From: Paracrocinitomix mangrovi
GTDB taxonomy: Bacteria; Bacteroidota; Bacteroidia; Flavobacteriales_D; Crocinitomicaceae
Length of the DNA stretch: 64,000 nt
Reading direction: 5' to 3'
Assembly (NCBI RefSeq): GCF_019740355.2
Contig: NZ_CP091819.1
Location: 4,030,001-4,094,000 of the forward strand
The notes beneath the pieces were generated by a model that was not told the DNA's origin, did no database searches, and was given only the letters and a program-made list of their open reading frames with translations. A program made the position numbers and the translations under genes. Positions 1 to 64,000 of the stretch are shown here, in pieces; positions within the stretch are counted from its first letter, which is position 1; every line of letters begins with the position of its first letter.

Positions 1-174
1 AATATTGAACAGATTGTAGTGGTGAGTGAAGAAACTGCAGCTGGTTCTGAACAAGTAGCTACCTCTTCAAGAGAACTTTCTCAAGGAATGGAAGAAGTTA
101 CTGCAACAAGTCAGCAACTATCTGAAGTGGCAAATCAACTTCAAGATGGCGTTTCGAAATTTAACTTAAAATAA
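1..174 (+). CDS. Methyl-accepting chemotaxis protein, C-terminal fragment
   Basis: The reading frame is open from base 1 and ends at TAA 172-174, leaving the last 57 residues. The fragment is rich in Glu, Ala, Ser and Gln with heptad spacing (for example VSEETAAGSEQVATSSREL). That is typical of the final descending helix of the MCP cytoplasmic signalling domain, where methylatable Glu/Gln residues lie. There is no C-terminal CheR/CheB-tethering pentapeptide; the protein ends in FNLK. Ligand-binding and membrane parts lie outside the window. It sits 21 bases before cheW, so the receptor is probably the first visible member of the Che operon. The family call is inferred from composition and context because only the tail is present. 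Confidence 0.8.
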   Translation, partial: NIEQIVVVSEETAAGSEQVATSSRELSQGMEEVTATSQQLSEVANQLQDGVSKFNLK

Positions 175-195
175 TAACCTAAAACTCACTCGATT

Positions 196-735
196 ATGAC
201 ATCAGAAAAAAAAGAGTTAACGGTTGAAGAAGTTAGAAAACAAGCTGCTCTTGAAAAAAAGCAAGAGGAGGTTGGTACCCTTGTGCAATTGATCATTTTC
301 AAATTGGGAGAAGAAGAATATGCCCTGAATATTGATCAAATCAAAGAGGTGGTATTGACACCTGGGATAGCTAAAATTCCGCAAACACCTGATTACATCA
401 AAGGTGTTGCTAATATCAGAGGTAACGTAATTGCCATTGTGGATCTTGAAAGAAAATTCAATTTAAGTGATACTGCAAAATTAGAGGAAAAAGGAAACTA
501 TACCCTAGTTGTAGAATCCGATTCATTTAAGATTGGAATTCTGGTAAAGGAGGTGCCTAACACTTTAACAGTTGCTGAAAAGGATATCGATAATTCTACC
601 ACAGTTTTACAGTATTCAAACCTAGATCAAGATTGTATTAGAGGTATTGTGAAATCTGGAGAAAGAATGATCATCATGGTTGATATGATCAAAATGATGG
701 AAGCTGAAGATTTAAATAAACTAACTAAGAAATAG
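196..735 (+). CDS. cheW: CheW chemotaxis coupling protein
   Basis: This 179-residue protein has a Lys/Glu-rich N-terminal extension (about residues 1-28) followed by one CheW-like SH3-type domain (about 30-170). The stretch KIPQTPDYIKGVANIRGNVI around residues 60-80 is the hallmark of the family. CheW bridges the chemoreceptor tip and the CheA P5 domain in the cytoplasmic signalling array. It follows the receptor fragment by 21 bases and precedes cheY by 7 bases, so it is probably co-transcribed with both. It contains no receiver domain, so it is CheW rather than CheV. The charged N-terminal tail is longer than in E. coli CheW. Confidence 0.93.
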   Translation: MTSEKKELTVEEVRKQAALEKKQEEVGTLVQLIIFKLGEEEYALNIDQIKEVVLTPGIAKIPQTPDYIKGVANIRGNVIAIVDLERKFNLSDTAKLEEKGNYTLVVESDSFKIGILVKEVPNTLTVAEKDIDNSTTVLQYSNLDQDCIRGIVKSGERMIIMVDMIKMMEAEDLNKLTKK

Positions 736-742
736 AACCTAT

Positions 743-1108
743 ATGAAAAAGACAGTTTTAATAGTTGATGATTCAATGTACATGCGAACATTGATTAAAG
801 ATGCTTTAGAAGAAGCAGGTTATGAAGTGCTTGGAGAAGCTGCTAATGGTGAGTCGGCAATTGACCAAGCTATGGAGCTTAACCCTGATCTAATTACATT
901 GGATAATATCCTTCCGGATATGATTGGGATTGATATCCTAAAAGTAATCAAAGGAGAAGAGGCGTTAAAGTCTAAAGTTATAATGATATCTGCTGTAGGA
1001 CAAGAATCTGTAGTGCAGGAAGGAATGTCAATTGGAGCGGAAGATTATATCGTTAAGCCTTTTACATCCGAGCAATTAATAGAGTCAGTTAGTAAAATTT
1101 TTGGATAG
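743..1108 (+). CDS. cheY: CheY-like single-domain response regulator
   Basis: The 121-residue protein is only a receiver domain. Visible active-site residues are the acidic pair D9/D10 (VDDS), phosphoacceptor D54 in LITLDNILPDM, S83 as the switch Ser/Thr and K105 in VKPF. There is no output domain, as in CheY. It should be phosphorylated by the CheA encoded downstream and dephosphorylated by the CheC-like protein of the same operon. In a bacterium without visible flagellar genes its target is not FliM; a gliding or pilus-type motor, or a non-motility output, is possible (inference). It lies 7 bases after cheW and 13 bases before cheB. Confidence 0.9.
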   Translation: MKKTVLIVDDSMYMRTLIKDALEEAGYEVLGEAANGESAIDQAMELNPDLITLDNILPDMIGIDILKVIKGEEALKSKVIMISAVGQESVVQEGMSIGAEDYIVKPFTSEQLIESVSKIFG

Positions 1109-1121
1109 ACGGAACTAATAC

Positions 1122-2171
1122 ATGTTGAGCAAGGAAATTAGGGTCGTTATAGTTGAAGATTCCGGTCTGATGAGATTAATCATATCAGACATTATTAACT
1201 CAGAACCAGGGCTAAATGTGGTAGGAACAGCCTTAGATGGCAAAGAAGCAGTTGAAGTTGTGGTAAGAACAAAGCCGGATGTTGTTTTGATGGACATGAA
1301 TATGGGTGAGTATGACGGCCTTTATGGTGTTAAGCATATTCTTGAAAAATACAAAGTTCCAATTATCATACTTAGTGCTGTTGGAAACACAAATTTAGAA
1401 CCCGTATTAGAAGCGTTGAGATTAGGAGCTTTTGATTATTTAAACAAACCAGTTGATAACAAAGCAAAGGTAAGAGCCATTGATCATCAAATTATTGAAA
1501 AGATTAAAACGGCAGCCTTAACTAATAACAAACATTTTTCAACTGAAAATGCTACCATTAAAAGAAACACTTTTACTCACACTTTTGATTCAAATCTGAA
1601 TTATCATGTGATTGTGATTGGCGCTTCCACAGGTGGTCCTACAGCTTTAGAAAGAGTTATAACCAAATTGCCCGAAAACTTACCAATTCCGGTAATAATT
1701 GCGCAACATATGCCCGCAAATTTTATACCGTCGTTTGCAAAACGATTGGATGGATTAACACCCCTGAGAGTGAAAATAGGATACGAAAACGAAGAGATTT
1801 TGCCCGGAAATATTTATCTGGCACCTGGGGATAGAAATATGATAGTGAAAAGGAATTTAAATAATAAGGTTGTTATCGGTTTTACTCAAGTGAAATACCC
1901 AGAATATAACAATCCTTCAATTAATGCTTTGATGTTATCTGCAAATGAGGTGTACAAGAATAAAACAATAGGGGTTGTGCTTACAGGAATGGGGAAAGAT
2001 GGGGCAAATGGTTTGTCTGCAATATATAAGTCCGGTGGTTATACAATCGGTCAAGATAAAACATCATCTGTGGTATATGGAATGCCAAAAGAAGTTGCAG
2101 AAAGAGGTGTAATCCATAAAGCAGTGAGTATTCATGAAATGGCAGGATTTATAGTAAGCTGCTTATCATAA
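1122..2171 (+). CDS. cheB: CheB receptor methylesterase/deamidase with receiver domain
   Basis: The 349-residue protein has the canonical two-domain CheB layout. The N-terminal receiver (about 5-125) carries E12/D13, phosphoacceptor D58 (VVLMDMNM), S85 and K109. A linker of about 35 residues follows, then the CheB methylesterase domain (about 160-345). The catalytic triad is visible as S169 in GASTGG, H196 in AQHMP and D293 in TGMGKDGANG. It removes methyl groups from receptor glutamates when phosphorylated by CheA, giving adaptation. It lies between cheY and cheA with gaps of 13 and 7 bases. A second, receiver-less CheB is encoded at 13476-14069. Confidence 0.95.
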   Translation: MLSKEIRVVIVEDSGLMRLIISDIINSEPGLNVVGTALDGKEAVEVVVRTKPDVVLMDMNMGEYDGLYGVKHILEKYKVPIIILSAVGNTNLEPVLEALRLGAFDYLNKPVDNKAKVRAIDHQIIEKIKTAALTNNKHFSTENATIKRNTFTHTFDSNLNYHVIVIGASTGGPTALERVITKLPENLPIPVIIAQHMPANFIPSFAKRLDGLTPLRVKIGYENEEILPGNIYLAPGDRNMIVKRNLNNKVVIGFTQVKYPEYNNPSINALMLSANEVYKNKTIGVVLTGMGKDGANGLSAIYKSGGYTIGQDKTSSVVYGMPKEVAERGVIHKAVSIHEMAGFIVSCLS

Positions 2172-2178
2172 ATTTAAT

Positions 2179-3996
2179 ATGGCTACAAAAGACGATTATA
2201 AAGAAATGTTTGTCGCAGAAGCGCTTGAAAACTATGAAGAGTTGAATAAGCTATTCACAGTTTTGGAAAAGAATCATGCGGATAAAAAGGCGATTAATCA
2301 AATCTTTAGAATTACACATACATTAAAAGGAAATGCCATGGGAATGGGGTTCGAAGCAATTGCGGATCTGGCCCATGTGATGGAAGATGTATTCAGTGAA
2401 GTAAAAGAAGGTAAAATCTCACTTGACGAAGACCTTTTTAATAATCTATTCAAGGCCAATGATAAATTAGGTTTGCTGATAGATGCAATAAATTCTGAAG
2501 AAAAAGTCAATTATAAAGGCATTAGAACCAAGCTATCTGTTTTTCTTAAAAATGCGAGAGATGAAAGAGAAGAAGACAATGAGGAGAAGGTTGAAAGTGT
2601 AGAGACAGAAACTGAAAGTGAGCCTCAAAATGAATCAGAAGAACTTGTAGAAACCGGAGAAGCAGAAGTAAAAGAAGTTGAAACAGAAGTATCGGAAACT
2701 CAAGAAGAAATAGAAGAAGATGCAGTTCAGGATATCAATCTGGAAGAAGCAGAACAAATTGAAGATGAAGATCAACCTAAAATAGTTTTCTCAGATTTAG
2801 TTCAGGTACCTGTTAGAAAACTGGATAGCTTAATGAATCTGGTTGGTGAATTGATCATTGAAAGAGATAGTTTGATATCAAAAAATGCTGAGCACGGGTT
2901 CAATTCAAATATGTTAGCTCGTCTTCAACGCATAACATCAGATTTACAGTATGGTGTTATGGATGTGAGATTGATTCAAATTGGTTTTTTGTTCAATAAA
3001 TTTCACAGGATAATTAGAGACGTTGCCAATATTGAAGGCAAAAAGGTTGATTTGAATCTTGAAGGAACAGAAATTGAAATTGACAGAAATATTCTGAAAA
3101 TCATGTCTGACTCTCTAATTCATTTAGTCAGAAATTCAGTGAGTCATGGTATAGAAAAGCCTGCTGACAGAAAAAAGCTAAAGAAAAAAGAAAGAGGTCA
3201 AGTTACACTCAGAGCAAGAAATGAAAAAGATACTGTCATAATTGATATAATTGATGATGGTGCAGGAATAGATTATTCGACTATTGGTAAAAAAGCCGTT
3301 AAAATGGGTATTGTAAGCCAAGAGTACATCAATCAGGCTTCTGAAGATGAAATCATCATGTTGATTTTTGAACCTGGATTTTCTAATGCAGATAAAATAA
3401 CAGAGGTTTCTGGAAGAGGTGTAGGAATGGATGTAGTGAAAAAAGCTACAGAATCTATAGGTGGAAATATTAAAGTAAAAACAGAAGTTGGAAAAGGATC
3501 AACTATTTCTTTATCTCTTCCTTCTTCAATGGCAGTTAAAGGTGCACTTCTTTTTGAGTTAAATAATCAAGAATATGCCGTTGCACTTTCGTATACAGAG
3601 GCAGTAGTTTCGCTCACCAAAAAAGACATACATAAAGTTAGTAATGGCTTAATGGCTAGCTATCTGGGTAAAACTATTTCTATCATCTTTTTGAATGACT
3701 TATACAACATCAACAATCTTTCTGAATTGAGTGATGAGGTAAATCTTCATGCCACATTTGATCAGGTAACAGATGATCAGAAACTAGATGTTTTAGTTGC
3801 TTCTTATGGTAATAAATATGTTGGATTTGTGGTAGACAAACTACTTCAACAAAAAGAAATAGTAGAAAAAACATTGGAACCGCCACTTCATGATATTGAT
3901 CTTGTAAGTGGTGCAACAATATTGGGGAATGGTAATGTTTGTTTAGTGCTGGACATTGCTAACATAATAGGCACTTTATTTAATGATAAAAATTAG
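2179..3996 (+). CDS. cheA: CheA chemotaxis histidine kinase
   Basis: The 605-residue protein starts with an HPt (P1) domain whose phosphorylated histidine is H47 in RITHTLKGNAMG. A strongly acidic Glu-rich linker of about 75 residues (about 130-205) follows, in place of a recognisable P2 CheY/CheB-binding domain. Then come the P3 dimerisation helices (about 208-275), a GHKL ATPase (N box HLVRNSVSHGIE from H315, DDGAGID near 359, GRGVGMDVV near 412) and a CheW-like P5 domain (about 455-600). It autophosphorylates in response to receptors through CheW and passes phosphate to CheY, CheB and perhaps the receiver-PP2C protein downstream. The lack of an obvious P2 is judged by eye only. Confidence 0.95.
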   Translation: MATKDDYKEMFVAEALENYEELNKLFTVLEKNHADKKAINQIFRITHTLKGNAMGMGFEAIADLAHVMEDVFSEVKEGKISLDEDLFNNLFKANDKLGLLIDAINSEEKVNYKGIRTKLSVFLKNARDEREEDNEEKVESVETETESEPQNESEELVETGEAEVKEVETEVSETQEEIEEDAVQDINLEEAEQIEDEDQPKIVFSDLVQVPVRKLDSLMNLVGELIIERDSLISKNAEHGFNSNMLARLQRITSDLQYGVMDVRLIQIGFLFNKFHRIIRDVANIEGKKVDLNLEGTEIEIDRNILKIMSDSLIHLVRNSVSHGIEKPADRKKLKKKERGQVTLRARNEKDTVIIDIIDDGAGIDYSTIGKKAVKMGIVSQEYINQASEDEIIMLIFEPGFSNADKITEVSGRGVGMDVVKKATESIGGNIKVKTEVGKGSTISLSLPSSMAVKGALLFELNNQEYAVALSYTEAVVSLTKKDIHKVSNGLMASYLGKTISIIFLNDLYNINNLSELSDEVNLHATFDQVTDDQKLDVLVASYGNKYVGFVVDKLLQQKEIVEKTLEPPLHDIDLVSGATILGNGNVCLVLDIANIIGTLFNDKN

Positions 3997-4000
3997 ATCA

Positions 4001-4651
4001 ATGGATTTAGAATTTGACAAAACAGAATTGGAATTGACCAAGGAATTGATCAATGTTGGTTTAGAAAAAGCGGCACAGTCTATGGCTTTTTTTACAAAAG
4101 ATGAAGTGTCTATTCATAGCACAGATGTTCAAATTAAACCAATGTCATTTATTGGTAGATTATTGAGTAAAGAAGATAATCAAGAGCTAGCTATTTTATC
4201 CACAGAAATTATGGGTGAAGTAGGTGGAGTTTGTTACTTGATTTTTTCAGAAGAAGAGGTAAATAGAATCCTGGAAGTTAGTTTGCCGGAGTCGGTTAGG
4301 AATGATCCTGATAAATTGAAAGTAATGGGTGATGCCATTCTTTTAGAGATGGATAATATAATTGTTGCTTCGGTAGTTACGCAGCTTGCAAATGCATTAA
4401 ACTATAAAATGTATGGCAATGTACCTGCAATTTCAAGAACACTTCCCAATGGCTTTATGCAGATTTTTTCATCAGCAAGAAACAGCACAAATTACTTTTT
4501 GTACTTCAAATCAGAATTTAAAACTAAAGGTCTGGATATTAACCCTGATTTTATTTGGCTTTTAGATGATAATTATTTGGAAGGGGTAAAGAACGTGATT
4601 GTTCAAAACAATGACATTATTGAAAAAATTAGAAAAGCAAAGAATCAATAA
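4001..4651 (+). CDS. CheC/CheX-family CheY-P phosphatase
   Basis: Two helices carry the CheC-type motif E-x2-N. The first is E15/N18 in TKELINVG. The second is E116/N119 in LLEMDNII and is followed 22 residues later by Pro, matching the CheC signature spacing. CheC-family proteins hydrolyse the CheY aspartyl phosphate using the Glu and Asn. The frame also has an ATG at 3983 overlapping the end of cheA, but the ATG at 4001, 5 bases after the cheA stop, gives the natural N-terminus (MDLEFDKTELEL), so I prefer 4001. It overlaps the cheR start by one base (TAATG). No CheD or CheZ is seen in the window, so this is the likely signal-termination enzyme. The family call is moderately sure. Confidence 0.72.
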   Translation: MDLEFDKTELELTKELINVGLEKAAQSMAFFTKDEVSIHSTDVQIKPMSFIGRLLSKEDNQELAILSTEIMGEVGGVCYLIFSEEEVNRILEVSLPESVRNDPDKLKVMGDAILLEMDNIIVASVVTQLANALNYKMYGNVPAISRTLPNGFMQIFSSARNSTNYFLYFKSEFKTKGLDINPDFIWLLDDNYLEGVKNVIVQNNDIIEKIRKAKNQ

Positions 4652-5478
4652 TGACTACGGCAGAAAAAATGATATCTGATGAGGAATTAGATTCCTTGAC
4701 TACCGCTATTAAGCAGAGGTACGGAATTGATTTTACAAATTATGAGCGTAAATCGTTGAAGAGAGGTTTTTCAAGGCTTGTAATGAGAAATCAATGGGAT
4801 TCCATCCTGCCCTTGTGGTCTAAGATAATGTCAGATAGAGATTTTTTTACCGGATGCATTGATGAATTAACGGTTAATCTTACTGAACTATTCAGAAATC
4901 CAGAGATATGGATTAAAATGAAAGAGGAGATTTTACCTCAATACAGTTTAAAAAGTAGTTTAAAAATGTGGCATGCAGGCTGCTCATCAGGTGAAGAAGT
5001 TTACACTATGGCCATTGTTCTAAAAAGCTTAAACATGCTTAGAAGAACACAAACATTGGGAACGGACTTGAGCGCAACAATTCTCGAGCAAGCTAAGGAA
5101 GCTAAATACTCTAATGTTCTGATGAATAAATATTTAACCTCTTTCTCCAAATTTTTACCAAATGGAGATTTAAAACAAAGTTTTGAGTTTGGAGAAAAGT
5201 ACGCAGTTGTTAAACCTGATCTGAAAAGACATGTTACTTACGAAAGACACAATCTGGTTCAGGATAAAATGGATCAAACTTTTGATATGATATTTTGTCG
5301 AAATGTGATGATCTATTTTGATGATGGTTTAAAAATGAAAGTGCTGAAACTATTTCATGAGTCTTTGGCAGATGACGGCTACTTTGTAATAGGATATTAT
5401 GATATGCTACCACCTGAAAGCAAAGAGCTTTTTAAGGTATACGATTCCAAAACAAGAATTTACAAAAAGGTATTATGA
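4651..5478 (+). CDS. cheR: CheR receptor methyltransferase
   Basis: The 275-residue protein has the short CheR N-terminal helical domain (about 10-80) and a Rossmann-type SAM-dependent methyltransferase domain. The SAM-binding motif AGCSSGEE lies near residues 109-116. The FDMIFCRNVMIYFD block typical of CheR is near residue 213. It methylates glutamates on chemoreceptors and so opposes CheB. The start overlaps the CheC-like stop by one base and the end overlaps the next gene by four bases (ATGA), which indicates translational coupling. A paralogue lies at 12644-13474. Confidence 0.94.
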   Translation: MTTAEKMISDEELDSLTTAIKQRYGIDFTNYERKSLKRGFSRLVMRNQWDSILPLWSKIMSDRDFFTGCIDELTVNLTELFRNPEIWIKMKEEILPQYSLKSSLKMWHAGCSSGEEVYTMAIVLKSLNMLRRTQTLGTDLSATILEQAKEAKYSNVLMNKYLTSFSKFLPNGDLKQSFEFGEKYAVVKPDLKRHVTYERHNLVQDKMDQTFDMIFCRNVMIYFDDGLKMKVLKLFHESLADDGYFVIGYYDMLPPESKELFKVYDSKTRIYKKVL

Positions 5479-6782
5479 TAGAGAACGGACATGCTAAAAT
5501 ATTGATTGTTGAAGACGAACAAATCATTGGAATGCATCTCTCAAGAGTTGTAAAAAATCTTGGATATGATGTTATAGGTCTGGAAAACTCTGGAGAAGCA
5601 GCTATTCAAAAGTTTAATGAAAAAATGCCAGACATGATGTTGGTGGATATCGGTTTAAAAGGGAAGATGACAGGCATTGATTTAGTGAAAAAGATTAAGG
5701 AAACAGAAGATCTACCCGTAATATTTCTTAGCTCTTCAACTGATGATGATCAAATTCATGAGGCAGAGAATACATTTCCTAGCGCATATATCCAAAAACC
5801 TTTTGACGAAAAACAATTGGCAACAACTTTGAAAATCTCTTTAAGCAGATTTCAAAAACAAAAAGAAGAGTTTAATAAGTTGGTTAAAGATGTTGAGACT
5901 AAAGAAATTAACATCAAAGAACTTTCAGAAACTAATGCACATTTAATAACTGCAACCTGGAGAGAAAGGGAATTAAAAAATGAGCTTCAAAAGACAAAAG
6001 AAATAATTGAGGTACAAAACAAAAAAATTCTTGACAGTATCAACTATGCTAAAAGAATTCAAAGTTGTACTGCACCATCTGAGAATTTGATGGATGAATG
6101 TCTTAAAAACTACTTCTTATTCTATAAACCAAAAGATGTTGTAAGTGGTGATTTTCCTTGGTTGTATGATAGAGGTGAATATATCTATTATGCAGCTGTA
6201 GATTGTACAGGTCACGGAGTGCCGGGTGCAATGATGTCAATGATTGGAAATCTATTGTTGAATGATGTAGTAAACAACGAACTCAAAATGAAAACTCCGG
6301 CTGAAATGCTTGCCGAACTTCACAGTGGTGTTGTAAAGACATTAAAGCAAGATGACCCGGATAATAAGGCCGCAGATGGGATGGATATTGCCCTATGCAG
6401 ATTAAAAAGAGATCGTTCTGAACTAATGTTCTCTGGGGCACATTTACCGCTTTATCTTTTAAGAGGTGAAGAGTTAATTGAGTATAAAGGAAGCAGGTTC
6501 CCGGTAGGAGGAGTTCAATATCGCAATAGAAACAAATACAATGATCACATAGTGGATGTAAAGCCGGGAGATAAAGTATTTGTCTTTTCGGATGGAATGA
6601 TTGATCAGTTGGGAGGACCAGAAAATAGAAAGTTAATGTCAACTGGTTTAAAAGAATTTATCATTGAGAATGCTAAAACACCAATAGCTGAATTAGGAAA
6701 AAAAGCGGAGGAGAAATTTTATAGTTGGATGGGTGATAACAAGCAAATTGATGATGTGATATTATTTGGAATAGAAATTTAA
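5475..6782 (+). CDS. Response regulator with SpoIIE/PP2C serine-threonine phosphatase output (SiaA/RsbU-like)
   Basis: The 435-residue protein has three parts. A receiver (about 7-125) carries E13/D14, phosphoacceptor D58 in MLVDIGLKG and K108. A predicted coiled-coil linker spans about 130-200. A SpoIIE-type PP2C domain spans about 215-435. Metal-binding acidic motifs are visible as SGDF, VDCTGHGVPGAMM, SDGMIDQLGG and KQIDDVILFG. By family knowledge such phosphatases dephosphorylate a Ser/Thr on a small regulatory protein. Here the natural substrate is the SiaC-like protein four genes below. The receiver suggests control by CheA phosphorelay (inference). In Pseudomonas the SiaA equivalent is membrane-bound with HAMP, so the receiver fusion is a different input. 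It overlaps cheR by four bases. Confidence 0.9.
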   Translation: MIENGHAKILIVEDEQIIGMHLSRVVKNLGYDVIGLENSGEAAIQKFNEKMPDMMLVDIGLKGKMTGIDLVKKIKETEDLPVIFLSSSTDDDQIHEAENTFPSAYIQKPFDEKQLATTLKISLSRFQKQKEEFNKLVKDVETKEINIKELSETNAHLITATWRERELKNELQKTKEIIEVQNKKILDSINYAKRIQSCTAPSENLMDECLKNYFLFYKPKDVVSGDFPWLYDRGEYIYYAAVDCTGHGVPGAMMSMIGNLLLNDVVNNELKMKTPAEMLAELHSGVVKTLKQDDPDNKAADGMDIALCRLKRDRSELMFSGAHLPLYLLRGEELIEYKGSRFPVGGVQYRNRNKYNDHIVDVKPGDKVFVFSDGMIDQLGGPENRKLMSTGLKEFIIENAKTPIAELGKKAEEKFYSWMGDNKQIDDVILFGIEI

Positions 6783-6789
6783 TTTGAAT

Positions 6790-7317
6790 ATGCAGTTCGT
6801 TCTTGAATTACAAAAATTGATGGTAAAGAACAATTACCTCATAGCTATTAGAGACAATTTTGAGAATCTTTTAGCTAAGTCAGTATTAAAAATAACTGAT
6901 ACAAAAATCAGTGAAGATGAGGTAGAAATTCAGGTTAAAAACAGAGTTTTTAGTGTCATTGTTGAATGCGTTCAAAACGTGTGTTCTTCAGAGACTAACA
7001 ATTATGAAGATAGAGATTCTGTCCTTTTGATGAATAGAATAGAGAACGGATTTCAAATAGCAGCAGGAACCAAAGTGAATGAACAAAGAAAAGAGCGATT
7101 AAAAAACCTGCTAGACCAATTACAGTCAAAAGAACTGAATGAGATTAAGAAAGATAAGTTAAGCATAATGGGAAACAGAGAAGTTTTAACCAGTGAAATG
7201 CAGGATGAGTTAACATTTATGGAAATCTATATCAGATCAAACAGAAATGTGAACTTCTATTTTGAAGATGGTGAAGACGGAACATTTTTAATGCTAAAAA
7301 TTGATATAACAAATTAG
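6790..7317 (+). CDS. SiaB-family (DUF6272) protein, probably degenerate kinase
   Basis: A 175-residue protein from ATG 6790; an in-frame TTG at 6784 would add two residues. It resembles the next gene and the one at 14082 in length and in the N-box helix VIVECVQNVCSS (E59, N63). This is the Mg-ATP-binding helix of GHKL kinases. In the two relatives a glycine-rich GAGLG loop follows at about residue 145-160. In this copy the equivalent stretch (SIMGNREVLTSEMQDELTFM) has no such loop. It may therefore bind partners without phosphorylating, or serve as an anti-sigma-type adaptor (inference). It lies 7 bases after the PP2C gene and 4 bases before the next SiaB. Confidence 0.75.
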   Translation: MQFVLELQKLMVKNNYLIAIRDNFENLLAKSVLKITDTKISEDEVEIQVKNRVFSVIVECVQNVCSSETNNYEDRDSVLLMNRIENGFQIAAGTKVNEQRKERLKNLLDQLQSKELNEIKKDKLSIMGNREVLTSEMQDELTFMEIYIRSNRNVNFYFEDGEDGTFLMLKIDITN

Positions 7318-7321
7318 GAAA

Positions 7322-7876
7322 ATGAGTATTTCACTGAATTCTTTTAAGGAAGTGCATTCTATCATGAATGCTGAAAATGCGGTACTAGTTTATACTGGAG
7401 ATTTTGATCAAGAGATTATTAAATCAATGCTGAAATACACAGAGGATAAACTTGAATCTTCCGGTATTGATGAAATGATAAAAAGAAAAATTTTCAACGT
7501 AATGGTGGAAATGTTACAAAACATAACCAAACATCAATACGCAGATTTTGATGCTGAAACTAAACCCATTTTCCTGATAATGGAAGAAGATGAAGATTTC
7601 TATTTGATCACAGGAAATCTCTGTAAAAAAGAGACAATTGAAGGCCTGAAATCAAAAATAGATAAGGTGAATAGCATGGATAGTGCTGAAGCACTTAAAG
7701 CATATTACAAGGAGGCAAGATTAGCTTCAAGAATTTCTGAAGTAGGAGGAGCAGGCCTTGGATTTATTGATATGGCAAGAAAAACCGGGAATAAATTGGA
7801 GTACAATTTTATGGATATCAACTCCGGCACTTATGAATATTTCATTTTAAAAACAATTATAAATAAAAACGCATAG
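7322..7876 (+). CDS. SiaB-family GHKL serine/threonine kinase
   Basis: The 184-residue protein is a compact GHKL-fold kinase of the SiaB (DUF6272) type. The N-box helix VMVEMLQNITKH places E63 and N67 at the Mg-ATP site. The G-rich loop GGAGLGFIDMARKTG (142-156) forms the ATP lid. In Pseudomonas aeruginosa, SiaB phosphorylates SiaC on a conserved threonine and SiaA reverses it. Here the gene sits directly before the SiaC homologue (2-base gap) and after the PP2C gene, so this is the best candidate for the SiaC kinase. No sensory domain or membrane segment is present, so activity is presumably set by partner binding or by the opposing phosphatase. Confidence 0.85.
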   Translation: MSISLNSFKEVHSIMNAENAVLVYTGDFDQEIIKSMLKYTEDKLESSGIDEMIKRKIFNVMVEMLQNITKHQYADFDAETKPIFLIMEEDEDFYLITGNLCKKETIEGLKSKIDKVNSMDSAEALKAYYKEARLASRISEVGGAGLGFIDMARKTGNKLEYNFMDINSGTYEYFILKTIINKNA

Positions 7877-7878
7877 TT

Positions 7879-8256
7879 ATGGAAAGGTTAATTATTGAAG
7901 CTACTGAGGATACACCATCAATAGATTTTGATCCGGGTACAAACAACCTGAAGATTAGTGGAAGATCACTTCCAGAAGACGTTACAAAATTCTATCAACC
8001 AGTATTGGATTGGTTAGATGAGCTAGAAGCAAGTTCTGGAAATGATTGCACTTTGCATGTTGGTCTTGAGTACTTTAATACTGCATCATCAAAATTGATT
8101 TTGGACATTCTTATGAAGTTGGAAGATATCCATATGGATGGAAACAACACAATTAAAGTGATCTGGTCTCATGATGCAAGAGACGTTGACATGCAAGAAG
8201 CAGCTGAAGAGTATTCTGAACTGGTTGAAGTTCCGTTTGAAGTTGTCGCAGTTTAA
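7879..8256 (+). CDS. SiaC-family (DUF1987) regulatory phosphoprotein
   Basis: The 125-residue protein is a single STAS-like SiaC domain. The conserved phosphorylation loop reads EYFNTASSKLILDIL, with the acceptor threonine at position 68. This is the same residue number recalled for P. aeruginosa SiaC T68. In that system, unphosphorylated SiaC binds and activates the diguanylate cyclase SiaD. No GGDEF protein is encoded in this window, so the effector must be something else; the ABC transporter that begins 23 bases later is the closest candidate (inference). The protein is strongly acidic. It lies 2 bases after the second SiaB kinase. Confidence 0.88.
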   Translation: MERLIIEATEDTPSIDFDPGTNNLKISGRSLPEDVTKFYQPVLDWLDELEASSGNDCTLHVGLEYFNTASSKLILDILMKLEDIHMDGNNTIKVIWSHDARDVDMQEAAEEYSELVEVPFEVVAV

Positions 8257-8279
8257 AATAACAAATCAAAACTTAAAAA

Positions 8280-11270
8280 ATGAGTGAAGAAATTCTCAAA
8301 GCATTAATGCAATTATTTGCCATCATCTCTAAACAAGAGGACGGTGGTAATAAGAACCATGACGAGTTCGTAAAAGAATTTTTGCTGTCTCAAATATCAA
8401 TTGATCGTTTTGATACCTATTTTGATCAATACGTAGATTACAAAAATCAGCAGCAAACTACTACTGGCGGTGTAACCTCAGTAAAAGATTCAGTGAGGAC
8501 TTTGTCAATATGCAAGAGAATTAATAAAACACTTTCTCAAAAACAAAAATCAGTCGTTTTAGTGCGTATTTGTGAGTTCATCTACGTATCCGAAAATGAT
8601 TCAGGATTGAGGTTAGAAATTGTTGAAACTATTGGTAAAATCTTCAAAATTGACAAGGATGAATTTGCCAGAATCATTGAGTTTTCAGCAGCAAATACCT
8701 TAGAAGATATTAAAGGAAATAAGGATATTCAAATCCATTTAGATCCCGCACATCATGCTCAGGTTAATACGGATGAAGTTTTTGTAAAAGAAGGTATTCA
8801 GAATATATTATTCTTCTGCTACATTGAATCTGCAAATTTGATTTTATTTAGATTTTGGGGTGAAGAAAGTATTCATTTAAATGGATTACAGGTAAAGCCT
8901 ATTAAAATCCACATCCTTACTGATGGAGCAACCATAAGAACTAACAAAGGATCAGTTTTCTTTAATGAAGTTTTAAATAATTTCAGAGCCAAGGGTGATA
9001 TTAAAGAAGTTGTATTTAATGCCAGTATCCCGACCCATACTTGGAAAGGTGGTAAAGTAGCGCTAAAAGATATTGAAGTTATTGAAAGGTCGGGTACTCT
9101 TTTTGGTATTATGGGTGGATCCGGAGCTGGAAAAACTACCATGCTAAATATCCTATCGGGTCAATTAAAATCTCCTGAAGCAGATATCAAACTTAATGGT
9201 CATGATATCACTACAGAAGAGGCTAGATCAAATATTGGATATATCCCTCAGGATGATCTTTTAATGGAAGAATTGACGGTTTACCAAAACTTGTATTACA
9301 ATGCAAAACTAATTAATGGTAAATGGAGTGAGGAAGAGATAGAAGAGAGAATAATGAAGGTGCTGTCAGATTTAGGTTTGGCAGAAATAAAGGATATTAA
9401 GGTTGGAAATGCACTCAATAAAAAGATCAGTGGAGGGCAAAGAAAGAGGCTAAACATTGCCTTAGAATTGATACGTGAGCCACTTGTCTTGTTCGTTGAT
9501 GAACCAACTTCAGGATTGTCCTCAAAGGATTCTGAAAATGTGATGGATCTCCTGAAATTATTATCCCATTCAGGTAAAATTATTTTTGTTGTAATCCATC
9601 AGCCATCTAGTGAAATTTTCAAACTCTTTGACAAATTAATGATCTTGGATTTGGGAGGATTACCGGTTTACTATGGAAATCCAATTGAATCAGTTATTTA
9701 TTTCAAAACCCTAACCAACCAAATTAACCAAGAAAAAGGGGAGTGTGAGGTATGCGGAAATGTAAATCCTGAACAAATTTTTGACACGCTTGAAGATAAA
9801 GAGGTTGATGAGTTTGGTAACTACACCGAACACAGAAAAATTACACCTATAAAGTGGAATGAGTTTTACAGAGATAAAATTGCAATTGATGAAAGTCCAA
9901 AACAATTGAAAGTTGAGTCTCTTGATAAAATTGGTACTCCATCATTGTTGAAACAGTTCAAGGTGTTTTTTACCAGAGATTTTTTATCCAGAATTAGTGA
10001 TAAACAATATTTATTAATAGCCTTACTTGAGGCACCGGTTTTAGCATTTGTACTGAGTTTTGTCATTAGAAGTGCTTCAGTCAATTCAGAGACTTATGCC
10101 TTTGGTTTAAATCAAAATATTCCGGCATATATCTTTATGTTAGTAATAGTTGCACTCTTTGTAGGTTTAACGATTAGTGCGGAAGAAATTTTTAAAGATC
10201 AAAAGATTTTAAAGAGAGAGCAGTTTCTGAGGCTATCAAGATTGAGTTATTTAGGATCAAAAACTATCTATCTAATACTTCTTTCTGCTTTACAGTCATT
10301 TTTACTGGTTCTTGTAGGAAATTTAGTTTTAGAAATTCATGAAAATTTTCTAGTCTATTGGTTGATTATTTTCTCTGTTTTTGTATTTGGAAACATCACA
10401 GGATTAATACTTTCTTCAAGCTTTAAATCAATAGTTACCATCTACATTGTTATTCCGCTTATTATAATTCCCCAAATGATTTTAGGTGGGGCAATGTTCA
10501 AGTTTGTTAACCTTAATAAAATTATAGGAGGAGGATATAGAGTTCCTGTTATTTCCAGGTTGATGATATCAAATTGGGCTTATGAAAGCATCATGGTGGC
10601 ACAGTTCACTGATAATGCTTACCAAAAAGAGTTCTATGAATATGATCAGCTATTGAGTGATTACACGTACAGAACGGCTTATTTATATCCTTATTTGGAA
10701 GATTTGTTGAATGAGCAATCGGAAAATGGTGATTCAGAAACTAGTGTTTGTTCTGCTACCGTTTTAAACACTTTAAATTTTGAGATCAAAAGATCAGGAA
10801 TTGAAGGTGATCAGCAGCTAAATTTCAGTGATAATAGTATTGAACAAGCATATGCTATTGTAGAGTTTTTAACCGATTACTATAAAGACAAATACAATAA
10901 CATAATTCGACTCAAAGATGAAAAAATCAGGGAGTTACAGCAATCTTATAGTAAGGAGGTATTACTTAATATGAGAAATCAGTCATTCAATAATGATGTG
11001 GCAGAGATTACTCAAAATACATTAACTGAAAACAGATACTTTGTTGAAGATGATTTTGTTTATCAAAATTATGATCACGTTTTCATGAGAGATCATTTAC
11101 ATCCTGATTATCCTGGAAAAGGAAATTTCATGTACGAAAATTACAAATCAGTTTTTGGAAAATCGGTAAGCGCATTTTGGTTCAATATGTCAGTAATATG
11201 GCTATTTAATATTGGCCTTTTTGTGATGCTTTATTTTAATGTCTTAAAAAAATTAATGTCTTTAATTTAA
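8280..11270 (+). CDS. ABCG-type ABC transporter with helical N-terminal domain and large extracytoplasmic loop
   Basis: The 996-residue half-transporter fuses several parts. An N-terminal helical region (about 1-150) resembles TerB-like domains. A short beta-rich segment (about 150-255) follows. The nucleotide-binding domain has Walker A GGSGAGKTT near 278, signature ISGGQRKRL near 383, and Walker B VLFVDEPTSGL near 403. A linker contains CEVCG near 490. The ABC-2 permease has about five helices between roughly 575 and 745 and one at the C-terminus (about 965-990). About 200 polar residues separate the last two helices. The order NBD then TM is that of the ABCG/White family. Substrate is unknown. 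It is the largest gene in the Che-Sia locus, 23 bases after siaC. Confidence 0.85.
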   Translation: MSEEILKALMQLFAIISKQEDGGNKNHDEFVKEFLLSQISIDRFDTYFDQYVDYKNQQQTTTGGVTSVKDSVRTLSICKRINKTLSQKQKSVVLVRICEFIYVSENDSGLRLEIVETIGKIFKIDKDEFARIIEFSAANTLEDIKGNKDIQIHLDPAHHAQVNTDEVFVKEGIQNILFFCYIESANLILFRFWGEESIHLNGLQVKPIKIHILTDGATIRTNKGSVFFNEVLNNFRAKGDIKEVVFNASIPTHTWKGGKVALKDIEVIERSGTLFGIMGGSGAGKTTMLNILSGQLKSPEADIKLNGHDITTEEARSNIGYIPQDDLLMEELTVYQNLYYNAKLINGKWSEEEIEERIMKVLSDLGLAEIKDIKVGNALNKKISGGQRKRLNIALELIREPLVLFVDEPTSGLSSKDSENVMDLLKLLSHSGKIIFVVIHQPSSEIFKLFDKLMILDLGGLPVYYGNPIESVIYFKTLTNQINQEKGECEVCGNVNPEQIFDTLEDKEVDEFGNYTEHRKITPIKWNEFYRDKIAIDESPKQLKVESLDKIGTPSLLKQFKVFFTRDFLSRISDKQYLLIALLEAPVLAFVLSFVIRSASVNSETYAFGLNQNIPAYIFMLVIVALFVGLTISAEEIFKDQKILKREQFLRLSRLSYLGSKTIYLILLSALQSFLLVLVGNLVLEIHENFLVYWLIIFSVFVFGNITGLILSSSFKSIVTIYIVIPLIIIPQMILGGAMFKFVNLNKIIGGGYRVPVISRLMISNWAYESIMVAQFTDNAYQKEFYEYDQLLSDYTYRTAYLYPYLEDLLNEQSENGDSETSVCSATVLNTLNFEIKRSGIEGDQQLNFSDNSIEQAYAIVEFLTDYYKDKYNNIIRLKDEKIRELQQSYSKEVLLNMRNQSFNNDVAEITQNTLTENRYFVEDDFVYQNYDHVFMRDHLHPDYPGKGNFMYENYKSVFGKSVSAFWFNMSVIWLFNIGLFVMLYFNVLKKLMSLI

Positions 11271-11275
11271 ATTAT

Positions 11276-12181
11276 ATGAAAAGAAAAATAAACCTAATTG
11301 GTGTAGTATTTACCTCCCTATTAATTGCTTCAATGCAATCATGTGGAGGAGGTGAAGGTGAAAATTCCTTGGAAAAGGAGATGATGGAACCGGACGAAAC
11401 TTCAAATGAAATTAGCGAAGAAGAAATCTTTAATCTCATAGAAACATTTCCAACTCCAATAGAAATGGCAATGGTCATAAAAAATGCAGATTATGACTTC
11501 TCGGCTGATATTCTTTTGCCGGCGGATAGTGTTGAAAGATTTTCAACGAGCTATGAGAAGGCTACTGCTATGGGAGCTTACGGAGCAGATATGGGGTATC
11601 TGAATATCTATAACAAAGTACATATTGTACCGGACTACCTTAAAATTACTAGAAGTTTAGCCAAAGACCTTGACCTTGATAGCTTCTTTGATTTTCATAC
11701 CATGCTAGAAATGGCGGAGAATGTTGACAACATAGATTCTTTGATACAGATGTCAACCGAAAGTTTCAATGATATGGAAGCGCATCTTAGGGAACAAGGT
11801 CGTGATGAAATTTCACTTTTAATAGTTTTTGGAACATGGCTAGAAGGTGCATATGTTATTGCAGAAATGGCAGACAGATCTAAGGATCCTGAAATGATGA
11901 ACAGAGTTGCTGAACAAAAGAACTTTGTCATTGAATTGAACAGGATTTTTAAATCTTCTTCAGATAGCTACTTCCAAGAATTGGCAACAAACATGAAACC
12001 TTTGGTGGATTTGTATGAAAATGTTGAAATCGAGGAAATTTTAAAGGAACCTACTATTGAAGAGGTAGATGGATCAGTAATTATCATTGATAATAGTGAA
12101 ACAATTATTCATGCTGAGGATGGAGTGATTGAAAAAATCATTCAAGGAACCAAAAAAATAAGAAACACCCTGTTAAAATAG
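11276..12181 (+). CDS. Predicted lipoprotein of unknown function
   Basis: The 301-residue protein begins with a signal peptide ending in a lipobox-like IASMQSC, with C23 as the lipidated cysteine. It is followed by Gly and acidic residues (GGGEGE), the kind of start seen on surface-exposed Bacteroidota lipoproteins. The mature part is acidic and mostly helical, with no domain I recognise. It starts 5 bases after the ABC transporter stop and 7 bases precede the next gene, so it belongs to the same transcript as the signalling genes. A role as a sensor, a surface effector or a cargo-handling partner of the ABC transporter is possible but not shown. Confidence 0.8.
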   Translation: MKRKINLIGVVFTSLLIASMQSCGGGEGENSLEKEMMEPDETSNEISEEEIFNLIETFPTPIEMAMVIKNADYDFSADILLPADSVERFSTSYEKATAMGAYGADMGYLNIYNKVHIVPDYLKITRSLAKDLDLDSFFDFHTMLEMAENVDNIDSLIQMSTESFNDMEAHLREQGRDEISLLIVFGTWLEGAYVIAEMADRSKDPEMMNRVAEQKNFVIELNRIFKSSSDSYFQELATNMKPLVDLYENVEIEEILKEPTIEEVDGSVIIIDNSETIIHAEDGVIEKIIQGTKKIRNTLLK

Positions 12182-12188
12182 TTGAGTT

Positions 12189-12632
12189 ATGAAAAGAAAG
12201 ATAGGAATAATAGGGACTTTAATGATATCATTTTTTGTATTCACCTCATTACTTCCGGGTCCTGGGAAGTGTACAGGTGACGAAGAATATACAAAAGCAA
12301 TGAAAGCTATTGGAAATTTTAGATTAATTAAAGATTATAGAGTTTCCCTAAAAAAAGGTGAAAAAATCACTTTAAACATTTCATTAACTGCCGGATTGAA
12401 GTATAAATTTTATACAGAAGATAATCCTGAAAATACTTCAAAAATGATAATGACGATTTATATGAAGCCAAATGAACAAATTAAATTGGCTTCAACTCAA
12501 AGTAATTCGTCAAAAAAGCATTTCCCGGCAATAGAATTTGAATGTGGAAGATCAGGAACTTATTACTTAGTAATCAATTTTGAAGGTGATGATAAAGGAT
12601 GTGGTGTAGGTATGTTCACTGTAGCCAAATAA
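12189..12632 (+). CDS. Small exported protein, possible PPC-like beta-sandwich
   Basis: The 147-residue protein has an N-terminal hydrophobic signal sequence (about 1-24) after MKRK. The mature part of about 120 residues is rich in beta strands. The C-terminal strands (SGTYYLVINFEGDDKG, then MFTV) resemble bacterial pre-peptidase C-terminal (PPC-like) domains, but this is by eye and weak. Three cysteines in the mature part could form a disulfide. It lies between the lipoprotein and the second cheR with gaps of 7 and 11 bases, so it is embedded in the signalling operon. No catalytic motif is evident. Confidence 0.72.
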   Translation: MKRKIGIIGTLMISFFVFTSLLPGPGKCTGDEEYTKAMKAIGNFRLIKDYRVSLKKGEKITLNISLTAGLKYKFYTEDNPENTSKMIMTIYMKPNEQIKLASTQSNSSKKHFPAIEFECGRSGTYYLVINFEGDDKGCGVGMFTVAK

Positions 12633-12643
12633 TGATCTGAAAA

Positions 12644-13474
12644 ATGGAAAAAGAGATATCTCTATCACAGATTTCAAAGCTCAATGAGGCCGTTTCAAAT
12701 GCCTATGGATTTGACTTCACCAATTATGCCATGTCTTCTTTTAAAAGGAGAGTTACTAGATATATGGCGGTGGAAAAAATTCCGGGTGTTCATGAACTTA
12801 TTGAAAAAGTAGTAAGTAATAAACGGTTCTTTGATCACTTTTTAACTGAAATTACAGTTAATACAACTGAAATGTTTAGAGATCCAACTATGTGGATTAC
12901 CCTCAGAGATGAGGTAATCCCTTCTTTATTATACAAAAAACAGGTTCGTGTTTGGCATGTTGGCTGTTCATCTGGAGAAGAGGTATATTCTTTAGTTATA
13001 CTTTTAGAAGAGTTAGGAGTAAGATCCAAATTTTCAGTAGTAGCAACAGATATTAATGAAGAAGTTATTGAAGTTGCAAAAAACGGTCTTTATCCCGCAA
13101 GAAACCTAGATACTAATCATTCTAATTACTTAAAATCAGGTGGGAATTCAACCTTTTCGAATTATTATAAGACCACCGGTGATGGTTTAAAAGTACAGAT
13201 GAATAGTGATCTTATTTCTAATGTTAAGTTCTATAAACACAACTTGATAATAGATAAGGATTTTGGAAAATTTGACCTGATTTTATGTAGAAATGTCTTG
13301 ATTTACTTTGACAAATTCCTCCAGGATAAAGTATTTCAACTTATGTTGAACAGTCTGAATCCTTTGGGCTATTTAATATTGGGTTCCAAGGAATCAATGG
13401 TTTGGAGTACTACATATGATAAATACAACACCATAAGCGATAAATCAAAAGTTTTCAGATTGAAAGAGGTGTGA
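12644..13474 (+). CDS. Second CheR-type methyltransferase
   Basis: The 276-residue CheR paralogue has SAM motif VGCSSGEE near residue 106-113 and LILCRNVLIYFDK near 215. The N-terminal helical domain contains the FTNYAMSSFKRRVTRYM block that aligns by eye with FTNYERKSLKRGFSRLVM of the first CheR. It probably methylates a different receptor, or the same receptor in another complex. It stands 1 base before a second CheB, 11 bases after the exported protein gene. Sequence divergence from the first CheR suggests an old duplication or a separate acquisition rather than a recent tandem copy. Confidence 0.9.
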   Translation: MEKEISLSQISKLNEAVSNAYGFDFTNYAMSSFKRRVTRYMAVEKIPGVHELIEKVVSNKRFFDHFLTEITVNTTEMFRDPTMWITLRDEVIPSLLYKKQVRVWHVGCSSGEEVYSLVILLEELGVRSKFSVVATDINEEVIEVAKNGLYPARNLDTNHSNYLKSGGNSTFSNYYKTTGDGLKVQMNSDLISNVKFYKHNLIIDKDFGKFDLILCRNVLIYFDKFLQDKVFQLMLNSLNPLGYLILGSKESMVWSTTYDKYNTISDKSKVFRLKEV

Positions 13475-13475
13475 A

Positions 13476-14069
13476 ATGAAAAATCACATTAAGTGTATAG
13501 TAATAGGAGGGTCTGCCGGGAGTTTCACGGTTATGATGGAAATTCTACAGAATTTGCCTAAAGATTTTTCATTACCTATTTTGATTTGTATGCACAGAAT
13601 GAAACATGGAAAGGAAGGGTTTGCAAATGCACTTAATTTAAAGTCAAATTTAAACCTGGTGGAACCGTATGATAAAGAAAAGATCAAAAAAAACAGTGTT
13701 TTTTTAGCACCTGCTAACTATCATATGTGTGTAGAGATGGATAAAACTATTTCTCTATCAACAGAAGAAGATTATAATTATTCCAGGCCGGCAATTGATC
13801 TGTTATTTAAATCGGCATCATATGTCTATAAAAAGCATTTATTAGGAATTATTTTATCAGGCGCTAATCATGATGGAGCTATAGGATTAAAGTGTGTGAA
13901 GGATTGTGGAGGTATGACCATAATTCAAAGTATTAGTGAAAGTCAAGTTCCTACAATGCCAAAGTCTGCTAAGAAAAAAACACAAATTGATTTTGAGTTA
14001 AATACAAGGCAAATAACTGAGTTTTTAATTCAAATCCACAAGACAAAGCAAATTCAATTGGTGAGTTAA
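13476..14069 (+). CDS. CheB-type methylesterase lacking the receiver domain
   Basis: The 197-residue protein is only the catalytic CheB domain. The triad is visible as S13 in IGGSAGS, H40 in ICMHRMKHG and D133 in LSGANHDGAIG. Normal CheB proteins are held inactive by an N-terminal receiver until phosphorylated. Its absence means this enzyme is constitutive or controlled by a partner, perhaps the neighbouring SiaB or PP2C (inference). Stand-alone CheB domains are known in other bacteria. It starts 1 base after cheR2 and ends 12 bases before the third SiaB gene. Confidence 0.88.
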   Translation: MKNHIKCIVIGGSAGSFTVMMEILQNLPKDFSLPILICMHRMKHGKEGFANALNLKSNLNLVEPYDKEKIKKNSVFLAPANYHMCVEMDKTISLSTEEDYNYSRPAIDLLFKSASYVYKKHLLGIILSGANHDGAIGLKCVKDCGGMTIIQSISESQVPTMPKSAKKKTQIDFELNTRQITEFLIQIHKTKQIQLVS

Positions 14070-14081
14070 ATAAAAGCAATT

Positions 14082-14696
14082 ATGGAAACATTAAAGAATA
14101 TTGCAACAGTTGCTGATAAAGAATATTTAAAGTTTGTTCATGAACTTCATAAAGTTCTTTTAAAGAAAGATATAATTCTTGTATACGAAGGAGAAGTAGA
14201 TCAATCGATCACTAAAGCATTTACAAGTTTAGTTGAAAGACATTTATCAGGAACCGATCAATCTTTTACACTAAAGAAAAGAGTTTATCATGTAATCGTT
14301 GAATGTCTGCAGAACATTTGCAAGCACTCTGATAATATGCTTACAGGTGAGTCATTGTCTCCGGGAGAAGGTGTTTTTGTTGTGGCCAGAGATGAAGAAA
14401 ATTACCTTGTAATTTCAGGTAACGCAGTTTATAAGGATAGAATGGAAGATCTTATTGAACAAATAAACTATATAAATAGTCTTGATTTACCTGAATTAAA
14501 AAAATACTACAAGGTCCAGTTAAAGGAGAGCAGATTGTCGCAAAAAGCAGGTGCTGGTTTAGGTCTAATAGATATTGCGAAAAAAACGGAGAGGAAAATT
14601 CAGTTCATTGTAGAGCCAGTGAATGATCAAGTTGACTTTTTTATAATGAAACTAACCATTCCTCTCTCAATTGGAGACAATTCATCTAATGATTAA
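14082..14696 (+). CDS. SiaB-family GHKL kinase, third copy
   Basis: The 204-residue protein has the SiaB/DUF6272 features. The N-box helix VIVECLQNICKHSD places E74 and N78 at the ATP site. The lid loop AGAGLGLIDIAKKTE (156-170) is intact. It is more complete than the copy at 6790 and similar to the one at 7322. Its C-terminal end overlaps the start of a PP2C gene by 8 bases, so kinase and phosphatase are translationally coupled. There is no second SiaC next to it. It either acts on the single SiaC at 7879 or on a substrate encoded elsewhere. Confidence 0.85.
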   Translation: METLKNIATVADKEYLKFVHELHKVLLKKDIILVYEGEVDQSITKAFTSLVERHLSGTDQSFTLKKRVYHVIVECLQNICKHSDNMLTGESLSPGEGVFVVARDEENYLVISGNAVYKDRMEDLIEQINYINSLDLPELKKYYKVQLKESRLSQKAGAGLGLIDIAKKTERKIQFIVEPVNDQVDFFIMKLTIPLSIGDNSSND

Positions 14697-15618
14697 ACTA
14701 TTACTGATATTAATTTTTGTACTATCAATTAGTTTGGTAGTTGTACTGGTAATTCTATTTCAAAAGAACAAGAAAACCAATTCTAAAGAATCAAATTACC
14801 AGGAGAATTTGAGTGAACTGAAATCTGCTTATAGTGAAGTAGATGAAAAAGTAACTGATTTTGAATCAAGTGTATTGTATGCCAAAAGAATGGTTGATGC
14901 AATTTTTAAAATAGGAGATTTAGTAGAGTTTGATGGCCTGGAGTATTTTCTGATGTATAGACCTAAAGACATTATAAGTGGAGATTTTGTTTGGCATAAC
15001 TCTACATATGATAGACATTATTTTGTTGTAGCAGATTGCACAGGGCATGGTGTTCCCGGTGCTTTTATGAGTATAGTTTCACATAATTTACTCAATCAGG
15101 CGGTAAAGGAATATGGTTATTCAAAACCTTCAGAAATTCTTGAGTTTGTCAATAAGAGACATTATGAACTTTTTAATGAAAACTCAAATTCTAGTATTCA
15201 AGATGGGATGGATTTAGCTATCTGTATTATAGATACTGATGCAGAAATTGTTGAGTATTCAGGAGCAATGAGACCTCTCTACTTATTACGAGAAAATGGT
15301 GAATTAGAGAGAATAACTGGAGATAAAATGTCAATTGGAGAATCAGGATATCAAAATAAAGAAAAGTTTACTGATCACGTAGTTGATTTCTCATCTGGAG
15401 ATTCACTTTTCTTGACGTCTGATGGATTTGTAGATCAATTCGGAGGTCCTGACGGAAAAAAATACAAAAGCTCCAGATTTAAAGAATTGCTAATCAGTTT
15501 TCAAGGTAAATCTGCCAAAGAACAACATGAACTTCTTGAAAATGAATTTCAAAATTGGATAGGTGATCAAGAACAAATAGATGACGTAACAGTATTAGGC
15601 ATCAAATGCGTCTACTAA
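14689..15618 (+). CDS. Membrane-anchored SpoIIE/PP2C phosphatase
   Basis: From ATG 14689 the protein has 309 residues; an in-frame TTG at 14671 would add six. One strong N-terminal membrane helix (about 3-25) is followed by a basic, then coiled-coil stretch (about 26-75). The SpoIIE-type PP2C domain carries SGDFVW, ADCTGHGVPGAFM, SDGFVDQFGG and EQIDDVTVLG. Unlike the first phosphatase it has no receiver, so it would sit on the inner membrane with its catalytic part in the cytoplasm. It is the last gene of the locus. Its stop lies inside the 3' end of a convergent minus-strand gene (24-base overlap). Confidence 0.88.
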   Translation: MIKLLLILIFVLSISLVVVLVILFQKNKKTNSKESNYQENLSELKSAYSEVDEKVTDFESSVLYAKRMVDAIFKIGDLVEFDGLEYFLMYRPKDIISGDFVWHNSTYDRHYFVVADCTGHGVPGAFMSIVSHNLLNQAVKEYGYSKPSEILEFVNKRHYELFNENSNSSIQDGMDLAICIIDTDAEIVEYSGAMRPLYLLRENGELERITGDKMSIGESGYQNKEKFTDHVVDFSSGDSLFLTSDGFVDQFGGPDGKKYKSSRFKELLISFQGKSAKEQHELLENEFQNWIGDQEQIDDVTVLGIKCVY

Positions 15619-16101
15619 AGGAGATTCAATTTGCTTAGTATTTCCTAGTTCCTTGTAGTTATTGGACTGAATTAATTGTTCTAAAATATTTTCAATAGAA
15701 TCATCTGAAGATGTTTCAAAGTGAATTTTACGGTCGTTTACCTGTTTGCTTCCACTTTCAATATCAAAATCAACTATAATTTCTCTAACAATAAACTCTT
15801 TTTTATTATTACTGTTTGTAGTAACAAACACTTTTTTTATGTGAGTTTCTTTAGTATTTGTTTCATTGTCTTTAACGATAACAGTGCGTACCTTGGTGGT
15901 CGAATTTTTATCCATGAACCCTAAATGTTCATACTTGTTATCAATTGATATAGTGGTGAAGCGATCGTCTTTTTTTATTTGAATATTTTTCACCTGTTCT
16001 TCAGGTTTTCCAATATCAGTAGAATCATTTGCTAATGCTATTTCCATTCCTGGATGGGGTTCAATAAGTGCATTAGACGTATAGCTTATTATATCTTTCA
16101 T
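15595..16101 (-). CDS. Hypothetical protein, 168 residues
   Basis: I do not recognise this protein. It has no signal peptide or membrane segment. It is rich in Lys, Asp, Asn and Thr, with several beta-strand-like stretches (TTKVRTVIVKDNETN, TKETHIKKVFVTTN, EFIVREIIVDFD). The last 24 bases overlap the convergent PP2C gene. It begins at ATG 16101, about 140 bases beyond the tRNA-Arg 3' end. Because there is a tRNA terminator between them, it should have its own promoter. The continuous 507-base frame and sensible composition support a real gene, but nothing gives a function. Confidence 0.6.
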   Translation of the reverse strand: MKDIISYTSNALIEPHPGMEIALANDSTDIGKPEEQVKNIQIKKDDRFTTISIDNKYEHLGFMDKNSTTKVRTVIVKDNETNTKETHIKKVFVTTNSNNKKEFIVREIIVDFDIESGSKQVNDRKIHFETSSDDSIENILEQLIQSNNYKELGNTKQIESPLVDAFDA

Positions 16102-16201
16102 ATTAAGGTTTTAGGCAAATTATGAAAGTTTGATACGGCATTTTTAATGCTCTTTATATTCTTATTCAGGACAGATTGTTTAAAAGCATGAATTTTCCCA
16201 T

Positions 16202-16232
16202 AAAAAAAAAGCACTGCCCAACTGGGAAGTGC
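16202..16232 (-). terminator. Intrinsic terminator of tRNA-Arg
   Basis: Read on the minus strand, a hairpin with stem GCACT-x-CCC / GGG-x-AGTGC (one internal mismatch, loop of four) is followed by nine U residues (the A run 16202-16210 on the plus strand). It lies 9 bases past the tRNA 3' end, the right place and orientation to end tRNA transcription. Confidence 0.85.
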
Positions 16233-16240
16233 TTTCTTCG

Positions 16241-16314
16241 TGACCTCGGCAGGATTCAAACCTGCAACCGCCTGAGCCGTAATCAGGTATTCTATTCAGT
16301 TGAACTACGAGGCC
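16241..16314 (-). tRNA. tRNA-Arg (anticodon ACG)
   Basis: The minus strand folds as a complete cloverleaf. The acceptor stem GGCCTCG pairs with CGAGGTC, with one G-U pair. The anticodon stem CCTGA/TCAGG encloses loop TTACGGC, with anticodon ACG (read as ICG, for CGN arginine codons). The T-arm is GCAGG-TTCAAAT-CCTGC. The discriminator base is A and no CCA is encoded in the gene. The 74-base length is normal. A terminator follows immediately, and a broken copy of its 5' half lies about 60 bases upstream. Confidence 0.95.
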
Positions 16315-16372
16315 AATACTTTATTTTAAATCGATCGTTATCGTTTATTTTTTAATTTGGAGCCAAACCCTT

Positions 16373-16422
16373 TCAGGTATTCTATTCTCCCGATAGCTAT
16401 CGGGATGAACTACGAGGCCAAT
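16373..16422 (-). pseudogene. Broken duplicate of the tRNA-Arg 5' half with inserted palindrome
   Basis: On the minus strand this reads ATTGGCCTCGTAGTTCA, then an 18-base palindrome, then GAATAGAATACCTGA. The outer parts are identical to bases 1 to about 31 of the intact tRNA-Arg plus three upstream bases. The tRNA bases ACT in the D-loop are replaced by the palindrome TCCCGATAGCTATCGGGA. Sequence identity stops at the 5' side of the anticodon stem (CCTGA), after which the sequence is unrelated. It cannot fold as a tRNA. It is either the scar of an integration event that used the tRNA as target or a partial tandem duplication later invaded by the palindrome. Confidence 0.8.
16388..16405. repeat. 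18-base perfect palindrome (candidate dispersed REP-like element)
   Basis: TCCCGATAGCTATCGGGA is its own reverse complement. It is the only copy I see in the window. Palindromes with this core (CCCGATAGCTATCGGG) are, as far as I recall, common intergenic repeats in Bacteroidota genomes, which would explain a neat insertion into the tRNA remnant. Confidence 0.7.
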
Positions 16423-16639
16423 TTGTTGCCACAAAAGTACAACCATTTTTTTATATTCATTAGTAATCTCACTAACGAATTTCATTGATATAAAAAAAAT
16501 AAAAAAAAATCGCTTGTTTTAAAGCCTTGATTTTACTATATTCTAGATAGTTTTAAAAGGTTTTCATTTTTGATTTGTGACTTAAAATCGAAACCTAGAA
16601 AATATTGATTTCGTACTAATCCTTCAAACCAGATTACCC

Positions 16640-16876
16640 ATGGAAACTAAAGTAGTATTCGTTGAAAGACGACGCATTAAAGACGTACGTCTAAAAATTA
16701 TCCAGTACCTGATTCAGCATGGTGCATTTCCTGATAGTATTCAATTTTCTCCGCAACAAGTGGCTTTTAGATATAGCGAAGAAATTAAGAAAGATGATAG
16801 GGGATGGTGTGATGAATTAAATCAGGTTTTTAAAGGTGACATTGACTTTTTGTCTAAGTATTCTGAAAGATTTTAA
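16640..16876 (+). CDS. Small hypothetical protein, 78 residues
   Basis: I do not recognise this short soluble protein. It has a basic N-terminal part (VERRRIKDVRLKIIQYLIQ) and an acidic C-terminal part. The pattern suggests three helices and no membrane segment. It is the only frame between the tRNA region and the next exported protein, it has a clear ATG and balanced composition, and it reads in the same direction as the genes that follow. It could be a small DNA- or protein-binding regulator, but no motif proves this. Confidence 0.55.
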   Translation: METKVVFVERRRIKDVRLKIIQYLIQHGAFPDSIQFSPQQVAFRYSEEIKKDDRGWCDELNQVFKGDIDFLSKYSERF

Positions 16877-16939
16877 TTGGGCTTTGTAACCTTTTTATTT
16901 TCTGCACAGTAAAAGCGAATAACAACAAACCAACACATC

Positions 16940-17374
16940 ATGAAAGTTTTAACATTCGCAGTTGCTATTTGCAGCTCGGTTCTATTGAGCAGTTTTACGC
17001 TTAATAATGATCCGGTAAAAGAAAATGATTACACTAACATTGTTTCTTCAAAGTCAGAAGTTAAACACTGTATCCAATTATGTTCTTATTCTTCGTCAGT
17101 ACCAATCTCGGTGGCAGAGAAGTTGATGAAACTAGGAAACGTTACATCTTTAAAGTCAGAAGAAGGTTCAATTTATGTTACTGCTCCTTATCACAATGAG
17201 CAAGAAGCCTTAAATGCATTACCTAAAATGAAGGAATTAGGTTTTGAGCAAGCTGAGGCAGTTGTTCTTGTAGAAGATCAGTTATTGACTTTGGATGATT
17301 ATCACGCTATTGAGCAGGAGAATAAAAAGTCTAATGCCGATAAAAAATATCGTGTAATCAGAATTTGGAAGTAA
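16940..17374 (+). CDS. Exported SPOR-like domain protein
   Basis: The 144-residue protein has a signal peptide (MKVLTFAVAICSSVLLSSFT). A region of about 75 residues (about 48-125) shows the SPOR pattern: an aromatic/hydrophobic first strand HCIQLCSYSSS, a helix, a middle strand GSIYVTAPYHNEQEA, a helix with ALPKMKELGFE, and a last strand AEAVVLVED. SPOR domains bind denuded peptidoglycan glycans at division sites. The match is by eye and diverged, so function is tentative. The gene lies 19 bases before the next exported protein and probably forms an operon with it. Confidence 0.7.
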   Translation: MKVLTFAVAICSSVLLSSFTLNNDPVKENDYTNIVSSKSEVKHCIQLCSYSSSVPISVAEKLMKLGNVTSLKSEEGSIYVTAPYHNEQEALNALPKMKELGFEQAEAVVLVEDQLLTLDDYHAIEQENKKSNADKKYRVIRIWK

Positions 17375-17393
17375 AATCACTTTAACTGTCTTT

Positions 17394-18149
17394 ATGAAAA
17401 CTCCTTTATTAATAGCTTTGCTATGTCTTGGGAGTAGTTGTTTTACCCAAGTGGATACAACAATGATGAAAACACTAAAAATAGGAGATGCAACCGTGCA
17501 GATTTTAAAAGAGTACGGCAATGTAAATGATTCTATTCTTTTTATCAATGTTCATGAAGATGAAACTACAAGTATTGAAACGGTATATGAATACGCTAAA
17601 ATTTCTCCGGTTCATTTTGTCAGATTAAAACACAAAGAGACAAGAAGGATTGATTTTAACCTCAGAAATAAAGCATATTCAATTGATCCTAACAGGATCT
17701 TTACAAAAAAAGGTCGCCGTAAAACCTTGAGGGATGGAGGCAAGTTTTCTTTTAAAGCTGCTAAATCTGTAAAAGTGTTTGCTGATAGTTTACTCCTTCA
17801 TCTAAATGATGTGACAGTTGTTATTGCAATGCATAACAATACGGATGTAAATTATTCAATAAAAAGTTACTTACCTGGTGGAGATGAGGCTAAAAATACA
17901 GATCAGGTTTATGTCAACCCTGAAATGGATCCAGATGATTTTATCTATACAACAGAATTGGATTTTTATCTGAAATTAAAGGATAAAAATATCAATGTAA
18001 TTCTTCAAGATAATAAGCGTTTTGTCAATGATGGTTCATTATCTGTATACTGCGGTGTTAATGGGATTCCGTACATTAATATCGAAGCTCAAAAAGGTCA
18101 TTTTGAAGAACAATTAGAGCTTATCAAAGCTGTGCTTTCAATTTTGTGA
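17394..18149 (+). CDS. Exported protein with HxxE motif, putative zinc hydrolase
   Basis: The 251-residue protein starts with a signal peptide (about 1-18; C16 could be a lipobox cysteine). The first strand ends in INVHEDE, an HxxE pair (H54, E57) like the metal ligands of M14 carboxypeptidase and succinylglutamate-desuccinylase folds. A later strand ends VVIAMHNN (H147), the expected third ligand. Between them stands SIDPNRIFT with nearby arginines, which could bind a substrate carboxylate. These features suggest a periplasmic zinc amidase or carboxypeptidase, but the assignment rests on motif spacing only. It follows the SPOR-like gene by 19 bases. Confidence 0.6.
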   Translation: MKTPLLIALLCLGSSCFTQVDTTMMKTLKIGDATVQILKEYGNVNDSILFINVHEDETTSIETVYEYAKISPVHFVRLKHKETRRIDFNLRNKAYSIDPNRIFTKKGRRKTLRDGGKFSFKAAKSVKVFADSLLLHLNDVTVVIAMHNNTDVNYSIKSYLPGGDEAKNTDQVYVNPEMDPDDFIYTTELDFYLKLKDKNINVILQDNKRFVNDGSLSVYCGVNGIPYINIEAQKGHFEEQLELIKAVLSIL

Positions 18150-18289
18150 TACCATTCGTCGAAATTTTATCGTAGTTTAGGGTATTAATTTACACCTTTG
18201 GCAAGTTTGTAATTTATTTAAAATAACCTGCAAACATTACCATTAACAATCAAAACAGTTCTTAACTTTAAGAACTACTTGAAAAAACT

Positions 18290-21187
18290 ATGATGATGTC
18301 AAAATCATTCACCGTAACCAGCGGTTTACCAAAATTGATAGCTGCACTATTTGTTTTAGTGCTTACTTCAAACGCTTACTCGCAAATTTTCCTTGAAACT
18401 TTTAATGAAGGAACTAATTCTACTCAAGGTACTGATAATATCATGGGAGTTGGATGGACAGCAACCTGTACAGGATCTTTAGATGGGAATGACTACTTCA
18501 AAGTAGTAAATGGAAAGCTTGAAAATCAAGATTCAAATGGACCGGCTGTTTGGGAAACCAGTTCAGCCATAGATATTTCAGGTTGTGATAGTATCATTAT
18601 TTCCTTTGATATTGAAGAGGATGATGACATGGAAGGTTGTGGAACTGGATGCAATGCTGTAGACTGGGTTGCTTTAGAATATAACATTGATGGTGGTGGT
18701 TGGCAAACACCTGCTAACTCATCTTTTTGTGCAGGACCTTGTGCAGATTTAAATGTAATTCAATCTGACGACATTGTTGGTGGTTCGACAAATTATTCTA
18801 CCGGTTGTTTTGAAGGTGGAAATTCAATTTTAATCAGAATCACAACTCAAACTTGGTCAGGAACTGAACACTGGAGACTAGACAATATTACTGTTGATTT
18901 CTGCGGAACTGGTGGTGCACCAACTGTTGATGCCGGTGCTGATATTTTAACTTGTAATGGTGCATCTATAACGCTTTCAGCTACAAACCCTAACAATGTG
19001 CCTTTGTCATGGTCAAGTGGTGTAACGGATGGGGTTCAATTTACTCCTGGTCCTGGATCCAATTATTATTATGTAACTGCAGGTTCTGGAAGCTGTACGG
19101 CTATTGATTCTATTTTGATAACTACTGTTTCGTTGCCTAACTTTTCACTTACGGCTTCACCTTCTTCTTCATGTGCTAACCCGGACGGAATTATAACTAT
19201 TTCTGGTTTATCACCAGGTTCAGATTATGAATTAACTTATTTAGATCCTAACACAGTTGGTCCTACAACTTATACTGCAAATGGATCAGGGCAAATAGTC
19301 TTGATCAATATGGGGCCTGGATTTTACTCTACATGGTTGCTGGATTCAGCTGGATGCTACAATGTTAATACAAACGGTATCACAGTAGATCCACCTATTG
19401 TTCCTTCCGTGGATGCTGGAAATAACCAAACTGTTTGTGAAGGTACATCTGTAACGCTTACTGCAGACAATCCTGATAATGGTACCTTAACTTGGACCAA
19501 TGGAGTGATTGACGGTACACCATTTACCCCTGGACCAGGATCTGTAACATACAATGTAACTACAGAAATATCTGGATGTACTGCAGAAGATAGTGTAATT
19601 GTAAATGTGCTGGCAGACCCTAATACAACCGTTGACCCTGCTGGTCCTTACGGAATTGGTGATGGTGTACAAACATTAACTTCTTCACCAGCAGGTGGAA
19701 CATGGTTTGCCGATTGCGGAGCATGTATTGATGCAAATACAGGTGAATTTGATCCTGCAATTGCGGGAATTGGCTCATATAATGTTTGTTATGTTGCAGG
19801 AACGGCTCCTTGTTTAGATACTGCATGTATTACGGTTTATGTGAATGATGGATGTGCGCTTACTGGTACTATTACTAGCAATCCTCCTTCTTGCTATGGA
19901 TTTTCAGATGGATCAGCTACAATTAATATTTTGTTCGATAATGGTGCTGTAACATTTACTATTGAAGATTCCCTTGGTAATCAGGTGAATATTTCAAATA
20001 GTAATACTGCTAATAACTTGTCTCAAGGTTGGTACTATTTTACGGTTGTTGATGAAACTCCTTGTACTTTCATAGATTCAGTTTATTTACAGGCTCCTTT
20101 GGAATTAGATGTAGATTTAAATATCATTCCTCCTTCTTGTTATGGAGTGCTAGACGGAATGGCGATAGCCGATACGGTTTATAATTACACTGGATCTTAC
20201 AATCAAATTTCATATGTGTGGGCACCAAATACCGGAAGTAATGGAATTGGAGAAGATACGTTAAGCAATGCTGGTGGAACAGGTTATACGTTATTGTTGA
20301 CAGATGAAAATGGTTGTAACGCTACCGTAGATTTTGACTTACCATTCCCGGATTCTTTGTACTTAAGTGAATTTGGGTCAGATCCTGCATATTGTAGAAT
20401 GTTTGATTATCAATCAGGAAACGGAGTTGTATATGTAGGTGCAGCAGGAGGAGTTCCTGGGTACACATACCAGTGGATGAATTTGGAAGATAGTACAACT
20501 ACTGCTAATACTACATGGGGAGGTTTAAATCCGGGTACTTACCAAATTACAGTGGTAGATGCTAATGGTTGTGTTTTAGTAGAAACTATCGAGCTTGACT
20601 CTTTAAATCCAATAGCAGATTTTGATTTATCATCTTCTCAATTTACAGCAGAGTGGGAGGGAACCGCTCCGGTTGACGTTCATTTTGTAAATCAATCTCA
20701 ATATTTTGCCAATCCTAATAATCCAAATGCAGATACAACATTCTTCTGGGATTTTGGTTCAGGATGGGTAATTTCGCATGACTGGTTTGAAGAATTTGAT
20801 ACCACTTATAATACTGCAGGTACTTACAATGTTTGTTTGGTGGCTGTAAATAAAAATGGTTGTACAGATACTGCTTGTGTGCCGATTACGATTTTTGATT
20901 TACAAGATTTTGAACCGGTTAATATTTTTACTCCTAACAATGACAATACAAATGATTACTTCAGTTTTGAATTTGTATCAACTGCCATTTCTGAATTTAC
21001 TTGTGTTATTGTAAATAGATGGGGAATAGAGGTTGCGCAACTTAACAGCATCACAGATACATGGGATGGTACTGATAAGAACGGAAGTAAATGTAAAGAG
21101 GGAGTTTACTTTTACATTTATTCAGGTACTGCTGATAATGGTGACACATTTAAAGGCCAAGGTACAGTTCAGTTAATCCGCGATTAA
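18290..21187 (+). CDS. Large exported protein with gliding-motility/T9SS type B C-terminal domain
   Basis: The 965-residue protein starts at one of three consecutive ATG codons (18290, 18293, 18296). A signal peptide ends near NAYSQ (about 33). The ectodomain has an N-terminal lectin/jelly-roll-like module with several cysteines (about 34-205). Repeated Ig/SprB-like modules follow, with recurring phrases such as VDAG, TCNGASITLSA and FTPGPGS. A PKD-like region lies at about 790-870. The last 85 residues (EPVNIFTPNNDNTNDYFSFE, NRWGIEV, WDGTDKNG, GVYFYI) are the gliding motility-associated C-terminal domain, a type B signal for the type IX secretion system. It is probably a cell-surface adhesin. 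It follows a 140-base gap. Confidence 0.9.
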   Translation: MMMSKSFTVTSGLPKLIAALFVLVLTSNAYSQIFLETFNEGTNSTQGTDNIMGVGWTATCTGSLDGNDYFKVVNGKLENQDSNGPAVWETSSAIDISGCDSIIISFDIEEDDDMEGCGTGCNAVDWVALEYNIDGGGWQTPANSSFCAGPCADLNVIQSDDIVGGSTNYSTGCFEGGNSILIRITTQTWSGTEHWRLDNITVDFCGTGGAPTVDAGADILTCNGASITLSATNPNNVPLSWSSGVTDGVQFTPGPGSNYYYVTAGSGSCTAIDSILITTVSLPNFSLTASPSSSCANPDGIITISGLSPGSDYELTYLDPNTVGPTTYTANGSGQIVLINMGPGFYSTWLLDSAGCYNVNTNGITVDPPIVPSVDAGNNQTVCEGTSVTLTADNPDNGTLTWTNGVIDGTPFTPGPGSVTYNVTTEISGCTAEDSVIVNVLADPNTTVDPAGPYGIGDGVQTLTSSPAGGTWFADCGACIDANTGEFDPAIAGIGSYNVCYVAGTAPCLDTACITVYVNDGCALTGTITSNPPSCYGFSDGSATINILFDNGAVTFTIEDSLGNQVNISNSNTANNLSQGWYYFTVVDETPCTFIDSVYLQAPLELDVDLNIIPPSCYGVLDGMAIADTVYNYTGSYNQISYVWAPNTGSNGIGEDTLSNAGGTGYTLLLTDENGCNATVDFDLPFPDSLYLSEFGSDPAYCRMFDYQSGNGVVYVGAAGGVPGYTYQWMNLEDSTTTANTTWGGLNPGTYQITVVDANGCVLVETIELDSLNPIADFDLSSSQFTAEWEGTAPVDVHFVNQSQYFANPNNPNADTTFFWDFGSGWVISHDWFEEFDTTYNTAGTYNVCLVAVNKNGCTDTACVPITIFDLQDFEPVNIFTPNNDNTNDYFSFEFVSTAISEFTCVIVNRWGIEVAQLNSITDTWDGTDKNGSKCKEGVYFYIYSGTADNGDTFKGQGTVQLIRD

Positions 21188-21203
21188 AATCAAAGTTTAG
21201 ATA

Positions 21204-21211
21204 TATCTTTG
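21204..21211 (+). promoter_or_regulatory. Candidate -7 element before the MFS gene
   Basis: TATCTTTG matches the Bacteroidota -7 consensus TAnnTTTG and lies 18 bases before the ATG at 21230. I see no TTG at the expected -33 spacing, so the assignment is weak. Confidence 0.35.
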
Positions 21212-21229
21212 CCGCTCATTTAATCACTT

Positions 21230-22483
21230 ATGAGTACGCAAAAGAAATCTGCATCAATAATTTTTATCTTCCTTACAGTTCTCATTGATTTGATGGGAGT
21301 TGCTATTATAATTCCTGTTATTCCTGAATTAATTGAAGCTCATACGGGAGCTTCTAACAATGTAAATGCTGCATGGGGTATGGCCTTGCTGATAGCATTT
21401 GCGGGAGCTCAATTTTTGTTTTCGCCTATCTTGGGAGAGTTGAGTGATAAATATGGAAGAAGACCGGTATTGTTTTTGGCCCTTGGAGGATTAGGAGTAG
21501 ATTACGTTTTCCAGGCATTTGCTCCAACGCTTACATTGTTGATTGTTGGTAGGATTATTGCTGGGGCATGTGGAGCCAGTCATACTGTTGCTTCAGCATA
21601 TATTGCAGATATCTCAAAACCAGAGGACAGGGCCAAGAATTTTGGACTTTTAGGAGCTGCATTTGGATTGGGATTTTTCTTAGGGCCTTTTATTGGAGGT
21701 ATTTTTGGAAAGTATGGTTATGAGGTTCCATTCTTAGTAGCTGCCGGCCTTAGTTTCTTGAATTTACTTTTTGGGATTTTTATTTTGCCTGAATCCTTGC
21801 CTAAGGAAAAAAGAAGAAGTATACAGTTTAAGAGGATCATTCCCGGTGTATCATTAGCCTATTTAAGCAATTATAAGTCTTTGGGGTTGATGATTGTTGC
21901 TTTTACCTTGGTGCATCTGGGAGGTCAAGTAATGCCTGTTACCTGGACTTTTTATACCAAAGAATTATTTGGATGGGATGAGTTTATGAATGGGGTTAGC
22001 TTGTCTGTAGTAGGCTTATTGGTAGGAATGGTGCAAGCATTTTTAGTTGGCTGGGCAGGAAAGAAATTTGGACAAAAAAGAGCCATTTTTATTGGTTTTA
22101 TGTTGTGGACATCCGGGATGTTTTTATTGGCGTTTTCTATTTCAGAAACAATGTTATTTTTTGCGTTAGTGCCTTATATCTTTGGTGGGATTGCTGGTCC
22201 TCCAATTCAAGGTATTATGTCTAATGCTGTTCCGGATAATGAACAAGGAAATTTACAAGGAGCTTTAACCAGTATGATCAGTTTAACAGCCATTATCGGG
22301 CCTTTACTTTACGGTAGTGTATTTTACTTGTTTACGGATAAATCTGAAACACATTATTTCCCTGGAGCGGCTTTCGTTGTAGGCGGAATCATATTACTAT
22401 TTGCTACAATGGCAGTATATCTGGCTTTGAAAAAACCATTGGGCAATGAAGAAGAAATAGTAGATGATTTACTTGTTGATTAA
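21230..22483 (+). CDS. MFS transporter, TetA-like drug/proton antiporter family
   Basis: The 417-residue protein has about 12 membrane helices. The MFS motif A is visible between helices 2 and 3 as GELSDKYGRRPVLFL. The start IIFIFLTVLIDLMGVAIIIPVIPEL resembles TetA(A-E)-type class transporters (split here: IIFIFLTVLIDL, then MGVAIIIPVIPEL). It should export a small molecule from the cytoplasm in exchange for protons. Substrate cannot be read from the sequence, and homology to Tet efflux pumps alone does not show tetracycline resistance. The C-terminus overlaps the convergent outer-membrane protein gene by 15 bases. Confidence 0.87.
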   Translation: MSTQKKSASIIFIFLTVLIDLMGVAIIIPVIPELIEAHTGASNNVNAAWGMALLIAFAGAQFLFSPILGELSDKYGRRPVLFLALGGLGVDYVFQAFAPTLTLLIVGRIIAGACGASHTVASAYIADISKPEDRAKNFGLLGAAFGLGFFLGPFIGGIFGKYGYEVPFLVAAGLSFLNLLFGIFILPESLPKEKRRSIQFKRIIPGVSLAYLSNYKSLGLMIVAFTLVHLGGQVMPVTWTFYTKELFGWDEFMNGVSLSVVGLLVGMVQAFLVGWAGKKFGQKRAIFIGFMLWTSGMFLLAFSISETMLFFALVPYIFGGIAGPPIQGIMSNAVPDNEQGNLQGALTSMISLTAIIGPLLYGSVFYLFTDKSETHYFPGAAFVVGGIILLFATMAVYLALKKPLGNEEEIVDDLLVD

Positions 22484-24733
22484 AGCGTTGAATTCACTTT
22501 CAGTGTAGAATTTTTCTTCATACTGAATACTCATTTCTGAACTTTCAAATCCGTGACCTTTGAACTCTTCTATTGCAGATTTCGCCGCTTCAACTGATTT
22601 AAAATCGTTAGAATAATATACAGTCGTTCCATCAGAGTTTTCAATTGGCAATAATTGCCCGTATGTATCTCTGATCATTAATAAGATCTTATATTCTTCA
22701 GTTGGAACATCTCCTTCATAAGTAGCAATTTTAACACGGTACTTAACTTTGGTCATGTCAATTCCATTTACCACAGGGTTGTCTGGATTTCCATTATTTC
22801 CGTCTGTACCGTTATTCCCGTCGTTTCCATTGTTCCCATCATTGTTGGTGTTGTTGTTTGCAAATGGATCCTCTTTTTCAACAAATGTGTTTAGATCACT
22901 TTGTTCATTGTAATTGTCTGGTAAATCATTAGGGTCAATTCCCAATTGCTGAAGAGTTTTACGTTTACCTCCTTGATATGCTACTAAGAAAGCAGATTTG
23001 TATCCTTTACCAATTAATTTTTTACGGTAGGCATTAGCTTCATGATAATTACTGAACTTACCTCCATAATACCTTGTTATTCCATCTTCACCAGTGGCAT
23101 GTGTAACATCTTCAACCCCAGGGAATGCTTTCTCAGGATCTACTTTGTTTTTAAATGCACCTAATTGAACTCTGAAAACCAATTCATCTTTATTTTCTTC
23201 AATAATTGAAGGAGCAACATAATTATTTTCCTCATTCTGTTTTTCAACTTTATCAATTACCTTTTCATCTACGGCAATAAATTTGGTTGTATCACTTCCG
23301 TCTCTACCAATTAATTCTACATTAATCCCATCTTTTTCTAATGAATTAGCATGGCTTACAGCATCTTCAATTTTTTCATATTCTCCCAATACATAATAAA
23401 CAGTATCTCCTCTTAATTCCGTTTTAAATTCTCTAAAACCTAAATATTTATGAAGTTCATTAGCAGAAATGTCTTTATGTTCTTTACCAATAATAACTAC
23501 ATAAGACTTTTCCTTTTTTGGTCTTGGTACGAAATTAAAGCTCGGTATACCTTCTCTACCAAATTGAACTACTAACCTTTCCTCAATAAAGTCGTGCTCA
23601 TATCCTGTAGAATCGTTGTATTCTCTCCAGTGTTTAGCTATATCTGCTTCAGTAAGAGTAACTCCAAATTCATCTACCCAATTTCCTTCAGGGGTATTAG
23701 GTTCATCATCCATATAATCAGGAACACCATCCTCATCACCGTCTAATGGGCATCCTTTTTCATCTACCAATGCTTCAACAGGTGTGCCTGCACATTCATC
23801 ATAGGCATCAATTACACCGTCATTATCTGAGTCATTTTCTTCAAAATCAGCATAAAATTCTAATCCTGAATCATCTAAAGGATCAAATTTACCTCCATCT
23901 TTAGGGAATTGAAGGTCATAGCTTAAAGAAACATAGGTTGTCCAAAATTTATCTTTTTTACTATCTCCATGTCTTTCTTCACCTTGACCTGCAGGGGTAA
24001 TATTGTCTATTAAGTCTGTGAATGTAGGCTGCCAGGTAGTAGCAATTCTAAAATCCCATCTAGGCGAAAGATGAAACTCTAAACCAGCCGTAAATGGAAC
24101 TGCAAAGCTTTGTTCCCTATAATCACCTAATCCATCAAGGTTTTGCTCTCTTAGATCTGTTTCATAAGTGTAATCTCTTTGTATTTCAACCGCATTAATT
24201 GCATTAGGATCACTTTCAGCAAGATTTCTTATAGAACCATCAGACCAATAGTGATATTGATTACCATTTGCGTCATACATATCTGTTTTTGAAAGAAATT
24301 CAAATGATGAAATACCTACACCAACAAAAGGATGAAACAATCCTCTTCTATTTGTAAAAAAGGGATAGAAGTTATAATACAATTGTACTGTTCCCATTCT
24401 AATGCGAGACTGAAAGTTTAAATTTTGAGTCAAACTTCTTTCGTTAGCAGTAATTTTACCATAGGATGCAGAGAATTCAAGGTTGAAATATTTGGTCAAT
24501 GGAGCATTGATATACGCCATTCCATAATATCTATTAACCATTGGAACAAAGCCTTTTTGGTAATTTTGAACTTCTCCGTAATAGGTCATGGTACCAACTC
24601 CCAGACCAATTCTTGGTCTAAATACATTGGAAAGAGTATCCATTCCACTTTGGGCAGAAACCGAGTGGGTTGCTGTAAGTAGCAGGAATACAATGAAATA
24701 TGAGTATATTTTGCGCACTAAAATACTTTTCAC
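22469..24733 (-). CDS. Outer-membrane beta-barrel protein with TSP3 repeats and three SPOR-like domains
   Basis: The 754-residue protein has a signal peptide (1-27, ending SVSAQ). A beta-barrel-like region (about 35-285) follows. An Asp-rich thrombospondin type 3 segment (about 298-370: DSDNDGVIDAYDECAGTP, GDEDGVPDYMDDEP) would bind calcium. After that come three SPOR-like units at about 412-485, 518-592 and 665-745. An Asn/Gly/Asp low-complexity linker (about 635-660) precedes the last one. Family knowledge suggests an envelope protein tying the outer membrane to peptidoglycan, much as OmpA does with a different domain. It is followed on the same strand by nothing and preceded by the TPR-PD40 gene at a gap of 83 bases. 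Confidence 0.8.
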   Translation of the reverse strand: MKSILVRKIYSYFIVFLLLTATHSVSAQSGMDTLSNVFRPRIGLGVGTMTYYGEVQNYQKGFVPMVNRYYGMAYINAPLTKYFNLEFSASYGKITANERSLTQNLNFQSRIRMGTVQLYYNFYPFFTNRRGLFHPFVGVGISSFEFLSKTDMYDANGNQYHYWSDGSIRNLAESDPNAINAVEIQRDYTYETDLREQNLDGLGDYREQSFAVPFTAGLEFHLSPRWDFRIATTWQPTFTDLIDNITPAGQGEERHGDSKKDKFWTTYVSLSYDLQFPKDGGKFDPLDDSGLEFYADFEENDSDNDGVIDAYDECAGTPVEALVDEKGCPLDGDEDGVPDYMDDEPNTPEGNWVDEFGVTLTEADIAKHWREYNDSTGYEHDFIEERLVVQFGREGIPSFNFVPRPKKEKSYVVIIGKEHKDISANELHKYLGFREFKTELRGDTVYYVLGEYEKIEDAVSHANSLEKDGINVELIGRDGSDTTKFIAVDEKVIDKVEKQNEENNYVAPSIIEENKDELVFRVQLGAFKNKVDPEKAFPGVEDVTHATGEDGITRYYGGKFSNYHEANAYRKKLIGKGYKSAFLVAYQGGKRKTLQQLGIDPNDLPDNYNEQSDLNTFVEKEDPFANNNTNNDGNNGNDGNNGTDGNNGNPDNPVVNGIDMTKVKYRVKIATYEGDVPTEEYKILLMIRDTYGQLLPIENSDGTTVYYSNDFKSVEAAKSAIEEFKGHGFESSEMSIQYEEKFYTESEFNALINK

Positions 24734-24816
24734 TATCTAATATACGGGAAAAACCAGCTAAAGTTGACTAAAATTCGGTAGTTTATTCACAATTATCGAC
24801 GAATAGCTATGTGTAA

Positions 24817-26202
24817 TTACTGGTTATCAGGAAACTTAAAGGTGTAATTACTCATATCAACTTTGAAAATATCTCTAGCTCCAACGCCTTGATTTTCTTT
24901 AGAAGAGAAAGTAGAATACATTCCTGATTTCGTCTTAATATCATAAACAAAGTGAGTTTCGTCAGAAACAGTATTAATAGGATATCCAAGATTAACAGGA
25001 TCACTCCATTGTCCACTTTTGTTTTCGCAAACAAATACGTCATATCCTCCCATACCATCTAATCCATCAGAAGAAAAGAATAAATACTTTTCATCAGGTG
25101 TTACATAAACCGTAGTTTCTTGACCTGCAGTATTAATGGTTGGCCCTAAATTAACAGGCTTACTCCATTCTTTTCCACTTAACTTTGTAACCCAAATATC
25201 AGCCCTTCCTTGACCACCTTTGCGCTCACTAATAAAATACATTGTGTTTCCATCAGCAGTTAAGCTTGCAGAAGCATCAAAAACGATAGTGTTAATTGGT
25301 TTTCCCATACTTTTAGGAGAATTCCAACCACCTCTGGTATTTTTCTTACAGTAAAAAATATCTGAACTTTTAGTTTTTGGCTTTGGTTTTTCCATTGCCA
25401 TTGTATTTATCGTCAGATATAAATATTTTCCATCAGGTGAAATATGCGAAACTGCATCAAATCCTTCTGTGTTCATTCTTCTCACAACTTCATCAGAATT
25501 TGAAGGTTCTGACCATTCTTTATTTTCTTCATCCCAACGAGAAATGTAGATGTCTTCAAAATATCTTTGATCTGCGTCATTTACTCCACCACCTTTATTG
25601 TCAGCTCTTCTTGAAACATAATAAATGGTTTTACCATCAGCATCCAATGTAGGAGCGTAATCATCAAATGCTGAATTGATTCTCATTCCCATGTTAGTGA
25701 CAGTAACGTTTACAGGATTTGCCATCATTTCTTTTGCTCTTTCACATTGAGCAATGTAAAAATCAATGTCCAACTCCTTAGCACGTAAAGGCTTTACCTT
25801 ACTTTTTACTTTGTTGTAATTTTCAATTGCTTTATCAAGTTCTGCTGTTCTTTGGTAACACTGACCCAGGATAAAACCACTTTCGTCGTCCACTTCAGGG
25901 TCTTTTTCTAATGCCTGCGTTACATATTCAATGGCCTTTTCATAGTTACCCAACACTTTGTGACACTCACCAACCCAATAAATAGCAAGTGGATTATTTT
26001 TGTCTTTTACAAGCGCTTCTCTGAATTTTACAAGTGCAACACGGTATGAACCCTCATTGTACAAGCGTTTACCCTCAGAAATAAGATACTGAGCGGTTCC
26101 CTTTTCAAAGATATTTGAAGTTGAATCAGGTGGGTTAAAAGAAAATGCTGTTGTACTGATGAACAAGAACATTAAGTAACTGAAAATCTTTTTCATATTC
26201 AA
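24817..26202 (-). CDS. Exported TPR and PD40 beta-propeller protein
   Basis: The 461-residue protein has a signal peptide (about 1-21). TPR repeats follow at about 30-150 (GKRLYNEGSYRVALVKFREA, NPLAIYWVGECHKVLGNYEK). A WD40-like PD40 propeller spans about 175-450, with repeated DGKTIYYVSRR, DGKYLYLTIN, DGNTMYFISER and DEKYLFFSSDG blades. In many Bacteroidota the TPR-PD40 arrangement is fused to a C-terminal OmpA domain. Here the protein stops after the propeller, so there is no peptidoglycan anchor. Related proteins include PorE/SprE-like T9SS accessory proteins, but this one cannot be assigned to that role. It lies 17 bases after the EI24 gene and is probably co-transcribed. Confidence 0.85.
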   Translation of the reverse strand: MNMKKIFSYLMFLFISTTAFSFNPPDSTSNIFEKGTAQYLISEGKRLYNEGSYRVALVKFREALVKDKNNPLAIYWVGECHKVLGNYEKAIEYVTQALEKDPEVDDESGFILGQCYQRTAELDKAIENYNKVKSKVKPLRAKELDIDFYIAQCERAKEMMANPVNVTVTNMGMRINSAFDDYAPTLDADGKTIYYVSRRADNKGGGVNDADQRYFEDIYISRWDEENKEWSEPSNSDEVVRRMNTEGFDAVSHISPDGKYLYLTINTMAMEKPKPKTKSSDIFYCKKNTRGGWNSPKSMGKPINTIVFDASASLTADGNTMYFISERKGGQGRADIWVTKLSGKEWSKPVNLGPTINTAGQETTVYVTPDEKYLFFSSDGLDGMGGYDVFVCENKSGQWSDPVNLGYPINTVSDETHFVYDIKTKSGMYSTFSSKENQGVGARDIFKVDMSNYTFKFPDNQ

Positions 26203-26219
26203 AGTTTGATCAAATATAA

Positions 26220-27119
26220 TTAATTTGCGTTATCGGCATTTTCATCAACACCATTTTTATCTTCCTTTTTTACTGAAAATTCATTGGTAGATAAATCTAC
26301 AATTTCATGCATGGATAAGGTTGAAGATATAATGGTCAAAATAGGAGCAGAAACGGCTAGTATAAATAGAACTACCAAAATTGTGCCCCAAAATATTTGA
26401 GATGCATTGTCAATTGAAACAGTAGGAAATTTTCGCCACACATAATCAAAGCTCAAGAAACAGCTAGCATAAATACTACCCAGAGCAAAAGCTAGACCTT
26501 TGTGACGGCCTACAAAATGAATTGATTGTCTTATATCTAATCTTCTCCTTTCAAGGATGTAATCAATGTATCCAAATCCGTAAAAATAAAAACCAATGAT
26601 GATAGGAATAACAAAGGCAATATAGAATCTAACCTGTCCTCCAATTAAAGTTCCAATCCCCAGTAAAATTAGTATAATGGCATATTCCACCAATATCAAT
26701 CGGGTATTTAAAACAACTGCTCTTTTAATATCTTTTACTATTTGAAAGAAGTTCCATTTGTAAACTTTTCCGGTAATGATTTCTTCAACTTTTTCAGATA
26801 CATAAGCCAAAACTGGTGCAAGGCACATAATTACCAAATACATTGTGAACTTGGTAAACATGTAGTGCAATTGGTCAAAAAATATAATTCGGATGGTTTT
26901 CCAGATTAAACCATTTATGGAGTCAATTGTACTGAGGTTTTGTTGAACATCTGAGCTGATAGAATACTCTACTTGTTCAAAGTAATTTCCAATTAAAAAA
27001 ATTAAAACAAACAAAGCAATTGGGAAAAGTATGAACCAGTAAAGCCTATGCTGAATCAATAGTTTGATTCCTAGCCAGTAGTTTTTAATACCTAATCCAT
27101 ATAACTTAAAAAAGTTCAT
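26220..27119 (-). CDS. EI24/CysZ-like integral membrane protein
   Basis: The 299-residue protein has about six hydrophobic segments. The N-terminal region (FFKLYGLGIKNYWLGIKLLI, HRLYWFILFPIALFVLIFLI) and overall pattern resemble the EI24 domain family that includes CysZ sulfate transporters. In Bacteroidota these proteins are widely conserved, but a transport role has not been shown for most. A charged tail (about 275-299) ends the protein. It is the promoter-proximal gene of a minus-strand pair with the TPR-PD40 protein. Confidence 0.75.
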   Translation of the reverse strand: MNFFKLYGLGIKNYWLGIKLLIQHRLYWFILFPIALFVLIFLIGNYFEQVEYSISSDVQQNLSTIDSINGLIWKTIRIIFFDQLHYMFTKFTMYLVIMCLAPVLAYVSEKVEEIITGKVYKWNFFQIVKDIKRAVVLNTRLILVEYAIILILLGIGTLIGGQVRFYIAFVIPIIIGFYFYGFGYIDYILERRRLDIRQSIHFVGRHKGLAFALGSIYASCFLSFDYVWRKFPTVSIDNASQIFWGTILVVLFILAVSAPILTIISSTLSMHEIVDLSTNEFSVKKEDKNGVDENADNAN

Positions 27120-27223
27120 TCAATTTATTTGCAGGTAAAAATACAAATGATGTACTAATATAAAACCATGAACGTATTTAATTCATCATGCAAAGTATTT
27201 GTTAATTTTATCGGGAATTCGAT

Positions 27224-29293
27224 TTGAAACTAATTTTTACATATCATCCGGCTTGGTTAATACTGGCAACAGTCATAGCATTTGGTTATGCATTTTTTCT
27301 TTATCGTAAAGATGAATTGCTGGCAGATGTGAAAAAAAACATTCGCTTAACAATGGCTTTTCTACGATTCGCTAGTGTTTGGTTGATATGTATGTTATTG
27401 ATTGGAATAATAGTAGAAAACTTTGTCGACAGAAAAGAAAAACCGCTTGTTTTCATTGCTCAGGACAATACAGAATCCATTTTATTGAACAATGATTCGG
27501 CCTATTATAAAGGAGAGTATCTTGACCAATTAAAGCAATTTTCAGCAGATTTAGGTGAAGAATTTGAGGTAGTTGAGTACAACTTTTCTGATGTGCTAAA
27601 TGAAGGTCTAAATGCCGATTACAGTGGAAAGTTAACCGATTTGTCACTTGTTTTTAATCAGATTTTTGATCAGTACACCAACAGAAACATTGGCGCTATT
27701 GTTTTGGCAAGTGATGGTATTTATAATTCAGGAGCTAATCCAATTTATGCAATAGCCCGCAAAAGTTTTATTCCTGTATTTACAGTTGGCTTAGGCGATA
27801 CAAATCAAGTCAAGGATCTTAAGATTGAATCTGTAAAGCACAATGATATTGCGTTTTTAGGAAATCAATTCCCGGTCCAGGTTAATATCGCTCATACTAA
27901 ATGTAAAGACGAAACAGTAAAAGTTGGTATTTACCAGTCTGATAAATTAATCAGTGAAAAAACAGTAAAACTTTCTAAAGATGAAGAGCAAATTTCATTG
28001 GACTATATCTTAAGTGCTGGTAAAATTGGATACCAGAAATACACTGTTAAAACAACTGTATTGGATCGTGAGTTTTCTGAACTTAATAACATATCTAATT
28101 TTTATGTGGAAGTAATTGATGGAAGACAACAATTGTTGGTTGCGCATAACGGCCCTCATCCGGACATTTCTGCATTGAGGTATGTAATAGAGAATAATAA
28201 AAATTATGAAGTAAATGTCTTGCCGATTGATGAAGTTAAAGAGACAAGCAAATATGATTTAATCATCTTACATAATTATCAACCTACCAACCAAAATATT
28301 AATGATGTTATCAACTCAGGAAGTGTTCCATGTTTGTTTATTGTAGGTAACAACTCAAATATTAGGGCACTTGAAACAGCTAAGATTGGATTTTCTGGTA
28401 ATAAAACAGACGTAGAAGAAGTTGGATTTACACTTAATTCCAATTTCAAAGACATATTACTAAGTCCTGAAACAGTTAGGATGTTAAACAGTGCACCGCC
28501 ATTGCAAGTGCCATTTGGTAATTTCAATTTTTCTGGAGGAAGCAACGTTTTGGCTTATCAAAAAATTGGAAACATTATTCTGGATAAGCCCTTGATTTAT
28601 TTTACTCAAAAAAACAATAGTAGAATAGGAGTTATAATGGGTGAAGGAATTTGGCGTTGGAGATTACACGATCAAAGTAGAAATGGTAGTACAACAAATT
28701 TCGAAGATTTCATAGGCAAGATTATAACATACCTGGCAGTAAAAGAGAACAAGGATCCTTTCAAGGTTCATCTTAAAAATGAATACTCAGAAAGTGAAAA
28801 TGTAGTTGTAAAAGCTGAATTATATAACAAGTCATTTGATCTGATAAATGAACCTGAAGTAAAATTTGAATACACTAATGAAGCAGGAAAGACTTTTGAG
28901 CCCTATTTTGTTAGAGTTGGGAAACATTACCAATTGGATTTAGGAAAACTTCCTCAAGGAATTTATGAGTGGAAGGCATCCACATCATTTCAAGGAGCTA
29001 ATTACGAGAAAAAAGGAACTTTCCTAGTGCGTGAAGTTAAAATTGAATCTTTAAACAATCAGGCTGATCATAGGCTATTAATGAATCTTGCTGAAAATTC
29101 AGGTGGCGCTTTTTATATTCCTTCTCAATTGGATGAATTATCATCAGATATTCAAAATAGAGATGAATTAGTTACGGTTGTTTATCAAGAAAGATCATTT
29201 GATGACCTGATTGACTATAAATGGCTGTTGTTATTAATAGTTGCTTTGCTTTCTGCAGAATGGTTCTTGCGTAAATATAACGGGGCTTATTAA
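27224..29293 (+). CDS. VWA-like membrane protein (BatA-like architecture), TTG start
   Basis: The 689-residue protein has two N-terminal membrane helices (about 8-28 and 43-66). A large soluble region follows with a von Willebrand A-like fold (DNTESILLNN near 84; AIVLASDGIYNSGANP near 160) and Ig-like segments. A final helix lies near 665-682. The arrangement recalls BatA/BatB-type and glutamine-amidotransferase-like membrane proteins of Bacteroidota. The MIDAS motif is imperfect (DNTES rather than DxSxS). The only start that keeps the first helix is TTG 27224; the nearby ATG 27188 runs into a stop after five codons. Its stop lies one base from that of the convergent DHCR24-like gene. Confidence 0.75.
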   Translation: MKLIFTYHPAWLILATVIAFGYAFFLYRKDELLADVKKNIRLTMAFLRFASVWLICMLLIGIIVENFVDRKEKPLVFIAQDNTESILLNNDSAYYKGEYLDQLKQFSADLGEEFEVVEYNFSDVLNEGLNADYSGKLTDLSLVFNQIFDQYTNRNIGAIVLASDGIYNSGANPIYAIARKSFIPVFTVGLGDTNQVKDLKIESVKHNDIAFLGNQFPVQVNIAHTKCKDETVKVGIYQSDKLISEKTVKLSKDEEQISLDYILSAGKIGYQKYTVKTTVLDREFSELNNISNFYVEVIDGRQQLLVAHNGPHPDISALRYVIENNKNYEVNVLPIDEVKETSKYDLIILHNYQPTNQNINDVINSGSVPCLFIVGNNSNIRALETAKIGFSGNKTDVEEVGFTLNSNFKDILLSPETVRMLNSAPPLQVPFGNFNFSGGSNVLAYQKIGNIILDKPLIYFTQKNNSRIGVIMGEGIWRWRLHDQSRNGSTTNFEDFIGKIITYLAVKENKDPFKVHLKNEYSESENVVVKAELYNKSFDLINEPEVKFEYTNEAGKTFEPYFVRVGKHYQLDLGKLPQGIYEWKASTSFQGANYEKKGTFLVREVKIESLNNQADHRLLMNLAENSGGAFYIPSQLDELSSDIQNRDELVTVVYQERSFDDLIDYKWLLLLIVALLSAEWFLRKYNGAY

Positions 29294-29294
29294 A

Positions 29295-30869
29295 TCACTT
29301 TTTCTTTAAACGTTTATACTCTAAAGGAGCAATTCTCTTGGCAAGTTTAGCGTGCACTTCAGGAAAAGCTTCTTTTACAAAAGGTATTTCTTCCCTCAAT
29401 TTATCGTAATAACTATGGTCAAACATGGTACGATATTGTTCCCGATCCATAAAAGATTTGGCATACATTGCTTGATAACCACCGTTTTCAATCACAAATT
29501 TTTCACAGTTTTTAAGGGCTTCATTTCCATCAAAATTTTCTACTGTACCTGTCCCATAAGTACCAATATCTACAAACATTTCATCTAAAGTGCCATCTTC
29601 TTTTTTATAAGGGTGAATGAATCCAATTTTGTTATCATGATCATATACGGCCATGGGACAAATCCATAAAGGATATAAATTGAAATTGTCATGAAAATGA
29701 TTCAATGATGCTTTAAGTTTGCTAATCGGAACCAGCATGTCCTGAGTTACTGAATGTTTTTCTCTTAAATCTCTGGTGGTTTCCGTTTCAAAGTACTTCA
29801 TCAAAGACATTTGAGGAGGCATGGCCCATCCAAATAAAAATCTGTGCCAGGCCTTGTTGCCAAAAGGAATAACCTGATCCATCATCCAAAATAAGGCACG
29901 TGTATGCCTGTGATAGTATTGCCTTAAAGGAATATACTCAACAACCTTTTTATTGTCTGAATGTATTTTTTGTACATGCGTGAAAAACCACGGTTTGTAC
30001 CATCTGCCAATGGCATTTTTCTTTCCGTCATTACCAACTTTATCGGCTAAATTACCCAACATCATCACTCCCTTGTCCTTAGCATACACAAGCGTTTCTA
30101 TAAACTGAATCTCATCCGGTTTTCTTGTGGAGGCTTCAAATTCATCAATTATTTGGTCTTGTGAATTTTGAGGATAATATTCTAATCTCACATATTTCTT
30201 AGAAGGGATAATCTTTAATTCTACGGCTACTAAAAATCCGAGGGTACCATATGACCAGGGAATAGTTGCGTAAATATCTGCTCTCTCCGTTTTGCTGCAT
30301 TTTATCAATTCTCCATCTGGAGTTATTAGTTCAAATGATTCACAGATATACTGAAACAATCCGTATTTATGACTTGATGATTCAATCCCAAAACCACTCA
30401 CCAAACCACCAACTGTAAGTACATCCAATTCAGGTAGTACAGCTAAAGTCCAGCCTCTTTTATTCAAGTATTTTGAAATTTGGCCCATATCCACCTGAGG
30501 TTCCACTCTAACAGTTTGTTTTTCTTCATTGATTTCAAGTATATCTCTCATGTTGAGATAAATCTTTCTGTTCGTTTTTTTATACCCCGGAACCAACTCG
30601 CTCATGGTGAACCAACCAGATCTTCCTGTTGTTAATTGCTCTTTACTACCGCTTTCTCTCCAGGCTTTTAACTGATCCTGAACATTTTTCACTCTTTTAT
30701 CATGCAATTTTGGAGCACTGCTGAGCATTAATGTAATCTTGCTCTTGCTTTTCAAATAGAGGTTATACCAAAATGACATAGGTAGTAACACAAGCGTTGC
30801 AAAGGTTCCTCTGTATTTGGTAAGAATTATCTCAGTTAGTCCTCTTTTTTTCTTAGGTGTAGCAGTCAT
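29295..30869 (-). CDS. FAD-dependent oxidoreductase, DHCR24 (delta-24 sterol reductase) homologue
   Basis: The 524-residue protein matches remembered human DHCR24/seladin-1 (516 residues) from end to end. The FAD-binding PCMH domain includes VGGLVSGFGIESSSHKYGLF (153-172) and PWSYGTLGFLVA (204-215). The C-terminal half shares YKPWFF, EYIPLRQYYHRHTRALFW, IPFGN, QDMLVP and MFDHSYYDKLREE-type blocks. A hydrophobic N-terminal segment (about 22-38) could anchor it to the membrane, as in the eukaryotic enzyme. DHCR24 reduces the side-chain delta-24 double bond of sterols using FAD and NADPH. No other sterol or hopanoid gene is visible here, so the bacterial substrate is unknown. It is the only gene on its strand here, end to end with the VWA-like gene. 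Confidence 0.88.
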   Translation of the reverse strand: MTATPKKKRGLTEIILTKYRGTFATLVLLPMSFWYNLYLKSKSKITLMLSSAPKLHDKRVKNVQDQLKAWRESGSKEQLTTGRSGWFTMSELVPGYKKTNRKIYLNMRDILEINEEKQTVRVEPQVDMGQISKYLNKRGWTLAVLPELDVLTVGGLVSGFGIESSSHKYGLFQYICESFELITPDGELIKCSKTERADIYATIPWSYGTLGFLVAVELKIIPSKKYVRLEYYPQNSQDQIIDEFEASTRKPDEIQFIETLVYAKDKGVMMLGNLADKVGNDGKKNAIGRWYKPWFFTHVQKIHSDNKKVVEYIPLRQYYHRHTRALFWMMDQVIPFGNKAWHRFLFGWAMPPQMSLMKYFETETTRDLREKHSVTQDMLVPISKLKASLNHFHDNFNLYPLWICPMAVYDHDNKIGFIHPYKKEDGTLDEMFVDIGTYGTGTVENFDGNEALKNCEKFVIENGGYQAMYAKSFMDREQYRTMFDHSYYDKLREEIPFVKEAFPEVHAKLAKRIAPLEYKRLKKK

Positions 30870-31025
30870 GAGATGAATTTATTAAAAGGTGAATTTAGAA
30901 CCAAACAAATTATTAAGAAGTGTACAATATCAATTTAAAATCAGATAAATATCAGTTATTCCTTATAATCAGTTTTTTGAACTATAATCACTGCTTAAAA
31001 ATGTAGCATATTTATTAACATCTTA

Positions 31026-31055
31026 TTGAACTTTCCCTTGTATTTCGTACCTTTC
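31026..31055 (+). promoter_or_regulatory. Candidate promoter of the T9SS amidase gene
   Basis: A TTG at 31026-31028 and TACCTTTC at 31048-31055 (7 of 8 to TAnnTTTG, counting n as match) are separated by 19 bases, the usual Bacteroidota spacing. The ATG follows 20 bases downstream at 31076. Confidence 0.45.
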
Positions 31056-31075
31056 CGACCCTAAAACCTACTTAC

Positions 31076-34000
31076 ATGACTCTGAAAAAATCTATTTCGG
31101 TAATCTTAATCCTTTTAGGTGGATTAAATTATTTGAAAGCTCAAAGTACATATCCGTACCAACAAGACTTTCAATCTGCATATAACAATAATCAATTACT
31201 ACCTCAAGGTATTTTAGAGGCAGTTGCTTTTGTGCAAACAAGAATAGTTCATCTTGATGGACATGAAGAACCTAGTTGTACAGGAATTCCTAAGACTTAT
31301 GGAGTAATGGGATTAGTAGCTGACGGACAAGGTTATTTTAATAATACACTAACTGAGGTATCTTCTTTGTCCGGTTATAGTAGTCAGCAAATCATCAATA
31401 ACCCTGCTGATAATATTGGAGCTTATGCAAAAGCTTTAAACCAAACTTTATTAAATAATGGAGCAGTTGTAAATGATTATAGTGCAATTGCAATTGCTTT
31501 AGGTCAATTGTCAGAAATTCCATTTGACTCAAATGCGGTTAACGATTATGCAAGAAGTGCTTTTGTGTATCAAGTATTGGATTTTATGAGAGATGAGGAG
31601 AATCAAGCAAAGTTTGGATTTACAGCTCCGGTAATAGATTTGGAAGCAATTTTTGGTAAAGAGAACCTAAAAATCTTATCGAGTAAAAAAGTACTTATTT
31701 CATCAACAGAAGTAAAAGACGCTAAAGGAAATCATTATCAATCATCAGGTCAAACCAAATCACAAGATTATGCACCTGCACTTTGGGTAGCAACACCTAC
31801 TTGTAATTATTCTTCAAGAAATGGTACCGCTATTTCAGCTGTAACAATTCATACAATTCAAGGAACTTATGCCGGAGCAATTAGTTGGGCTCAAAACTGT
31901 AATGCCAATGTATCATATCACTATGTGGTGAGATCATCTGATGGGCAAATTACTCAGATGGTTTACGAAACAGATAAAGGATGGCATGTTGGATCAGAAA
32001 ATCCATACACAATTGGTATTGAGCATGAAGGTTATGTAGATAATCCAGCCTGGTATACACCTTCATTGTATAACGCTTCAGCAAATTTGGTAAAAGACAT
32101 TACACAATCAGGATACGGAATTAACCCTTTGCGCACTTTTCAAGGTCCTGCAACTGTTGGGTTAAACACTTTAGGAGGATGTACAAAGATTAAAGGGCAC
32201 CAGCATTATCCAAATCAATCACACACTGATCCGGGAATCAATTGGGATTGGGAGCACTTCTATCAATTAATTAATGATAATCCACCTGTTACTACTTTGA
32301 ATACTACTTCAGGAGTTTTTTATGATTCAGGAGGATCAACAGGGAATTATTCTGATGATGAAAGAGAGTTGTATTTGATACAACCCGGAAATGTATTGAG
32401 TGTTACCATCAATTTTGTTCAATTCAGTTTAGAAAATAACTGGGACTATATGTATGTATATGATGGAACTTCTTTATCAGATCCGCTTTTGGGAGTATAT
32501 ACCGGGACGGCCGTTCCTTCTTCACTAACATCTTCAGGTGATGCTATATTAATTGAATTTAGGTCAGATTGTGCAACACAAGATGCAGGATGGGAAATTT
32601 CATGGACATCAGTTCCAGGACCAACTCCGGGAGATGTTGTCGCGCCAACTACTTCTATTAGCACGGTAGGAAACTGGAAAACTACTGATTTTACTGCAAC
32701 TTTTAGTGATGCTGATAATGTTGGTGGAAGTGGTGTTCATCAAAGATTTTATCAGGTAATTGATTTTGATGGTACTGAATGGAGAGCTAACGCTAATAAT
32801 GGTTTCTTCTCAGATAATTTTGATGCAACTATTCATGCTGATTGGACTCAACAAGTTGGTACTTGGGGTATCAATTCAATGAAATTACGTCAGTCTGACG
32901 AAGCCAATACAAACACAAATATTTGGGCAGGATGTAATCAGGATAATGATGACCAATGGCTTTATCACTTTGGATTAAATATTTCAGGTGCTGGAGGTAA
33001 TAGAAGGGGAGGATTTCACTTTATGTGTGATGATGCTACTTTAACCAATAGGGGGAATTCTTATTTTATTTGGTTAAGAGTAGATGACGATAAAATTCAG
33101 ATTTATAAAACAATAAATGATACTTTTTATCTACAAGAAGATATCACTTATACCGTGAATGAAAATCAATGGTATGATATAAAAACGGTATTTGATAAAG
33201 CAACAGGTTTGATTAGTCTTTACATAGATGATGCGTTAGAAGCTTCTTGGGTGGATGTAGCGCCTTATACAACTGGTAATAGTGTTTCTTTTAGATCAGG
33301 TGATGCAATTATGGATATAGAAAACTTCAAGGTGTATCATAATAGAGGTGTATCTGAAATGGTGACCATTAATACCGGAAATGATATTCAGTACGAAAAT
33401 CTTGATCCTTTAACCCATGCGGCTAAAGTAAAATCAATCGTGATTGACAGTGCTGCTAACATTTCCGGAATTGCCCAAACATTAGTTAATGTTGATTGGA
33501 CACCTCCAACTACAATTGCAACAATTAATGATGGTACAGCTGCTGATATCAATACTTTTACTGATAATTCTCAAATATCTGCCAATTGGACTCCTTCAGT
33601 GGATCCTAACTCGGATTTAGCAGAGTATTTCTACAGTATTGGAACAAGCCCTTTAGCAGCAGATATTGTCCCATGGACAGGAAACTGGTTTGCAGATACC
33701 CTTACCAAAACGGGATTAAGTTTAGTGGAAGGAGATACTTACTATGTATGTGTGTATGCTAAAAATGGGGCTGATTTGTTTTCAGATACTACTTGTTCAG
33801 ATGGACAAACACTGCAAGCACCTACAAGTGGTCCAACGGCAGGTTTTGTTGTGCCTAACGCATATATATGCTCGTATGAAGCAGTTCAAGTATTTAATTC
33901 AAGTACAAATGCACAAACTTACAGCTGGAGTGCTCCTGGTGCAACACCATCTACTTCAACTGATGCTAATCCGGTATTTACATATTCAGCAACCGGTTAT

Positions 34001-34600
34001 TATGACATTACGCTTACTGCAACTAGTACAGGAGGGACAGATACTGATATTCAAACAATCTTTGTAAATATTGATACCGTTCCAGAAGCGGCTTATGCAG
34101 CATCAGAGTATATTGTTGATATCAGTAATCCTTTTGTTTCATTTACTAATCAGTCGCTTCATGCAAATGGATATACTTGGAATTTTGGTGATGGTAATTT
34201 CTCAAATGATGTTAATCCTTGGCATGAATATGCAGCCATAGGTGATTACTATGTTGAGTTAATTGCAGTAAACGGACTTTGTCCAAACGATACAACTGTG
34301 GCACTTGTTCAGGTAGTGGATAATCTATCAGTAGGGGAAGATATGATAGGTGGATTTGCAATTTATCCTAACCCTGTTGCAGAAGAACTGAATATTCAAT
34401 TAAACAATAGTTGGGAAGATGTAGTAAAAGTTGAATTGATTGATCCTAATGGTAAAATAGTGTTGATACAGACCTATAAAAAGGGAAGTAATGAACCCAT
34501 TTTGATTGATCAAAAACGAGTTTCGAGCGGAGCTTATTTTATTCGAATTTCAGATAGTGAAAAAGTTGTTTCGCAGAAAATACTCGTCAAAACACACTAG
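31076..34600 (+). CDS. Secreted N-acetylmuramoyl-L-alanine amidase with CUB, PKD and T9SS type A domains
   Basis: The 1174-residue protein has a signal peptide (about 1-22). A conserved N-terminal region (about 23-200) is followed by an amidase_2 (AmpD-like) domain at about 250-395. Candidate zinc ligands include H259 (VTIHTIQG), H375/H377 (GHQHYPNQSHTDPG) and the nearby His-x-Asp-Pro. A CUB-like domain (about 400-510: YMYVYDG, IEFRSD), a LamG/concanavalin-like domain (about 565-765), an FN3-like part and two PKD domains (about 915-1080) follow. The end (GGFAIYPNPVAEELNIQL onward) is the T9SS type A sorting domain. It should cleave the MurNAc-L-Ala bond, and being exported by T9SS it probably acts on foreign or shed cell wall (inference). 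Confidence 0.9.
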   Translation: MTLKKSISVILILLGGLNYLKAQSTYPYQQDFQSAYNNNQLLPQGILEAVAFVQTRIVHLDGHEEPSCTGIPKTYGVMGLVADGQGYFNNTLTEVSSLSGYSSQQIINNPADNIGAYAKALNQTLLNNGAVVNDYSAIAIALGQLSEIPFDSNAVNDYARSAFVYQVLDFMRDEENQAKFGFTAPVIDLEAIFGKENLKILSSKKVLISSTEVKDAKGNHYQSSGQTKSQDYAPALWVATPTCNYSSRNGTAISAVTIHTIQGTYAGAISWAQNCNANVSYHYVVRSSDGQITQMVYETDKGWHVGSENPYTIGIEHEGYVDNPAWYTPSLYNASANLVKDITQSGYGINPLRTFQGPATVGLNTLGGCTKIKGHQHYPNQSHTDPGINWDWEHFYQLINDNPPVTTLNTTSGVFYDSGGSTGNYSDDERELYLIQPGNVLSVTINFVQFSLENNWDYMYVYDGTSLSDPLLGVYTGTAVPSSLTSSGDAILIEFRSDCATQDAGWEISWTSVPGPTPGDVVAPTTSISTVGNWKTTDFTATFSDADNVGGSGVHQRFYQVIDFDGTEWRANANNGFFSDNFDATIHADWTQQVGTWGINSMKLRQSDEANTNTNIWAGCNQDNDDQWLYHFGLNISGAGGNRRGGFHFMCDDATLTNRGNSYFIWLRVDDDKIQIYKTINDTFYLQEDITYTVNENQWYDIKTVFDKATGLISLYIDDALEASWVDVAPYTTGNSVSFRSGDAIMDIENFKVYHNRGVSEMVTINTGNDIQYENLDPLTHAAKVKSIVIDSAANISGIAQTLVNVDWTPPTTIATINDGTAADINTFTDNSQISANWTPSVDPNSDLAEYFYSIGTSPLAADIVPWTGNWFADTLTKTGLSLVEGDTYYVCVYAKNGADLFSDTTCSDGQTLQAPTSGPTAGFVVPNAYICSYEAVQVFNSSTNAQTYSWSAPGATPSTSTDANPVFTYSATGYYDITLTATSTGGTDTDIQTIFVNIDTVPEAAYAASEYIVDISNPFVSFTNQSLHANGYTWNFGDGNFSNDVNPWHEYAAIGDYYVELIAVNGLCPNDTTVALVQVVDNLSVGEDMIGGFAIYPNPVAEELNIQLNNSWEDVVKVELIDPNGKIVLIQTYKKGSNEPILIDQKRVSSGAYFIRISDSEKVVSQKILVKTH

Positions 34601-34709
34601 GAATTCGACCAACGGTATTTATTGATCGCATAAAGATCATTAACTTTGTACCCAAGTAATCTACTTCCAAAAAGTAGGTTTCGGGTTTTATAGTTTTTGC
34701 ATGAAAAAG

Positions 34710-34740
34710 GGAAGTAATCCATAAGATTGTTTCCTTTTTT
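34710..34740 (+). terminator. Intrinsic terminator, probably bidirectional
   Basis: The ten-pair stem GGAAGTAATC/GATTGTTTCC (two G-U pairs, loop CATAA) is followed by six T residues, then CTTTTT. It ends the amidase transcript. On the opposite strand the stem is followed by T residues (plus-strand AAAAA 34704-34708), so it may also serve the convergent GNAT gene. Confidence 0.82.
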
Positions 34741-34744
34741 CTTT

Positions 34745-35230
34745 TTAAAGCAGTTCCTTGGCCATTTTTACATTGCATGAAAAGTGTCCTGTATCTCCCA
34801 AAGCATGATCTAAATAGTTAAATCCAGAGGCTTTGTATAATTTTTGAGCGTCAATCATGCTATCAAAAGTCTCCAGGTAAACCAATTCGTACCCGGCTTT
34901 TTTAGCAAATTCAAGACACTTATCCATTAACATTTTACCTATTCCTCTTCCTCTTGCAGAAGGCAATAGATACATTTTTTGTAATTCACAATAATTTTTG
35001 TCCAGATTGGCAATTGGTCCTATACCAGAACCTCCAACAATTTGGCCATTGAGTTCGGCGACATAATAAACAGTTCTCTTATCCAAATACTGATCATATA
35101 AATGATTTGTAGCATCATCTGTATACACAGTGCCCTCCATGGCACAATCTAACTCTTCTAAAGTTGATTTTATTATCCTAGCCATTATAGGATTGTCGGC
35201 GGGCTCTATTAGTCTGATAACTATTTCCAT
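34745..35230 (-). CDS. GNAT-family N-acetyltransferase
   Basis: The 161-residue protein is a single GNAT domain. The acetyl-CoA pyrophosphate-binding motif A is visible as LPSARGRGIGKMLMDK (about 92-107). The C-terminal part with YETFDSMIDAQKLYKASGF-like residues (read as ETFDSMIDAQKLYKASGF) forms the usual motif B. Substrate cannot be predicted; closest-looking enzymes are small-molecule or amino-group acetyltransferases of the YjdJ/PhnO-like class. It is a single-gene unit convergent with the amidase, sharing the terminator at 34710-34740. Confidence 0.88.
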   Translation of the reverse strand: MEIVIRLIEPADNPIMARIIKSTLEELDCAMEGTVYTDDATNHLYDQYLDKRTVYYVAELNGQIVGGSGIGPIANLDKNYCELQKMYLLPSARGRGIGKMLMDKCLEFAKKAGYELVYLETFDSMIDAQKLYKASGFNYLDHALGDTGHFSCNVKMAKELL

Positions 35231-35332
35231 TTAAAGACGAAATTAAACCATTTGTTTTATTTATTGTTCATTTATCTAAGCTCTGATGAGCATTGAAAAT
35301 AATCTTGCTATTTTTAACCAAATTCCGAATCA

Positions 35333-38300
35333 ATGAAACATCTATTTTTCACCTCTTTAATGTTATTAGCAACGTTTTCTTTTTCACAAAAAAGTAAAGA
35401 AGACGAAAACAAATCAAAGATCAATTCTGGTGCAGTTTCAGGATTAAGTTTAAGAAATATTGGTCCTGCTTTAACTTCAGGGCGTATTGCTGATATTGCA
35501 GTTAATCCTAATAACCATGATGAATATTACCTGGCAGTTGCTTCAGGGGGAGTTTGGAAAACTCAAAATCATGGAACAACATATCAACCGATATTTGATG
35601 GTGAAGGATCTTACTCTATAGGATGTGTTACTATTGATCCAAATAATGATCAAACTGTATGGGTTGGAACAGGAGAAAACAACAATCAAAGATCTGTGGC
35701 ATATGGAGACGGTGTTTATAAGTCAGTTGACGGAGGAAAAAGTTGGAAAAACATGGGGTTAAAGAACTCTGAGCATATTTCAAAAATCATAGTCCATCCA
35801 TATAATTCAGATGTTGTTTATGTTGCTGCTTATGGTCCGCTTTGGTCTGAAGGTGGTGAAAGAGGAATTTATAAAACTACAGATGGAGGAGAAAATTGGG
35901 AGCGCATTCATTTTATCTCTGAAAATACAGGTTCTTGTGATTTGGTGATGGATCCTGAAAATCCGGATGTTTTGTATGAAGCTGTTCATCAAAGAAGAAG
36001 ACACGTTTTCACTTATATAGGTGGAGGAGAAGAAAGTTCATTATATAAAACTACGGATGGAGGTAAAACCTGGAACGAAGTTGTGAATGGTTTACCTAAA
36101 GGTAAAATGGGAAGAATTGGATTGGCAATCTCTCCGGCAGACCATGAATATGTATATGCAATAATTGAAGCTGAAGAGGATAAAGGTGGATTTTTTAGAT
36201 CTACCAATAGTGGATTAAACTGGAGTAAAATGAGTGGATATAATACTTCAGGAAACTATTATCAAGAAATTGTATGTGATCCTTACAACAAAGACAAAGT
36301 ATTCAGCATGAATACATGGTTGCATCATACAGAGGATGGGGGAAAAACATTTAAAGGAACTGGTGAAGAAGGAAAACACGTTGACAATCATTGCATGTGG
36401 ATTGATCCTAACAATACTAATCACTGGATAGTAGGATGTGACGGTGGTGTATATGAAACATGGGATCATGCTTCAACATGGCATTACAAAGAAAACTTGC
36501 CGATTACACAATTCTACAAAGTAGCTTTAGATAATGATTTGCCATTCTATAATGTATACGGTGGAACCCAAGATAACAACTCACAAGGAGGGCCTTCAAG
36601 AACCATAAACAATGCTGGGATTTTAAATTCTGATTGGTTCATTACTAATGGAGGTGATGGATTTGAATCTCAAGTTGATCCTAAAGATCCAAACATTGTA
36701 TATGCGCAGGCACAGTACGGATGGTTGGTTAGATACGACAAGAAATCGGGTGAGAAAATGGGAATTCAACCAATGCCGGGAAAAGGTGAAGAAGCTTATC
36801 GTTGGAATTGGGATGCACCTTTGTTAGTTTCTAATCATGACAATAAAAGATTGTATTTCTCTGCGAATAAAGTATTCAGATCTGATGATAGAGGAAATAC
36901 CTGGAAAACTATTTCACCAGATTTAACGAGACAGCTAGACAGAAATAAAATGAAGGTGATGGGTGAAATCCAATCTCCGGATGTTGTAATGAAATCCAAA
37001 TCAACAACCATTTTTGGGAATATTGTAGCTTTTGATGAATCTCCTAAAAATGAAAATTTATTGTATGTAGGAACAGATGACGGTTTAATTCAAGTGACTA
37101 CAGATGGAGGAGCAACATGGAATAAAAAAGACAACTTTCCTGGTATTCCTAGTATGACTTATGTGAATATGTTAGTTACTTCACAGCATGATGAAAATAC
37201 AGTTTATGCTGCTTTTAATAATCACAAGCGTGGAGATTTTAAACCGTATATTTTAAAGAGTACAGATAAAGGAAACAGCTGGAAATCAATTTCAGGAGAT
37301 TTACCGGAAAGAGGTTCTGTATACGCAATTGCAGAAGACCATGTAAATCCGAACTTATTATTTGCAGGTACAGAATTTGGTCTTTATTTCTCAATTAATG
37401 GAGGTCAAAATTGGGTTGAATTATCAAGTGGATTACCTACAATTGCTGTGAGAGATATAGCGATTCAAAGAAGAGAAAACGATTTGGTTTTAGCTTCATT
37501 TGGTAGAGGATTTTATGTGCTAGATGATTACTCGCCTTTAAGAGAGATAACTGAATCCATGATGGATCAGGATGCTAAGATATTTCCTATCAAAACTGCA
37601 TTGCAATACATTGAAACCAATCCACTAGGTAATAGAGGTACCGGATCTCAAGGAGCACAGTATTATGCGGCGGAAAATCCGGAATTCGGTGCGGTGTTCA
37701 CTTACTATGTAAAAGAAAAACCTAAATCTCCTAAATCAATTCGTCAGGAGAAAGAAAAAGAAGCTAAGGAGGCTGATAATGATATAGATTATCCAACTTA
37801 TGAGCAATTCAAAGCAGAAGATTCATATGAAGATCCGTATTTACTTTTTGTTGTTAAGGATGCCAATGGTAAAGAGGTTAGAAAGATTAAAAGTGGTTAT
37901 CAAACAGGTGTAAATCGCATTACTTGGAACTTAAGATATCCAACAACAAGTCCTGTTCAATTGAAAACTAATCCTCCGGGAAGATACAGTAATGCAGATG
38001 AAGGACCATTTGTATTACCTGGAAAGTATACAGTTGAATTGTATGAATCAGTAAATGGACAGTTTGCTAAACTTACTGAACCAACAACATTTGAGGTTAA
38101 AGCTTTAGAGAATTCAGCATTGGCAAGACAAACAGATAAAAACATTGCGTTTAAAATGGAAGTGGCAGAGTTGAGAAGACAGATGAGAGGTTCAAATGAG
38201 TTAGTGGATGAGTTTGCTAAAAGATTGAAGTTTATTAAAGCTGCTATTCAACAATATCCGGGAGCTGATCTAAGTTGGATGGATGAGGTGAAAAAATTGG

Positions 38301-38599
38301 AGCAACTTCAAGATGATATTCAAATTGCTATGTGGGGAGATTATCACAAGAGTAGAAGAGAGGAAGAAGCAATTCCTGGAGCAGCTGAGCGAATTGAAAC
38401 AGTTGTGTATCAATGTTGGTTTTCTACCTCAGATCCTACATCAACTCAAAAAGAACAATATGAAGTTGGTAAAGAAGAATATGAATCAATAAAGGCTGAT
38501 ATTGAGAAATACAAAACAGGAATTTTGTCTTTGGAAGAGAAGTTAAATAGCAAAGGAATTCCTTATACACCTGCTAGAAACAACTTTAAAGAAGAGTAA
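35333..38599 (+). CDS. Exported VPS10/sortilin-like BNR repeat protein
   Basis: The 1088-residue protein has a signal peptide (1-18, ending TFSFS). Two large propellers built of BNR/Asp-box repeats span about 35-740; at least nine copies of S/T-x-D-x-G-x-x-W are visible (SVDGGKSWKN, TTDGGENWER, TTDGGKTWNE, STNSGLNWSK, SDDRGNTWKT, TTDGGATWNK, STDKGNSWKS, SINGGQNWVE). A Glu/Lys-rich segment (about 800-830) and a helical C-terminal domain (about 935-1088) follow. Homologues are annotated as glycosyl-hydrolase-like or sortilin-like, but no catalytic residues of sialidases are evident. A T9SS sorting domain is not seen. Function is unknown; a periplasmic binding role is possible. Confidence 0.85.
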   Translation: MKHLFFTSLMLLATFSFSQKSKEDENKSKINSGAVSGLSLRNIGPALTSGRIADIAVNPNNHDEYYLAVASGGVWKTQNHGTTYQPIFDGEGSYSIGCVTIDPNNDQTVWVGTGENNNQRSVAYGDGVYKSVDGGKSWKNMGLKNSEHISKIIVHPYNSDVVYVAAYGPLWSEGGERGIYKTTDGGENWERIHFISENTGSCDLVMDPENPDVLYEAVHQRRRHVFTYIGGGEESSLYKTTDGGKTWNEVVNGLPKGKMGRIGLAISPADHEYVYAIIEAEEDKGGFFRSTNSGLNWSKMSGYNTSGNYYQEIVCDPYNKDKVFSMNTWLHHTEDGGKTFKGTGEEGKHVDNHCMWIDPNNTNHWIVGCDGGVYETWDHASTWHYKENLPITQFYKVALDNDLPFYNVYGGTQDNNSQGGPSRTINNAGILNSDWFITNGGDGFESQVDPKDPNIVYAQAQYGWLVRYDKKSGEKMGIQPMPGKGEEAYRWNWDAPLLVSNHDNKRLYFSANKVFRSDDRGNTWKTISPDLTRQLDRNKMKVMGEIQSPDVVMKSKSTTIFGNIVAFDESPKNENLLYVGTDDGLIQVTTDGGATWNKKDNFPGIPSMTYVNMLVTSQHDENTVYAAFNNHKRGDFKPYILKSTDKGNSWKSISGDLPERGSVYAIAEDHVNPNLLFAGTEFGLYFSINGGQNWVELSSGLPTIAVRDIAIQRRENDLVLASFGRGFYVLDDYSPLREITESMMDQDAKIFPIKTALQYIETNPLGNRGTGSQGAQYYAAENPEFGAVFTYYVKEKPKSPKSIRQEKEKEAKEADNDIDYPTYEQFKAEDSYEDPYLLFVVKDANGKEVRKIKSGYQTGVNRITWNLRYPTTSPVQLKTNPPGRYSNADEGPFVLPGKYTVELYESVNGQFAKLTEPTTFEVKALENSALARQTDKNIAFKMEVAELRRQMRGSNELVDEFAKRLKFIKAAIQQYPGADLSWMDEVKKLEQLQDDIQIAMWGDYHKSRREEEAIPGAAERIETVVYQCWFSTSDPTSTQKEQYEVGKEEYESIKADIEKYKTGILSLEEKLNSKGIPYTPARNNFKEE

Positions 38600-39217
38600 C
38601 TAATATCCGGATTCACTTAGAATAGTTATACTGTTTGGACCTTCATTAAAAAGGAGGTCCAGTATGCTGAGGTTGTTTAAAAATCCGTGCCTTTCTTCAA
38701 ACGGTTGTATATAATGATAGGTCCTAAAACCAGTATCTAGTTTAGGATGTAAGAGGGCTCTTAAATCCTTATTTTGGTCTAATGGAATTGGAGATGTGTT
38801 TAAAGTTAGATTTACTGTTAAACCTATCTTATTAATCAGCCACTCGTTTAAACGGTAGTTTAGTTCATACAAAAGCTTTTGATCACTCATCATTATTTCT
38901 GTCAACTGATCAATGTAGTATTCGTAGTAAGGCGATCTTGCATAGGCTGCTTCAATGGCTTTAAGATGATCCTTGCGCCAGTTTTCGGTATAACTGATCT
39001 CAACCTCATTCATTAATGTTTGCTTGCCATTTGGTCTGATAACCGGAATTGTTAAAGATTGAATTCCATTAGCACTTCCTATCACCATTCTGGTTCTATA
39101 AGTTTGCTTCTGGTAAGGTTCAGCAATATCTATAATTGCGTTAGTTGTCTTTAATAAATGATAGAAATACTCAATGTTTCCAAAATAGAAGCTTGGTAAT
39201 ATCAAAGAATTAGTCAT
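38600..39217 (-). CDS. WbqC-family protein
   Basis: The 205-residue protein starts with LILPSFYFGNIEYFYHLLKT, the conserved opening of the WbqC family. It also has the typical YRTRMVIGSANGIQSLTIPV and KDHLKAIEAAYARSPYYEYY blocks. WbqC proteins often occur near O-antigen or surface-polysaccharide genes and their enzymatic role is not settled. Here the gene lies downstream of the signal peptidase with an 11-base gap, as in other Bacteroidota, so it is probably co-transcribed with lepB and dapB. Its stop abuts the stop of the convergent BNR gene with no space. Confidence 0.88.
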   Translation of the reverse strand: MTNSLILPSFYFGNIEYFYHLLKTTNAIIDIAEPYQKQTYRTRMVIGSANGIQSLTIPVIRPNGKQTLMNEVEISYTENWRKDHLKAIEAAYARSPYYEYYIDQLTEIMMSDQKLLYELNYRLNEWLINKIGLTVNLTLNTSPIPLDQNKDLRALLHPKLDTGFRTYHYIQPFEERHGFLNNLSILDLLFNEGPNSITILSESGY

Positions 39218-39228
39218 TAAATTCCGAC

Positions 39229-41076
39229 TTACTCAATTTTGTTGAACATTCTACTCCAACGCATTCCTCCACCAAACATTCCCTTTTCCTGATCAACTGA
39301 TAACCAAGTAAAGGCGGCATGTCCAACAATGTGATCAACTGGAACAAATCCCCAGAATCTTGAATCTAATGAACCATTTCTGTTATCTCCCATCATCCAG
39401 TAATAATCCATTTCAATGGTATATTGCTCGGTTTTTTCACCGTCGATATAGATGCCGTCTGCTTTTTCCTCTAGCTCATGCCCTTCATAAGCATGAATAA
39501 TTCTGCGGTAAAGAGGAATGGATTTTTTGGTTAGTGAAACTATATCTCCTTTTTTAGGAATTCGTAATGGTCCAAAATTATCTTCCGTCCAATCATACTG
39601 TGGATCGCTAGGGAAAACAGGATAGTATTGATCAGAGTTTATTTCTTCTAACATCCAAGTGTAATATCCTTTTGGCTTTGAATAATTGAGTAGTTCTGGG
39701 AATCCTCCTTTGACTTTATTATATTGTTTTTTTGTCATTGGTATTGCTATCCAATGAACCCTATTTGAATCTCCCTTTATAAGTGTTGCATTTAGTTCCC
39801 TTTCACCAGCATCAAAAGTTTTCTTGAAATATATCTCTTGCGGTTCACTCCAGCTGCGAGGATAAGGATAGTTAGTTAAAGTATAATTGTATTGCATATT
39901 TTCAGCTTGAAAAGCCAATTTTCCATTTACATACAATTCTTTATCTATGATTTCAATTTCATCTCCAGGTGTTGCTACACACCTTTTGATATAGTTTTCT
40001 TTTTTATCTACAGGTCTTGAAAGTAAACCATTGAACTCTGTCTTTCCAATTTCTGTGTCGTAATGAGCAATATCATTATATATAACTCCTTCATTTTCAA
40101 ACTGATCTCTAGCCTTTGCTATATAGTAGTTGTAGTGATCTTCAAAATATTCAAGACTTTTTCCTTCTTGAAAACGACAAATGTAATAGGCTTCATCTCT
40201 TAAGATGGCATGGTAGTTATGACCTATAAGTCCATATGGCATTCTAGGATCGTTGATAGCTGTATCTCCTGCAGGGAAGTTAAATACTACAACATCATTT
40301 CTATCAACTGATCTAAAGCCAGGAAGTCTTGTATATGGAATTGTTTGAATGGTTGAATACGTTTGCATGTGTAAAAACGGATCCATGTTGTGAAATATCG
40401 GAAATGAAAAAGGTGTCATTGGAACTCTAGGCCCGTATGTCAACTTATCTACAAATAATTGGTCACCTACTAAAAGTGTTTTTTCCATTGAACCGGTTGG
40501 GATTTTATAAGGTTCAAAAACGTAGGTTCTAATTACAGAAGCTGCAACTAGAGCAAAAATGATTGCATCTCCCCATTCTTTAATGATTGATTTTTTTCCG
40601 GCTTTTCTTTTGAACCCGGCAAGTTGAAAAGGCAAAGCAATAACATGACCTACAATTGGTAGTGCAAAAAACAAAGCTACATGATCACTAGGCATTCTGT
40701 CACTTACCTGTTTAGCAACATCCCAATTTGTAGGTTGTGCTATCTGATACTTTTCAGTTTTATTAGCAATATTGATAAAAACAGGGAAAGGAAAAAGAAT
40801 TCCTAAAATTGTTTCCTTAACACCAAACTCACCAAATTTTCTGATGTAAGTGATGTTTAAACTCGCCCACATATAAAACTGAACATATGGGAAAATCAAA
40901 AAGATAACCCAGTATTTTGGATGCTTGGTTGCTTTTAAAATCTGGTAATAATTGAAAAAAGGAATAAATGCAGTACTTGGTTTTAAACCCAAATCAGCAA
41001 ACCTTTTGTGCCACATTCCAATGACCGGCGTTAAAAAAATGATTAAGTATCCGATCAATAATCCTAAGTATCCCAT
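39229..41076 (-). CDS. lepB: Signal peptidase I with N-terminal multi-helix extension
   Basis: The 615-residue protein is about twice the length of E. coli-type enzymes. Residues 1-155 hold about four membrane helices of a DUF5684-like domain. The peptidase follows: membrane helix at 170-185, nucleophile S196 in PTGSMEKTLLVGDQ, general base K364 in YIKRCVATPGDEIEI, and the final GDNRNGSLDSRFWG box near 580. Between Ser and Lys lie about 165 residues, much more than usual, holding long periplasmic insertions. It removes signal peptides from exported proteins at the outer face of the inner membrane. It sits one base after dapB and probably shares its transcript. Confidence 0.93.
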   Translation of the reverse strand: MGYLGLLIGYLIIFLTPVIGMWHKRFADLGLKPSTAFIPFFNYYQILKATKHPKYWVIFLIFPYVQFYMWASLNITYIRKFGEFGVKETILGILFPFPVFINIANKTEKYQIAQPTNWDVAKQVSDRMPSDHVALFFALPIVGHVIALPFQLAGFKRKAGKKSIIKEWGDAIIFALVAASVIRTYVFEPYKIPTGSMEKTLLVGDQLFVDKLTYGPRVPMTPFSFPIFHNMDPFLHMQTYSTIQTIPYTRLPGFRSVDRNDVVVFNFPAGDTAINDPRMPYGLIGHNYHAILRDEAYYICRFQEGKSLEYFEDHYNYYIAKARDQFENEGVIYNDIAHYDTEIGKTEFNGLLSRPVDKKENYIKRCVATPGDEIEIIDKELYVNGKLAFQAENMQYNYTLTNYPYPRSWSEPQEIYFKKTFDAGERELNATLIKGDSNRVHWIAIPMTKKQYNKVKGGFPELLNYSKPKGYYTWMLEEINSDQYYPVFPSDPQYDWTEDNFGPLRIPKKGDIVSLTKKSIPLYRRIIHAYEGHELEEKADGIYIDGEKTEQYTIEMDYYWMMGDNRNGSLDSRFWGFVPVDHIVGHAAFTWLSVDQEKGMFGGGMRWSRMFNKIE

Positions 41077-41077
41077 A

Positions 41078-41797
41078 TTAAAAATTTAATACATCTTTCA
41101 TTGTGTAAACTCCCTGTTTCCCTTTTAACCATTCTGCGGCTAAAATACTTCCTAATCCAAAACCTTCTCTATTATGAGCGGTATGAATCAGTTCTATTTT
41201 ATCAATTGATGATTCATAAATCACCTCATGAGTGCCCGGAACGTTGGGTAAACGTTGTGATTCAATTGAAAGTGTTTTCTTATCTGTAATTTCAGTTTTT
41301 TTAACATTCTCCCAGCCGTCAAACTGTTGGTGTTGCTCAATTATTCCTTCAGCAATTGTAATTCCTGTTCCACTAGGTGCATCTAATTTTTCAGTGTGAT
41401 GAATTTCTACTACTGAAGTTTCATAGTCCGGAAAATTAGACATGATTGCTGCCAATTTTTTGTTGATTTCAAAAAAGATATTGACACCCAAACTGAAATT
41501 AGTAGCATGCAACATGGCACCACTATTAGTATTGCAATATGAAGTTAAATCTTCTAATTTATCATACCATCCTGTGGTTCCAATTACAATTGGAAGATTA
41601 TTATTTATGCAAAAACGGATATTTTCTTCAGCAAACTCTGGTTTGGAAAATTCAATCACAACATCTGTGTCTGATAAATCAAAACGCTCTTTAGGGTTAG
41701 AACTATCTACACGAGCAGTAATCTCATGTCCTCTGTTTTGGGCAATTTTTTCAATTACCTTTCCCATTTTGCCGTATCCAAATAGTGCTATTCGCAT
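41078..41797 (-). CDS. dapB: 4-hydroxy-tetrahydrodipicolinate reductase
   Basis: The 239-residue protein has the NAD(P)-binding start IALFGYGKMGK (G7-x-G9-x-x-G12) and the substrate-binding/catalytic block VEIHHTEKLDAPSGTG. H133/H134 and K137 lie in the expected spots, and DAPSGT spans 139-144. It reduces the dihydrodipicolinate precursor in the diaminopimelate/lysine pathway, needed for peptidoglycan in this organism. Its length is in the short range for the family (about 240-270). It is first in the minus-strand cluster dapB-lepB-wbqC, and the start ATG at 41797 leaves 125 bases to the divergent lipoprotein gene. Confidence 0.95.
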   Translation of the reverse strand: MRIALFGYGKMGKVIEKIAQNRGHEITARVDSSNPKERFDLSDTDVVIEFSKPEFAEENIRFCINNNLPIVIGTTGWYDKLEDLTSYCNTNSGAMLHATNFSLGVNIFFEINKKLAAIMSNFPDYETSVVEIHHTEKLDAPSGTGITIAEGIIEQHQQFDGWENVKKTEITDKKTLSIESQRLPNVPGTHEVIYESSIDKIELIHTAHNREGFGLGSILAAEWLKGKQGVYTMKDVLNF

Positions 41798-41922
41798 ATA
41801 ATCTTTTTAACAAACTTCTAGAGCTGTTCAATTGAGCTTTAAGAGGCATCAAAAATAAACAATATTTAAGAGTAAGCTTTCGATTGAGAATTTTATACCT
41901 TTATCCCCTATTTAGTAAGCGA

Positions 41923-42552
41923 ATGAAGAACCTATACTTTTACTGTTTTACCGTATTATTTATCTTTTCATGTTCATCTGAAGATCAAGATAATTTGAAA
42001 GAAGATTCATCAGAAAATTTTAATCAGTCTCTGGAAGACCTTCAAGAAGAAATTGTTGGACCGGTCTGGGCAGTGCAATCAGATTCCAATTATTTTGAGA
42101 TTGATATTCCTACTCAAATGGAGTATATGGATCATTTAAACCCAGAGGCGAATTTGGAATATGGATTTACTGAAAGAATTGATGGAGAGGTAAAAGAGAA
42201 TTACATAATAGTAATGGTTGAGCCTTTTCCTGAAGGGCAAGTAAAGAAAGAAGAGATAAAGCTCAAAGAATTTGCAGAGGCGTATATTGATAGTTTGATG
42301 ATAGGAAAGGATTCATATGAAATTCTGAATGAACCGGTAGAAGAATCAATAAACGGAATGAAAGCTTATAATTTTGAGTTATCTGCTACAATGTTAGTAA
42401 AAGAAAATACCAAAGTTGATATCTATTATCGATTGGGAGTGTTTTTAGGTGAAAAAGCCTTGTATCAGGTGTTGTCATGGACCTTAATGAGTCAAAAAGA
42501 CAATTTTAATGGTGACATGAAACGCATGATTTACTCTTTCAAAGAGATTTAA
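41923..42552 (+). CDS. Predicted lipoprotein, unknown function
   Basis: From ATG 41923 the protein has 209 residues with a signal peptide and lipobox-like FIFSCSSED, making C17 the lipidation site. An upstream in-frame TTG at 41884 would add 13 residues before the signal peptide, so I reject it. The mature protein is acidic with alternating strands and helices (YFEIDIPTQMEYMDHLNPEA, then TERIDGEVKENYIIVMVEPF). It has no motif I know. TACCTTTA at 41896-41903 resembles the -7 consensus. It is divergent from dapB and 48 bases upstream of ettA. Confidence 0.75.
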   Translation: MKNLYFYCFTVLFIFSCSSEDQDNLKEDSSENFNQSLEDLQEEIVGPVWAVQSDSNYFEIDIPTQMEYMDHLNPEANLEYGFTERIDGEVKENYIIVMVEPFPEGQVKKEEIKLKEFAEAYIDSLMIGKDSYEILNEPVEESINGMKAYNFELSATMLVKENTKVDIYYRLGVFLGEKALYQVLSWTLMSQKDNFNGDMKRMIYSFKEI

Positions 42553-42600
42553 TTTATAAACCCTTAAAGACTGAGTCAGTTTTTATATAAATAAGATGTT

Positions 42601-44289
42601 ATGTCAGATGATAAAAAGATAATTTTCTCAATGGTGGGAGTTTCTAAAACTACACCTCAAGGAAAACCAATTATAAAAGACATTTACCTGTCTTTCTTTT
42701 ATGGAGCCAAGATTGGTATTATTGGTATGAACGGTTCCGGTAAGTCAACCGTTTTAAAAATCATTGCAGGTCTTGATCAAGCGTATCAGGGTGATGTTGT
42801 GTTTTCTAAAGAGTATTCAATTGGATACTTGGCGCAAGAACCGGAGTTAGACGCAGGTAAAACTGTAAAGGAAATTGTTCAGGAAGGAGTACAAGCCACT
42901 GTTGATCTATTAAAAGAATATGAAGAGATCAATAACAGCTTTATGGATGAGGAGATTATGAATGATCCCGATAAAATGGAGAAACTCATTCAAAGACAAG
43001 GAGAGGTGCAGGATAAAATTGATCAATTAGATGCGTGGGATTTAGACAGCAAGCTTGAAAGAGCAATGGATGCATTGAGATGTCCACCTGAAGATCAGAA
43101 AGTAGAAACATTATCAGGAGGAGAAAAAAGAAGAGTTGCTTTGTGCAGACTTTTACTTCAAAACCCTGATATTTTATTGTTGGATGAGCCAACTAACCAC
43201 TTGGATGCGGAATCTGTATTGTGGTTAGAGCAATATTTACAACACTATCCTGGTACAGTAATCGCAATTACGCACGACCGTTATTTCTTAGATAATGTTG
43301 CAGGTTGGATTTTGGAATTAGACAGAGGTGAAGGTATTCCTTGGAAAGGAAACTATTCTTCTTGGTTAGAACAAAAAACTAAGAGAATGGAACAAGAGGA
43401 GAAACAAGCGAGCAAACGTAAAAAAATGTTAGATCGCGAGTTGGAGTGGGTAAGAATGAATCCTAAAGGAAGACATGCAAAAAACAAGGCCAGATTAAGT
43501 AACTACGACAAGTTAATGGCTGAAGAAGGAAAGTCTAAAGAAGATACATTGGAACTTCCAATTCCTAATGGACCAAGATTAGGAACCAATGTAATAGATG
43601 CCGAGCATGTAGCTAAAGCTTTTGATCATAAACTATTATATGATGATTTGAATTTTTCATTGCCTCCAAATGGAATTGTTGGGATAATAGGACCAAATGG
43701 TGCCGGTAAAACTACCATCTTCAAAATGATCATGGGAGAGATTCAACCCGATAAGGGAGAATTCAAGGTTGGAGAAACTGTAGAGATAGGATATGTAGAT
43801 CAAGATCATAAAGAAATGGATCCTGAAAAAACAATTTTTGAAGTTGTAACAGGAGGAACTGAATTTATTGAAATTGGAAATCAAAAAATAAATTCAAGAG
43901 CTTATTTAAGTCGTTTCAACTTTAACGGATCTGATCAAAATAAGAAAGTGGGAGTATTGTCAGGAGGAGAAAGAAATAGATTACACCTGGCAATGACCTT
44001 AAAAACAGAGGCAAATGTATTGTTATTGGATGAGCCAACCAATGATTTGGACGTAAATACAATTCGTGCTTTAGAGGAAGGAATCAACAATTTTGCAGGA
44101 TGTGCAGTTATTATTTCGCATGACCGTTGGTTTTTAGACCGTATTTGTACGCATATTTTAGCCTTTGAAAATGACTCACAAGTATATTGGTTTGAAGGAG
44201 CTTTTTCTGAATATGAAGAAAATAGAAAGAAAAGACTCGGAGATGAAGGTCCTAAAAGGGTTAGATTTAAGAAGCTAATCGTAGACTGA
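42601..44289 (+). CDS. ettA: EttA, energy-dependent translational throttle ABC-F ATPase
   Basis: The 562-residue soluble protein has two ABC domains and no membrane segments. First domain: Walker A GMNGSGKST, signature LSGGEKRRVAL, Walker B ILLLDEPTNHLDAES. Second domain: GPNGAGKTT, LSGGERNRLHLA, VLLLDEPTNDLDVN. The linker between them (about 245-330, with ERELEWVRMNPKGRHAKNKA-like residues) matches the P-site tRNA interaction motif, and an arm insertion lies in domain one. EttA binds the ribosomal E site and gates entry into elongation depending on ATP/ADP. End-to-end similarity to remembered E. coli EttA is high. It follows the lipoprotein gene by 48 bases. Confidence 0.95.
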   Translation: MSDDKKIIFSMVGVSKTTPQGKPIIKDIYLSFFYGAKIGIIGMNGSGKSTVLKIIAGLDQAYQGDVVFSKEYSIGYLAQEPELDAGKTVKEIVQEGVQATVDLLKEYEEINNSFMDEEIMNDPDKMEKLIQRQGEVQDKIDQLDAWDLDSKLERAMDALRCPPEDQKVETLSGGEKRRVALCRLLLQNPDILLLDEPTNHLDAESVLWLEQYLQHYPGTVIAITHDRYFLDNVAGWILELDRGEGIPWKGNYSSWLEQKTKRMEQEEKQASKRKKMLDRELEWVRMNPKGRHAKNKARLSNYDKLMAEEGKSKEDTLELPIPNGPRLGTNVIDAEHVAKAFDHKLLYDDLNFSLPPNGIVGIIGPNGAGKTTIFKMIMGEIQPDKGEFKVGETVEIGYVDQDHKEMDPEKTIFEVVTGGTEFIEIGNQKINSRAYLSRFNFNGSDQNKKVGVLSGGERNRLHLAMTLKTEANVLLLDEPTNDLDVNTIRALEEGINNFAGCAVIISHDRWFLDRICTHILAFENDSQVYWFEGAFSEYEENRKKRLGDEGPKRVRFKKLIVD

Positions 44290-44399
44290 TTCTAAATTAA
44301 CCAAGAAGTTAGTTGAACATACCCAACCTTTTCCGCGTGTATTCCGTTCAACAGTTTGATTATTAACCAAGCTAGGAGGAAAACTAGAATAAAAAATGT

Positions 44400-44429
44400 T
44401 TGTAGGATTTCCAAATAGCACTATATTTG
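44400..44429 (+). promoter_or_regulatory. Consensus Bacteroidota promoter
   Basis: TTG at 44400-44402 and TATATTTG at 44422-44429 (full match to TAnnTTTG) are separated by exactly 19 bases. The ATG of the lipoprotein gene lies 24 bases downstream. This is the best housekeeping-type promoter in the window. Confidence 0.75.
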
Positions 44430-44453
44430 ACCAAAAATTAATTTAAACTAGTT

Positions 44454-45365
44454 ATGAAAAGAAAAATTTTTTCAGCTTTGGCGATTGCCGCAATTGCGTT
44501 CACGTCATGTAAAAAAGATGATTTAGACACTACTGAATTAGGTGAAGCCACTATCGAAGGTAACATCTGGGCAGACTTGGATCAATCAGCAATGGGTGTT
44601 GAAGGTGTTTCAGGAATGCAAGTAAAAATCGAAGTAAACACTCAAAACTGGGATCAACAACCAGTAGGTGGATACAACTACGACAAAAAAGTTTACACTG
44701 CAACTACTGATGCAAATGGTGATTACTCTTTCACTTTACCTGCAACTGATGATGGTTACAACGTAACTTTAGAGTTCGAAGACCTTTACACTACAAGAAC
44801 TTTAGTTGATGGAACTACTGAAACTGTTCGTGTAACAAGAGGTAACATCACTAAATTTATTTACTCTGGTGCTGCAATCACTACTGTAGATGAAGGTACA
44901 ATCAACCAATGGAACACTACAACTTACGGTTCTGCAACTGTAAAAGGTACTGTTTACATTCAACCAGATTATGCTTTCTGGAATTTACAAGATAACCCAG
45001 TTCCTTTCACGAATGCAGTAGCTTCTACTTATGGATTGCCTACAGTTCAAATTTTGTGGAAATATGACACTAATGATGAGCCATATAACATTACTGACCA
45101 AGTAGTAAGATATGTTGATTTTGACATGAATACTGGACAGTACACATTAACTATTCCTACTGAAGCTCCAGATATGAATGATGTTTATATCAACTGGGGA
45201 ATTAATGATTTCGAAGGAAATGGTTTAATTAACAATAATGCTGGTACTGCAGATTCAACTGTTGCTGGATATTATGACAACTCACAAATCTGGTCAAACG
45301 GAGATTGGTTGTGGGATGGTTACATCTTAAACCAAGATTTCACAATGTATTTCAATCAATACTAA
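44454..45365 (+). CDS. Surface lipoprotein with CNA_B-like beta domain
   Basis: The 303-residue protein has a signal peptide ending AFTSC, lipidated at C19, followed by KKDDLD. That fits the K-(D/E)2 lipoprotein export signal known to direct lipoproteins to the outer surface in Bacteroidota. The mature part has a carboxypeptidase-regulatory/CNA_B-like repeat (about 30-125: ATIEGNIWADLDQS, VYTATTDANGDYSFTLPA). A second similar unit spans about 155-250. Codons end largely in C where choice exists (AAC, TTC, ATC, TAC), unlike most neighbours, suggesting high expression. A perfect promoter stands upstream, and an outer-membrane protein gene follows at a gap of 56 bases. Confidence 0.8.
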   Translation: MKRKIFSALAIAAIAFTSCKKDDLDTTELGEATIEGNIWADLDQSAMGVEGVSGMQVKIEVNTQNWDQQPVGGYNYDKKVYTATTDANGDYSFTLPATDDGYNVTLEFEDLYTTRTLVDGTTETVRVTRGNITKFIYSGAAITTVDEGTINQWNTTTYGSATVKGTVYIQPDYAFWNLQDNPVPFTNAVASTYGLPTVQILWKYDTNDEPYNITDQVVRYVDFDMNTGQYTLTIPTEAPDMNDVYINWGINDFEGNGLINNNAGTADSTVAGYYDNSQIWSNGDWLWDGYILNQDFTMYFNQY

Positions 45366-45421
45366 TCGTTTGAAATAATTTACGATTAACGCTAATTATT
45401 AACTAATAAACGATTAATAGA

Positions 45422-46309
45422 ATGAAGAAATTATTAAGCATTGCTTGTGCACTTGTTATAGGTGTTGCTGCTAATGCACAAAACGAGCAAATTCAAAATA
45501 GAAAAGGTGTTGACATCATGCCGGTAAGCGGAGAATTCTCTGTAGGAATCGGTGTAGGTGTGAACTCTGTAACAGGATGGATCGGAAGTATGTTCGGATA
45601 CACTGGTTACAATAGTTTCAACCAAACTTACGTAAACAATCCATTGTTTGGATCTACAGTAAGTATCTGGGGGAAATACATGGTATCTGATAACAATGCT
45701 TTGAGAGCATCTATCTCAAACTTTGGTCAAGATAACACTACTTTGTACAAAGTGTATGATGACAGATCAAATGATCCTGATTCTACAGTTGTTGACAAAA
45801 TCAGAAATAACTTCTCAACTACTTATGTTTCTGCTGGATGGGAATTCAGAAGAGGTAAAACTAGATTAAGAGGTATTTATGGTGGAGACGCTGTATTATC
45901 TTGGGCTAACTCTCACACTCATTACACTTATGGTAATGACTTGGGTGCTTCAAATTTAACACCAACTCAAAATGGTTTCGCTCCTGCTTGGAACGCTAAC
46001 TGGGGTAGAATGACTCAAAATAGAGGTGGTGCTACTTTCGGAGTAGGTGTTAGAGGATTTGTTGGAGTTGAGTACTTTATCGCTCCTAAAATCTGTATCG
46101 GAACTGAATTCGGATGGTCTGCAATGATGGAGATCGAAGGAAAAGGTAAAGTGGATTACGAAAGATATGATCCATTTATCGATACTGATGGAGATGGTAA
46201 CCCTGATGGAGCTATCAGAACTCATTCTGAAACTACATTAGGTGGAAGATACTTCTCTACTGGATTAGATAACTTCAACACTCAATTGTATTTCAACTTC
46301 TACTTCTAA
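45422..46309 (+). CDS. Outer-membrane beta-barrel protein
   Basis: The 295-residue protein has a signal peptide (1-19, ending ANA). The mature chain has alternating strands, Gly and aromatic-rich hairpins (SVGIGVGVNSVTGWIGSMFG, TFGVGVRGFVGVEYFIAPKI). It ends in FNFYF, with a terminal Phe, as needed for BAM recognition. It has the same C-ending codon bias as the lipoprotein before it. The pair probably forms one highly expressed unit from the 44400 promoter to the 46332 terminator. The specific function is unknown; the family resembles small OmpW-like or porin-like barrels with unproven transport. Confidence 0.82.
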   Translation: MKKLLSIACALVIGVAANAQNEQIQNRKGVDIMPVSGEFSVGIGVGVNSVTGWIGSMFGYTGYNSFNQTYVNNPLFGSTVSIWGKYMVSDNNALRASISNFGQDNTTLYKVYDDRSNDPDSTVVDKIRNNFSTTYVSAGWEFRRGKTRLRGIYGGDAVLSWANSHTHYTYGNDLGASNLTPTQNGFAPAWNANWGRMTQNRGGATFGVGVRGFVGVEYFIAPKICIGTEFGWSAMMEIEGKGKVDYERYDPFIDTDGDGNPDGAIRTHSETTLGGRYFSTGLDNFNTQLYFNFYF

Positions 46310-46331
46310 TAAGTAAGAAGACACAATACTT

Positions 46332-46370
46332 AAAAAGCCCTGATCACTCGTGATCGGGGCTTTTTGTTTT
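46332..46370 (+). terminator. Strong intrinsic terminator
   Basis: The eleven-pair stem GCCCTGATCAC/GTGATCGGGGC (one T-G pair, two-base loop; stem 46337-46360) is flanked by A5 and T5, extending pairing, and T-rich sequence TTTTTGTTTT follows. It ends the lipoprotein/OMP unit 22 bases after its stop, and could act in both directions. Confidence 0.92.
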
Positions 46371-46409
46371 AATTATGACCATTAATTATACAACTTGTCT
46401 ATAAAGCAT

Positions 46410-46417
46410 TAAATTTG
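46410..46417 (+). promoter_or_regulatory. Candidate -7 element of the cystathionine beta-synthase gene
   Basis: TAAATTTG matches TAnnTTTG and lies 17 bases before the ATG at 46435, downstream of the 46332 terminator. No TTG stands at the usual -33 distance, so this is only a partial match. Confidence 0.4.
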
Positions 46418-46434
46418 CCTCAAAATTTATCTAA

Positions 46435-47796
46435 ATGAAGTACTACAATAACGTTCTTGAAACTATAGGAAACACGCCGTTAATTAAGATTAATAAATTG
46501 GCTAAAGACTTCCCTGCATTGTTGTTAGCTAAAGTAGAAACAACTAATCCTGGAAACTCTGTAAAAGATAGAATGGCACTTAAAATGATTGAAGATGCCG
46601 AAGCTCAAGGTAAAATTAAACCGGGCGGAACAGTTATTGAAGGAACTTCAGGGAATACAGGAATGGGATTAGCACTAGCTTGTATCGCAAAAGGATACAA
46701 ATTAGTATGCGTTTTGAGCGATAAACAATCCAAAGAGAAGATGGATATCCTTAGGGCTGTTGGAGCAGAGGTTGTAGTTTGCCCTACAAACGTAGAACCG
46801 GATGATCCAAGATCTTATTATTCTGTATCTAAAAGATTGGCAGAAGAAACACCAAATAGTTGGTATGTAAATCAATATGATAATCCGTCAAATGCTATAG
46901 CTCATTATGAGCAAACAGGACCTGAAATTTGGGAACAAACTGGTGGAGAAATTACTCACTTTGTTGTTGGAGTAGGAACAGGAGGAACCATTTCTGGAGT
47001 TGGTAAATACTTAAAGGAAAAAAATCCGGGAGTGGAAATTTTAGGAATTGACACATATGGTTCGGTATTTAAAAAGTACCACGAAACAGGTGTGTTTGAT
47101 GAAAATGAAATCTATCCTTATATCACTGAAGGTATTGGAGAAGATATATTACCTAAAAATGTAGACTTTTCTGTTATTGATCACTTTGAAAAAGTAACAG
47201 ATAAAGATGCTGCAGTTTATACTAGAAGATTAGCAAGAGAAGAAGGGATTTTTGTTGGTAATTCAGCAGGAGCTGCTATAGCAGGTGTGTTGCAAATGAA
47301 AGATCGCTTCAAAGAAGGTGATGTTGTTGTTGTATTATTCCATGATCATGGAAGTAGATATGTTGGAAAAATGTTCAATGATGATTGGATGAGAGACAGA
47401 GGATTCCTGGATGAAGGATTTAAAAATGCTGAAGAATTAGTTAAATCTCATGGGGAAAGAGATTTGATTACTTGTGGATGTGAAGAGTTGGTATCTCATG
47501 CTGTAGCTAAAATGAAATCTAACAACATCTCTCAAATTCCTATTACTAAAGACGGGAAGTTTGCAGGATTTGTGGATGAAACAAAATTGTATCAGCAAAT
47601 AATTGATGAATCTATTACCATGGATACTGCATTAAGTGCTGTAATGGAGGAACCGCTTCCAATTGTATCATCATCTGCTAAAATTGAAGAAGTGTCTGCT
47701 AAAGTGAGTAGAAACGTTCCGGCAGTATTGGTTGATTTGGGTAATAATAAGTATCACATCATTACCAGACATGATTTGATCAATGCTATCCAGTGA
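46435..47796 (+). CDS. Cystathionine beta-synthase with C-terminal CBS domains
   Basis: The 453-residue protein is a PLP-dependent fold-type II enzyme. PLP lysine K44 lies in NPGNSVKDRMAL, the cofactor phosphate/substrate loops are EGTSGNTGMG and GVGTGGTISG, and a final GNSAGAA lies near 280. A CBS-domain pair (about 335-450) follows, as in eukaryotic CBS. The order resembles human CBS without the heme-binding N-terminus. It probably condenses serine (or activated serine) with homocysteine to cystathionine, though cysteine synthase activity cannot be excluded. The CBS pair may bind SAM or adenine nucleotides. The last 14 bases overlap the next gene. Confidence 0.9.
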   Translation: MKYYNNVLETIGNTPLIKINKLAKDFPALLLAKVETTNPGNSVKDRMALKMIEDAEAQGKIKPGGTVIEGTSGNTGMGLALACIAKGYKLVCVLSDKQSKEKMDILRAVGAEVVVCPTNVEPDDPRSYYSVSKRLAEETPNSWYVNQYDNPSNAIAHYEQTGPEIWEQTGGEITHFVVGVGTGGTISGVGKYLKEKNPGVEILGIDTYGSVFKKYHETGVFDENEIYPYITEGIGEDILPKNVDFSVIDHFEKVTDKDAAVYTRRLAREEGIFVGNSAGAAIAGVLQMKDRFKEGDVVVVLFHDHGSRYVGKMFNDDWMRDRGFLDEGFKNAEELVKSHGERDLITCGCEELVSHAVAKMKSNNISQIPITKDGKFAGFVDETKLYQQIIDESITMDTALSAVMEEPLPIVSSSAKIEEVSAKVSRNVPAVLVDLGNNKYHIITRHDLINAIQ

Positions 47797-48559
47797 GATT
47801 AGCATAGTAGATCAATTAGGACAAGAGATTCGGTTGTCTCAACCGGCTCAGAGAATAGTATCATTGGTTCCATCCCAAACTGAATTGCTTTTTCATTTGC
47901 AAATGGAAGACAAGGTGGTTGGTATCACTAAGTTTTGTATTCATCCGTCAGAATGGTTTCATTCAAAAAATAGAGTGGGTGGTACTAAAAATGTGGATAT
48001 CCAAAAAGTCAAAGATCTTCGTCCGGATTTAATCATTGCTAATAAAGAAGAAAACACCAAAGAAGATATTGAGTCATTATCTAAAGTTGCACCTGTTTAT
48101 GTAAGTGATGTTATCAGTATCAATGACGCCCTTGAGATGATTCAACACCTGAGTGTGCTGTGTGGTAAAGAACAGATAGGAGTAGATTTAATAGATGATA
48201 TTTCAGAAGATTTTAGTTCTTTTCCAAAGTATCAAGGGAAGGTAATTTATTTTATATGGAATGACCCTTATATGGTATGTGGCTCAACTAACTTCATCAA
48301 CTCAATAATTGAAAAGTTAGGTTTTGAAAATCTTATCAAATCTGAGCGTTATATCAATATCTCACTGAATGAGATAAAGGCATTACATCCGGATTATATA
48401 TTTTTAAGTACGGAGCCTTTTCCTTTCAAAGAAGAGCATGCGTCAATCTTGGCAAAAGAGACAGGAGCAGAAGTTACAATTGTAGATGGAGAAATGTTTT
48501 CCTGGTACGGATCAAGAATGTTAAAAATGAAAAGCTACTTTAAGCAATTACTCGCTTGA
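47783..48559 (+). CDS. BtuF-like helical-backbone metal/cobalamin-binding protein without signal peptide
   Basis: The 258-residue protein starts SEISIVDQLGQEIRL and shows the class III binding-protein pattern RIVSLVPSQTELLFHL and KVVGITKFCIHP, with VKDLRPDLIIANKEE. That is the vitamin B12/siderophore binding fold. Such proteins work in the periplasm with BtuCD-type importers, yet no signal peptide or lipobox is seen. Upstream in the same frame I see no ATG that would add one; the gene overlaps the CBS gene by 14 bases. A cytoplasmic role in handling cobalamin or sulfur metabolites is possible (inference). The stop overlaps the convergent gene by 12 bases. Confidence 0.78.
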   Translation: MLSSEISIVDQLGQEIRLSQPAQRIVSLVPSQTELLFHLQMEDKVVGITKFCIHPSEWFHSKNRVGGTKNVDIQKVKDLRPDLIIANKEENTKEDIESLSKVAPVYVSDVISINDALEMIQHLSVLCGKEQIGVDLIDDISEDFSSFPKYQGKVIYFIWNDPYMVCGSTNFINSIIEKLGFENLIKSERYINISLNEIKALHPDYIFLSTEPFPFKEEHASILAKETGAEVTIVDGEMFSWYGSRMLKMKSYFKQLLA

Positions 48560-49981
48560 AGTCATATCGCTCATAATTTCAATAGCATCTGTTATAAACA
48601 TTAAACCTTCTTTGGCAAATATCAAACACTCAATCATGCTTTGACCATCTCTATTGGTCATCTGAACTAATCCGTCAGCTTTAATCATATTGCCTTCTTC
48701 TTTTAACAGTTGAAATCTAACTTCATCAACATTGGTTAGAACTTGCATGTCTTCCTTTAATCCTTCAACAACACTTAATCCTGCAAACATGATCAAATCG
48801 GGTGGAGGGTTGGTAGAGTCAGCCTCAAATGTCGTGTTATCTATAAATGGTTTTACTTTGATTTGTAAGTCAAAATATGCTTCACTGTTCTTATTCTCTT
48901 TAAAGTTGATGTCATGCTCATATAAGTTAAAGTGACTTTTATCCAATGAATATTTAAAATGCGTTCCTTGAGACGTAGTGAACAGATTATTCGCAGTATC
49001 CAAAGTAATTTGACCATTAGTCACCATAGTGTCTAAGAAAGCCTGCCATTCATTTTGATCTTGAAATTCAAATTGTAATTGCATTTCAGGATGCGATTTA
49101 AAAGGGATGTCTAATCCTTCACTGAAATCAACCATATACAAGTTTACACCATCATAATCTAAAGACATTTGATTGTATGAAGGAACTCCCTCAATTTTTT
49201 CATTGCTGAACCAATAAATGCTGCTGAGAATATTCAATGAAGATCGCAATGAAAAAGCTACGTTTTCATCTAGCTGATTCGCAATAAATGGAGCGTTTTC
49301 AAACTCTGAAATCGGTGTAAATTCTCCCGAAATATCAATGTGATTTTGGTGAAAATCAAAGCTAATATGTCCATCTATTATTGAGTTTTCATTTTCACTT
49401 CCTGGAGGAATGAAATAACAATTGATTTCATTTTCAGGTTTGAAGTATTTTCTTAAGTCTACTCTTGCAGTAAAAGGCTTGATGTCTTTATTCGCAATTT
49501 TATTCAATCTATCATTTAAGTTTTCTTGATTATCCGAACTTGAAAGTTGAATGATTGCATACTCATCACCAAAAGCAATATTTGATTTGTTTAGGTTAGA
49601 ATTTACATATGCAGTAAAATCATCTTTATCAGTATACTTGATAACAGCCATCCAAACGTGTTCATTGGCCCACTGCTCTCTAAAAAGTACAATTCTTGAT
49701 AAATAATCTATCCCCGTTTTAGTTTCAACTTCTTCTAATTCAATTTTATCCAAGACGTATTCTTCATGAAAAATCCTTTGATAAATTATTTCAGAAATAA
49801 AATTGACATTATTGACTTCAATAACAATATCACTTTCTTGAGGGATATAATCGTAAATTCCTGTGTCAGGTTCAGTAATAAAACTTCTACCAACAATCCA
49901 CACTGTTGGGAATACTGCCAATAAAACAAGAATAGATGCGTATTTTTTAACCACTTTCATGAAGTTGATAAATTTAAACAT
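48548..49981 (-). CDS. Membrane-anchored hypothetical protein
   Basis: The 477-residue protein has one N-terminal membrane helix (about 13-32, YASILVLLAVFPTVWIVG) and a long extracytoplasmic region, acidic, with repeated strand-rich segments. DYIPQESDIVIEVNNVNFIS resembles the start of DUF3352-type proteins that report on protein levels, but I cannot assign it. There is no lipobox, catalytic motif or known repeat. It is a single-gene transcript convergent with the BtuF-like gene and divergent from the Msr gene, with 80 bases between the two starts. Confidence 0.75.
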   Translation of the reverse strand: MFKFINFMKVVKKYASILVLLAVFPTVWIVGRSFITEPDTGIYDYIPQESDIVIEVNNVNFISEIIYQRIFHEEYVLDKIELEEVETKTGIDYLSRIVLFREQWANEHVWMAVIKYTDKDDFTAYVNSNLNKSNIAFGDEYAIIQLSSSDNQENLNDRLNKIANKDIKPFTARVDLRKYFKPENEINCYFIPPGSENENSIIDGHISFDFHQNHIDISGEFTPISEFENAPFIANQLDENVAFSLRSSLNILSSIYWFSNEKIEGVPSYNQMSLDYDGVNLYMVDFSEGLDIPFKSHPEMQLQFEFQDQNEWQAFLDTMVTNGQITLDTANNLFTTSQGTHFKYSLDKSHFNLYEHDINFKENKNSEAYFDLQIKVKPFIDNTTFEADSTNPPPDLIMFAGLSVVEGLKEDMQVLTNVDEVRFQLLKEEGNMIKADGLVQMTNRDGQSMIECLIFAKEGLMFITDAIEIMSDMTSSE

Positions 49982-50061
49982 TCTGTCGGATTGAATGTTC
50001 TTATTTGTAAGTTTTTGAGAGAAAATTAATTTAGATTTATTAACATATTATTCGAAATGAA

Positions 50062-51090
50062 ATGAGTGCTAAAACGACCAACTATAAAAATTGTGTCATG
50101 GTACTAAAGATATTTCCGGTAATTTCCTTGATATTTATTGGGCTGAGTTTTAGCGCATGTGGTCAAAGTAAGGAAAATACCTCCGAATCAACTGCTAACA
50201 ACTTAAATAAGAATGTAATGAAAGATTCTAGTTCTTGGAATAAATTAACCTCAGAAGAAGAGCGTGTTATTGTAAATAAGGGCACTGAGATGATATGGAA
50301 AGGTGAGTACATCAATAATCATGATGATGGAACCTATTTATGCAAGCGTTGCAACGCAGCCTTGTTTAAATCTTCAGACAAGTTTGATTCAGGAAGTGGA
50401 TGGCCAGCATTTGATGATGCTATTGAAGGTGCCGTAAAAGAAATTCCTGATGCGGATGGATACAGAACTGAAATTGTATGCGCCAACTGTAATGGACATT
50501 TGGGTCATGTATTTAAAGGTGAACACATGACATCAAAAAATACAAGACATTGTGTAAATTCGATCTCATTAAATTTTGTTGCAGAAAAAGATATGACTGA
50601 AAATGTAAAAACTGACACCGCAATTTTCGCTTCTGGTTGCTTTTGGGGAACAGAGTATTTCATGGAAAAAGCTGAAGGTGTTATTTCAACTCAAGTTGGA
50701 TACATTGGTGGACATGTAGATAATCCAACCTACAAACAAGTTTGTTCAGATACTACAGGTCATGCTGAAGCCGTAAGAGTTGTTTTTGATCCTTCAAAAA
50801 CAGATTATGAAACACTGGCTAAGCTATTTTTTGAAACACATGATCCGTCTCAAGTTGATCGTCAAGGTCCGGATATTGGTAAACAGTACAGGTCTGAAAT
50901 CTTTTATTTGAATGACGAGCAAAAGGCCATTGCTGAAAAGTTAAAAGCTGAATTAATTTCAAAAGGCACCTCAGTAGCTACTAATATTACTAAGGCCACA
51001 ACTTTTTGGGAAGGAGAGGATTACCATGAGCATTACTATGCAAAGAATGGATCTACTCCATATTGTCACGGCTATACCAAACGATTTTAA
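50062..51090 (+). CDS. Bifunctional methionine sulfoxide reductase MsrB-MsrA, lipoprotein
   Basis: The 342-residue protein has a signal peptide with lipobox LSFSAC (C33), so it acts in the periplasm or on the outer membrane. MsrB (about 55-172) carries the zinc pairs C92/C95 (CKRC) and C138/C141 (CANC) and catalytic C162 in TRHCVNSIS. MsrA (about 182-340) carries catalytic C191 in SGCFWGTEYF and the EDYHEHYY region near the end. The two domains reduce R- and S-methionine sulfoxide, repairing oxidised proteins. Start is ATG 50062; ATG 50098 (M13) would also keep the signal peptide. It lies 33 bases before yaaA, another oxidative-stress gene. Confidence 0.93.
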   Translation: MSAKTTNYKNCVMVLKIFPVISLIFIGLSFSACGQSKENTSESTANNLNKNVMKDSSSWNKLTSEEERVIVNKGTEMIWKGEYINNHDDGTYLCKRCNAALFKSSDKFDSGSGWPAFDDAIEGAVKEIPDADGYRTEIVCANCNGHLGHVFKGEHMTSKNTRHCVNSISLNFVAEKDMTENVKTDTAIFASGCFWGTEYFMEKAEGVISTQVGYIGGHVDNPTYKQVCSDTTGHAEAVRVVFDPSKTDYETLAKLFFETHDPSQVDRQGPDIGKQYRSEIFYLNDEQKAIAEKLKAELISKGTSVATNITKATTFWEGEDYHEHYYAKNGSTPYCHGYTKRF

Positions 51091-51123
51091 GTAATTTAGC
51101 ATCCTCAAAATTGATCAATATTT

Positions 51124-51915
51124 ATGAAGGTTATTTTATCCCCGGCAAAATCAATGAATGAAGAAGTGAGTTGTGAAGGCATTGAAACTTCTCAACCTAT
51201 TTTTCCTGATGAAACAGAGAAGTTAGCTAATAAGCTAGGTAAACTTTCTGCTAAGCAGATAAAAAAATTGATGGGGGTAAGTGATAACATAGCTGAATTA
51301 AATTATGATCGATATCAAGCCTGGAATAAAAGCAAAGAAGTTGCAAAACCGGCAGGAATGTTGTTTACCGGAGCGGCGTATCAGGCACTTAAGTTTGATG
51401 AGTTGGACAAAAAAGAACAAGTTGTTGGTCAAGACAAGTTGAGAATCTTATCCGGTTTATATGGAGTTTTAAAGCCTTTAGATTTAATTAAACCTTATCG
51501 TTTGGAGATGGGGACTAGTTTTAAATTAAGTGCTTCTGTGACTAATTTGTATAAGTTTTGGGGAGATAAAATCAGAAAATCATTGGATGAGGAATTAAAA
51601 GAAGATGATTCTCCAATATTGGTAAACGCAGCTTCATCTGAATATTTTAAAGCAGCTCAGTTGAATAAATTGCAAAATGGTAAGGTTATTACAACCACTT
51701 TTAAAGATGAAGCCAAAGATGGGACGTATAAATCAAATATGACTTATGCTAAACATGCCAGAGGAGCAATGGCTAGATATATCATTCAAAATGACATTAA
51801 ATCAGAAGATGGGCTAAAGGCTTTTAATCTGCTAAACTACAGGTTTGATGAGGCCAATAGTACCGATACTGAATTCATTTATTTAAGAGATATCAATCAA
51901 AGAGTTCTGCCTTAG
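51124..51915 (+). CDS. yaaA: Peroxide stress protein YaaA (UPF0246)
   Basis: The 263-residue protein starts MKVILSPAKSMN and has the family blocks KLGKLSAKQIKKLMGVSDNI, LFTGAAYQAL, LRILSGLYGVLKPLDLI and YAKHARGAMARY. YaaA binds DNA through a helix-hairpin-helix-containing fold and lowers free iron and damage during peroxide stress in E. coli. Length and end-to-end similarity are typical. It follows the MsrBA gene by 33 bases, which would place protein repair and peroxide tolerance in one transcript. Confidence 0.93.
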   Translation: MKVILSPAKSMNEEVSCEGIETSQPIFPDETEKLANKLGKLSAKQIKKLMGVSDNIAELNYDRYQAWNKSKEVAKPAGMLFTGAAYQALKFDELDKKEQVVGQDKLRILSGLYGVLKPLDLIKPYRLEMGTSFKLSASVTNLYKFWGDKIRKSLDEELKEDDSPILVNAASSEYFKAAQLNKLQNGKVITTTFKDEAKDGTYKSNMTYAKHARGAMARYIIQNDIKSEDGLKAFNLLNYRFDEANSTDTEFIYLRDINQRVLP

Positions 51916-51994
51916 CTTATTAAATCTTTTTTATTTTTTGTAACCCTGTTTTATTGTTGCCGTAATATGGTGTAACAACAAACAAAAACAAAAA

Positions 51995-52975
51995 ATGAAA
52001 AAGCTATTCTTTTTATCGGGATTGCTATTCACAGTTCTTACTGCAAAAGCAGAGAATCAAAAAAGGTACTCAACTGAAGATTATATAGATCTGTGGAAGA
52101 TTACAGCAATTGAGCAGATGAATCAATACCAGATTCCTGCAAGTATCACTTTAGCACAAGGAATTTTAGAAAGCGCAAACGGAAATAGTCGTTTGGCTAC
52201 AGAAGGAAACAATCATTTTGGCATTAAGTGTCACAAAAATTGGGATGGAGGAAGAATCTATGAAGATGATGATTTGAAAAATGAGTGCTTTAGAAGTTAT
52301 GCAAATGCTTCACAATCATATGAAGATCACTCTTTGTTTTTAACAGGAAGAAGCAGATACGAGAACCTTTTTACTCTGAGTATAACAGATTACAAAGGTT
52401 GGGCAAAGGGATTAAAAGCTGCGGGTTATGCTACCAATCCTAAATATGCGCACTTGTTAATTGATATTATTGAAAAGTATGATTTGGCTAAATATGATAT
52501 CATGCCTTATCTACCGGCCGATAGTAAAAAAGAAGATTTGAGTATTGAAGTAGATGAGCCGGCTATAGAGTTTGACAAGCCTTCGCAGTTACATGAAGAA
52601 AAGTTAGATGAATTGGAGATTGAAGCTTCAAGACATGAAATAAAAGTTAACAAATATCGCACTAGATACGTTAAAGTACAAAAGGGTGATACTTACTACC
52701 GAATTGCTAAAGAATTTGAGTTAGGACTATGGCAGTTGTATAAATACAACGATTTGGGTAAAAGAGACGTCTTAAAGGAGGGAGAGATCATTTATCTTGA
52801 TCCTAAGAGAAACAGATCAAAGCGTGGAAATAACGTCTATATTTGTCATAAGGAGATGAGTTTGAGGGATGTAGCGCAAGTAGAAGGAATAAAATTGAAA
52901 AAATTATTAAAATATAACTTCGGCAACAAAGCTGATGAAGTATTACCAGCAGGTACAAAGGTTATCCTCCGATAA
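51995..52975 (+). CDS. Exported glucosaminidase with two LysM-like repeats
   Basis: The 326-residue protein has a signal peptide (1-19, ending KAE). A glucosaminidase domain (LYZ2/GH73-like, about 30-165) contains ITLAQGILESANGNSRLA, with E-x-A-x-G typical of the catalytic glutamate region, and GNNHFGIKCH. A linker follows, then a LysM (about 225-270: KVQKGDTYYRIAKEFEL, WQLYKYN) and a second, weaker LysM-like unit (about 280-326). It should cut the glycan strand of peptidoglycan during growth or separation. It is separated from yaaA by 79 bases and ends at two possible terminators. Confidence 0.9.
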   Translation: MKKLFFLSGLLFTVLTAKAENQKRYSTEDYIDLWKITAIEQMNQYQIPASITLAQGILESANGNSRLATEGNNHFGIKCHKNWDGGRIYEDDDLKNECFRSYANASQSYEDHSLFLTGRSRYENLFTLSITDYKGWAKGLKAAGYATNPKYAHLLIDIIEKYDLAKYDIMPYLPADSKKEDLSIEVDEPAIEFDKPSQLHEEKLDELEIEASRHEIKVNKYRTRYVKVQKGDTYYRIAKEFELGLWQLYKYNDLGKRDVLKEGEIIYLDPKRNRSKRGNNVYICHKEMSLRDVAQVEGIKLKKLLKYNFGNKADEVLPAGTKVILR

Positions 52976-53012
52976 TCGTGAATCGACAGGAGGGTTTTTG
53001 GTTTGTTGTTGT

Positions 53013-53045
53013 GAAAGGGGTCTTCGGATCCCTTTCCGTTTTTTT
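53013..53045 (+). terminator. Intrinsic terminator with UUCG tetraloop
   Basis: The ten-pair stem GAAAGGGGTC/GATCCCTTTC (one G-U pair) is closed by the extra-stable C-UUCG-G tetraloop and followed by CG then seven T residues. It lies 38 bases past the glucosaminidase stop. Just upstream, CCTCC 52966-52970 can pair with GGAGG 52989-52993 followed by T5, a second weaker candidate overlapping the stop codon. Confidence 0.92.
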
Positions 53046-53314
53046 ATACCTATCCTATTATTTTGAGATTTAAAGTTTGCAGTATTCAACTATTGAAATT
53101 TTAAGATTTGTTGAGACAATTGGGATTTCAACATTAGTGAACGACATTGAGCAGATTTATCTAAAACATTTAGTCTATTAATTCCATAGATTTTAAGGTT
53201 AAATTGTTGGCTCAATGATTCATACAGTAAAATCAAAAATCCACTTTAATTTGAACAATTGTTAAGGTTGTTCGTTCAAATTGCTGTATATTTAATTCAA
53301 TAAATTATTGAAAT

Positions 53315-53351
53315 CCTATCACCTAATTCTTTAGGTTTTTATAGTGATAGG
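53315..53351 (+). promoter_or_regulatory. Nested hairpin in the leader of the 511-residue protein gene
   Basis: Outer arms CCTATCAC (53315-53322) and GTGATAGG (53344-53351) are perfect complements. Inside, ACCTAA (53321-53326) and TTAGGT (53331-53336) pair around TTCT and are followed by four more T residues. The two stems overlap by two bases, so they compete. The structure ends 17 bases before ATG 53369 and could control start-site access or transcription, but no ligand class is recognised. Confidence 0.4.
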
Positions 53352-53368
53352 TTTCCAAAATTTTAGCC

Positions 53369-54904
53369 ATGAAACCTTCTACTGAATTATTTAGCTTAAT
53401 TAAGTCCTTAACAAAATCTGAAAAGAGATTCTTTAAACTCAATTCATCTTTGCAGTCTGGTGACAAGAATTACTTAAAGATTTTTGATTTCATTGAAAGA
53501 CAAAGAAAGTATGATGAAGAGGAATTAAAAGATGCTTTTAAAAATGAAACTTTCGTAAAGCATTTACCTTCTGAAAAGAATCACCTTTATAAACTTTTGC
53601 TCAAAAGCTTAAGGTCTTATTATTCGGATAGAACGGTTAGCTCTCAGCTAAAACAAGAGATTAAGAATGTTGAAATTCTCTACAACAAAGCACTTTACAA
53701 AGAATGTAACAAGTTCGTAAAGCGTGCTAAGGATATTGCCAGAAAGTATGAGAAGTTTTACTACTGGTTTGAATTGATCAATTGGGAGAAAAAGTTATTA
53801 GAAGAAGCGTATGAATCTGGTGTATTCAGCAAAGATTTAGATAAGCTAATAGAAGAGGAAACTGAAGTAGTTGAAAAGTTGAGAAACCTGGCAGAATACC
53901 ACATTTTGTATTCAAAAATCAATTATATATTCCGATCTGGAGGTTTTACTAGAAATGAAAAGGAGCGGGAAGTGGTTGCCGGAATTGCGGATTATCATTT
54001 AATAAAGGGTAAGAATACGGCTATTTCAACCAGAGCAACAACGATTTGTTATTATATCAAAGGTTTATGTGCAGCATCAATTAGAGATTATGAAGATGCA
54101 TTAGTAAATTTTAAAAAGGCCAAGTCTGTAATGGATGCTAAACCTCACATAAAGGAGGATTTACAAACTAGATATATCTACACAATGAATTTTTTAATGC
54201 TGTGTTATGTAGACAACTATCAGTTCGATAAAGCAGAAGAAGTTGTAGGGCAGTTAAAACAAATGGAGAGTCAAAGAACTTATGGTTCCTTAGATGCCAG
54301 AGTAAGACTGTTTACCTCTATTTATATTGGTCAAATGACATTGTACAACAGACAGGGAATGTTTCAAAAAACCCTGGAATTGGTTCCACAAATTCACGAC
54401 GGAATAGAAAATTTTGAAGATAAAATCAATAAGGAAAAACAGTTGTTGTTTACTTACAGTAAGGCTTATGCCTATTTTGGAACAGGTGAGTTTAGAATGG
54501 CGTTAAGGCACATAAATGAGGTGTTAAATGACAATGAAAAGATGTTGCGTCAGGATATTTATTCTTTCTCTCGTATTTTCAATTTGATCATTCATTTTGA
54601 ATTGAATAATCATGATTTTCTTGAGTATGACATGAAATCCACTGCCAGATACTTGAACAAGTATGAAAAGGATTACGAAGTGGAGAAGTTATTTATGAAA
54701 GAAATGAAAAACTTAGCCCGAATCAATAAGGAAAGTGAGCAACGTAAAATCTTCTTAGACTTTAAAGAGAAGTTAGATAAGCTGTTAGAAATAGACCGTG
54801 AAAATGTAATCCTGGAATATTTTGATTTGCGTTCATGGTTGCAATCAAAAATTGAAGGCACTTCATTTGCTGAGGCCATCAAGTCAACTATGAAATCTGT
54901 CTAA
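53369..54904 (+). CDS. Hypothetical all-helical protein, 511 residues
   Basis: I recognise no named family. The protein is highly charged (Lys/Glu), without signal peptide or membrane helices. Long helices contain TPR-like pairs (TTICYYIKGLCAASIRDYED, YSKAYAYFGTGEFRMALRHI), so it probably forms an alpha-alpha solenoid. The start MKPSTELFSLIKSLTKSEKRF resembles conserved N-termini of Bacteroidota-specific proteins of similar length. It has a long, structured leader. Its stop directly abuts the convergent ribB stop. A scaffolding role in the cytoplasm is a guess. Confidence 0.75.
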   Translation: MKPSTELFSLIKSLTKSEKRFFKLNSSLQSGDKNYLKIFDFIERQRKYDEEELKDAFKNETFVKHLPSEKNHLYKLLLKSLRSYYSDRTVSSQLKQEIKNVEILYNKALYKECNKFVKRAKDIARKYEKFYYWFELINWEKKLLEEAYESGVFSKDLDKLIEEETEVVEKLRNLAEYHILYSKINYIFRSGGFTRNEKEREVVAGIADYHLIKGKNTAISTRATTICYYIKGLCAASIRDYEDALVNFKKAKSVMDAKPHIKEDLQTRYIYTMNFLMLCYVDNYQFDKAEEVVGQLKQMESQRTYGSLDARVRLFTSIYIGQMTLYNRQGMFQKTLELVPQIHDGIENFEDKINKEKQLLFTYSKAYAYFGTGEFRMALRHINEVLNDNEKMLRQDIYSFSRIFNLIIHFELNNHDFLEYDMKSTARYLNKYEKDYEVEKLFMKEMKNLARINKESEQRKIFLDFKEKLDKLLEIDRENVILEYFDLRSWLQSKIEGTSFAEAIKSTMKSV

Positions 54905-56029
54905 TTACTTTTTGTTGAAAGGAACAACTTCTTCAACTTCAAATCCATATGCATGGATTACTTGATTATCAGCTGAAAGTGAGTTAGAAATTAATCTAAG
55001 CTTATTGACATTAAAGTGATGCAAGATTTGTGCACCAACTCCGTAGTCTTTCTTGTCAGATCTTTTTTCACTTCCGCCATTGTAAGCTTTCAGTTTTTCA
55101 ATTAAACCCAATTGCTTTTCTTCTTGTTGCATAAACAACAACAAACCTTTTCCGGCTTCATTTATCATGCTCAAAGCAGCACTTAAATTAGATTGTTTGT
55201 CAGATCTAACGGCATCAAGTAAATTATCAGTAAATGAAGATGATTCAACACGAACTAAAACAGGTTCATTTTCATCCCAGTTTCCTTTTACAAAAGCAAG
55301 ATGCTCTTCATCAGTAGTAGTTTGTCTGAATGCTACCAATTTAAAATCGCCCCATAATGTCTTTAAATCTGTCTCAACTATTTTCTCAATTAGCGATTCA
55401 GTTCTCATTCTGTAAGCAATCAAATCAGCAATAGAGATGATTTTTAAATCAAACTTTTTAGCAATCTCAAACAATTCAGGAAGTCTTGCCATTGTTCCAT
55501 CCTCATTCATGATTTCTACCAACACACCTGCTGGTTCAAATCCTGCTAATTTAGATAAGTCAATTGCTGCCTCGGTATGTCCGGCTCTTCTTAAAACTCC
55601 ACCTTTTTTTGCTTTAAGCGGAAAGATGTGACCCGGTCTACCTAAATCCTCAGGTTTCATTGAAGGGTCTATCAAAGCCTTGATTGTTTTTGATCTGTCA
55701 GATGCAGATATTCCGGTTGTGCAACCGTATCCTAACAAATCAACTGAAACAGTAAATGGAGTGTCGTAAATTGCACTATTAGATCGAACCATCATGTCCA
55801 ACTCTAATCTATCACAATCTTCTTCAATTAATGGAGCACAGATAAGTCCTCTTCCGTGAGTTGCCATAAAATTGATTACCTCAGGTGTAGCATTTCTTGC
55901 TGCTGTTAAAAAATCACCTTCGTTCTCTCTGTCCTCGTCATCAACAACAATGATTACTTTACCGGCTTTAATATCTTCAACCGCTTCTTCAATTGTGTTT
56001 AATGCTACTTCCATTTCTACTGTTTTCAT
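54905..56029 (-). CDS. ribB: 3,4-dihydroxy-2-butanone 4-phosphate synthase with degenerate GTP cyclohydrolase II half
   Basis: The 374-residue protein has an intact RibB domain (about 5-205). VDDEDRENEGDF holds the metal/substrate acidic residues, ATHGRGLICAP the substrate loop, and RAGHTEAAIDLS the catalytic His-Glu pair. It makes the four-carbon unit of riboflavin from ribulose 5-phosphate. The C-terminal part (about 215-370) aligns in order with RibA but the three zinc cysteines are gone (VRVESSSFTDNL then VRSDKQSNLSAAL). The catalytic QEGRGIGL-type loop reads QQEEKQLGL. It is therefore probably not an active cyclohydrolase, and a separate RibA must exist elsewhere. It is a single minus-strand gene, 23 bases after a glycosyltransferase stop. 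Confidence 0.9.
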   Translation of the reverse strand: MKTVEMEVALNTIEEAVEDIKAGKVIIVVDDEDRENEGDFLTAARNATPEVINFMATHGRGLICAPLIEEDCDRLELDMMVRSNSAIYDTPFTVSVDLLGYGCTTGISASDRSKTIKALIDPSMKPEDLGRPGHIFPLKAKKGGVLRRAGHTEAAIDLSKLAGFEPAGVLVEIMNEDGTMARLPELFEIAKKFDLKIISIADLIAYRMRTESLIEKIVETDLKTLWGDFKLVAFRQTTTDEEHLAFVKGNWDENEPVLVRVESSSFTDNLLDAVRSDKQSNLSAALSMINEAGKGLLLFMQQEEKQLGLIEKLKAYNGGSEKRSDKKDYGVGAQILHHFNVNKLRLISNSLSADNQVIHAYGFEVEEVVPFNKK

Positions 56030-56052
56030 GGTGCAAAAATACGTCTTTTTTT

Positions 56053-57234
56053 CTACTGTCGTTTCTCAGATAAAGAGCTTTCAAAAAGATCACTTAATTT
56101 TTGGACACTGGACGCCCAGTTAAAGTGCGTTTTAACGAATTGTTTAGCCTGAGTAGCAAGTTTATTTTGCATTTGCTCATCTTCCAGTAAAATGTTGATT
56201 TGTTCGGCAAATCCTTCTGCATCATCTGCCAACAATATTTCTTCTCCTTCTTTGGCATGCAAAGCATTATTTGCTAGTCTGGTGGTGACAGAAGGAATTC
56301 CAATTGCCATTGCTTCCAGTAATTTGTTCTGTAAACCTGTTCCTATAAATAGAGGAGCCGCAAATATTTTTCCCGAAGCGTAAGCCATTTTGATGTCATC
56401 AACCCAGCCGGTTACTGTAATGTTTGGATGCTTAGCTAATGCTAAAACCCTTTGATTCGGTGATGCACCAATCAATCCCAATTTTGTGTTTTCACTTAAA
56501 AGCGGTAAAACTTGAGTTGCCAAATACTCGGCACACTCCACATTTGGTGGATAATTCATGTTGCCCACAAATATCAATTCATAGATCGCTTCACTCTTAA
56601 TTTCGTAGTTCAAAAAATCATCAGATATTCCGTTTTCTACAATTACTATCTCTTCTTTATTTGTATGATTGATTAGGTTTTTGTCTTGTTCAGAAATAAT
56701 GGTATGATGATTAAAGTAATCAAATATCCTATTTTCATATTCACTCAAGCGTTTTGCCTCATTTAGGAATACAGATTTTTTAATTCCTTTGGCTATCTCA
56801 GCTCGGCGATAAAGTCCTTTACTTAATGCATCTTGATAATCCAGTGTTTTGCCAATATTGAGGTTGTTTTTTACGTATTCTGCTGTTCTGATTAGTTGAC
56901 AATAAATATGATCCGGATCAATATCTTTTATCAGTTGATTGATTTTACGTTGGATCCACTTTTGGTAAAAATATCCTACCTGAAATGGTTTGTCTGTAAA
57001 AAATTGCTTGGCCGTATTCCAGTATAAAAGACCTTTCTTTAACTCAAATACATTTAATGATTTGCAATACTGCTGTACTTCTTTTTTCCATTCGTCTTTT
57101 ACTTTTTGATCGCTCAAACAAACCAGATGAATTTCATGCTTTTTAGACAATTCTTTTATTTGATGAAACGCTCTAAGTTTATCACCTTTTTCAAGTGGAT
57201 AAGGAAATCTGGAAAGTAGAACAAACAACCTCAT
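56053..57234 (-). CDS. GT-B glycosyltransferase (family 4-like)
   Basis: The 393-residue protein opens with FVLLSRFPYPLEKGDKLRAF, typical of the N-terminal acceptor domain. The C-terminal donor-binding domain (about 215-385) has LIFVGNMNYPPNVECAEYL, ITVTGWVDDIKMAYASG and GTGLQNKLLEAMAIGIPSV, where the E-x7-E-like region contacts the sugar nucleotide. There are no membrane segments. It probably adds a sugar to a lipid- or surface-linked glycan. The start overlaps the upstream glycosyltransferase end by 4 bases, so the two are translationally coupled and may work in sequence. Confidence 0.87.
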   Translation of the reverse strand: MRLFVLLSRFPYPLEKGDKLRAFHQIKELSKKHEIHLVCLSDQKVKDEWKKEVQQYCKSLNVFELKKGLLYWNTAKQFFTDKPFQVGYFYQKWIQRKINQLIKDIDPDHIYCQLIRTAEYVKNNLNIGKTLDYQDALSKGLYRRAEIAKGIKKSVFLNEAKRLSEYENRIFDYFNHHTIISEQDKNLINHTNKEEIVIVENGISDDFLNYEIKSEAIYELIFVGNMNYPPNVECAEYLATQVLPLLSENTKLGLIGASPNQRVLALAKHPNITVTGWVDDIKMAYASGKIFAAPLFIGTGLQNKLLEAMAIGIPSVTTRLANNALHAKEGEEILLADDAEGFAEQINILLEDEQMQNKLATQAKQFVKTHFNWASSVQKLSDLFESSLSEKRQ

Positions 57235-58421
57235 ATCGTTTGATAAAATTTGATGAGGTTTTGGATAATCTTGTGATTATCATAATTGCCTTCAATCAAT
57301 TTACGTGCATTTGTTCCTAATGCTCTTACTAAAGCAGGATCATTTGCCAATTTTGTCATCCATTCTGCTATTTCTTGGGCAGAATCTGCAATTATGATGT
57401 TTTTTTGATGTTCATAATTGATTCCTTCAGCACCTACAGAAGTAGAAATTACAGCTTTTCCATAAGCCATAGCTTCAATGATCTTAATCCTAATTCCACT
57501 GCCGGATAAAAGAGGAACCACCATAATGTCATGATCGTGCATGTATTGCTTAGCACTTTCTACTTCTCCGTCAATAAACAAATTGTCAGACTTGTTTTCA
57601 GACAAATAACCAGGCATTGATCTTCCTGCCAAGTGCAATGAAAGATCTTCCTTATTAACCATTGGCCATATTTCATCCAACATCCAACTAACAGCTTCCT
57701 TGTTAGGTTCCCAGTTCATTGCGCCAATGTGATAAAACTTATTGAGCTTTTCATCTTCACGAATGTGAAAATCATACTCTTTTAAGTTGACTCCAAAAGG
57801 AATAGATATTAAAGGAGACTTACAATCAAATTTTTTAAATCTCTCCGTGTCTTCAAAGCTAATTGAGGCAATTCCGTCAACATCATTGATTGTTTTTTTC
57901 TCGTACTTTTTAAGCTTAGCTGCTAAGTGTTTTAAGTACATCTTTTTTGCCTTGTTACCCGTTGTATTGGCTAGTCTTTCCCAGATTAGATGCTCCAAAT
58001 TATGGCTTCGTAAAACAACTTTTGCCTTGCTTAATTTGCGGATGGTGTCTACATACGGAGTCATGAACAAACTTTCAAGATGCACTACATCAAAGTCGTT
58101 GTTTGTCAATTGCTCAACTAGTATACGGTCAAAATCTGTAGAAAAAAATCTACTTACATTATATGTATCTGCCGTAACCAATGCAGAAAATGCATCAACA
58201 ATGTTTACTCTAGTATCAAGGAAAACACCTTCAATTTGAGTTTTGTCTTTAAAATCCTGTGGGATTTTATTTGGCAGAAAAGGATGTTTTTCTGTTGAAG
58301 CTGTTATAATTTTTAATGAAACTCCTTCGTCAATTAAGCCTTGTGAAATGGTATGTATGGCTATGCAACCTCCATCTACCATTGGAATTGGTGGTTTATG
58401 ACATAGCTGAAGAATCTTCAT
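57231..58421 (-). CDS. GT-B glycosyltransferase (family 4-like)
   Basis: The 396-residue protein starts ILQLCHKPPIPMVDGGCIAI, a GT4 opening where Gly-Gly lines the sugar-nucleotide cleft. The donor domain has FYHIGAMNWEPNKEAVSWML, LHLAGRSMPG and GSGIRIKIIEAMAYGKAVIS, followed by GAEGINYEH. It is similar in plan to its neighbour, and the two overlap by 4 bases. Its start overlaps the end of the LptF/G-type permease gene by 26 bases, so the three genes are transcribed together. Products are probably steps in capsule, exopolysaccharide or glycolipid assembly; no polymerase or flippase is in the window. Confidence 0.87.
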   Translation of the reverse strand: MKILQLCHKPPIPMVDGGCIAIHTISQGLIDEGVSLKIITASTEKHPFLPNKIPQDFKDKTQIEGVFLDTRVNIVDAFSALVTADTYNVSRFFSTDFDRILVEQLTNNDFDVVHLESLFMTPYVDTIRKLSKAKVVLRSHNLEHLIWERLANTTGNKAKKMYLKHLAAKLKKYEKKTINDVDGIASISFEDTERFKKFDCKSPLISIPFGVNLKEYDFHIREDEKLNKFYHIGAMNWEPNKEAVSWMLDEIWPMVNKEDLSLHLAGRSMPGYLSENKSDNLFIDGEVESAKQYMHDHDIMVVPLLSGSGIRIKIIEAMAYGKAVISTSVGAEGINYEHQKNIIIADSAQEIAEWMTKLANDPALVRALGTNARKLIEGNYDNHKIIQNLIKFYQTI

Positions 58422-59898
58422 TTTTTCGCTTTTTAAAAGGACTTAAAATTAACTTAATTAACTTTTTGTAGGTTTCTAAATCAAATAAAGATGAGTCGTT
58501 AGTTGCTTTATATGTTAAGAAGGCTCCAAGCGGAAGAAGAATAAATGTACTCATCCACATACCTTTCCATGGAGTAATAAGGTTAGAGTCAACCATATTT
58601 TCACCCATGATAGTCGTTACATAATACAGCAAGAAAAATAAAACGGCAAAAACCAGGGGAGCCCCTAATCCACCTCTTTTAATGATTGCACCGAGCGGAG
58701 CACCAATAAAGAATAGAATAAGAATGGCGACAGAAAGCGTAAACTTTTTATGATAAGCCGCTTTAAATTGTGTGATGTTCATTTGTTGCGCCTCCATATA
58801 ATTCATTTGACCCAATAACATCTCTTTGCGAGATCTCAGTTCCCCTTGTACTGTAGCCAAAGCTGCATCCATTTCGGCATTATGTAAATTATCAATTTTG
58901 ATAATTGTATCTATAACAGCTGGTCCAAACAAATGCTCATCTTCTAATGTATCTAATTGTGTTGAGTCAATGGGCAAAATGGCACTGTTGTAAATCACCA
59001 TCTTTTGAGTCATTACATTTCCAAAGTCAGTTAAACTGGTATCATATGCAGATGATAATGAATCTATTGTTTGGCCTAATTGAACAAAGTTGAGCATCTC
59101 ATAATCTCTTTTAAACAGCTCTTCATTGGTTTGTTGCATTTGAAAACCTGAAAGGTCAAATTTGATTATGGTCTCTTCAAAAAAGGTTTTTTGAAACGGG
59201 TATTTGTCCTTTTGAATTTGAGCAGGTTTCATCTCCTCATAAATGGCTCCATCTTCCAACTTTAAAAGTAAAAAACGGTCATTTTCAGATTTTAGCATTT
59301 CTCCTTTGTCTGCTATGATTGTTTTACCTGCAGCAATATCATTGTACTCGTAAATTAAAATACCGAATAGTTCTCCTGTTTCATCATTCTTCTTATCCAC
59401 ACGGATGCTGTAATTGTCTATGTCATTGTAGAAAATCCCTGGTGTAATACCAAAAGTTGGTTTTTTCTCTTGAATGTCATAAATGATGGTCCGTGATTTG
59501 TAATTGGCAATAGGGAGGAGGTAATTGGTAAAATAGAATGCTCCCAGACTAAGTGCTAAAACAAAAATGAACATAGGTCGCATGATTCTTCTCAAAGAAA
59601 GACCTGCAGATTTAAGAGCTGTTAATTCGTTTTGTTCAGCCAGATTTCCAAACGTCATGATTGAAGAAAACAAAACAGCTAATGGAACGGCTAATGGAAT
59701 TAATGTGGCAGAGACGTAAAAAAGGAGTTTAAAAAGTACTCCATAATCAAGGCCCTTACCAATCAAATCATCCACGTATTTCCACAAAAATTGCATAATG
59801 AGGAAAGCCATGGCAATAAAAAAGGTAATCAAAAACGGGCCAATAAAAGACCGTATGATGAATAAGTTTAACTTCTTCAAGAGTGTCTTTTTAGACAA
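58396..59898 (-). CDS. LptF/LptG-family permease
   Basis: The 500-residue protein starts with two or three membrane helices (FIRSFIGPFLITFFIAMAFL; LFYVSATLIPLAVPLAVLFS). A long periplasmic jellyroll-like region follows (about 135-370), then three C-terminal helices (LSVAILILFFIGAPLGAIIK; APLVFAVLFFLLYYVTTIMG). This is the YjgP/YjgQ plan of the LptB2FG complex that extracts LPS from the inner membrane. The periplasmic part is longer than in E. coli LptF/G (whole protein 500 versus about 360 residues). It is first in the minus-strand unit with two glycosyltransferases, in keeping with LPS or envelope glycolipid assembly. Whether it is LptF or LptG cannot be said. Confidence 0.88.
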   Translation of the reverse strand: MSKKTLLKKLNLFIIRSFIGPFLITFFIAMAFLIMQFLWKYVDDLIGKGLDYGVLFKLLFYVSATLIPLAVPLAVLFSSIMTFGNLAEQNELTALKSAGLSLRRIMRPMFIFVLALSLGAFYFTNYLLPIANYKSRTIIYDIQEKKPTFGITPGIFYNDIDNYSIRVDKKNDETGELFGILIYEYNDIAAGKTIIADKGEMLKSENDRFLLLKLEDGAIYEEMKPAQIQKDKYPFQKTFFEETIIKFDLSGFQMQQTNEELFKRDYEMLNFVQLGQTIDSLSSAYDTSLTDFGNVMTQKMVIYNSAILPIDSTQLDTLEDEHLFGPAVIDTIIKIDNLHNAEMDAALATVQGELRSRKEMLLGQMNYMEAQQMNITQFKAAYHKKFTLSVAILILFFIGAPLGAIIKRGGLGAPLVFAVLFFLLYYVTTIMGENMVDSNLITPWKGMWMSTFILLPLGAFLTYKATNDSSLFDLETYKKLIKLILSPFKKRKNEDSSAMS

Positions 59899-59940
59899 TT
59901 ACGTATTATCGACCGTAAAAGTATGTAGAAAAGAGGATAA

Positions 59941-60330
59941 TTATGATCCTATCACCATTTTTAAATCGGCGATTTGATTTTCCCAAAGAAGTTTGGCTTC
60001 ATCCATTTCATCTTCATCAGCAAAATCAGTAATCATCAAGGCAACATCATTGGTTAAATCGTCCACCTTAATGGCCAATTCAAAATAGGTTTTTAAGCCG
60101 TCTTCAACATCATCTTCCCATTGGAATTTAATTGATTCACCTTTCTTTTTAGTAAGTAGTACAGCTTCTTCAGAAGATCCATTCCAAAAAAAGCTAAATG
60201 TGTCATCTTTGATGTTTACATCATCAGCAAACCATTCGCTTAATCCGCTTGGAGTAGAGATCATATTATATAGAACAGAAGTTGAAGATTTAACCTCAAA
60301 TTCCATTTGGTATTTCACTTTATCGCTCAT
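59941..60330 (-). CDS. START-like domain protein (SRPBCC/AHSA1-like)
   Basis: The 129-residue acidic protein shows the Bhv1-like fold pattern. It begins with strand KYQMEFEVKSSTSVLYNMIS, then TPSGLSEWFADDVNIKDDTF, as in AHSA1/START proteins. It ends in a long C-terminal helix (EAKLLWENQIADLKMVIG). These small proteins bind hydrophobic ligands or Hsp90-like partners. No specific ligand can be read. A candidate promoter lies about 80 bases upstream at 60410-60442. It is 42 bases from the LptF/G gene and might be co-transcribed with it. Confidence 0.82.
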   Translation of the reverse strand: MSDKVKYQMEFEVKSSTSVLYNMISTPSGLSEWFADDVNIKDDTFSFFWNGSSEEAVLLTKKKGESIKFQWEDDVEDGLKTYFELAIKVDDLTNDVALMITDFADEDEMDEAKLLWENQIADLKMVIGS

Positions 60331-60409
60331 CTCAAATTCTTGTTTATCAAATCCTTAGAAGGTTGGTGATGTAGGTTTCACATCCACCATAAGTTTTTTC
60401 GAAGGATTG

Positions 60410-60442
60410 CAAAGATAATACATTTTTCTGAATCTAAAGCAA
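60410..60442 (-). promoter_or_regulatory. Candidate promoter of the START-like protein gene
   Basis: On the minus strand TTG (plus-strand CAA at 60440-60442) is followed after 22 bases by TATCTTTG (plus-strand CAAAGATA at 60410-60417), a full TAnnTTTG match. The leader to ATG 60330 would be about 75 bases. Confidence 0.5.
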
Positions 60443-60543
60443 GCTATGATGAACGAATTGAGGAGTTTATGAACGGAAATACCAATTTCATTGAATTTTA
60501 AACGAATTAGTTGAAAAAGGAAAAAATGTTGAGGTTGAAAAAT

Positions 60544-60572
60544 AAAAAAAGCCCGACTTAGTCGAGCTTTTT
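60544..60572 (-). terminator. Intrinsic terminator of the HU-SPOR gene
   Basis: On the minus strand GCTCGAC-TAA-GTCGGGC forms a seven-pair stem with one T-G pair (60551-60567) followed by seven U residues. It lies 24 bases past the stop of the HU-SPOR gene. A T5 run on the other side makes it potentially bidirectional. Confidence 0.88.
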
Positions 60573-60591
60573 CATCTATGTATTAATAATA

Positions 60592-62259
60592 TTATTTTGG
60601 CCATTTAAATACCCAGGCACCTCCACCAACTCCGCTACATGCAGAAGCTGCAGATGATCTGTCGTTGAACTGTTGAACAGATACCATGTATAATCCGTCA
60701 AACTGTCCAAGAATTTTAGCTGAATTATAGCCTTTACCTTTCATTTCGCTTACATATCCCTCTGCATTTCCTTTATCCTTAAATGCATTTCCGATAACAT
60801 TGTAATTTCCTCCTGTTGATGAGTGATTAATCACTGGCTCTTCAACAACTTCCTCAGTATGATTGTCCTCAACCACCTCTTCAGTATGCGAATCTTCAAC
60901 TTCTTCTGAATGATCTCCAGTTTCATTGGTAAAAGTAGTATCCTCTTCTAAGAAATCAGTTGCATCAGCTACTTCATGGTCATTTGAATCACCATGCTCT
61001 TCACCGTCGTGGTTTTCACCTTCTTCTCCATGACTATCGCCACCTTTAAACATGGCCATGATTTCATCCTTGAATAGAATACCGGCAGTTGTTCCACCTC
61101 CAATCAATATGATCAATATGATGATCAAAGGCAATCTATTTTTCTTCTTTTCTCCTTCTTTTTTCTCTTTAGGTTGTTTTTTAGAAGGTTTTTGCTGCTT
61201 GGTATTAGCAGACTTGCTATACTTTTCTTTTAGAGATGCTCCTTGTTTGGTTTCCGCTTTTTCTTTACCTGCTAAGGCCGCCGCAGCTGCAGCAGACTGT
61301 CCAGTTTTATCTGTTCCGGTAGTTACACTTTTGTCATCTGCTTTTGCCTCAGTTTTTGCAGTTGTATCTGTTTTAGGAGTATTTGAAGCGGTTACATCTG
61401 CAGTAGTTTTAGCAGCAGCTGTCTTCTCAGTTTCTTTAGCTGCCGGTTTACTGTCAGATTTTTTGAACTTGTCTTTAAGTTGCTCAAGTTTGTGTTCACC
61501 TTCTTGATGCTCCCCTTTTTTATATTTCTCTTTCACAGCATCAAGCTTTCCTTCAGTTACTTCATGCTCTCCTTTTTTGTATTTGCTTTTTAAATCATCC
61601 AAAGAATTTCCGCTTCCTGCTTTTACGTCTTCTTTTTCTCCATCCTCAGGTTTAAAAGTATTCTTTTCTTGAGGAGAATCTTTTTTGCTCCCAGTTTTAA
61701 TTTCTGGTGGTTTAATAGCAGAATCCGCCTTAGCGTCTTCTTTCTTCGGTTCCTCCTTTTTAGGCTCTTCCTTTTTTGGAGTTTCTTTCTTTGGCTCTTC
61801 TTTTTTAGGAGCTGCCTCCGCTTTTTTCTCTTCTGTTTTTGCAGCTGCAGCCTTTTTATCCTCAGTTTTCTTAGGTTCTTCTTTTTTAGGAGCCTCTTTT
61901 TTAGGTTCCTCTTTTTTAGCCCCAGAATCTTTTAATGCGCTATCTCCAACCCAACTTTTGAAAGCCGGATTTCCATCTTTGTCTTTGTGAAAAGAACCAA
62001 ATTCAAACATGTCATAAGTTCCACCTTTGCTTAGTTCTGTTTCAATTTCCTTAACGAATTTTGACACTTTATTTTGTGCTTCTTGCTCGTCAATTCCTTC
62101 TTTCTCAGAAATAAATTTGGCTAGGGTTCCATCATTAAATTTGAGGTGTGGGTTAAAAGAAACTACACCTGTTTTGGAGTTAGTGATCATTAGTGATCCG
62201 AATCCTGGTAAAATCACTGAAGTTTGAACTTTCAGTATCTCAATTAAATATTTGATCAT
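60592..62259 (-). CDS. HU-CCDC81-like/SPOR transmembrane protein
   Basis: From ATG 62259 the protein has 555 residues; a GTG at 62283 would add 8 and seems less likely. The N-terminus (about 1-115) matches the bacterial HU-CCDC81 domain pair (VILPGFGSLMI, SFNPHLKFNDGTLAKFISEK, FEFGSFHKD). A very long Lys/Glu/Pro/Ala-rich segment with KKEEPKK-type repeats follows, then three copies of an YKKGEH-like unit, then one membrane helix (about 377-398, LPLIIILIILIGGGTTAGIL). An acidic, His-rich linker and a C-terminal SPOR domain (about 485-555) end the chain. The N-terminus is cytoplasmic and could bind DNA or partners; the SPOR part would bind septal peptidoglycan. It is a single-gene unit. Confidence 0.85.
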   Translation of the reverse strand: MIKYLIEILKVQTSVILPGFGSLMITNSKTGVVSFNPHLKFNDGTLAKFISEKEGIDEQEAQNKVSKFVKEIETELSKGGTYDMFEFGSFHKDKDGNPAFKSWVGDSALKDSGAKKEEPKKEAPKKEEPKKTEDKKAAAAKTEEKKAEAAPKKEEPKKETPKKEEPKKEEPKKEDAKADSAIKPPEIKTGSKKDSPQEKNTFKPEDGEKEDVKAGSGNSLDDLKSKYKKGEHEVTEGKLDAVKEKYKKGEHQEGEHKLEQLKDKFKKSDSKPAAKETEKTAAAKTTADVTASNTPKTDTTAKTEAKADDKSVTTGTDKTGQSAAAAAALAGKEKAETKQGASLKEKYSKSANTKQQKPSKKQPKEKKEGEKKKNRLPLIIILIILIGGGTTAGILFKDEIMAMFKGGDSHGEEGENHDGEEHGDSNDHEVADATDFLEEDTTFTNETGDHSEEVEDSHTEEVVEDNHTEEVVEEPVINHSSTGGNYNVIGNAFKDKGNAEGYVSEMKGKGYNSAKILGQFDGLYMVSVQQFNDRSSAASACSGVGGGAWVFKWPK

Positions 62260-62319
62260 AGGGCAAACTGAGTTTGGAGACACAAAATAGTAAAATCTCT
62301 ATTTTTTTCTACTATTTTC

Positions 62320-63165
62320 TTATAAATCTTTAAGTTGGAAGGTCTTATCTAGTCTAACGCCTTTTTCAGTGTTAGTTACCGTACAGCACTGGTTTACAGC
62401 ATCATGTTCAAGAAAAAGTACCAATTCTTCGTCTGCGGCTTTTTGTAAAAAAGATCCTTTCTCAGCCAATGTTATTAAAGGTCTTGTGTCATATCCCATC
62501 ACATATGGCAAAGGAATATGCCCGACACTTGGTAATAAATCAGCCATAAAAACTATTTTTTTTCCTTTGTAATTGATTATTGGCAATTGTTGCGAATCAG
62601 TATGTCCATCCACAAAAAGTACATCAATACCTTTAAATACATTGGTCATTATATCCGCATTTCTTTCAATAAACTTCAATTGTCCACTTTCTTGAATGGG
62701 TAAGATATTTTCAGATAGAAATGAAGCCTTTTCTCTTGCATTAGGTTCAGTAGCCCATTTCCAGTGCCTTTCATTGCTCCAGTAAGTTGCGTTTTTAAAA
62801 ACAGGTCTAAATCCACTTTCAGTATTTTTAATAGCTCCACCGCAATGATCAAAATGTAAATGCGTCAAAAAAACATCTGTGATATCATCCAAAGAAAAAC
62901 CTGCATTCTCAATGGATGTTTTCAAATCTCCATTGCCATGTAAGTAATAATGTGAAAAGAATTTTTCTGATTGTTTGTCACCAATTCCAGTATCTACAAG
63001 CATTAATCTATTACCATCTTCAATAAGTAAACAACGCATGCTCCAATCGCACATATTGTTTTCGTCAGCCGGATTAGTACGTTGCCACAATGTTTTTGGA
63101 ACCACGCCAAACATAGCTCCTCCATCAAGTTTAAAGTTTCCGGAATCAATAGGGTATAAATTCAT
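62320..63165 (-). CDS. Metallo-beta-lactamase-fold hydrolase
   Basis: The 281-residue protein carries the dinuclear zinc motif THLHFDHCGG (H-x-H-x-D-H near 104-109), with further ligands in the DGHTDSQ (near 197) and LEHDA (near 264) regions. The start YPIDSGNFKLDGGAMFGVVP and the WSMRCLLIEDGNRLMLVDTG core resemble the AHL-lactonase/quorum-quenching and glyoxalase II-like group. It has no signal peptide, so it acts in the cytoplasm. Substrate cannot be settled by sequence alone. It stands alone, divergent from the Mur-ligase gene with 187 bases between starts, and 60 bases before the HU-SPOR gene. Confidence 0.88.
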   Translation of the reverse strand: MNLYPIDSGNFKLDGGAMFGVVPKTLWQRTNPADENNMCDWSMRCLLIEDGNRLMLVDTGIGDKQSEKFFSHYYLHGNGDLKTSIENAGFSLDDITDVFLTHLHFDHCGGAIKNTESGFRPVFKNATYWSNERHWKWATEPNAREKASFLSENILPIQESGQLKFIERNADIMTNVFKGIDVLFVDGHTDSQQLPIINYKGKKIVFMADLLPSVGHIPLPYVMGYDTRPLITLAEKGSFLQKAADEELVLFLEHDAVNQCCTVTNTEKGVRLDKTFQLKDL

Positions 63166-63352
63166 ATTAGTTTGTTTTGAACCCTGAAATTAAGGTTTTT
63201 CAAATTTTAAAAGCAGAACATGTGTATAAATGTCAGATATAGTTGAAAGCTGATCAAGATTGAGTTTAAGAGCTAGATATTCTAACTACACTGTGGATAA
63301 GTAGTAGGTTAGCTTGTTTGATTGAATGTAAAATGTGCCGAAATTAGACTCA

Positions 63353-64000
63353 ATGAAAGTACATTTTATAGCCATAGGTGGAAGTGCCATGCATAATTTG
63401 GCCATTGCGCTGAAAAGAAAAGGATACGAAGTATCAGGATCTGATGATGAAATATTTGAACCCTCAAAAGGGCGATTAGTAAAGGAAGGGATTTTGCCTG
63501 AATCTTTCGGATGGCATCCTGAAAAAATTACTAATGAATTGGATGCAATCATACTGGGAATGCATGCAAGAAAAGATAATCCTGAATTGTTAAAAGCGCA
63601 AGAACTTGGATTAAATATCTATTCATATCCTGAATTTGTGTACAATCAAACTTCAGATAAAAAGAGATTGGTAATAGGCGGAAGCCATGGAAAAACTACT
63701 ATCACTTCCATGATTCTACACGTACTTTCAAAATTAAATATCAATGCAGATTATCTGGTAGGGGCACAACTAGACGGGTTTGATTGTATGGTTAGACTTA
63801 CTGATGCACCCTTGGTGGTAATTGAAGGGGATGAATATTTATCATCACCCATTGACAGACGACCTAAATTTCACTGGTATAAACCACATGTTGGTTGCAT
63901 AAGTGGAATTGCCTGGGATCATATCAATGTATTTCCAACATTTGAGAACTATTTGGAGCAATTTAAACTGTATACGGACCAATTTGAGAAAGACGGAGTA
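63353..64000 (+). CDS. Mur ligase-family protein, probably Mpl (partial)
   Basis: The frame starts at ATG 63353 and is open to the end of the window (216 codons seen, no stop). It begins VHFIAIGGSAMHNLAIALKR, an N-terminal Rossmann-type UDP-binding domain with GYEVSGSDDEIFEP. The ATP-binding P-loop follows as VIGGSHGKTTITSMI. GDEYLSSPIDRRPKFHWYKP and GIAWDHINVFPTFENY fit Mpl (UDP-N-acetylmuramate:L-alanyl-gamma-D-glutamyl-meso-diaminopimelate ligase), which recycles murein tripeptide, better than MurC. The missing C-terminal domain is needed for certainty. Confidence 0.85.
   Translation, partial: MKVHFIAIGGSAMHNLAIALKRKGYEVSGSDDEIFEPSKGRLVKEGILPESFGWHPEKITNELDAIILGMHARKDNPELLKAQELGLNIYSYPEFVYNQTSDKKRLVIGGSHGKTTITSMILHVLSKLNINADYLVGAQLDGFDCMVRLTDAPLVVIEGDEYLSSPIDRRPKFHWYKPHVGCISGIAWDHINVFPTFENYLEQFKLYTDQFEKDGV

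Follow-up and report, generated by a model that had tools for sequence, protein, structure and literature searches.

Sterols are usually read as a mark of eukaryotes, both in living cells and in rocks. The DHCR24 family of C-24 reductases, for which NADPH is the electron donor, is nevertheless already known in bacteria, and a plant enzyme, SSR2, presumably belongs to the same family (DWF1/DHCR24). In the parts of the literature available to us, DHCR24-type or canonical C-24 reductases are described from methanotrophs and Nannocystaceae (PMC4919349, PMC10202945, PMC12004948), the canonical enzyme of plants acts as a delta-24(28) reductase, and SSR2 reduces cycloartenol with its 4,4,14-methyls still present (PMC8172173). 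Bsr of Myxococcota also performs C-24 reduction by way of a flavoenzyme family, but that family is GGR and not DHCR24 (PMC12004948, as far as its accessible text goes).

Among the closest described systems are those of methanotrophs. According to the available portion of PMC4919349, Methylobacter luteus made only C-24-saturated sterols, and Methylosarcina lacus, reported there to be without a homologue, showed no C-24 saturation. This pair offers the best functional evidence, correlative in kind, for the enzyme considered here. The same portion lists Cystobacter fuscus with a homologue for the ERG4/DHCR24 step, yet records no C-24-saturated sterol, so the listing of a C-24-reductase homologue is no guarantee that sterols are saturated. 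In M. luteus, we found a single stretch encoding a P450-ferredoxin protein (CYP51 is its best PDB match), a small protein, the cyclase, the epoxidase, an NAD-dependent epimerase/3-beta-HSD-type protein, a Rieske oxygenase, an MMPL-family transporter and DHCR24. Judged by their place, the epimerase/3-beta-HSD-type protein would be SdmB and the Rieske oxygenase SdmA; judged by gene order, the DHCR24 would be MetluDRAFT_1263, the C-24 reduction entry in Table 4 of PMC4919349. A search of titles and abstract beginnings in the open-licence literature returned no report of DHCR24 in Bacteroidota. Another described sterol producer is Fluviicola taffensis, a member of the Crocinitomicaceae like a congener of Paracrocinitomix mangrovi; it is described as making only cycloartenol, the unmodified product of cyclization, and the accessible text reports no homologue of genes downstream of its cyclase (PMC4919349).

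The window analyzed here is a 64,000-nucleotide stretch of the P. mangrovi genome (C1:4030001-4094000), which is assembled as one contig of 4,365,762 bases, is 99.97% complete and holds a single DHCR24 gene. This predicted delta-24 sterol reductase gene, assigned from its ORF, its match to the human and plant enzymes and its place in a tree, is intact: it occupies 29295-30869 on the minus strand, starts with ATG and encodes 524 residues with no internal stop. A convergent gene at 27224-29293 (+) ends 1 base away from it, and on its other side, after 206 bases, a divergent amidase gene begins at 31076-34600 (+). The reductase gene is apparently monocistronic because both neighbors are on the opposite strand. 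Promoter and terminator scans yielded signals no richer than those in shuffled sequence. The product of the convergent neighbor has 689 residues and matched nothing in Pfam or NCBIfam at the thresholds applied; the divergent gene encodes an N-acetylmuramoyl-L-alanine amidase that carries CUB and PKD domains as well as a Por secretion tail.

An earlier note made from the letters of this DNA had called the product a near full-length homologue of eukaryotic DHCR24, a claim that blastp bore out. The protein is 46% identical to human DHCR24 over 505 residues (E 4e-176, 496 bits) and 39% identical to Arabidopsis DWF1 over 518 residues, and the two references are 40% identical to each other; both references are sequences that we take to be those of the two enzymes. 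The three blocks quoted earlier are all present and match the human reference sequence in our alignments: VGGLVSGFGIESSSHKYGLF (residues 153-172; 30354-30413, minus strand), which is partly invariant in the DHCR24 family, PWSYGTLGFLVA (residues 204-215; 30225-30260, minus strand) and EYIPLRQYYHRHTRALFW (residues 311-328; 29886-29939, minus strand). The sole domain seen with Pfam was FAD_binding_4 (PF01565, E 1.2e-16), at residues 60-192 (30294-30692, minus strand), and the best NCBIfam match reached 51 bits against a cut-off of 397. Since other FAD-oxidase families align with the protein mainly in the FAD domain, its match to DHCR24 is far above chance; on full-length homology extending beyond the FAD domain, it is a member of the DHCR24 family.

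In a 70-row alignment of the family, 61 columns are at least 97% conserved. At columns conserved in at least 90% of rows, the window protein deviates at 6 positions, as does that of its congener, compared to a median of 2 per row, indicating slightly more drift than usual. We take residues R94, R103, E191, N294, K306, Y471 and E480 of human DHCR24 to be sites altered in desmosterolosis. R94, N294 and Y471 (human numbering) are kept in the window protein and in almost all homologues, and position 191 is E in the window protein and E or D in 69 of the 70 rows; the window protein does not keep R103, K306 or E480.

Searching the PDB with the protein sequence retrieved no solved DHCR24 structure, and the best chain scored 27 bits. 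Structure modeling, for which 33 window and locus proteins served as input, gave the protein a pLDDT of 86.2 and a pTM of 0.86. The model's best fold matches were DprE1, cytokinin dehydrogenase and galactonolactone dehydrogenase (best E 4.9e-19), whose fold is presumably that of the VAO/PCMH family, and a VAO/PCMH flavoenzyme fold is predicted for the window protein. The possible N-terminal anchor proposed in the earlier note stood in part. The model has a long helix at residues 20-50, and model and hydropathy together mark a weakly hydrophobic helical segment at residues 11-50 (30720-30839, minus strand) that may serve as a membrane foot. The strong hydrophobic stretch is lacking: the window protein has nothing equivalent to the first 22 residues of human DHCR24, and its best 19-residue mean hydropathy is 1.07 (sampled windows, residues 11-56) versus 1.98 in the human N-terminus. 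Human DHCR24 binds membrane without its N-terminal hydrophobic anchor, according to the part of PMC3958128 available, and we therefore did not count a strong anchor as family-defining.

The suggestion that this organism makes or modifies sterols called for squalene epoxidase and oxidosqualene cyclase genes elsewhere in the genome. Both were found, giving the suggestion genomic support and placing P. mangrovi among bacteria with the two genes expected of a sterol producer. They belong to a run of nine plus-strand genes at C1 679,353-690,339, which encode squalene synthase, squalene epoxidase, type 2 IPP isomerase, HMG-CoA reductase, a GYDIA-type GHMP kinase, mevalonate diphosphate decarboxylase, mevalonate kinase, a polyprenyl synthase and oxidosqualene cyclase. 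Squalene synthase, HMG-CoA reductase and the GYDIA kinase score above NCBIfam cut-offs and the SE-family epoxidase above its Pfam cut-off; the matches behind the names IPP isomerase, mevalonate decarboxylase and mevalonate kinase fall below NCBIfam cut-offs. The run lies about 1 Mb from the DHCR24 gene if the contig is circular. Similar arrangements occur within the family: the spacing of the F. taffensis cyclase Fluta_3214 and epoxidase Fluta_3221, as given in the accessible text of PMC4919349, fits the P. mangrovi run, and in one other genus (g10), with cyclases 71-79% identical to that of P. mangrovi, one member (L150) has the same nine-gene order.

The cyclase of the run resembles human lanosterol synthase (688 bits) much more than squalene-hopene cyclase (128 bits). 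Its residues at human positions 381, 449 and 453 are Y, H and V: V453 is of the lanosterol type, and in place of the T381 and C/Q449 of lanosterol synthases it has the cycloartenol-type Y381 and H449, a mixture from which the product could be lanosterol, cycloartenol or both. Wei et al. report that, in the bacteria they tested, V453 accompanies lanosterol and I453 cycloartenol, and that, among these three positions, only 453 follows the product in bacteria (PMC4919349, available part). Because the residue at position 453 is V, the product is most likely lanosterol. It is unlikely that the C-24 reductase acts mainly on cycloartenol, yielding cycloartanol instead of dihydrolanosterol, which would in any case be a variant of reduction of the cell's own sterol. 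The retention of the Y381 and H449 of cycloartenol synthases, the production of cycloartenol by F. taffensis in the Crocinitomicaceae (PMC4919349, in the text available) and the I453 of most DHCR24-bearing Bacteroidota outside the genus all speak for cycloartenol, but both P. mangrovi and its DHCR24-bearing congener have V453, the residue that the same source associates with lanosterol.

The reading we favor, to which we assign a probability of about 0.78, is that the window enzyme reduces C-24 of the cell's own sterol. The distant gene run would make isoprenoid precursors, squalene, 2,3-oxidosqualene and then a tetracyclic sterol, most likely lanosterol; the FAD-dependent window enzyme would then reduce the side-chain double bond at C-24, with 24,25-dihydrolanosterol as the most likely product. 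P. mangrovi is thus predicted to make, and probably does make, a side-chain-saturated sterol of its own. For the enzyme itself, it is catalytic activity, substrate, product, use of NADPH and membrane role that we infer.

To follow the pathway beyond cyclization, we searched for CYP51, SdmA and ERG4/ERG24. The ERG4/ERG24 family had no match at 0.01 in the P. mangrovi genome. With M. luteus CYP51 as the query, close matches (46-100% identity) occurred in 5 of 18 genomes, its own included, all of them methanotroph or Enhygromyxa; among 13 Bacteroidota, eight had only P450 matches at 22-29% and five had none. M. luteus SdmA likewise gave strong matches (43-100%) only in these same five genomes, no match at 1e-10 in P. 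mangrovi or its DHCR24-bearing congener (G026), and matches at 23-28% in 6 of 11 other Bacteroidota. Thus, M. luteus has DHCR24 together with CYP51 and Rieske/SDR genes, whereas in P. mangrovi neither CYP51 nor SdmA was found; the CYP51, ERG24 and SdmA genes of a cholesterol-type pathway had no counterpart in our searches of its genome.

Two P. mangrovi cytochrome P450 genes (C1:2410006-2411286 and C1:2104644-2105978) were considered as CYP51 candidates and rejected as not CYP51-like, being 23% and 27% identical to M. luteus CYP51 versus 46-100% for the close matches. No CYP51 appeared among the best 60 of 141 and best 60 of 147 PDB chains matching the two proteins; in a control, M. luteus CYP51 had Cytochrome P450 51 as its first PDB match. 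A plant lutein-pathway P450 and BM3-type P450s stood high among the PDB matches of both.

Because CYP51, ERG24 and SdmA were not found, C-24 saturation may be the only, or nearly the only, change that follows cyclization. A wider proposal, which we consider evenly poised, is that some Bacteroidota have a minimal pathway leading from cyclization to side-chain reduction with no demethylation, giving saturated C30 sterols, and that the reductase has spread among bacteria as a module that methanotrophs share. The end products predicted from sequence would be 24,25-dihydrolanosterol in P. mangrovi and cycloartanol in other Bacteroidota. Outside the genus there are 11 DHCR24-bearing Bacteroidota, and the cyclases of nine have I453, which points to cycloartanol there; in the other two, G204 and G209, the residue was not read by the pattern. 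Cyclization followed by direct side-chain reduction without demethylation is, as far as we have seen, undescribed for any bacterium.

We next compared the distribution of DHCR24 with that of the cyclase, taking the paired searches to cover the same 200 genomes of the family and the same 395 of the phylum sample. Three of the 200 family genomes matched the window protein at 1e-10: P. mangrovi, the congener G026 (67% identity) and G069, whose 26% partial match was left out of the DHCR24 count. A cyclase was present in 16 of the 200, both DHCR24 carriers included (Fisher p 0.006, uncorrected for kinship). Fourteen of these 16, two of them congeners, were without DHCR24, and the 184 family genomes with no cyclase match, G069 among them, contained no full-length DHCR24. 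In the phylum sample, DHCR24 was detected at 1e-30 only in P. mangrovi (1/395, with at most three candidates scored per genome), and a cyclase at 1e-50 in five genomes, P. mangrovi included; no DHCR24 was found in the 390 cyclase-less genomes.

Scanning genome contigs with the single protein gave no relative among 62 candidate stretches, and scanning with an alignment query gave 68 among 162 candidates, 12 of which were labeled Bacteroidota; one of these loci, L034 (G200), comes from the same genome as G026 and was counted once. All 13 DHCR24-bearing Bacteroidota genomes (the 12 from the scan plus P. mangrovi) had a cyclase, versus 4 of the 394 others in the phylum sample; p-values here are only indicative because the two genome sets were drawn from separate collections and contain relatives. 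The cyclase search took in 35 of the 68 DHCR24 loci, and their genomes contained a cyclase match in 29 cases at 1e-10 and 28 at 1e-50. The six with no cyclase match (G222, G224, G225, G226, G227 and G229) include none labeled Bacteroidota, and the methanotroph MAG G215 had only a weak match at the level of a squalene-hopene cyclase. A cyclase or epoxidase lay near DHCR24 in 11 of the 68 loci (within flanks of 10 kb or less, since many of the contigs end sooner); in Xanthovirga aplysinae, also of the Bacteroidota, DHCR24 adjoins an SE-family squalene epoxidase.

Two aspects of these data count against reduction of the cell's own sterol: the DHCR24 gene lies outside the sterol run, and 14 of the 16 cyclase-bearing family genomes have no DHCR24. 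Both would suit an enzyme acting on sterols that the cell imports from algae or other eukaryotes. We regard such scavenging as improbable, given that no full-length DHCR24 turned up in the 184 family and 390 phylum-sample genomes that have no cyclase. Carotenoids and menaquinone are widespread in Bacteroidota, and the earlier note had offered a carotenoid or a menaquinone side chain as an alternative substrate. The fold is common to enzymes with quite different substrates, which would allow for reduction of another isoprenoid or of some other alkene; however, the sequence is that of DHCR24 over its whole length and not merely in fold, and the gene occurs in few genomes and follows the sterol cyclase in its distribution, which weakens this proposal and makes it, in our view, very improbable.

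Phylogenetic analysis placed the window protein among DHCR24 rows with a sterol context. The tree comprised 70 rows and was midpoint-rooted, with two eukaryotes (the human and plant reference sequences) and no outgroup of other oxidoreductases; it omitted the 153-residue fragment L101 and used the longer of the two ORFs of L049. The window protein paired with its congener (L034; support 100/98), then joined two Flavobacteriales MAGs (100/100), and lay with 10 Bacteroidota rows (86/82); the position of an eleventh, Xanthovirga, was not resolved, and a constraint holding the 12 Bacteroidota rows together, window included, was not rejected (p 0.375). The Bacteroidota formed one set with 36 Pseudomonadota rows, nearly all methanotrophs (100/100). 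Identity to the window protein over the full length is 50-58% for the DHCR24-type reductases of Methylococcales, including 54% for the M. luteus orthologue. Human DHCR24 falls outside this set and plant DWF1 is distant from the window protein. DWF1 grouped, apart from human, with a Polyangiaceae MAG, a Latescibacterota MAG and two gammaproteobacterial MAGs (100/99), a grouping that may be false owing to long branches.

Recent acquisition from a eukaryote, another possibility raised in the earlier note and one that concerns origin only, is very unlikely. The 46% identity to human DHCR24 does exceed the 40% between human and plant, and the gene's third-position GC of 0.326, second highest of 11 genes (others 0.209-0.330), hints weakly at a foreign origin, whatever the source. 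Its overall GC is, however, 0.362 versus 0.346 for the window, its nearest rows are bacterial, and a tree constrained to unite the window protein, its nearest relative L034 and human was rejected (AU p = 0.0004), and a recent animal origin with it. An older exchange between domains may have occurred, and the direction of any ancient transfer is not firm, given the midpoint root, the long branches and a eukaryotic sample of two sequences. Two scans of viral contigs detected no DHCR24 relative (0/368 and 0/3 candidates), so neither a giant-virus nor a phage source is indicated.

A quick cyclase tree, from which G206, G132, G215 and G231 were omitted as fragments or weak matches, contained a supported set of 30: the window's family, the DHCR24-bearing Bacteroidota included in the tree and five Methylobacter-type methanotrophs. 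The cyclases of P. mangrovi and M. luteus both belong to it; those of Methylococcus and Nannocystaceae and four others from the phylum sample fall outside. DHCR24 and the cyclase type thus seem to share part of their history. They have not always been passed on together, since the window and L035 are 66% identical in DHCR24 and 51% in their cyclases. No synteny with the congener was found over 40 of the 42.4 kb of its contig; besides DHCR24, two window ORFs match two ORFs of that contig at 35-36%.

As far as our literature searches reach, the occurrence of DHCR24 in Bacteroidota alongside a cyclase and without the CYP51 and SdmA demethylases is new, and it is this place of occurrence, together with the short pathway it implies, that is of interest. 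A near-complete genome with a cyclase and DHCR24 and no CYP51 or SdmA match provides a testable case of modified sterols in Bacteroidota, and an uncomplicated bacterial setting in which to study how C-24 saturation by itself affects a membrane. If the proposed pathway operates, such Bacteroidota would be a non-eukaryotic source of lanostane- or cycloartane-type molecular fossils.

Two observations concern the cyclases of relatives. Four phylum-sample genomes without DHCR24 (G503, G625, G534 and G479; L199-L202) encode a second oxidosqualene cyclase-like type, 32-33% identical, whose product is perhaps an arborane; one bacterial cyclase of the oxidosqualene cyclase superfamily, presumably from a member of the Bacteroidota, reportedly makes arborane triterpenols and not sterols, a point that also counts against the reading favored for P. 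mangrovi. Lastly, the species of genus g10 differ at position 453 of the cyclase, some having V and others I; loci L021, L022 and L029 differ in this respect from L023-L027, which makes these species a natural pair for the lanosterol/cycloartenol rule.
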